From a virus, in the IMG/VR virus record IMGVR_UViG_3300032245_000131, positions 1-23,201 of that record: 23,201 nt of DNA; one strand, given 5' to 3'. Made by a program: the position numbers and the translations under genes. Shown here piece after piece: positions 1 through 23,201 of the stretch (position 1 is its first letter; every line of letters begins with the position of its first letter). The notes beneath the pieces were generated by a model that saw only the letters and a program-made list of their open reading frames with translations, did not search any database and was not told where the DNA came from.

Positions 1-17
1 AGTCCGGCTTTCATCAT
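1..17 (-). CDS. 5' end of a further gene (partial, runs off left edge)
   Basis: Directly after the TGA stop of the Cys-rich gene (18-20) the minus strand reads ATG ATG AAA GCC GGA, giving Met-Met-Lys-Ala-Gly before the window ends. The stop/start junction TGAATGATG has no gap, as elsewhere in this genome, so a further gene in the same leftward operon is likely. The start could be either ATG. I recall small phage proteins beginning MKAG beside DUF6496-type genes, but five residues cannot identify a family. Confidence 0.4.
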
Positions 18-542
18 TCAATCCTTTCCATGCAAATTGATAGTGATCAGAGAGTCTGCTGAGTCATATTCGCCATTTCCCATGTCTTGACCATCTTGGC
101 CATCGCCCTCTCCCGTATTGGGGCCACCCACCACCCATGCATCGCAAGTGCGACTTGCTGCGCACTTGAAATCAAAAATCTCGCAGTAGCCCAGATCGGC
201 CAGCTTGATTGTTCCCCATGGGTCAGCTTCCATGCCAATGCCTTGGGCAATGCACTCTTTGAGCTTGTCGGACACGTTGAATGCCGCGCAGTTACCGCAT
301 CGGCTTTTCTTGGCATCTGCAATGCTCACATCCCAAGTGTCAGCCTTCTTTTGCCAGTAGGCCGTGTTGGGCAGCGCTGGATTCTCAGGACCATAGGCCG
401 CGCTGGTAATTGCCTTGGCGCGGTTTTTTAGATTGAGGGTAATGTCTTGCGTAGGCATAGGGCATGATTGCTCATTGCCTTGTTGCTGCTGGCCGGTCTT
501 GTTGTCCATGACCTGGCGCATGGTGCGTTGCATGGTGGCCAT
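18..542 (-). CDS. Cysteine-rich phage protein of unknown function
   Basis: This 174-residue protein has a polar, Gln-rich N-terminus (about residues 1-30). Its C-terminal half has cysteines at 82, 85, 97, 120, 127 and 133, plus a lone Cys27. The pattern C-x2-C, C, C, C-x5-C suggests a metal or iron-sulfur site, but I cannot assign a named domain. The tail after about residue 140 is Gly/Asp-rich and probably flexible. The start ATG overlaps the stop of the upstream gene by one base (TAATG), so the two are probably translationally coupled. It lies downstream of the terminase large subunit, where small head-associated or packaging-associated genes are common. It is not a membrane protein and shows no signal peptide. 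The gene is real on length, coupling and codon structure; the function is unknown. Confidence 0.8.
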   Translation of the reverse strand: MATMQRTMRQVMDNKTGQQQQGNEQSCPMPTQDITLNLKNRAKAITSAAYGPENPALPNTAYWQKKADTWDVSIADAKKSRCGNCAAFNVSDKLKECIAQGIGMEADPWGTIKLADLGYCEIFDFKCAASRTCDAWVVGGPNTGEGDGQDGQDMGNGEYDSADSLITINLHGKD

Positions 543-715
543 TATTTCATCCCCTTTTTGGGTTTCTGTTTGATCTTGGCCTCAGACAATGCAATGGCAA
601 TTGCCTGCTGTGGATTCTTCACCACCTTGCCAGTGCCACCGCTGTGGAGCTTGCCGGTCTTAAATTCATGCATTACCTTGCCAACCTTCTTTTGCGCTTT
701 ACTCATTGCCTTCAT
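542..715 (-). CDS. Small basic DUF6496-like protein
   Basis: From ATG 715 the gene encodes about 57 residues rich in Lys and Gly. The central stretch (KVMHEFKTGKLHSG, then a conserved-looking QAIAIALSEA helix) matches what I remember of the DUF6496 family of small phage and bacterial proteins of unknown function. The frame is open back to 790, which would overlap the terminase end by 43 bases. I prefer the ATG at 715 because a G-rich stretch precedes it and it leaves a 32-base gap after the terminase stop. Its stop TAA shares one base with the next start. The basic, lysine-rich ends suggest nucleic-acid contact, but no activity is known to me. Confidence 0.75.
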   Translation of the reverse strand: MKAMSKAQKKVGKVMHEFKTGKLHSGGTGKVVKNPQQAIAIALSEAKIKQKPKKGMK

Positions 716-747
716 AGGTTTCCCCCATTGGTTTGTCAATACCCGAA

Positions 748-2157
748 TTATGCAACCCTGACCAGGTTTCTGCGCAGGGGTTGAGACCATTTGCTTGAGC
801 CAGTGCTGCCGTACATTCCCGCCATTGCATCACTTGCAAATGTCAGGACAAAGGCATCGGCCTTGTCAGGGCTTGGCAAGCCTCTCCTCTTGATCTCGTC
901 TTTCCCCTCGATGGCAATCTTGCCATTGCTGGTGAATGAGTACCGCACTGTGGCCAGTTCAGCAATCAAGACCTCATCCTTTGGCATCTTGCAGTCTCTG
1001 GCCTCAAGCCAAGCTCTCGCCTTGTACCAAAGCTCTGCTTTGAGATTCCTGTAAGTCCCACCCATCGCGGGTGATTCACTGACATTGATCCCTCTGGCCG
1101 GCAGGCCCAGCTCCCGCAGCCGGTCCACCACCCCAGCGCCTAATCCAATCGAATCCACCAATATCTCTTTCGGCTGCTGGCTGGGTGGCAATGCCTGGTA
1201 CTCGGCCACCACCGCGCCAGTCAATTGCATCAGGTCCAAATTCTTCCATGTCCGGATGTTCTCTGTGACCGCATTTCCTTGGCGCTTGCATAGTGCTGAC
1301 CGGTCTGACCCAAACCGCGCCACATCCAAGCCCCACAGCATGGGCGCGTACTCACTTGGCGCGACATCCCGATTGACCGCACTCTCCAGTAGGTCCATGG
1401 CAATCACAGTGTCATCATCCCCCTTGGGAAACTCCCCAATCACCCTGATCCGGTAGACGTTACTCTCCTTGCCATAGCGCATAGCCATTTCCTTGACGTA
1501 CTCATCCGACACCCTTGGCGAGTCAGTACACGCCACTTGAAACGTGGTCCACTCATCGGCCAGGCGCGTGTGGGTGTCGTAGAAAAACCCACTAGACCTC
1601 ACCGGATTACCCAAAAGCAGCGTCACCGCGTTATGCCCCGACATCGAGCCAGCCGCAGCCTCGAACACTTGCTCTGGCACACCAGAAGCCTCATCGGCCA
1701 CCAGCATCACATTCTCTGAGTGAATTCCCTGCAAAGCCTCTGGCTGCTCGGCCCTCGATGTCCTGGCACTTATGAACATCTCAGTTGGTGCAGCATTGAA
1801 CTCAATCCTCTCTTGCTTGACAGTCAATAACCCCTGTAAAGGCAAAGGCATCGCATTGATCCACCTCTTTAGCTCTGCAAACATCGCGTCATACAGCTGA
1901 GAGCTTGTCGGTGCAGTCACCACCACCTTGACGGGAGACCGAGTCATAAAGTACCAGAGCATGGCCCAGCTGCTTGCCGTACTCTTTCCCACCCCGTGGC
2001 CAGACCTAACGCTTATCTTCCTATCCCCACGGGCTATCGCCCCAAGAAACTTCACTTGCCATGGGTCAGGATCAACCCCCAGAACCTCCCGCACAAATAG
2101 CACAGGGTCCGGCTGATAACGCTCCACCCACAACGCAAACACATTCTCTTTACTCAT
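748..2157 (-). CDS. terL: Terminase large subunit (packaging ATPase and nuclease)
   Basis: This 469-residue DNA-packaging motor protein uses ATP to translocate the genome into the prohead and cuts the concatemer. The N-terminal ATPase has a Walker A (SGHGVGKST, about 52-60), a Walker B with catalytic acid (MLVADEAS, Asp155/Glu156) and a coupling motif near LLGNP (181-185). The C-terminal RNase H-like nuclease has acidic residues in LDVARFG (Asp278), ILVDSIG (Asp335) and DKADAF (Asp431/Asp434). Length and motif order are normal for a complete TerL. The ATG overlaps the stop of the preceding 67-residue gene as ATGA (2154-2157). It is the last gene of a chain of tiny coupled genes starting at 2870. 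The small subunit lies about 1 kb upstream, across a non-coding region, rather than directly adjacent. No intein or frameshift is seen. Confidence 0.97.
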   Translation of the reverse strand: MSKENVFALWVERYQPDPVLFVREVLGVDPDPWQVKFLGAIARGDRKISVRSGHGVGKSTASSWAMLWYFMTRSPVKVVVTAPTSSQLYDAMFAELKRWINAMPLPLQGLLTVKQERIEFNAAPTEMFISARTSRAEQPEALQGIHSENVMLVADEASGVPEQVFEAAAGSMSGHNAVTLLLGNPVRSSGFFYDTHTRLADEWTTFQVACTDSPRVSDEYVKEMAMRYGKESNVYRIRVIGEFPKGDDDTVIAMDLLESAVNRDVAPSEYAPMLWGLDVARFGSDRSALCKRQGNAVTENIRTWKNLDLMQLTGAVVAEYQALPPSQQPKEILVDSIGLGAGVVDRLRELGLPARGINVSESPAMGGTYRNLKAELWYKARAWLEARDCKMPKDEVLIAELATVRYSFTSNGKIAIEGKDEIKRRGLPSPDKADAFVLTFASDAMAGMYGSTGSSKWSQPLRRNLVRVA

Positions 2158-2357
2158 GGGTGAATAGTCTCATAGATGGACCATGCAGATGGACTCATCG
2201 CCCACTTATGCGCTTGAAGTTCATCAGTCCTCACCAGTATCAGCAAGTGATACGTCATCGCCAAATCAAACATCTCCTCATTGATCGCCTCCATCATGCG
2301 AACCTTCAAATCCAGTAGCACCACAGAAAGATGCAGCGCAGTCAACAAATCAGTCAT
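2154..2357 (-). CDS. Small protein of unknown function, coupled to terL
   Basis: Starting at ATG 2357 this encodes 67 residues, mostly helical in character (about 1-50 Leu/Met-rich), ending MSPSAWSIYETIHP. The frame is open to 2474, but the longer version would overlap the zinc-finger gene by more than 120 bases. The ATG at 2357 forms an ATGA overlap with that gene's stop and has GAGG just upstream, so it is the better start. Its own stop forms ATGA with the terL start. Function is unknown. Its place directly before terL only suggests co-expression with packaging genes. Confidence 0.7.
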   Translation of the reverse strand: MTDLLTALHLSVVLLDLKVRMMEAINEEMFDLAMTYHLLILVRTDELQAHKWAMSPSAWSIYETIHP

Positions 2358-2551
2358 CTCATCCTCGCTTGTTTCAGATTCCTTCCCGTCTCCCTGTCGG
2401 TCCAGCACGATGCACAAATCCATCTCGCTGCACTCATTTGCACACCACCCTCGGGCGGCTTCATCTCTTCGCATTTATTACAAAGCCGTAATTTATGACC
2501 ATGCACATTGCCGTTAAGTCTTATGTGATTATTTACAAAGTTACTCTTCAC
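2354..2551 (-). CDS. Small zinc-ribbon-like protein (GTG start)
   Basis: This 65-residue protein has two CxxC knuckles (Cys24/Cys27 and Cys46/Cys49) separated by 18 residues, a spacing consistent with a zinc ribbon. The segment between them, KPPEGGVQMS, resembles small phage zinc-binding proteins I have seen before, but I know no function. The start is GTG at 2551-2549, which overlaps the stop of the upstream gene as GTGA, with an AGAGA stretch before it. The stop overlaps the next start as ATGA. It may bind nucleic acid or protein. Confidence 0.75.
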   Translation of the reverse strand: MKSNFVNNHIRLNGNVHGHKLRLCNKCEEMKPPEGGVQMSAARWICASCWTDRETGRNLKQARMR

Positions 2552-2709
2552 TGTATTCTCTGAATTTTATTATGTGGGTGCGTTAACCACTTATCACCTA
2601 ATAATCTAATCGCTTTAATATATTGTTTCTGATTATGTCTATTCGTACTACGCGGGACATAATCAACATTAAATAATTGCCTGACTTTGGTTAATAACGC
2701 GATATTCAT
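2548..2709 (-). CDS. Small basic protein of unknown function (53 aa)
   Basis: This short gene encodes 53 residues, beginning MNIALLTKVRQLF and ending HNKIQRIQ, rich in Arg, Lys and Asn. A clear GGGAG ribosome binding site lies five bases before the ATG. The start overlaps the upstream stop as ATGA (2706-2709) and the stop overlaps the downstream GTG start as GTGA. These signals make it a real gene despite its size. The segment around YVPRSTNRHNQK, followed by LGDKWL, feels like a recurrent small phage protein. A DNA- or RNA-binding role is plausible from its charge, but that is inference only. Confidence 0.7.
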   Translation of the reverse strand: MNIALLTKVRQLFNVDYVPRSTNRHNQKQYIKAIRLLGDKWLTHPHNKIQRIQ

Positions 2710-2870
2710 ATTACTCCCACAATCTGGTTAATGTCCACCCATGTGTGCCAAACAATCGTACTGTCTGGCTTGCCCAGTGCGCAGAAGACTTTCTTGTCTT
2801 TAGTCTCATCAGTGTCTAAGACGATCCACTCCTGGTCATCAATTGTGACTGTCGCTTGCTTCGTTTGCAT
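2706..2870 (-). CDS. Small acidic protein of unknown function (54 aa)
   Basis: This is the first gene of the four-gene mini-chain leading into terL. It encodes 54 residues, beginning MQTKQATVTIDDQEW and ending NQIVGVI. The alternating hydrophobic pattern suggests a small beta-rich fold. GGAG lies six bases before the ATG (2870). The stop forms an ATGA overlap with the next start. Upstream is the 315-base non-coding region, so a leftward promoter for this chain should lie there, although I could not identify one with confidence. A 20-codon frame starting near 2901 overlaps its 5' end and is probably chance. Confidence 0.65.
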   Translation of the reverse strand: MQTKQATVTIDDQEWIVLDTDETKDKKVFCALGKPDSTIVWHTWVDINQIVGVI

Positions 2871-3185
2871 TCGTTACTCCGTAGTTTTGTGGAGTTGACA
2901 TTTTTGCACAATTTGATAAGTTTGTTAGTTTTTTAAAAAATTTTTTTTGTAGGTGTTTAGTGCCGCCACAGTCGCCCCCGCCAAGCCGGCCACGGGGGGG
3001 GGTCGCGGCCACCGACCGCCAGCCGGCCACCGCTGGGTTATCCACGGATTTTGGCCAACCTTATCCACAGATTTCTGTGCATAACTGTCGATGTAATACT
3101 TTGATGCACTTAATTCTGTGGATATCTAGTTATCCACTTAACATAATGGCCATTGTATAAAGTAGCTGAATGCTTCGGTATTCGT
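2871..3185. other. Non-coding region between small genes and terS; candidate origin or packaging region
   Basis: These 315 bases hold no convincing gene on either strand. From left to right there is an AT tract (about 2925-2950, T and A runs), a strikingly GC-rich island (about 2961-3036) with a run of nine G (2994-3002) and a 10-base direct repeat AGCCGGCCAC at 2984 and 3021, then five DnaA-box-like 9-mers (3038-3138). It lies directly downstream of the terminase small subunit and upstream of the terL chain. It could serve replication initiation, terminase recognition (cos/pac), promotion of the terL operon, or several of these. Confidence 0.6.
3038..3138. promoter_or_regulatory. Cluster of five DnaA-box-like sites
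   Basis: TTATCCACG (3038-3046), TTATCCACA (3061-3069, perfect), TGTGCATAA (3076-3084, reverse of TTATGCACA, which fits TTATNCACA), TGTGGATAT (3117-3125, reverse, one mismatch) and TTATCCACT (3130-3138, one mismatch) occur within 101 bases. The E. coli consensus is TTATNCACA. A perfect TTATCCACA is expected about 0.2 times in 23 kb on both strands by chance. DnaA binding is inferred. Confidence 0.55.
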
Positions 3186-3674
3186 TTATGCAGAATCGTC
3201 TAGTGACACGACAGATCGCTTGCGCAGGGCATCGAGCGCCATGCTTCCAAGGTCGATGTTGACCAGGGGCTGCTGCTTGTCTGAGAATTCCTCAGAGAGC
3301 TTGGAGGCCAGCCATGCGCGCCTGTCGCAGCGTAGCTTGGCCAGCTGCACCTCTTGGATGGTGGCAGCGTCTGCAATGTCGATGGTTTGTTCTGCTAAAC
3401 TTTGCGCTGCTCGCGTGCGTGCGCGTGCGTAGCCGGCCTGCCTCTCCGCGCCACCTCTCTCGACCCATCGGTCAAACGTAGTATTCCCCACCCCTAATAC
3501 CTTGCACAATGCGGAGATCGTGCCGCCACTGGCAATGAATTCGAGGATGGCATCTTCGCCACCAAACTTGTGGATGGCCTTATTGGCCACGCTGATCTCA
3601 GCTTTTCTGGCTTGTGTTGTTGCGATATTCACAGCGCCTTGGTCGGCTATTTCAGCCAGTGTGTTGCGAGCCAT
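3186..3674 (-). CDS. terS: Terminase small subunit (putative)
   Basis: This 162-residue protein probably recognises the packaging site and recruits TerL. Residues about 50-75 form a helix-turn-helix (SALCKVLGVGNTTFDRWVE). A long helical region follows (AARTRAAQ then AEQTIDIAD), then LRCDRRAWLASKLS, an arrangement I associate with phage small terminase subunits that oligomerise through the central helices. A GAGGA ribosome binding site lies eight bases before the ATG. The 5' end overlaps the VRR-NUC gene by 23 bases. TerS genes usually abut terL, but here about 1 kb separates them, containing the non-coding DnaA-box region and four mini-genes. A different HTH regulator is possible but less likely. 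Confidence 0.75.
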   Translation of the reverse strand: MARNTLAEIADQGAVNIATTQARKAEISVANKAIHKFGGEDAILEFIASGGTISALCKVLGVGNTTFDRWVERGGAERQAGYARARTRAAQSLAEQTIDIADAATIQEVQLAKLRCDRRAWLASKLSEEFSDKQQPLVNIDLGSMALDALRKRSVVSLDDSA

Positions 3675-4035
3675 TCAGATATTCCTCGATTGATTTGATT
3701 GCTTCGGCAGCTGATCTGGCGACCACTGCTCGATACCCTTTTGCATTTAACTGCAAATTTACATCACTTTGCTTGGCTGAGACCACACCGTCCTTGGTCT
3801 TCATCTCCACAAATAACGCATGGAACCCGTTTTTAGGCTCTAGAACGCATAAATCCGGCATTCCAGCAAGTACACCCTCAGAATGCAGCCTGACGCGCTC
3901 TGAGGCCGTTCTGTCGCCTCCATTCGGTATTGCTGCAATGATGATCTCAGGATAGAACGCTCGAAAGTGTTGGACCACTTTGACCTGGTCAATGTGTTCA
4001 ATGCTTTTTCTTTTGCGTTTTAAGTCAACCACCAT
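3652..4035 (-). CDS. VRR-NUC domain nuclease
   Basis: This protein of about 127 residues has a complete VRR-NUC (PD-(D/E)XK superfamily) signature: a basic N-terminus, IAAIPNGG (about 33-40), GMPDL with Asp61, FVEMK with Glu77 and Lys79, then KQSD with Gln89. VRR-NUC proteins are standalone nucleases often found in phage replication clusters and proposed to act on branched DNA. The frame is open to a GTG at 4080, but no ribosome binding site precedes that codon. GAGG sits right before ATG 4035 and the following GTG 4032, and starting there reduces the overlap with the preceding gene to 16 bases, so I use 4035. It overlaps terS at its 3' end. Confidence 0.88.
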   Translation of the reverse strand: MVVDLKRKRKSIEHIDQVKVVQHFRAFYPEIIIAAIPNGGDRTASERVRLHSEGVLAGMPDLCVLEPKNGFHALFVEMKTKDGVVSAKQSDVNLQLNAKGYRAVVARSAAEAIKSIEEYLNGSQHTG

Positions 4036-4364
4036 TCCTCGGATTCTACTGCCGAGGCTTTGGTCTGGAACATATGACACCGGTGCTTGACATCAGTTTG
4101 GAATGCCGCGAGGCCGGTCTGGCCACACTGGTGTTCGGACCATGTGACAGTTGCCCATCCATTTTTCAGCTTGGCCTCTTGCAGCATCCAGTGCAGTGGC
4201 TTTGCGTTGACCTTCCTGTGCCTCTCCAGCTGCTCTGCCGGCATGGACAGGCGCTGCTCCACGTTTACCGCCTTACTGCACTGATGGCAGAAAACGCGCT
4301 CATCTTCCACGAATTTCTCTAATTGTGGATAACCTGTGGATAACTGCGTAACTTGTTGGACCAT
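4020..4364 (-). CDS. Zinc-finger-like protein of unknown function
   Basis: This 114-residue protein has a CxxC knuckle (FCHQCSKAV, Cys26/Cys29) and further Cys and His residues in the second half (HQCGQTG and KHRCHMF), which could complete a zinc site. It is basic and Gln-rich, so nucleic-acid binding is plausible. GGAGA lies seven bases before the ATG. Codons 6-13 contain two tandem perfect DnaA boxes, so the 5' end of the gene may double as replication control sequence. It begins the nuclease-terS transcription group just downstream of the iteron-like region 4391-4570. Confidence 0.75.
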   Translation of the reverse strand: MVQQVTQLSTGYPQLEKFVEDERVFCHQCSKAVNVEQRLSMPAEQLERHRKVNAKPLHWMLQEAKLKNGWATVTWSEHQCGQTGLAAFQTDVKHRCHMFQTKASAVESEEWWLT

Positions 4365-4475
4365 TGCTTTTCTCCAAAAAGGGTGAAAAGTAAACCGGTA
4401 TGGGTTAAGGAAATCTACCGCTTTACCGCTTTACTTTTGACTATCCAAAAACTGACCAGATTGGCCTGTGGATAA
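4324..4475. promoter_or_regulatory. Three perfect DnaA-box-like sites
   Basis: TGTGGATAA (reverse of TTATCCACA) occurs exactly at 4324-4332, 4335-4343 and 4467-4475. The first two start 11 bases apart, about one helical turn, and lie in the first codons of the zinc-finger-like gene. The third lies in the intergenic region among the iteron-like repeats. Three exact copies in 152 bases is far above chance. A role in replication initiation is inference. Confidence 0.55.
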
Positions 4476-4570
4476 GTGGGTCTAAGGACCCCCACTTATA
4501 CCAACAGACCTGCCTTTATCTAAACCGGTATACCGGTTTACTACCGGTTTACTACCGGTTTACCGGTTTA
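4391..4570. repeat. Iteron-like TACCGSTTTA repeats with 20-bp palindrome
   Basis: Eight copies of a 10-mer lie in the 4365-4567 intergenic region and over the stop of the primase-helicase gene. TACCGGTTTA is at 4531, 4542, 4553 and 4561; TACCGCTTTA is at 4416 and 4424; the inverted form TAAACCGGTA is at 4391 and 4521. The inverted copy at 4521 and the direct copy at 4531 form a perfect 20-base palindrome (4521-4540). The pair at 4416/4424 and the pair at 4553/4561 share the same 8-base offset and similar downstream bases (CTTT...TTGA). This looks like protein-binding iterons or operators. Confidence 0.75.
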
Positions 4571-6745
4571 CTTTATTTGAACCCATCCAGAGCTTGACTG
4601 GTCCAATGCAAAGCGCTGGAAAATGGCACTGCTCACGGCCTTTCTCGCATAGCTTTGGTCAGCTACTGGCACTGCTTGGTAGATGTCAGCCCATTCCAGC
4701 TGGTGCATTGATGCCATCTCTTTTGGGACACTTGGCCGGCCAGAACCTCTGCGCATGATGACAGCGCCTTTGGCGTTGATGATGGACTGGACAAAGTTGC
4801 AGGCAGCGTCTGCGGCATCTTGGACTTGCTGCTGTCTTTTGTCGTTCTGTCTGTCGTTAGCTGCCTGCCTTCGGTCTTCTTCCGAGGACATGGCTGGCAC
4901 GACAAGGAGGACCATTTGCTCTTGGATAAGGCCATCTTCATCAAGGACAGTGTCAGCAAAGACATCGGAGTTGAACTTGATTTCTCTAAAGTTTGGCTGG
5001 TAGCGGGTTTTGACCAGGCGCATATAACGGGTCTTGGTCTCATCTTCAAAGAGAACACCCGTGAGGGTTGCATCACCAGTGAATGCGCTGGCTCCACGGG
5101 CAGTGGCATCTGAGTCGGCCTTGCTGATGGTCTTGTTGGTGTGTGTGATGATGCAGACTGGCGTGTCCAGCTGGATGTAGATGGTCTGCTTTAAGGCTGC
5201 AATGAAAGAGCCGACTTCTGAGTTGTCATTCTCATTATCAATATCCATTGTGGCGTTTGCTGTGTCTAATACTAATAATGGCCGGACATTATCTATTGTG
5301 TGGTGAATCACATTATGTGCAAGCATGAGTAAGTCTTTAACTTGGCTGCGCTTGGCATCGATAATCACGAACCAATTGGAGAGTTCACTGGCACTAATCC
5401 CATAATGGCGTGAATATCCAGTGAGTGTGCGCTCGACCTGGTCACTGTCTTCAGTCACTATGATTGTTTTGCGTTTCTTGGTTGCTGTGAGCGCGCAATC
5501 TTTGGCCTGTAAGCCTGCCATGACCATGCATAGGCTGATGACTGCTGTGGTCTTGCCAATGCCAGGCTGACCGGCAAGGACCATGAAACTATGCGCCCAG
5601 AAGCCTTTGACCATGTAGCGGATGGGCTTGATCTGGCCAATGGTCAATGTTCTTTCTGGCCAGCCTTTGGCCTCTTCCACGGCCACTGGTGCATCGCCTT
5701 GGGCCTGACTGATCACCGCGGCAAAGTCTTGCACTGCTGTATTGCGCTCGGTCTGCTTGGTGGGCGGCTCATAGCCACAGTCCTTGGCGTGCTTAAAGAG
5801 TGTGCCAATGCCAACACCCTTGCCCTGGTGAAAGCTCTTCCAATGCTGCTCTATGTCCTTGGTCCCTTGGAATTTGTTGCCTGCCATGGACCATGTCATC
5901 CATGGGCCGAGGCCGGCTTCTCCAAATTCGGTGTGCAGTGCTTGGCCCAACTCGATCCACTGGTCATACTCGCAGTCTGGGGAAATATGGTGCAAAGCCT
6001 TGATGGCACGATCAAGGTCGCTGTCATCCAGTCTTGAGCCTAATTGGGTGAAGTCAAATGATTGACTGGGTGGGGCAGTTGGCTTTGGCTCTTGCAGCTG
6101 GTGCTGCTCGATGATGCCCCAGTCTTGGAGCAAGGCATAAAGGTCCACGGCCTCTTGGAATTCACCGACCAATTGATTGCCAGAAAGTAACACTGACTTG
6201 CCGGCACTGTTTGGCAGGCCGAATACTTCTAACTCTTGGCCACCACCCAGCTTGTACTTTGGCAGCACCTGGTCAGATTCTTTGGGCGGTTGGGTCCATA
6301 AGAAGACATGGCGGCCACGGCCTGAGACAGAGACCTCGGTCAGCATCTTGTTTTGTTTGACGTACTTGGCCATGCGCTGGATGGCCACGTTGGTGGGTCC
6401 ACTTGCGTGCTTCATGTCTACATCGAGGCAAACCAGATAGTTGCCTGATGCGCTGATGATGGGGCGCTGCTGGACTAGGCCAAGATACTGGCCATGAGGG
6501 CATGACTCCATGGCCCAGATGTCTTCAGCGTTGTAGAGGTCTGATGGGTCTGTATCACGCGCCACACCTTGGCCAGACCGCTTGTAGGGGATTTTTTTTG
6601 AGCCTTGCAGGGCAAAGGTGCAGAAGACTGCATCTGGGGCGACAGCGCCAATCTTGCAGGCCACTTGCTGGGACTGGCTGAATGTATCTGGCAGGGGTGT
6701 TTCAGTTAAGATGGTCACTGAAATTCCTTTAGGTTGGGGTTTCAT
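4568..6745 (-). CDS. Bifunctional primase-helicase (AEP-type primase, PriCT-2, RepA-like ATPase)
   Basis: This 725-residue replication protein appears to combine primer synthesis with DNA unwinding. The N-terminal archaeo-eukaryotic primase-like domain (about 25-215) shows the metal motif LDVDMKH (Asp108/Asp110) and the nucleotide motif SGRGRH (141-146). Residues about 243-325 resemble a PriCT-2 domain (DRAIKALHHI ... YDQWIELGQAL ... HWKSF). The C-terminal AAA_25/RepA-like ATPase has Walker A AGQPGIGKTT (391-400) and Walker B LLVLDTA (Asp494), followed by ITHTNK, a plausible sensor motif. An acidic/Gln-rich linker follows and the C-terminal end (about 650-725) looks winged-helix-like. No DNA polymerase gene lies in the window, so it probably recruits the host replisome. 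Its stop codon is inside the last iteron-like repeat. An HTH-only or inactive role is unlikely given the intact motifs. Confidence 0.93.
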   Translation of the reverse strand: MKPQPKGISVTILTETPLPDTFSQSQQVACKIGAVAPDAVFCTFALQGSKKIPYKRSGQGVARDTDPSDLYNAEDIWAMESCPHGQYLGLVQQRPIISASGNYLVCLDVDMKHASGPTNVAIQRMAKYVKQNKMLTEVSVSGRGRHVFLWTQPPKESDQVLPKYKLGGGQELEVFGLPNSAGKSVLLSGNQLVGEFQEAVDLYALLQDWGIIEQHQLQEPKPTAPPSQSFDFTQLGSRLDDSDLDRAIKALHHISPDCEYDQWIELGQALHTEFGEAGLGPWMTWSMAGNKFQGTKDIEQHWKSFHQGKGVGIGTLFKHAKDCGYEPPTKQTERNTAVQDFAAVISQAQGDAPVAVEEAKGWPERTLTIGQIKPIRYMVKGFWAHSFMVLAGQPGIGKTTAVISLCMVMAGLQAKDCALTATKKRKTIIVTEDSDQVERTLTGYSRHYGISASELSNWFVIIDAKRSQVKDLLMLAHNVIHHTIDNVRPLLVLDTANATMDIDNENDNSEVGSFIAALKQTIYIQLDTPVCIITHTNKTISKADSDATARGASAFTGDATLTGVLFEDETKTRYMRLVKTRYQPNFREIKFNSDVFADTVLDEDGLIQEQMVLLVVPAMSSEEDRRQAANDRQNDKRQQQVQDAADAACNFVQSIINAKGAVIMRRGSGRPSVPKEMASMHQLEWADIYQAVPVADQSYARKAVSSAIFQRFALDQSSSGWVQIK

Positions 6746-6774
6746 TTGTTAGTTGCCATGAGAGTTGAGCTTTT

Positions 6775-6809
6775 GACCTGGTAGCGTTTACGCGCTATCA
6801 GGTCTTTTC
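6775..6809 (+). terminator. Rho-independent terminator-like hairpin facing right
   Basis: GACCTGGTAGCG (6775-6786) pairs with CGCTATCAGGTC (6793-6804), 12 bases with one G-T wobble in RNA, across a 6-base loop. TTTTCTTT follows on the plus strand. Read leftwards, the hairpin is preceded by an A-rich stretch and not followed by a T run, so it looks like a rightward terminator. It lies in the 85-base gap upstream of the primase-helicase. All nearby genes run left, so it may block antisense transcription or act as an mRNA structure. Confidence 0.5.
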
Positions 6810-6830
6810 TTTTGGCATGAGGTTTGGATT

Positions 6831-7022
6831 CTATTCTTTCGACTTTGCTCGGATAGCGGTAGCGCAATGGTCACAACCAAGTGCATCCAATTGCTTTGCA
6901 CACGCAGAACGCTCAACAGAAGCGACAAGAACGGCAAAGGTTTGAATGCGTGTATCAAACTCAGCATGATGGGCATCCCATCCCGCTTCTATTGCCATAA
7001 GAATGATTTCTTCTTTATTCAT
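6831..7022 (-). CDS. Small phage protein with ERxACAK motif (copy 2)
   Basis: This 63-residue protein begins MNKEEIILMAIEAGWD and has the core FAVLVASVERSACAK, ending IRAKSKE. It is clearly related to the preceding gene (7019-7267): both have an N-terminal EEII/DEII-xMA helix, FAxLVAxxERxACAKxL, and a terminal IRAxxxx. Proteins with EREACAK-type helices are common in phage early regions, with no known function to me. An AAGGGG ribosome binding site precedes the ATG, which overlaps the upstream stop as ATGA. It lacks about 20 residues between the two conserved blocks compared with its neighbour. Confidence 0.7.
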   Translation of the reverse strand: MNKEEIILMAIEAGWDAHHAEFDTRIQTFAVLVASVERSACAKQLDALGCDHCATAIRAKSKE

Positions 7023-7267
7023 GCTTGTCCCCTTGCTCTGATGCCTTCGGCACTTGTTTTAATGGCAATCCATAAAAATCCTTGTGGGTCTACATCTTTA
7101 GCGGCTTGTGCGGCTTCTTCTAATAACTTTGCACACGCCTCACGCTCATGCTGTGCTACTAGCTTGGCAAAGGCTTCAAGTTTGTCCAAGTATGTGATTT
7201 CACCTGTACGCCAATAAAATGGCATTTGCGCCTGTCTAGCCATCTCAATAATTTCATCTTGTGTCAT
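7019..7267 (-). CDS. Small phage protein with ERxACAK motif (copy 1)
   Basis: This 82-residue protein begins MTQDEIIEMARQAQ and carries FAKLVAQHEREACAKLLEEAAQ, ending IRARGQA. It is predicted to be helical and soluble. A strong AAGGAG site lies six bases before the ATG. The start overlaps the DUF2800 nuclease stop (ATGA, 7264-7267) and the stop overlaps the start of its paralogue. The tandem arrangement of two related genes suggests local duplication. Function is unknown; location suggests a role with the recombination and replication genes. Confidence 0.75.
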   Translation of the reverse strand: MTQDEIIEMARQAQMPFYWRTGEITYLDKLEAFAKLVAQHEREACAKLLEEAAQAAKDVDPQGFLWIAIKTSAEGIRARGQA

Positions 7268-8271
7268 TCTTTACTCCTTACCAATGAAGCCGCAGCCACC
7301 TTCTCACCGACTAGGTTTTCGGATATCTCAATGCCAAGTTTTGAGACAGCACTGGGGGACTTCAATTCCCATGCACTCAAGTTGTCTTTGAATGCTTCCA
7401 TGACCAGCGCCTCGTCTTTCCAAAACTTTGTCTTACGGCCTGCGCGCATGGTCCAGCCTTGGATTGACTTTCCGTTTGTGAGCTGCTCTTTGGCGGCAGA
7501 CTGCACAGCATCGGCCCATGCGGCCACCAGAGCCGCGTTATCTAACATCTCAGGGGTGACTGTCGTGTCTGGCTTGAAATCGTTTCTAGCGGCCTCTTGG
7601 ACCTTCTCACGCATACTTGGGCAGATGGTCTTGGCCTTGCAGTACCGGCAGGCATCTGGGCTGGGGCTTGTTGGTGCATCGCTTGTGAGCGCCAGCTCGG
7701 CTGCTGACTGCAAGCGCCTGCCGTGTAGCTCAAGACGCAGGCCAGACACTGTCCACTTGCTGTGGCCGACTCGGGGCTGGTAGATGTGCATGGTGCATTC
7801 GATGGTGTTTGGCGCCTTGAGCTGGCGCATGGCGCCAAGTGCATAGGTCAGCAGCTGCTTGTTGTCCTCGGCCTCCACGGCCACACGGCCAGTCTTTAAA
7901 TCAATGACATGGAGGTGATTGCCATCGACAAGAACAGCATCAGCAGTGCCACCAAGCGCTGGGTGCAGAGACTTCAAGCCTTCATCGAGATTTACTTCGA
8001 TGAGCTTTTTCCTCGGATTCTCGACCAGAGTGTTGACAAAGTCTGCATAGCCTTGGGCCATGGCCACATGGTCAGGATCAGTTCCGGCTGGTATTTCACC
8101 ATTGCGCAGAATGATCTCAGACAGTTCATGGATCGCTGTGCCAATGGCCGCGGCCTCACCGGCTGGCTCGTAAGGCATGAGGGATTCAAGCCGGTATGAG
8201 CCAGGGCAAGACATGAATCTGTCTGTGCGGGATGCTGAGAGTCGGGCGTGTTTTCGGGTTTCATGTTGCAT
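7264..8271 (-). CDS. DUF2800 family PD-(D/E)XK nuclease with probable Fe-S cluster
   Basis: From ATG 8271 this is a 335-residue Cas4/RecB-like nuclease. Visible motifs are SASRTDRFMSCPGS (12-24), GTAIHE (44-49), GGTADAVL with Asp111, IDLKTG with Asp124 and Lys126, and QLLTYA (139-144). Cys22, Cys208, Cys211 and Cys217 have the spacing of the four-cysteine iron-sulfur site of Cas4/AddB-type exonucleases. DUF2800 proteins occur with DUF2815 and SNF2 helicases in phage replication and recombination clusters, as here. The frame extends to 8361, but that would overlap the HNH gene. AAGGA precedes ATG 8271, leaving four bases after the HNH stop. A role in end resection for recombination is inferred. 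Confidence 0.9.
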   Translation of the reverse strand: MQHETRKHARLSASRTDRFMSCPGSYRLESLMPYEPAGEAAAIGTAIHELSEIILRNGEIPAGTDPDHVAMAQGYADFVNTLVENPRKKLIEVNLDEGLKSLHPALGGTADAVLVDGNHLHVIDLKTGRVAVEAEDNKQLLTYALGAMRQLKAPNTIECTMHIYQPRVGHSKWTVSGLRLELHGRRLQSAAELALTSDAPTSPSPDACRYCKAKTICPSMREKVQEAARNDFKPDTTVTPEMLDNAALVAAWADAVQSAAKEQLTNGKSIQGWTMRAGRKTKFWKDEALVMEAFKDNLSAWELKSPSAVSKLGIEISENLVGEKVAAASLVRSKE

Positions 8272-8275
8272 GGTT

Positions 8276-8800
8276 TCACTTTCCTTTTGTGTAAATAGAT
8301 TTGGCTTTTCGGCATGGTTCACATCTGCATTTTTTTTGGACATATCCATACAAAGTGCCATGTTCCCAAGTAGATCGAATGTGTGGCCTTAGGCTTGCAA
8401 TTTTTTGCTCATCCATGCCGTCATCCACTCTGCTTCTAACTGTGCGAATGGGCAGACCAATTTTTCTTGCAATCTCCCTAACTGTTAGCATCTGCCCATC
8501 AAAAGAAATTCGACGGCTTAGTCTTTTGTTATTAGCTTGTTCTATTCTGGTCGACCATTTGCAATTTAATAATTCGTAATTTCCATTGGTATCAATACGA
8601 TCTAAAGAAAACTCTTTTGATGGGCGCGGTCCAATGTCATCGCAAAAGTCATCAAAACTGTTTTGCCATCTTGCACATACCGAGATACCTCGGCCACCAT
8701 AATGCTCAAAAGCTTTGTCTTTTGGGTTTTCACAACGATGGATCATATGTATCCATGCGTTGTACTCTGGTGATTTCCAGCTGTTTTTCCACTTTTTCAT
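8276..8800 (-). CDS. HNH endonuclease, homing type
   Basis: This 174-residue protein has a homing-type HNH domain: YNAWIHMIHRCENP (13-26), HYGGRGISVCARW (33-45), then LDRIDTNGNYELLNCKW (66-82) and NNKR (90-93). A helix-turn-helix follows (about 98-125, LTVREIARKIGLP). The C-terminal segment has Cys/His residues (HGTLYGYVQKKCRCEPC), perhaps a small zinc knuckle for DNA binding. It sits between the SNF2 helicase and the DUF2800 nuclease, and its start overlaps the helicase stop as ATGA. The gene looks visibly richer in A and T than its neighbours, which fits recent arrival as a free-standing homing endonuclease. It is intact. Confidence 0.9.
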   Translation of the reverse strand: MKKWKNSWKSPEYNAWIHMIHRCENPKDKAFEHYGGRGISVCARWQNSFDDFCDDIGPRPSKEFSLDRIDTNGNYELLNCKWSTRIEQANNKRLSRRISFDGQMLTVREIARKIGLPIRTVRSRVDDGMDEQKIASLRPHIRSTWEHGTLYGYVQKKCRCEPCRKAKSIYTKGK

Positions 8801-10023
8801 ATGATCTGGTTGATGATGTTTTGCTTGCGCAAAATTTTTGATAAGACGTTGTGGTCCAACGATGCGTGAATGGTCAAGATATAAATCATTGGCTTAATGC
8901 CATTTTTCTGAATGTTCTCAACTCGACTTGAAGCCTGCTCTAACGCAGATGTTGACCAAGTGCATTCAACAAAAACGATAATGTCAGCCGCTGATAAATC
9001 AACCCCTTCACTACATGACGCTATATTACCAATAAAACACTTTGTCTTGCCGGCTTGGAAATCTGCAATGGCCTTGTCGCGCTTGGCACGGGTTGTGTCA
9101 CCCACCACAATCACTGGTTTGTGGACCATGAGCAATTTGTCCAGCTCGGCCACCACATCCTTGTGGTGCGCAAAGACCACCACTGGCTCATTGGCCTGTA
9201 GCAAGTCATCAATGAATTCACTGGCAGCCTTGACCTTGCGCATACCGGCCTCGCGCATGATCTCTGCCAGACCCTCAAAGGCAAGCAAGGCGTTGGGGTT
9301 TGCCATCAAGGCATCGGCATCAAAGGCTTGCTCTCGTTTGTCATTGGCCAGATCAAAGGTGATCAGGCTGACCTGTGGGTCTTTGTAGTCCTTGAAGATG
9401 TTTTCTTTTTTGCGTCTCAGGACATGGGGCTTCATCAGTTCTTTGAGTTCGACCAGGTTGCTAGCACCACTGGTGTCTAGGCCCCATGGCGCGTTCCAGA
9501 GCTTGGCGTAACGGGCCGCAAAGTCGTACCAGCCGCCTCTGTAAATGCCAAGGCCGTGCAAGATGGGCCACAGCTCAATCGGCCTGTTTGGGATGGGCGT
9601 GCCACTGAGTGCATAAACATGGTCAATCTTTTTCATGGCCAGCATGGCGGCCTTCGTTCTTTGGGCTTTTGGATTCTTGATCCTGTGGCACTCATCGAGA
9701 ACCAGTGTGCTATATCTGTCCACATTCGTTTGTCCATACTGCAAAACATCGTAGTTAATGATGGTGATATCTGCACTATTCACCTCTGAAGCCTGCTGTT
9801 TGCCATTGACCACATGGACCGAGACGTTGGGGGCCAGCCGAGCAAAGGCAGCCTCCCAGACTGTCTTGGCAATGGCAGGGCAAACAATCAGGGCTGGGAG
9901 GTTTTCTAGGGCAGCAGCTGCTGTGGGTAGCGTCTTACCAACACGGGGCTGGTCGGCCAGTATGGCCCTGCGCCTAGATAGCAAGAAGAGCTTGGCTTCC
10001 TGCTGATGTGGGAATAACTGCAT
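8797..10023 (-). CDS. SNF2-like superfamily 2 DNA helicase/translocase
   Basis: This 408-residue protein has both RecA-like lobes. Motif I is ADQPRVGKT (23-31), motif II is DECH (110-113) and motif III is SGTPIPN (140-146). The second lobe has VVVFAHHK, SEGVDLSAAD and a motif VI-like region QASSRVENI. The layout matches compact phage SNF2/SMARCAL1-like proteins, which remodel or anneal DNA at forks and recombination intermediates. Motif VI lacks the usual R-x-HR-x-GQ form, but an Arg is kept at the probable finger position. It is the first gene of the leftward replication operon, behind the leftward promoter-like sequence at 10053-10081. Its stop overlaps the HNH start. Confidence 0.92.
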   Translation of the reverse strand: MQLFPHQQEAKLFLLSRRRAILADQPRVGKTLPTAAAALENLPALIVCPAIAKTVWEAAFARLAPNVSVHVVNGKQQASEVNSADITIINYDVLQYGQTNVDRYSTLVLDECHRIKNPKAQRTKAAMLAMKKIDHVYALSGTPIPNRPIELWPILHGLGIYRGGWYDFAARYAKLWNAPWGLDTSGASNLVELKELMKPHVLRRKKENIFKDYKDPQVSLITFDLANDKREQAFDADALMANPNALLAFEGLAEIMREAGMRKVKAASEFIDDLLQANEPVVVFAHHKDVVAELDKLLMVHKPVIVVGDTTRAKRDKAIADFQAGKTKCFIGNIASCSEGVDLSAADIIVFVECTWSTSALEQASSRVENIQKNGIKPMIYILTIHASLDHNVLSKILRKQNIINQII

Positions 10024-10052
10024 TTTCGGTTTCCTCGTTTTAACTTGTGGCG

Positions 10053-10081
10053 ATCATATCTGCATTTGTGCTAAAGTGCAA
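10053..10081 (-). promoter_or_regulatory. Leftward sigma70-like promoter
   Basis: On the minus strand TTGCAC (10081-10076) and TATGAT (10058-10053) are separated by exactly 17 bases. The -10 matches TATAAT at five of six positions; the -35 is weaker. It lies 30 bases upstream of the helicase start and would drive the replication operon. The adjacent inverted repeat at 10082-10099 suggests repressor control. Confidence 0.5.
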
Positions 10082-10099
10082 TTTCTGCAAACGCAGAAA
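10082..10099. promoter_or_regulatory. Inverted repeat, candidate operator
   Basis: TTTCTGC (10082-10088) and GCAGAAA (10093-10099) form a perfect 7-base inverted repeat around AAAC, immediately upstream of the leftward -35 element. The hexamer TTTCTG/CAGAAA recurs in another inverted repeat at 10945-10963, so both may be bound by one regulator such as the nearby XRE protein. Binding is inferred. Confidence 0.45.
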
Positions 10100-10142
10100 C
10101 GTAGTAAACCATTAACCCTGTAAACCTTTGAAAGAAAAAACC

Positions 10143-10709
10143 ATGACAAAAGTCGTAACCGGTAAAGTTCGCTTCTCTTATTTCTCAGCACTGACTGCTC
10201 GCAAGAATGAGATGAACGGCAAAGAAGAGTTCTCCACCCAGGTGCTGGTCCCAAAGACTGACACTGACACTGTGGCCCAGCTCAAGGCCGCAGCCAAAGA
10301 GGCACTGACTGCCAAGTTTGGGGACAAAATCCCAAAGACTGTTCGCAATCCCTTGCGTGATGGCGACACTGAGGTGAAATCTGATGGCTCGCCATTGAGC
10401 GCTGAATACGCTGGCCACTTCTTTTTCAACACCAAGTCAACGGCCAAGCCTGGTGCAGTAGATGCCCATGGCCACGACATCTTGGGCAGCCAAGACATTG
10501 TCTCTGGCGACTATGGCCGTGTTGCCGTGAATGCCTATGCGTATGACCAGGCCGGCAATAAAGGTGTCAGCTTTGGCCTCAACAACATCATGCTCTTGGA
10601 AAAGGGTGAGTCGCTTGGCGGTAGCAAACCCAGTGCAGCTGCTGACTTTGGTATCTCGCCAAAGAAAGCGAGCGCACCAGCTGCTGCCTCAATCGACAAT
10701 GACTGGTGA
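10143..10709 (+). CDS. DUF2815 single-stranded DNA-binding protein
   Basis: From ATG 10143 this 188-residue protein begins MTKVVTGKVRFSYFS, the typical DUF2815 opening. It continues with a beta-rich OB-like core (FSTQVLVPKTDTDTV, RNPLRDGDTE, YAGHFFFNTKS) and a Gly/Ala/Pro-rich tail ending SIDNDW. An acidic, aromatic-ended tail is typical of SSB and T7 gp2.5-like proteins that recruit partners. DUF2815 proteins are phage ssDNA-binding proteins usually found with DUF2800 and SNF2 genes, as here. An upstream in-frame TTG (10128) is possible but less likely. It is transcribed away from the rest of the replication operon and converges with the XRE repressor, overlapping its 3' end by 21 bases. Confidence 0.9.
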   Translation: MTKVVTGKVRFSYFSALTARKNEMNGKEEFSTQVLVPKTDTDTVAQLKAAAKEALTAKFGDKIPKTVRNPLRDGDTEVKSDGSPLSAEYAGHFFFNTKSTAKPGAVDAHGHDILGSQDIVSGDYGRVAVNAYAYDQAGNKGVSFGLNNIMLLEKGESLGGSKPSAAADFGISPKKASAPAAASIDNDW

Positions 10710-10889
10710 TTGGTCGATTAATTTTTCGAGCGCAATGTTCAATTGATTGACTGATGTCCACAGAGGCTCCACAGTTCCAGACAGCCACCGGCTGACTTGG
10801 GACTGCTGGATGCCAGCGGCATCGCACACCGCAGCCATGGTGATCTTGTGAGCCTTGGCCCTTGCCCTGATAGTGTGAATTGATTCCAT
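10689..10889 (-). CDS. Cro/XRE-type helix-turn-helix repressor
   Basis: This 66-residue protein has a classic XRE helix-turn-helix: KITMAAVCDAAGIQQSQVSR (about 15-34), followed by WLSGTVEPLW. It is the size of Cro-like phage regulators and lacks any cleavage or dimerisation domain. It is convergent with the ssDNA-binding gene (21-base overlap of the 3' ends) and divergent from the 11005 operon, so its expression may oppose that of both. Inverted repeats at 10892-10908, 10945-10963 and 10082-10099 are candidate operators. No integrase or CI-like partner is seen, so it need not indicate lysogeny. Confidence 0.85.
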   Translation of the reverse strand: MESIHTIRARAKAHKITMAAVCDAAGIQQSQVSRWLSGTVEPLWTSVNQLNIALEKLIDQSPVIVD

Positions 10890-11004
10890 GGGCGCATTCT
10901 AATTGCGCTTTATGTATAAAAACAACAGATAAAAATAAATGTTTACAGAAAGTTTATTTCTGTCATCATCCGTTTGTCCATATCACTTAAACGAAAGAAA
11001 CGAA
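10890..11004. promoter_or_regulatory. Divergent control region between repressor and early operon, with two inverted repeats
   Basis: This AT-rich 115-base gap separates the leftward repressor from the rightward small-gene/methyltransferase operon. GCGCA (10892-10896) and TGCGC (10904-10908) form an inverted repeat right at the repressor start. ACAGAAA (10945-10951) and TTTCTGT (10957-10963) form another around five bases. TATACA on the minus strand near 10915 is a possible -10. Promoters cannot be placed with certainty. Confidence 0.45.
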
Positions 11005-11100
11005 ATGAAACCGCAAACCGAAACCCTTCTTGATTATTTGACCGCCATTGCCATTGGCGTTGGCATGGCCGCTTTACTTGTGGCATGGTGGTCAGCATGA
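11005..11100 (+). CDS. Tiny single-pass membrane protein (31 aa)
   Basis: This 31-residue reading frame starts MKPQTETLLDY and continues with a hydrophobic stretch, LTAIAIGVGMAALLVAWW (about 12-29), long enough to span a membrane once. Its stop overlaps the next ATG as ATGA (11097-11100), matching the coupling seen across the genome, which is the main reason to believe it. The ribosome binding site is weak (GAAAGAAACGAA). It would be the first gene of the early rightward operon. Function is unknown. Confidence 0.5.
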   Translation: MKPQTETLLDYLTAIAIGVGMAALLVAWWSA

Positions 11101-11378
11101 ACTACGGCCCCACACCCCCATGCCCCAAAGACTTGTTCCAGTTTGAATGTGCCGTTGAAGATGTGGACCTTATATGTTTTCTGGAATACAGCCCAGAAGA
11201 GAAAGGCTACAGAGACTCTTATGGTGCGCCCTATGAGCCTGATATTGAAGAGTGCATGACCCTCAACAATGCATACATCGCTGGCACTGATGTGGACATT
11301 GCCCACATGATTCTGCAATCTATGGTGGACCACATTGAAGTGACTGCGCTGGAGAAGTTTAAGGATGGTGATGAATGA
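11097..11378 (+). CDS. Acidic early protein of unknown function
   Basis: This 93-residue protein starts MNYGPTPPCPKDLF and is strongly acidic, with many Asp and Glu residues. The C-terminus is helical (about 65-90, DIAHMILQSMVDHIEVTALEKF). The frame is open 12 bases further upstream, but ATG 11097 forms the ATGA overlap. The stop TGA (11376-11378) overlaps the ATG of the overprinted gene (11375) and lies inside the first codons of the methyltransferase. I do not recognise a family. Acidic small proteins in early phage operons can mimic DNA or bind host factors, but nothing here proves that. Confidence 0.75.
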   Translation: MNYGPTPPCPKDLFQFECAVEDVDLICFLEYSPEEKGYRDSYGAPYEPDIEECMTLNNAYIAGTDVDIAHMILQSMVDHIEVTALEKFKDGDE

Positions 11379-12196
11379 GCTGGCTCTTTTCGCAGGCGCT
11401 GGTGGAGGAATACTCGGAGGCAAGCTCCTTGGATGGCGCACAGTCTGCGCAGTCGAGTGGGAGCCATACCCAGCAAGCGTATTGTGCGCCAGACAAAATG
11501 ACGGCATTCTCGCGCCTTTCCCGATTTGGGATGACGTACAAACCTTTAGAGGAGAACCTTGGCGAGGAATTGTTGACGTTATATCTGGCGGCTTTCCATG
11601 CACCGACATTTCCATCGCTGGCAGAGGAGCAGGGCTTGATGGAGAAAACTCCTCAATGTGGTATCACATGGCGCGGGTGGTTAGCGAAATTCGACCCAGA
11701 TTTGTATTTGTGGAAAACAGCCCAATGCTCATTCATCGAGGAATCGGGCGAGTCCTTGGAGACCTTTCCAGTCTCGGGTATGACTCGAAATGGAATGTTA
11801 TGGGAGCTGCCGACATTGGCGCACCGCACCAGCGCGACCGCATCTGGATTGTGGCGCACGCCCGACACGGGGGGGGGGGGGGACATCTGGAATACTCAAG
11901 CAAGGCAAGAATCATCGAGCGAATGGTCAGCCCGTACAAATCAGACTGGTGGACCAAGTGAACAATCCCAGACTGTGGCCAACACCAGTGTCCAGAATGC
12001 ACAAAGACGGTGGAAATCCCTCGGAGTACAAGAGGAACGAAATCCCCCTAGCGGCACAGGCTGGTGGGCCGCTGAACCCAGTGTGGGTCGAGTGGCTGAT
12101 GGGGTGGCCGCTAGGGTGGACAGACTTAAAGCCATTGGAAACGGGCAAGTCCCACTCTGCGCAGCCACCGCTTGGAGACTCTTGAATGAACAATGA
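11371..12196 (+). CDS. C5-cytosine DNA methyltransferase, frame broken at poly-G
   Basis: The N-terminal part (frame of 11371) has motif I LFAGAGGG (6-13), the catalytic motif IV SGGFPCTDIS with Cys77, motif VI ENS (115-117) and motif VIII QRDRIW (154-159). As sequenced the frame passes through 14 G (11869-11882) and ends at 11961, giving 196 residues without motifs IX-X. The missing end lies in the next frame downstream: VGRVADGVAARVDRL, then IGNGQVP and AATAWRLL, ending at 12196. One G fewer would give a 274-residue enzyme of normal organisation for a small phage methylase. An AAGGA site precedes ATG 11371; ATG 11365 is an alternative. It would protect phage DNA from restriction or mark it. 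The intact upstream and downstream motifs argue against old decay. Confidence 0.85.
11375..12185 (+). CDS. Overprinted gene in the +1 frame of the methyltransferase (frame broken at poly-G)
   Basis: This frame starts at ATG 11375 (ATGA overlap with the upstream stop). It begins MSWLFSQALVEEYSEAS, which is methyltransferase motif I read one base on. It continues through TAFSRLSRFGMTY and ASGLWRTPDTGGGG to the poly-G run. After the run, with one G fewer, it continues in the frame containing NNPRLWPTP, then LNPVWVEWLMGWPLGWTDL, ending at TGA 12183-12185, which directly abuts the next ATG. That gives about 269 residues. I recall phage proteins with SWLFSQALV starts and LNPxWVEWLMGWPxGWTDL ends near cytosine methylases, function unknown. 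As sequenced, with 14 G, the frame instead runs into the methyltransferase C-terminus and stops at 12196 as a 273-residue chimera. Confidence 0.6.
11869..11882 (+). repeat. Poly-G run of 14 bases at the frame break
   Basis: Fourteen consecutive G bases encode a run of glycines in either frame. Tract length modulo 3 decides the outcome. Remainder 1 (13 G) restores both the methyltransferase and the overprinted gene. Remainder 2 (14 G, as given) truncates the methyltransferase and fuses the overprinted N-terminus to the methyltransferase C-terminus. Remainder 0 (15 G) does the reverse fusion and truncates the overprinted frame. Such tracts are prone both to slipped-strand mispairing and to sequencing error. 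Confidence 0.95.
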
Positions 12197-12365
12197 CCTA
12201 CCACCAGCCATCGATGCCTGCCTTGATCTGGTCAATGACTTACTCCACCCAGAAGTCTTTGGCCATGCCATACCGAATGAGGTCAAAACCCATGCATACG
12301 TTGTCAAAACGATGCTGGAGCGCTTGAAAGCAAGAATGGAGACCGACACATGGCCAGAGGCTTAA
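12186..12365 (+). CDS. Small acidic helical protein (59 aa)
   Basis: This 59-residue protein begins MNNDLPPAIDACLDLVNDLLHP and ends ARMETDTWPEA. It looks helical and acidic. Its ATG directly follows the stop of the overprinted frame (TGAATG) and overlaps the methyltransferase end by 11 bases. GGAG lies eight bases before the ATG. Its 3' end overlaps the next gene by 16 bases. These couplings support it as real. Function is unknown. Confidence 0.65.
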   Translation: MNNDLPPAIDACLDLVNDLLHPEVFGHAIPNEVKTHAYVVKTMLERLKARMETDTWPEA

Positions 12366-12736
12366 AACCCCGTGTGGAGCCTGCCATCGAGGCAGCACTA
12401 CAAAAGAAAGGGAACCTCTCAGACCTTGATCTGGCCAAGCTGTGCTTTTGTGCCAGGCGCAGTGCTGCAAGGATTCTGTTTGACCTTCACTGCAATGAAT
12501 TGGTATATATCAGTGGATATACCAGAGTCAGCAACAATGGCCAGTGGCGGCCTCTGTGGTCATGGGGTGATGAGGAAGATGCCATTGCCCCTGGGCCAGT
12601 GCCAGGCTCAGAGCGCATCAAAAAATACAGAGAGAAAATGTCAGCAGATGACAAAGACTTTGGCTTGGCCAGACGCAGGCAGAAAAGACGGGTTGTGAAA
12701 CGCGACCCACTTGTGGCCGCGTTTTTTGGTCAGTGA
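12350..12736 (+). CDS. Winged-helix-like phage protein of unknown function
   Basis: This 128-residue protein has an N-terminal segment that looks like a winged helix: DLAKLCFCARRSAARILFDLH (about 25-47), then ISGYTRVSNNGQWRPLWSWG as a possible wing. The C-terminal third is very basic (ARRRQKRRVVKRDP) and ends VAAFFGQ. It is probably a DNA-binding protein in the early operon, possibly a regulator or replication accessory. GGAG lies eight bases before the ATG. Its stop TGA (12734-12736) abuts the stop codon of the convergent late gene with no base between. Confidence 0.8.
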   Translation: MARGLKPRVEPAIEAALQKKGNLSDLDLAKLCFCARRSAARILFDLHCNELVYISGYTRVSNNGQWRPLWSWGDEEDAIAPGPVPGSERIKKYREKMSADDKDFGLARRRQKRRVVKRDPLVAAFFGQ

Positions 12737-14788
12737 TTACTGGCTCAAAAGACCAGGTCTTGGCATTGTCTCGCCAATGTAGCTTGCACCATAAGGCACA
12801 GTCTTTTGAAGCATTCTCGCACCAGCCGCCACGGCCTGCTGCAATCTGGCCATTCCGCTTTCATCACGCAATGCTTTGCGCACAATCTCTGGGTCTTGTG
12901 AAATCAGAATCTGAGCCACTCGCTGGCGATCTTGCTCCGACATTGCCTTGTTGGACTCGCCTAGCATCTTGTTGACAATTCTGAGTCCAGCCAATGGGTT
13001 GCCAGTGACAGCATTGGCCACTTCATCAGCAGTGATGGTCGAGCCAATTTTTGCAGCTTGCAAAAGTGATGATGCTGTGTCTGCGCCACCAAGAACCCTA
13101 TTCTTAGCGACTTGTGACTGGGCCGCTGTGCCAATGCGGGTCAAGATGCCATCAAGCTCGTCACTAGGATAAATGGTGCGCAAGATAGCGCCTTCTTTTG
13201 TTTCTGGATTATTAAAAACACCCATCATGCTTTTGGCGCGACCAGTCCCCATCTTGGATCGTATAGCATCCATAGCGCCAGCTCTAAACGCATTGGCAGC
13301 GCCAGGGTTGTCAACCATCTTTTCCATCATTATTTGGACTTCATCTGCACTCTTGTTAAAGATGGTACGGCCGTCTTCGAATGCAGTTTTAGCAGTTCTA
13401 AGTTGTGAGGCTTCAGCACGGGTTGCAGCCAACTTGGGTGAAGACGCATCAATTGCCGTTCTTAAATCAGACTCAACGGGTTTTAAGGCCATTCCAACTT
13501 CAGGCTTGCCGCCCGTATAGGCTGAATCAATTGAAGTCTTGATTCCTCGTCTAATAATCTCAGCATCTTTAAGATTTGGTGTTCTGGAAAATAAAATATT
13601 TCCATCTTTGTCAAAAGAGAAAAATGGCTTTTTGCCTGTAGCGGCTGTGTAAATCGTATTGATATCATTGGCCGCCCCTGGCGATCTTTGAAGCGCATCT
13701 TTAAGACTGACCAATAAATCTTCGCCAATGATGCCGCCAGTTTTCCATACGTCTTCATAGGCTTTGTTTTCTAGCGCTTGGGCCTCATCCTTGGTTGCTC
13801 TGTAAAAACGCAAAACATTTTCATTATTTGGTCTTGGTCCAACAAAGTTGGGATTGAGGCCGCTGACCAGTTTTTGCTGCATATCTGTCAAGGCTTCTGT
13901 GCGCAAAGTGTCTGGTCGTGTAGACAAAGCGCTTTGAATGGTTGTCGATGCCTTACCGCCTTGGGTGTACATAGCACGCACAGCTTGCAGTAATGTTTGG
14001 TTTTCGGCCAAGATTTCACCACTGGCAATGCGTTGCACAAGTTCGTCTGTGGTCAGACCAGTCTGTTCAGCCAGCCGCTGAATCTCAGCCTCTGCTGCCT
14101 TGCCACCACGGCCACCAGACACGCGCCTAGCAGTGTCTAGGACCATGTCTGTGAGCTTGCCAGCGCCCATGAATGCAGCCTGCACTACTGGGGCAATAGA
14201 AGCACCCATCATTGTGGAGCTTGGCACTCTGGCCGCACGGGCTGCAAAGTCTCCCTCGCCCGTCATAAAGCCTGTAACACCGCCTTGAGCGCCACCAAGC
14301 GCTGAAGTGCCGGCCAATGCCCTGACCAATGGTGCGACACTAGCTGCCACCCTTGGGCCAGTCAATGGCGCTGCCGTGCCACCAGTGGCTAAAGTCAATG
14401 CAGCCGCTGATCCAACACCGCCCAGTGCCTCATAACCTAATGCCTCGAAAGGTGACTGGGCCTGATAAGCCTTCATCTTGCCTTGGATTTCAGAAAGCAC
14501 TTTGCCGTAGTCTTCACCGGTCACTGATGCACGCAAACGCGCTTCCATCTCATCAGCAGAGCCAAGAGTCACGCCCTGCGCAATAGAGCGCAGGCGTTGG
14601 GTTGGTGCTTCTGGCAGTGGCTGGGACAATGCTGGCGCTGGTGCGGCCTGTGGCTCCATCATCCCGCCAATACTTTGCGACAGAATGCCTTTAAGAATTT
14701 GTAGCTTTTCAGTGGATAGACCAGAGACATCGCCCTGCTTAATCTTAAGCAGTTCTTCAGTTGTGAAACCTTCTAGTCCAGTGGTCAT
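12737..14788 (-). CDS. Large internal virion / DNA-ejection protein (putative)
   Basis: This 683-residue protein has an N-terminal helical segment (EELLKIKQGDVSGLSTEKLQ), a Pro/Ala-rich linker (about 45-65), and a Gly/Ala-rich hydrophobic stretch (about 113-145, ALGYEALGGVGSAAALTLATG) that could enter a membrane. Long helical regions rich in Ala, Gln and Arg follow. These are features of internal core proteins of podoviruses, ejected to form a DNA conduit, but no specific motif proves it. A part around residues 315-430 (about 13500-13850) is more AT-rich than the rest, perhaps mosaic. It is the last gene of the late operon and its start overlaps the upstream stop as ATGA. Confidence 0.7.
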   Translation of the reverse strand: MTTGLEGFTTEELLKIKQGDVSGLSTEKLQILKGILSQSIGGMMEPQAAPAPALSQPLPEAPTQRLRSIAQGVTLGSADEMEARLRASVTGEDYGKVLSEIQGKMKAYQAQSPFEALGYEALGGVGSAAALTLATGGTAAPLTGPRVAASVAPLVRALAGTSALGGAQGGVTGFMTGEGDFAARAARVPSSTMMGASIAPVVQAAFMGAGKLTDMVLDTARRVSGGRGGKAAEAEIQRLAEQTGLTTDELVQRIASGEILAENQTLLQAVRAMYTQGGKASTTIQSALSTRPDTLRTEALTDMQQKLVSGLNPNFVGPRPNNENVLRFYRATKDEAQALENKAYEDVWKTGGIIGEDLLVSLKDALQRSPGAANDINTIYTAATGKKPFFSFDKDGNILFSRTPNLKDAEIIRRGIKTSIDSAYTGGKPEVGMALKPVESDLRTAIDASSPKLAATRAEASQLRTAKTAFEDGRTIFNKSADEVQIMMEKMVDNPGAANAFRAGAMDAIRSKMGTGRAKSMMGVFNNPETKEGAILRTIYPSDELDGILTRIGTAAQSQVAKNRVLGGADTASSLLQAAKIGSTITADEVANAVTGNPLAGLRIVNKMLGESNKAMSEQDRQRVAQILISQDPEIVRKALRDESGMARLQQAVAAGARMLQKTVPYGASYIGETMPRPGLLSQ

Positions 14789-16179
14789 TTTTTGACTCCA
14801 GAATTTATTTGAAGTTGTTGGTCAATAGCATTTAACAATGGATTGCCACCACCACCGCCAGCGCTATAAGGCGTGACTTTATACATAGGTGCAAACTGTT
14901 CAAAGCCTGGCAATTTACTTGCACGTTGCAAATAATCTTCTTGTGTAGACAAACGATATCTAGCAACCCGTTGGGCCGTTGACAGTGCCTGCTTAATTTC
15001 AGCAGCGCTTAATGTTTGATCACCAGCAGCTGCGCGTCTAAGAATCCCGCGTTCACCTTCAGTCAATGAACCTTGGCCACGCATTTGTCCTGCTTCATCA
15101 AGTTCTCGCTGTGCAAGACCTTGGACCACAATCCTAGTATTTGCCAATTGTTCATTTGCATCAGCACCAGCAACACCTAATTGCTGACCAATTCGCAACA
15201 TTGATGTTCTGTAGTCTGCACCTGGTCCGACAATGGCCTTGTCAAGTGCAGGCAACATTAGTTCAATGTTTCTCAATGTATCGTTTGCAGACCTTGCACC
15301 CATGGTCAATTCATTAAGGGTTTTTGATACATCACCACCAACACCAGCCAAAAATTGCTGGTTGCCAGGCATCTTCACTTCTACTTGTGTTTTGGGTGCA
15401 ATCTGTGAACGATATTCACCAACAGCTTTTACGCCTGCTTGACCAGTTCCAGCCAATGGTTGGCCAGTAATATATTCATAAGCTCGTAAATCAGGTGACT
15501 GGGCCTCATAAGGTGCAGCACCTTCAGCGACTCTTGACTGGCCCAGTTTGTTGTATTGCAACATAACCACTTTGCCATTCATTACCACTGGCTCTGGCTT
15601 TCCAAATTCAGCTTGAGCTGCTGCTGCTTTTAAAACCTCTGGCATTCCTTCTTTGCGTGGCATTCCACCAATTAAAGCGCGTTGCACAGGATTTAAAAAT
15701 GCCAGTGGGTCTGTAGATGCAGCCACTGGTGCAGGCATCTGTGATGCCAATTGAGCGCGTGCCACTGTAGGGCCGAATGGACCAGCAGCAGCCGTTGGTG
15801 CAAGTATTGCCGCTTGATTTGGAGTCAATGCTGGTGGCTGGCCTTCACCAGTTAAATATTTTTTCCAAGCCTCATCTCCTGCAAGTTCTTGCTGCATTTG
15901 CTTGAGTTTTGCATTAAGCATTAACTGATTGACTGCACCAGTTGTGCCTTTCTCATAAGCACCTTGGCCAGCTTGTAAGGCAGAGCCAATGGCTTGGCCC
16001 AAACCAATTCGCTGTGGGCCACGGCCACCAGCCTGGAGCAATGCAGCTGCTGCCGACAATGTCGACTGCAAACCCAATTGTTCGCGTTGTTTAGCAGTCA
16101 GTAGTTTTTCAAGCTCACTGCCTGATTCACCACCACCAAACAAATTGCCTAATAAGCCTTGAAAATCAAAGTCAGCCAT
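14785..16179 (-). CDS. Internal virion / ejection-type protein (putative)
   Basis: This 464-residue protein starts MADFDFQGLLGNLFGGG. It has an N-terminal Ala/Gln-rich helical region (about 25-105), a Pro/Ala-rich middle (about 110-160), and a helical C-terminal region (about 275-420) with AQRVARYRLSTQEDYLQRASKLPGF. It ends in a Gly-rich segment and a Gln/Asn-rich tail. No enzyme motif is visible. Composition and position between two other large structural genes suggest a core or ejection protein. It is coupled to the downstream gene by ATGA and follows the upstream gene after three bases. Confidence 0.65.
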   Translation of the reverse strand: MADFDFQGLLGNLFGGGESGSELEKLLTAKQREQLGLQSTLSAAAALLQAGGRGPQRIGLGQAIGSALQAGQGAYEKGTTGAVNQLMLNAKLKQMQQELAGDEAWKKYLTGEGQPPALTPNQAAILAPTAAAGPFGPTVARAQLASQMPAPVAASTDPLAFLNPVQRALIGGMPRKEGMPEVLKAAAAQAEFGKPEPVVMNGKVVMLQYNKLGQSRVAEGAAPYEAQSPDLRAYEYITGQPLAGTGQAGVKAVGEYRSQIAPKTQVEVKMPGNQQFLAGVGGDVSKTLNELTMGARSANDTLRNIELMLPALDKAIVGPGADYRTSMLRIGQQLGVAGADANEQLANTRIVVQGLAQRELDEAGQMRGQGSLTEGERGILRRAAAGDQTLSAAEIKQALSTAQRVARYRLSTQEDYLQRASKLPGFEQFAPMYKVTPYSAGGGGGNPLLNAIDQQLQINSGVKK

Positions 16180-16182
16180 TTT

Positions 16183-17124
16183 TTAGCCTCCAGCCAAAAG
16201 ACCAAGAATACCGCCACCAATTGCACCAGGTACTCCAAACAATTTACCACCAGCCAAAGCACCGCCTAATGCGCTTGACGCTGGGTTTGAATACTGGGGT
16301 GTCGTTGACTGCATCCCAAGGTTAGCAGGCTGCGCACCCAGTGAGGACTGGACCACGCCAAGACGCTGCAAACCAATGTTGCGAATGGCATCCATTTGTT
16401 GCTGGTCCAAAGCCTGACGCGCACCACCAGCACCCATGACCGCTTGAGCGCCACCAAGACGCAATGCTTGTTGCTGTGCAGCCAAATTGCCTAGCTGGCT
16501 TGCACCACCTAGTCGCAATTGCGCACCTTGCAAGCCTGCTTGCTGATTGGCAATGTCGGCTGCTGACATCCGGCTAATATCGGCCTGCTGCATGGCCATC
16601 GCCTGGTTGAATGCTTGCTCGTTCAATGTTGTGCCTAGTGTAGCGGCCTGCTTGGCAAACCCTTGGTTAGTCAAAGCCTCGGCCACACCTTGGCGTGATC
16701 CACCAAATGCGCGTGCAGCGTTTGCACGCTCACCAGTCTGCTGGATAGCCGCTTGGCGTGCAGATTCCAAATCACCTAATGCATTCTTGCGCACCATCTC
16801 TGTATAGGGATTCATGTAAGAGGCAATTGATCCTGGTCCAGTCATGCCAAGATTGGTCTGCTGCGCTGTAATTTGGCTGGGCTGATAGACACCGCCATAA
16901 GCCGCCATCTGTGCGGCCAAGTCAGTGCCAGTGATGCCTGGGCCAGCGAGGGCCGTGTTGACCAGAGCCTCCTCGCCTGCCTGATACATGGGGTTGTACC
17001 CTGCAAACTGTTGGACTGGCAAAGCACCAGCGACCCCTTGGGCCTGCTGAAAGTTGGCCAAGAATGCTTCTTTGATCTGAGGATCAATGGAGCTTGTTGA
17101 TGTAGTTGTTCCACCTTTTGACAT
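16183..17124 (-). CDS. Gly/Ala/Gln-rich virion protein (putative)
   Basis: This 313-residue protein starts MSKGGTTTSTSSIDPQIKEAF. It has a long Ala/Gln-rich helical central part with repeated QAG, AQQ and NLAAQQQALRLGGAQ-like segments, and ends in a very Gly-rich hydrophobic tail (GGALAGGKLFG, GAIGGGILGLLAGG) that may insert in a membrane. The SMNPYT and AFGGSRQG segments recur in podovirus virion proteins as I remember them. GGTGG lies shortly before the ATG. A role in the internal core or at the tail-DNA conduit is inferred from composition and neighbours. Confidence 0.7.
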   Translation of the reverse strand: MSKGGTTTSTSSIDPQIKEAFLANFQQAQGVAGALPVQQFAGYNPMYQAGEEALVNTALAGPGITGTDLAAQMAAYGGVYQPSQITAQQTNLGMTGPGSIASYMNPYTEMVRKNALGDLESARQAAIQQTGERANAARAFGGSRQGVAEALTNQGFAKQAATLGTTLNEQAFNQAMAMQQADISRMSAADIANQQAGLQGAQLRLGGASQLGNLAAQQQALRLGGAQAVMGAGGARQALDQQQMDAIRNIGLQRLGVVQSSLGAQPANLGMQSTTPQYSNPASSALGGALAGGKLFGVPGAIGGGILGLLAGG

Positions 17125-17133
17125 ATCGCCACC

Positions 17134-18828
17134 TTATCCGAGTAAAGATTTCATTTTCTTGGCAGGCACTTTGCCCTCATTGATCATGTCCAGAAGTCCA
17201 CGGCCATACTTATTGACTGCTGACTTCTTGACCACATATTCGCCAAGATCAAGATTGACAGCGCCATCATCTGGACCAGGAGGATTCATGCCAAACATGA
17301 GACCGCCATGGACCATGCCGCCACCGGCCAATCCACCAGTGCTGCTTTGCTCCATCCCTGTTTGTGTTGCTGCTAGTCTGTCCGCTTCTTGAGTCGCAAT
17401 TGTTTTTGCAACATTAGCCGCTTCAATCTTGTCATATAGCCCTGGGTCATATCCACCCATTGGTGTGTTGGTCACAACATTTTGGTAAGGGTTTGTGAAT
17501 GGTTTCATCTGGCCCATGATCTGAGAGTATGGGGATGCACCACCAGCTGTCACCGCAGGGTTGTATTGAGCGCCAATGGGGATTGACTGAAAGTTGGCAA
17601 ATGAGCCGCCAATGCCCATGTTCGCACCAGGCGTGGCCGTTGGTGTTGTTGGTGGCGTGTAAAACTTGCCACCGGCATTGTTCTGAATCCATGACAAGTC
17701 AGCATCTGTCAGGTTAAACATATTCTTTGCTTGCGCTGATGTCACCTGATTCTGGGCCAACAAACTATTGAGCAAGGCAATGTCACCATCCTTGTATGCT
17801 TTTTCAAGTTGGGCATTTAAGCCGGTTGGAGTCGTTGTGGTTTTGGTTTTCAGTGCCGCAGCGGCTTTTGCATCGGCAGCCGCCTTGGCATTGATAACTG
17901 CTTGGGCATCAGCCGCAGCCTTTTGCTGGGCAGCAAGTGTGGCCGCAGCAGCGGTGGCAGCCGTTTGATCAGCTGTACTCAAAAGACCCTGTGATGTCGT
18001 TGCCGCTTGTCTGGCCGCAGCAATAGTGGCTGCTGACGCTGTAGTGTCGCGTGCTGTACGGGCTGCAAGCTCCGCATCAGCAGCAGCCTTGGCAATCAAT
18101 TCGGCTTGAGTTGTTGGCACTGCCGCAGCGTATTTTTCAGCAACACTTTGAGTGGTCACGCCAGTGGCACGGGCCACATCTTCTGGTGTGATGCCCAGTC
18201 TGTCCATCTCGATGCGCAGATCAGTGTTACTTGTGCCAGCTTTCTGGGCAGCGACTACCGCATCAAAAATTCTTTTGTCAAATTGCGCTTGGGTCATCCC
18301 GTTATTGAGCGCGTAATTAAGAGCTGCTGAAGTTGCCATATTGGACCCCGTTGTTACTGGTGCTGTTACCACTGGTGATTCTAATAAACCCACTGGCGCT
18401 GTTACTGGTGCAGCCACTGGCGCTGTTACTGGTGTTTCCAGCAAACTCACTGGTGTGATCACTGGTGCAACCACCGGTGCTACATAGGCTGGTGTTTCCA
18501 CTGGCGCTACATAGGCTGGTGTTTCCACTGGCGCTACATAGGCTGGCGCTTCTGGTGGTGTTTCTAAAAGACTTGGTGGTGCTGGTGGTGTATAGACAGG
18601 CTCTGGCGCAGTTACAGGAATGGCCTCATAACGCTGCTGAACGGCCTCTGGCTTTGTCCCAGTGGCTTGGGCCACATCGGTTGGACTAATGCCATACTGG
18701 TCCATGACTGAGCGCAAATCAGCATCAGACATTCCTTGATTCTGTAAAACAAAATCAAAGATGTTCTGATAATACTGATCGGCAGTCATGCCGTTATTCA
18801 GCGCCCAAGTCAACCCAGCTGATGCCAT
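17134..18828 (-). CDS. Modular virion protein with duplicated N-terminal domain and Pro/Val/Thr repeats
   Basis: This 564-residue protein has two related domains of about 70 residues: one at the N-terminus (LTWALNNGMTADQY ... DLRSVMDQYGISPTDVAQATG) and one at about 165-235 (LNYALNNGMTQAQF ... DLRIEMDRLGITPEDVARATG). Between them is a repeat region (about 75-160) of APAYVAPVETP-like and LLETPVTAPV-like units. An Ala/Lys-rich coiled region follows (about 240-335). The C-terminal part (about 495-564) is Gly-rich with GEYVVKKSAVNKYG, a segment I recall from other phage virion proteins. GGAG precedes the ATG. It is probably an extended tail or core component; the repeat linker suggests a spacer. 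Confidence 0.75.
   Translation of the reverse strand: MASAGLTWALNNGMTADQYYQNIFDFVLQNQGMSDADLRSVMDQYGISPTDVAQATGTKPEAVQQRYEAIPVTAPEPVYTPPAPPSLLETPPEAPAYVAPVETPAYVAPVETPAYVAPVVAPVITPVSLLETPVTAPVAAPVTAPVGLLESPVVTAPVTTGSNMATSAALNYALNNGMTQAQFDKRIFDAVVAAQKAGTSNTDLRIEMDRLGITPEDVARATGVTTQSVAEKYAAAVPTTQAELIAKAAADAELAARTARDTTASAATIAAARQAATTSQGLLSTADQTAATAAAATLAAQQKAAADAQAVINAKAAADAKAAAALKTKTTTTPTGLNAQLEKAYKDGDIALLNSLLAQNQVTSAQAKNMFNLTDADLSWIQNNAGGKFYTPPTTPTATPGANMGIGGSFANFQSIPIGAQYNPAVTAGGASPYSQIMGQMKPFTNPYQNVVTNTPMGGYDPGLYDKIEAANVAKTIATQEADRLAATQTGMEQSSTGGLAGGGMVHGGLMFGMNPPGPDDGAVNLDLGEYVVKKSAVNKYGRGLLDMINEGKVPAKKMKSLLG
18479..18559. repeat. 27-bp tandem repeat, three copies
   Basis: The unit starting GCTACATAGGCTGGTG repeats at 18479, 18506 and 18533 with a 27-base period; the third copy is diverged at its end. 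In the protein it encodes nine-residue YVAPVETPA units. The period keeps the frame, so copy number can change without disrupting the gene. Confidence 0.85.
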
Positions 18829-18832
18829 TTGC

Positions 18833-19201
18833 CTATATCTCCTTTGCCAGTACAGACCATTGTGGACTGTACCCTTCGTCTTTCAAAAATGTCTTTGCCC
18901 AGCCTCTTCGGCCTGCCAAAGTCACCCTGGTGCAACCAATTGATTTGCCCCAGGATTCGATCAATGGTCTCATCCTTGAGAGTTCATCTAGGTCGCCACC
19001 AGCCAAGAAGTAATGCAAACACTTCAGTCGTGGGTAGACAATGATCTCAGTTAACACCACCGAGTCCTTGGCCGGCCACAGCTGCAATCTGTGACCCTCG
19101 ACCATCTCAGTGACATCGTCAAAATTATGTGTGCCTCCAGAGTATTCTAATGCCGCCTCCACATGGTGGCGTAGCCTCTCCAAATGTTCTTGGTCACTCA
19201 T
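18833..19201 (-). CDS. GNAT-like (acetyltransferase fold) phage protein
   Basis: This 122-residue protein has a beta-strand-rich middle (RLQLWPAKDSVVLTEIIVYPRLKCLHYFLAG), then a helix (LSRMRPLIESWGKSIG) and CTRVTLAGRRGWAKTFLKDEGY, ending LAKEI. The last block resembles the final part of GNAT folds. Similar small proteins recur in podovirus-type structural operons near tail genes in my memory. The usual acetyl-CoA P-loop (Q/RxxGxG/A) is not obvious, so it may be a structural or inactive derivative. Its start overlaps the upstream stop as ATGA (19198-19201). Confidence 0.65.
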   Translation of the reverse strand: MSDQEHLERLRHHVEAALEYSGGTHNFDDVTEMVEGHRLQLWPAKDSVVLTEIIVYPRLKCLHYFLAGGDLDELSRMRPLIESWGKSIGCTRVTLAGRRGWAKTFLKDEGYSPQWSVLAKEI

Positions 19202-20676
19202 CGCTTTCCAGAGGGGATGGCATCAAGCCTCATCACTCCAATTCGCCAGTCGGCCAATACCGCACCAGTCACCTTCACATTGACCTGGCGCGCTGCAAAC
19301 CGGACATCAGTCGGGTTGGCTGCCGTGTATGGCCCAAATGTGGATTGTGTGCCAGTGGGGTAATTTCGAGTTTTGAATGAAACCACCGCCTCACCCAGTG
19401 TCTGCTCATCTGGCACAACTTGCCTGACCGACATGATGTTGTCGCCATTGCCCAATTGCACTGGCCCAGACTCAGCATAGACGCTGGCGCTGTCATAAGC
19501 AAAGCCGACCTCATGCTCATAGACATAACCATCGGTTGACACGGCCATTGGGTTGGTAAACACTCCAGCATCAGTGCCAGCAGTTCTGGCCAACAATCCT
19601 ATGTTCCAGTGGTTTTCTCTGTAATTGAACGTGCAGTAGCTATCATTCTCATTGCTGCCACTGCTTGGGTAGTACCACCAAATCTCACCATATTGGCTGT
19701 TGTGGACCGCATAGACCTTGGATGACTGATTGAAGTTCATATTGCCAAAGACATAGTCGGACACATCGCTTGGCAGTGGCTTGACATATCCGTCATAAAT
19801 CCAGAAGCCTGCCTTGCTCATCCAAATGGCAGCAGTGTCAATAGCCGCCACCGCCTGGGCCGAGATGAGACCGCAGCCAGAGCCGGCCTTCTCAAAGCCA
19901 TAGACAAATGGAGCGCCAACATACTGGGCCGTGTGGACATCGACATCGGTGAACAAGAGGTTTATACCCTTGACCCGCTTGCCGGCAATGAGAGTGCCAG
20001 GCGTTGCAAGCTCATAGTCTCCTGCTTGGTTGTCGCCTGCTGGGGTCCAAAGGGTATTGTTCTCTTGGTCGCACCATTGGACCTTGCGTGGGTTTCCACC
20101 AGCGCCAAGGGCAAACATGATGCGCTCGGCAGTCACCATGACCGCCTTGTTGCTCGTTGGGGCATTGGTGATGACAGCTGCGAGTGTGGGGGTTGTGAAA
20201 CCCAGTTGCCACTCATAGAGCTTGCCATCGGCATTGGAGCAGGCAATCAAATACTGGCCCCATGTGTCCATTGACCATGTGGTGGCCGGTGTGATTGCAC
20301 CCAAATCGGGTCTGGCCACACCATAGCTGAATTTGCCATAGTCACTGTAGCCGTAACCCGTCTTGACAATGGCATCAGCCACACCGGCTGTAAACCCGCT
20401 TGGCGTGATTTCCTTGATCGTGCCAGACTCGCTCATGGCATAGAGCTTAGTGTGCGTGCCAATGCCGGTAAAACGTGTCGCGCTATTGTCGCGCCAGCTC
20501 AAGAAGCCTCTGCACATTCCGCTGATCTGAGTTGATGAGCGCTTTCTCCAGCCACCCATGGGCCGCAAAGTATTCTCGTACCAGCGCACCAGATTTGCGT
20601 CATACCAACGGCCTGCTGACTGATACTCAGTGCCGTTTCTGTAAATGCCTGGGGGGAGTTTGAGGGGTATGTACAT
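19198..20676 (-). CDS. Tail protein, beta-propeller-like (P22 gp10 / T7 gp12-like role suspected)
   Basis: This 492-residue protein starts MYIPLKLPPGIYRNG and contains many short beta-rich units: RWYENTLRPMGGW (31-43), GIGTHTKLYAM, WSMDTWGQYLIACSNADGKLYEW, and FTDVDVHTAQYVGAPFVYGFE. GFWIYDGYVKPLP and EIWWYYPSSGSNENDSYC follow. This repeating strand pattern fits beta-propeller tail hub or nozzle proteins that close the portal in short-tailed phages. No signal peptide or enzyme motif is seen. Position between the fibre-like and internal protein genes agrees. I cannot verify a named family by eye. Confidence 0.65.
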   Translation of the reverse strand: MYIPLKLPPGIYRNGTEYQSAGRWYDANLVRWYENTLRPMGGWRKRSSTQISGMCRGFLSWRDNSATRFTGIGTHTKLYAMSESGTIKEITPSGFTAGVADAIVKTGYGYSDYGKFSYGVARPDLGAITPATTWSMDTWGQYLIACSNADGKLYEWQLGFTTPTLAAVITNAPTSNKAVMVTAERIMFALGAGGNPRKVQWCDQENNTLWTPAGDNQAGDYELATPGTLIAGKRVKGINLLFTDVDVHTAQYVGAPFVYGFEKAGSGCGLISAQAVAAIDTAAIWMSKAGFWIYDGYVKPLPSDVSDYVFGNMNFNQSSKVYAVHNSQYGEIWWYYPSSGSNENDSYCTFNYRENHWNIGLLARTAGTDAGVFTNPMAVSTDGYVYEHEVGFAYDSASVYAESGPVQLGNGDNIMSVRQVVPDEQTLGEAVVSFKTRNYPTGTQSTFGPYTAANPTDVRFAARQVNVKVTGAVLADWRIGVMRLDAIPSGKR

Positions 20677-20684
20677 GGCAGTGT

Positions 20685-21335
20685 TTAGGTAATGTTTGAG
20701 ACAAAGCTCATTGTGACAATGGCTGATGGGACTGCTGGCCGTGTGGGGGTTGTTCCGGCAGGGTATTGCTCAATCGAGACACCGACATCGGTTGGCCTCC
20801 ACATTATCTCAACATAGTCATTGGCATTTAAGCTCAAAAAATAATTGATTGCACCAATAGTGTGAAATGGGTCGCCAACACCTTTTCTGGGTGCAAAGCC
20901 AAATCTACTGTTTGAGTTTGCCGCATTTGTGCCATTGACCCGAAACCAGACATCCACATCTTGAGACGCATTTGTTGTGTTTGTAAACTGAATGGAAAAC
21001 TGCAAGTTCCAGATTCCGGCATCGGCCACAGTGATTCTGGACCCACTGGCAATTGTCACGCCATTGGAAAAGTCTGTGGTGTTGAATGTGACAGCATAGG
21101 CCGTGGTGGTGTTGGCAGCCACCTGGTCGGTTGAGTCTTGAAAAGCCCCATAGGGGTTGTTCATAAACTTGCCGCCTCTTGGTCCAAACAGAGACCCTAG
21201 CACTGTGGTCAGCTTTCTAAAGTATCCATTCAATGAGCTGTAGTTTTCATTCAAGTGCCTGCGCTCATACGCCTCTGGGGGGAAACCCAGACTCGGTATC
21301 GATGGAGTCTCTAATTGTTGCTGCTTGGTGGCCAT
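20685..21335 (-). CDS. C1q/TNF-like jelly-roll fibre or tail-tip protein
   Basis: This 216-residue protein has an N-terminal region (1-65) with ERRHLNENYSSLNGYFRKLTTVLGSLFGPRGG, probably helical and virion-attaching. A beta-sandwich of about 145 residues follows: GAFQDSTDQVAANTTTAYAVTFN ... SRITVADAGIWNLQFSIQF ... DVDVWFRVNGTN ... SLNANDYVEIMWRPTD. The GxWxLQFSIQF and NDYVEIMW patterns are typical of C1q/TNF-like trimeric jelly rolls in phage tail fibres and spikes. It may bind the host surface. The gene follows the endolysin after six bases; its ribosome binding site is weak, suggesting coupling. Confidence 0.75.
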   Translation of the reverse strand: MATKQQQLETPSIPSLGFPPEAYERRHLNENYSSLNGYFRKLTTVLGSLFGPRGGKFMNNPYGAFQDSTDQVAANTTTAYAVTFNTTDFSNGVTIASGSRITVADAGIWNLQFSIQFTNTTNASQDVDVWFRVNGTNAANSNSRFGFAPRKGVGDPFHTIGAINYFLSLNANDYVEIMWRPTDVGVSIEQYPAGTTPTRPAVPSAIVTMSFVSNIT

Positions 21336-21341
21336 GGCTAA

Positions 21342-21935
21342 TTATGTCAGGACAGACAGGGCATGGTTGATGTGCTTGATCCTATCGTCTAGGCCAATAA
21401 ACCCGCCATTGATCTTTTTGGTCATGGTCTTATAGTCTTGGTTGTCCGCATACTGGTTGAGCTTGTGAGTGTCCCAAAACCATCCGGCAGTCAGCGCAGC
21501 ATACTGGGGCGTGGCCACCAGCTCCGGCTGCATGATCAAGTCCACCCCCAGCGCTTGACCAGCATGGTGGTAGTTTGCAGACCCTGTGAGCTGGATGCAT
21601 CCTCTTCCTCGGAAACGATACCCATCGCCACTAGCCTCATCTCGGTTGCCCATTCGATTCGAGTAAACAGCCGTGGCAATGGCTTTCGGATTTCTAGCGC
21701 AGGCTTGGGCCTTGGCCGCGTCAAAGCGCTTGGGCCAGAGCTTTTGCAGGGCTTCGGCTCTGTAGTTCAAGTTCTCTTCAAGAATCCTAAACTGGCCACA
21801 CTCATGGCCACACTGGCCGATAAAGGCAGCCTGACGCAGTGGCGTTGAAATGTCAAAGCGCTGGAAAGTCTCGTTAAGCGCATCGACCCACTCTGGGCCA
21901 ATGTGCAGCTGGGCCAGTTGCTCACTATTGACCAT
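21342..21935 (-). CDS. Endolysin, glycoside hydrolase family 19 (chitinase-like lysozyme)
   Basis: This 197-residue enzyme degrades peptidoglycan glycan strands at lysis. The GH19 signature is clear: FIGQCGHECGQF with the probable catalytic Glu45 (38-49), LNYRAEAL (56-63), YSNRMGN (91-97), the active-site strand GDGYRFRGRGCIQLTG (103-118), and WFWDTHKLN near the C-terminus. No signal peptide or SAR segment is seen, so it should need a holin. A strong AAGGAG site lies eight bases before the ATG. The 5' end overlaps the Rz 3' end by 11 bases, placing it in the lysis cassette. Confidence 0.95.
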   Translation of the reverse strand: MVNSEQLAQLHIGPEWVDALNETFQRFDISTPLRQAAFIGQCGHECGQFRILEENLNYRAEALQKLWPKRFDAAKAQACARNPKAIATAVYSNRMGNRDEASGDGYRFRGRGCIQLTGSANYHHAGQALGVDLIMQPELVATPQYAALTAGWFWDTHKLNQYADNQDYKTMTKKINGGFIGLDDRIKHINHALSVLT

Positions 21936-22404
21936 TGACGATTCTCCTTACTTCTTCGTAGGCGCTGACGCAGGCGTTGAGCTTGGTGATTGCTTTGTCT
22001 CCATCGGCTGCGAGGTCGATAAGAGCTTCAATAACCTGTCGCTCAGATTCGGCTTGAGGGGGATCGCTGGGTTGTGGATTTCCAGTGGCAATGGTGGCAC
22101 TTGGACCGGCTTGTGGACAACTTGGGGTTGGGAGCCGCAGCCGGCCAGTCCTAGCAAGCTCATGCATAGCAGACTGTTTCTTGACAATATCATCTTGGGC
22201 CTTTCTGAGTTTCGTTTCCTGATCAATCAACTTAGTGCCAAGCTCTGCCTCTTTGGCTCTGGCCTCATCATTCTTCTTGGCAATGGCAATCTTCATGTCA
22301 TTGTCCCTGTCTGTCCAGCCATAGTGATAGCCGCCTTTGTATGAGCCAAGCAGGGCAATACCCACAGCAAATGCAATCCAAGGGAGTGGTATTCCAAACA
22401 TCAT
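21925..22404 (-). CDS. Rz: Rz-like inner membrane spanin
   Basis: This 159-residue protein has an N-terminal membrane anchor (about 5-22, IPLPWIAFAVGIALLGSY). A long periplasmic charged helical region follows (about 33-75, DNDMKIAIAKKNDEARAKEAELG, and TKLRKAQDDIVKKQ), then a Pro-rich stretch and a second helical part. This is the organisation of i-spanins, which join the inner to the outer membrane and fuse them at lysis. An Rz1-like lipoprotein is embedded in another frame. The start overlaps the upstream holin candidate by ATGA (22401-22404). ATG 22401 is an alternative start. Confidence 0.88.
   Translation of the reverse strand: MMFGIPLPWIAFAVGIALLGSYKGGYHYGWTDRDNDMKIAIAKKNDEARAKEAELGTKLIDQETKLRKAQDDIVKKQSAMHELARTGRLRLPTPSCPQAGPSATIATGNPQPSDPPQAESERQVIEALIDLAADGDKAITKLNACVSAYEEVRRIVNGQ
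21948..22193 (-). CDS. Rz1: Rz1-like outer membrane spanin lipoprotein, embedded in Rz
   Basis: From ATG 22193 this 81-residue protein begins with a lipoprotein signal ending in the lipobox LAGC (Cys19). A Pro-rich periplasmic region follows (PVQVPPLPLEIHNPAIP), typical of Rz1 o-spanins, which bind Rz. It lies wholly inside Rz in another frame. The frame is open to 22226, but AAAGG precedes ATG 22193 by six bases and that start gives a normal signal peptide. The coding overlap explains its composition. Confidence 0.85.
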   Translation of the reverse strand: MILSRNSLLCMSLLGLAGCGSQPQVVHKPVQVPPLPLEIHNPAIPLKPNLSDRLLKLLSTSQPMETKQSPSSTPASAPTKK

Positions 22405-22937
22405 TCTGACTCCTGTCTGGCAGCTGCCAATTGCTCACGCTCATGGTCATCCTCAAGATGGTCCGGTGGCGTTGTAGGTGGTGGACCAGGAGTCCATGAC
22501 TCATCTAGCTCTGGGTTGGTCCAAGTGGGCATTGCACCAAATGGCTGAGATGGGATGCCGTTGGTCTTTGCGTTAAATCCGTGATTGTTGCTGTAGCCGT
22601 ATTGCTGGCCATAGCCTTGCATGGGCTGGCCTATGCACTGGCCCATGGGCTGCATGGACTGCTGGCCACCAAAAGCCTTGGCGGCAGTTCCCACTGCCTT
22701 CTTGCCCATCACCGCACCAATGCCGCCAACAATGAGCAAGACAATGTCGTTCAGCATCTTTGTATAAGCCTGGTCAATGGGGGCCATTGATTTGATGGGC
22801 TGAGTGACAAAAGTCACTGAGTACAAAAGCGCGACCACAATGAAGCAAAGAATGCAAGTCACCGCAATGACCACAAAGCCCCAGACTCTGACCTCGATCT
22901 CGTCAGGGGTTAGATTTGGCTTCTGGCTGGTTTGCAT
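22401..22937 (-). CDS. Membrane protein, holin candidate
   Basis: This 178-residue protein has two likely transmembrane helices (about 18-44, WGFVVIAVTCILCFIVVALLY, and about 62-79, LNDIVLLIVGGIGAVMG). A long cytoplasmic-looking tail follows, rich in Gln, Gly, Met and Pro (QQSMQPMGQ, YGQQYGYSN, PGPPPTTPP), ending with charged residues. Two TM helices next to Rz and the endolysin fit a holin, although the tail is unusually long. A GGAG site lies nine bases before the ATG. It overlaps the upstream lipoprotein by 35 bases. Confidence 0.65.
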   Translation of the reverse strand: MQTSQKPNLTPDEIEVRVWGFVVIAVTCILCFIVVALLYSVTFVTQPIKSMAPIDQAYTKMLNDIVLLIVGGIGAVMGKKAVGTAAKAFGGQQSMQPMGQCIGQPMQGYGQQYGYSNNHGFNAKTNGIPSQPFGAMPTWTNPELDESWTPGPPPTTPPDHLEDDHEREQLAAARQESE

Positions 22938-23106
22938 TGACTTGTTTCTCCAAGATGGGTGCGACCAGATACTCTGGACACTGCTGAGTGAATAGACACT
23001 TTGGCTTCTGGCACTCTGGTGCGTGGAAATGGTCAGGATTCTGGCACTTGTACCGATAGCGGTCTTCGCAGCCAGTCAGCAATAAAAGAAGCAATAGATA
23101 TCTCAT
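22903..23106 (-). CDS. Small cysteine-rich lipoprotein
   Basis: This 67-residue protein begins MRYLLLLLLLTGCEDRYRY, a short lipoprotein signal with lipobox LTGC (Cys13). The mature part has several Cys (Cys21, Cys32, Cys37, Cys43 in a C-x10-C-x4-C-x5-C arrangement) and is small enough to be disulfide-stabilised in the periplasm. It lies at the head of the lysis cassette, so a lysis-related or superinfection role is possible, but nothing proves it. Its start overlaps the stop of the partial gene upstream as ATGA (23103-23106). Confidence 0.75.
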   Translation of the reverse strand: MRYLLLLLLLTGCEDRYRYKCQNPDHFHAPECQKPKCLFTQQCPEYLVAPILEKQVNANQPEAKSNP

Positions 23107-23201
23107 TTGCCTAATCCTATCCTACCAAGCAGTAAATTGACAATTTTGTCAGATAAGTCATTAGGCAAGAATTTCAATAAACCAAGAAACCATAGCGCCA
23201 C
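23103..23201 (-). CDS. 3' end of a further gene (partial, runs off right edge)
   Basis: The minus strand has an open frame from the window edge to TGA 23105-23103: 32 residues, VALWFLGLLKFLP, then DLSDKIVNLLLGRIGLGK. The stop overlaps the lipoprotein start as ATGA, the pattern used throughout this genome, so it is probably the end of a real gene. The residues are hydrophobic and amphipathic, perhaps a membrane-associated C-terminus. It is too short to name. A 32-residue gene starting at the edge GTG cannot be excluded. Confidence 0.5.
   Translation of the reverse strand: MALWFLGLLKFLPNDLSDKIVNLLLGRIGLGK

Follow-up and report, generated by a model that had tools for sequence, protein, structure and literature searches.

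The C-terminal domains of the initiator helicases SaPI Rep and SCCmec Cch2 recognize iterons in an origin that lies directly downstream of the helicase gene (PMC7581432). In pRN1, a primase-helicase with a C-terminal DNA-binding domain is encoded just upstream of a stem-loop origin, whose structure is conserved more than its sequence (PMC4234260). In the PLE of Vibrio cholerae, the DNA-binding domain of RepA and the iteron origin covary and are exchanged as a module, as was shown experimentally (PMC8263062). At the A-site of the ABC primosome, DnaA of Escherichia coli loads DnaB onto single-stranded DNA (PMC6127211).

The locus described here lies in a stretch of viral DNA of 23,201 nucleotides (IMG/VR record IMGVR_UViG_3300032245_000131; the whole stretch is called the window). 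As in SaPI Rep and SCCmec Cch2, a C-terminal domain is proposed as the iteron reader and the origin is placed just 3' of the gene, but here a single chain carries both helicase and primase, the helicase being of AAA_25/RecA-like type, and DnaA boxes and a DnaA-box hairpin are additional parts of the origin; a sequence relation of the phage protein to SaPI Rep or Cch2 was not found. The pRN1-type replicons share with the phage a primase-helicase and a stem-loop in an origin just downstream of its gene, but pRN1 has an SF3 helicase, a stem-loop of ~100 nt and no iterons, whereas the phage has two iteron groups and a DnaA-box hairpin of ~42 nt. In the PLE, as here, a module is swapped while the rest of the protein stays, but PLE RepA is a RepA_N protein with an N-terminal DNA-binding domain and ~30-bp iterons, and thus both protein and layout are unrelated. 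Like the element found here, the A-site has its DnaA box in the stem of a hairpin formed by single-stranded DNA (PMC6127211); what is seen here is the anatomy, and since the phage has its own primase-helicase, the role may differ. The nearest annotated relative is phage ctjtQ328 from Manatee Spring (MW202879.1), whose primase-helicase, annotated as "regulatory protein repA," is 51% identical. It has the same gene order and origin layout, but its iteron sequence is wholly different (TCG-RAGATAC type), the second DnaA-box cluster is missing, and the origin is unannotated. The novelty lies in the occurrence of these known features together in one phage family that has a RecA-type primase-helicase and a DnaA-box hairpin, and in an association at the level of residues across a natural panel.

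Organization of the iteron region

The sequence TACCGSTTTA is present in eight exact copies within 180 bases of the window (Table 1). With at most one mismatch allowed, nine sites were found in the whole 23.2 kb, compared to a mean of 0.68 and a maximum of 4 in dinucleotide shuffles. The spacings are 8 and 11 bp, so that several direct repeats are at helical spacing. The preliminary description had reported the eight copies, the 20-base palindrome, the doublets with their 8-base offset and three exact DnaA boxes, and all of these are indeed present; the three boxes are all on the - strand and are conserved in relatives. It placed the array at the 3' end of the primase-helicase gene; the array adjoins the stop codon but is intergenic and not within the gene, lying in the ~200-bp gap between this codon and the start (ATG at 4364) of the following gene, likewise on the - strand. 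Coding sequence is overlapped by the first iteron alone, whose TAA, the outermost TAA (4570-4568, - strand reading) of the doublet at 4553-4570, serves as the stop codon. Three elements go beyond the preliminary description, i.e., a degenerate ninth iteron site, a hairpin and a second DnaA-box cluster. The equivalent of the ninth site fits the local iteron type in many relatives, not in all. A search for a family match of the downstream gene, which contains this site, gave none. Elsewhere in the window, a cytosine DNA methyltransferase-like gene (11365-12196) is seemingly broken into the overlapping frames 11365-11961, 11375-12196 and 11790-12185, perhaps by sequencing error or decay.

TABLE 1 Coordinates of the features in the window
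Feature	Position	Strand	Remarks
Second DnaA-box cluster, five DnaA-box-like 9-mers (one exact)	3038..3138		Inverted pairs
Downstream gene, 114 aa	4020..4364	-	CxxC motifs; contains two DnaA boxes and the ninth iteron site
Degenerate ninth iteron site TACCGCCTTA	4266..4275	+	Inside downstream gene
DnaA box TTATCCACA, exact	4324..4332	-	First codons of downstream gene; kept in nearly all relatives
DnaA box TTATCCACA, exact	4335..4343	-	First codons of downstream gene; degenerate (e.g., TTATGCACA) in type C clade
Exact TACCGSTTTA sites (start and strand)	4391..4570		4391(-), 4416(+), 4424(+), 4521(-), 4531(+), 4542(+), 4553(+), 4561(+)
Iteron TACCGGTTTA	4391..4400	-	Second group; inverted relative to neighbors
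Iteron doublet, TACCGCTTTA twice	4416..4433	+	Second group; 8-bp offset
Conserved hairpin, ~42 nt	4466..4507	-	DnaA box 4467-4475 lies entirely in the 3' arm
DnaA box TTATCCACA, exact	4467..4475	-	Within hairpin
Palindrome of 20 bp, TAAACCGGTA and TACCGGTTTA	4521..4540		First group; two iterons
Iteron TACCGGTTTA	4542..4551	+	First group; neighbors 11 bp away
Iteron doublet	4553..4570	+	8-bp offset
Primase-helicase, 725 aa	4568..6745	-	Primase-like N-terminal part; PriCT_2 at residues 248-320; AAA_25 RecA-like helicase at 370-539
C-terminal domain, residues 622-725	4571..4882	-	Putative iteron-binding domain
Cro/C1-type helix-turn-helix protein, 66 aa	10689..10889		

Relatives and repeat types

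About 100 related phage contigs were compared. When IMG/VR was scanned with the primase-helicase, 80 loci with 71 to 97% identity were retrieved, and extra scans seeded by MW202879.1 (51%) and by a divergent locus led to 97 distinct downstream regions. Nearly all of the 97 have the same layout 3' of the gene: iterons at 8- and 11-bp spacing that end in an inverted copy, then the hairpin, then a doublet and an inverted copy and, finally, DnaA boxes where the following gene starts. This layout is kept from 97% to ~50% protein identity despite changes in the repeat sequence, which is TAAACCGGTA or TAAAGCGGTA in type A, TAATGCGGTA in type B, CTAATRCGGAA in type C, TAATCCGGTA in type E and TCGRAGATAC-like in type D, the MW202879 clade. 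About half of the primase-helicase residues differ between the A-C and the D clades. The repeats are kept in the relatives, and they change in concert across the sites, whereas the exact DnaA boxes and the hairpin persist while the iterons change between lineages.

A scan of genome contigs retrieved one relative, L081 (CAINTF010000009.1; 67% identity), on a contig binned as an uncultured Acidimicrobium MAG. This contig may be a mis-binned phage contig or a clue to the host; because the scan gave this single relative, no host is claimed.

GC skew turns at the array

For skew analysis, we used 20 near-full-length relatives from IMG/VR (33.7 to 38.6 kb, five with short terminal repeats) and MW202879.1. 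The minimum of the detrended circular cumulative GC skew was ≤520 bp from the primase-helicase stop codon in 21/21 genomes, and in 20 of them, it was 14 to 377 bp inside the 3' end of the gene. By chance, a minimum would fall in an interval of that size in ~3% of cases per genome, the genomes being related to one another. The GC skew at third codon positions of the co-directional flanking genes also flipped sign at the primase-helicase 3' end in 21/21, and since the flip occurs between co-directional genes, gene direction is not the cause of the turn. Opposite skew on either side fits two forks leaving from one point.

Type A to C iterons were found at one place only in the 21 near-full-length relatives and are absent elsewhere in the genomes that carry them. 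The exact box TTATCCACA occurs, in the near-full-length relatives, only at the origin and in the second cluster ~1.5 kb off, with one exception (G016). This second cluster, 3' of the terminase small-subunit gene and ~1.4 to 1.7 kb from the origin, might itself be the firing origin, in which case the array would serve the primase-helicase for autoregulation or incompatibility (handcuffing). With five DnaA-like boxes close to where the DNA of the window is least stable (2513-2950), the cluster indeed has the look of a chromosomal-type origin; duplex stability is just moderately low at 4281-4540 and lower at 2513-2950 and 10909, and a strongly AT-rich unwinding element beside the iterons was not found by duplex stability in the window. 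However, the minimum of the skew is on the opposite side, at the 3' end of the primase-helicase gene, in 20/21 genomes. Moreover, types A, B, C and E keep the cluster, but no member of the D clade has it, although iterons, hairpin and boxes are retained there. We therefore regard firing from the second cluster as very improbable. Beside the cluster, in a long intergenic stretch near the terminase genes, there is a conserved T/A tract with a G-run (2928-3010) that might be a packaging or regulatory site.

Family A DNA polymerases were not detected in 22 records, nor were PolIII-alpha and family B DNA polymerases in 11 records, with positive controls run in both cases; a DNA_pol_B_2 search, for which there was no positive control, was left out of this negative result. 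With none of these polymerases detected in the near-full-length relatives, it is indeed plausible, as the preliminary description had considered, that the phage uses the host replisome. That description had also named the region a candidate replication origin, and the turn of the skew at the array (third codon positions included), the conserved layout and the concerted change of the repeats all speak for it. Judged from these sequence features, the repeat stretch is very probably the replication start of the phage.

The primase-helicase and its C-terminal domain

PHROG primase families matched residues 48 to 347 and 100 to 351 of the primase-helicase, and DxD and SGRGRH motifs are invariant. 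A Pfam match to Prim-Pol (archaeo-eukaryotic primase) was not found in the protein, nor was an SF3 helicase family; instead, AAA_25 was matched, with a weak match to DnaB_C. In the AlphaFold prediction, the C-terminal domain was the sole part predicted confidently. The full-length prediction was poor outside this domain (mean pLDDT of 40.8), and therefore, the domain assignments for the rest of the protein are based on the family matches. The only whole-protein match among solved structures, to pentatricopeptide-repeat chains, covered a stretch of 36 residues and was taken as spurious.

In the predicted C-terminal domain, a long helix is followed by two strands, a helix-turn-helix and one more strand, an order that may tentatively be called winged-helix-like. 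The name is tentative because no solved structure clearly matches the domain: a Foldseek search of the PDB gave no match below an E value of 2, the match in BFVD was a member of the same phage family, and VIA-align gave Z scores of 3.0 to 3.5 to winged-helix parts of CRP and Cullin-2, among glutaredoxins that scored equally. Solved homologues of the domain were not found by sequence, and plasmids carrying a relative of it were not found either. We read the RRGxGRP stretch around residue 668 as AT-hook-like.

Iteron sequence covaries with the C-terminal domain

Concerted change was followed in 513 iterons from 71 regions with A, B, C or E repeats. Iterons within one phage agreed by 98.8% at position 4 and by 100% at position 9; pooled across phages, position 4 was A in 302, T in 206 and G in 5 iterons, and position 9 was T in 377 and A in 136. 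In an alignment of 75 primase-helicases, 14 columns separated type A from type B, and all of them were in residues 630 to 719 of 725. Among the 71 distinct regions, iteron position 4 was separated by just 3 columns of 725 (658, 668 and 716), and position 9 was separated by 15 columns, all in 631 to 725. Thus, all positions tracking the repeat type are in the last ~95 residues of the protein. Residue 668 was S with TAAA in 38/38 regions and P or A with TAAT in 33/33, the divergent L159 included. In the D clade, TAAA/TAAT and the GRP motif are both missing. When A1 and A2 iterons were compared, the C-terminal domain again came out on top, with no clean separation. This pattern suggests that the C-terminal domain of the primase-helicase probably reads the iterons.

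Natural recombinants exchange the domain together with the origin

Three loci (L027, L032 and L035) are nearest to type A through the helicase part of the primase-helicase gene, but from ~-330 to ~+200 bp around the stop codon, they are 90 to 100% identical to type B, versus 75 to 85%. The left edge of this cassette coincides with the boundary of the C-terminal domain. In the 12-kb loci of L032 and L035, no other segment was markedly closer to B; G007, the full record of L027, has more B-like segments elsewhere, and L027 retains one type A iteron among type B ones. By these exchanges, type B cassettes have come to lie on two different backbones, and as far as the alignments tell, the exchanged unit is the C-terminal domain plus the origin. 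The primase-helicase genes of the three loci are mosaic, with codons ~290 to 610 being A-like and the parts before and after being shared with, or closer to, B.

The C-terminal codons abut the iterons, and therefore, linkage alone could give an association between protein and repeats, with a different phage or host protein reading the latter. The strongest A1/A2 associations are indeed at the very end of the protein. Linkage does not explain, however, how eight separate sites could change in unison with the hairpin and the boxes between them retained, and S668 tracks iteron position 4 in all 71 regions and the left edge of the cassette is at the domain boundary. Concerted change at eight sites and the sharp edges of the cassette speak against linkage as a full explanation, short of proving contact, and mere linkage is thus considered unlikely.

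The recombinants also bear on the question of whether the repeats are operators of a transcription regulator that controls the downstream genes, for example, of a Cro-like protein, with the origin nearby but not using them. An operator might well have inverted as well as direct sites of 10 bp ahead of a gene, and a Cro/C1-type helix-turn-helix protein is encoded in the window (Table 1). However, no sigma-70-like promoter was found at 4200-4750, the skew turns at the array, and in L032 and L035, the iteron type was switched together with the C-terminal domain and with no other segment of the 12 kb. Because iterons of types A to C are unique in their genomes and, in the recombinants, move with the C-terminal domain but with no other neighboring segment, the operator reading is weakened and seems very unlikely; recognition by the C-terminal domain remains our preferred reading.

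A conserved hairpin holds a DnaA box

When the segment between the two iteron groups was folded as single-stranded DNA, the hairpin had a z score of -3.0 in the window and of -4.0 to -7.9 in seven relatives. The DnaA box was paired in 39/39 distinct hairpins, with 6 to 9 of its 9 bases in pairs, and the arms vary in step on both sides (AAGTGGG/CCCACTT, AAATGGG/CCCATTT and AAAGGGG/CCCCTTT). Relatives with as little as ~50% protein identity retain the hairpin. Since no T-run follows the stem, it is no ordinary terminator; a separate weak terminator-like stem is at 4466-4454 on the - strand. Searches for a known RNA or tRNA in the region gave no hit.

Proposed mechanism and implications

Taken together, the sequence data make it highly likely that the region is the bidirectional origin of a tailed phage of ~35 kb seemingly without a replicative polymerase, in which the C-terminal domain binds the iterons, DnaA uses the boxes, and domain and iterons form an exchangeable specificity cassette. 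The C-terminal domain (approximately residues 622 to 725) would bind both iteron groups, as covariation and co-exchange suggest. The bound helicase and host DnaA at the boxes would then open the DNA near the primase-helicase 3' end, a place indicated by the GC skew, the proteins being those that we would expect. The single-stranded segment between the iteron groups would fold into the hairpin with the DnaA box in its stem, a structure that the foldings support, and this hairpin would likely give DnaA, the helicase loader of the host or the primase of the phage a place to land or to prime. Forks would depart both ways on the host polymerase, in line with the two-sided sign of the skew and with the missing matches to family A, family B and PolIII-alpha polymerases.

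A more specific picture is possible but doubtful: a freshwater phage family in which the cassette of C-terminal domain and iterons recombines at a fixed domain boundary, a residue-base code (S668 with TAAA, P/A668 with TAAT, and residues 697 to 710 with position 9) sets specificity, and the DnaA-box hairpin hands the opened origin to host DnaA. In this picture, selection on the cassette may stem from satellites or coinfecting relatives with a shared use of the origin. Initiator domain and origin occur in the recombinants both as matched and as unmatched pairs, and a residue-base code is therefore directly testable.

To our knowledge, origins have rarely been mapped in uncultivated phages; here, the sequences of many relatives allowed one to be located. 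The presence of the hairpin in phages without a recognized DNA polymerase raises the idea of a borrowed single-strand DnaA loading site that would recruit the host replisome.
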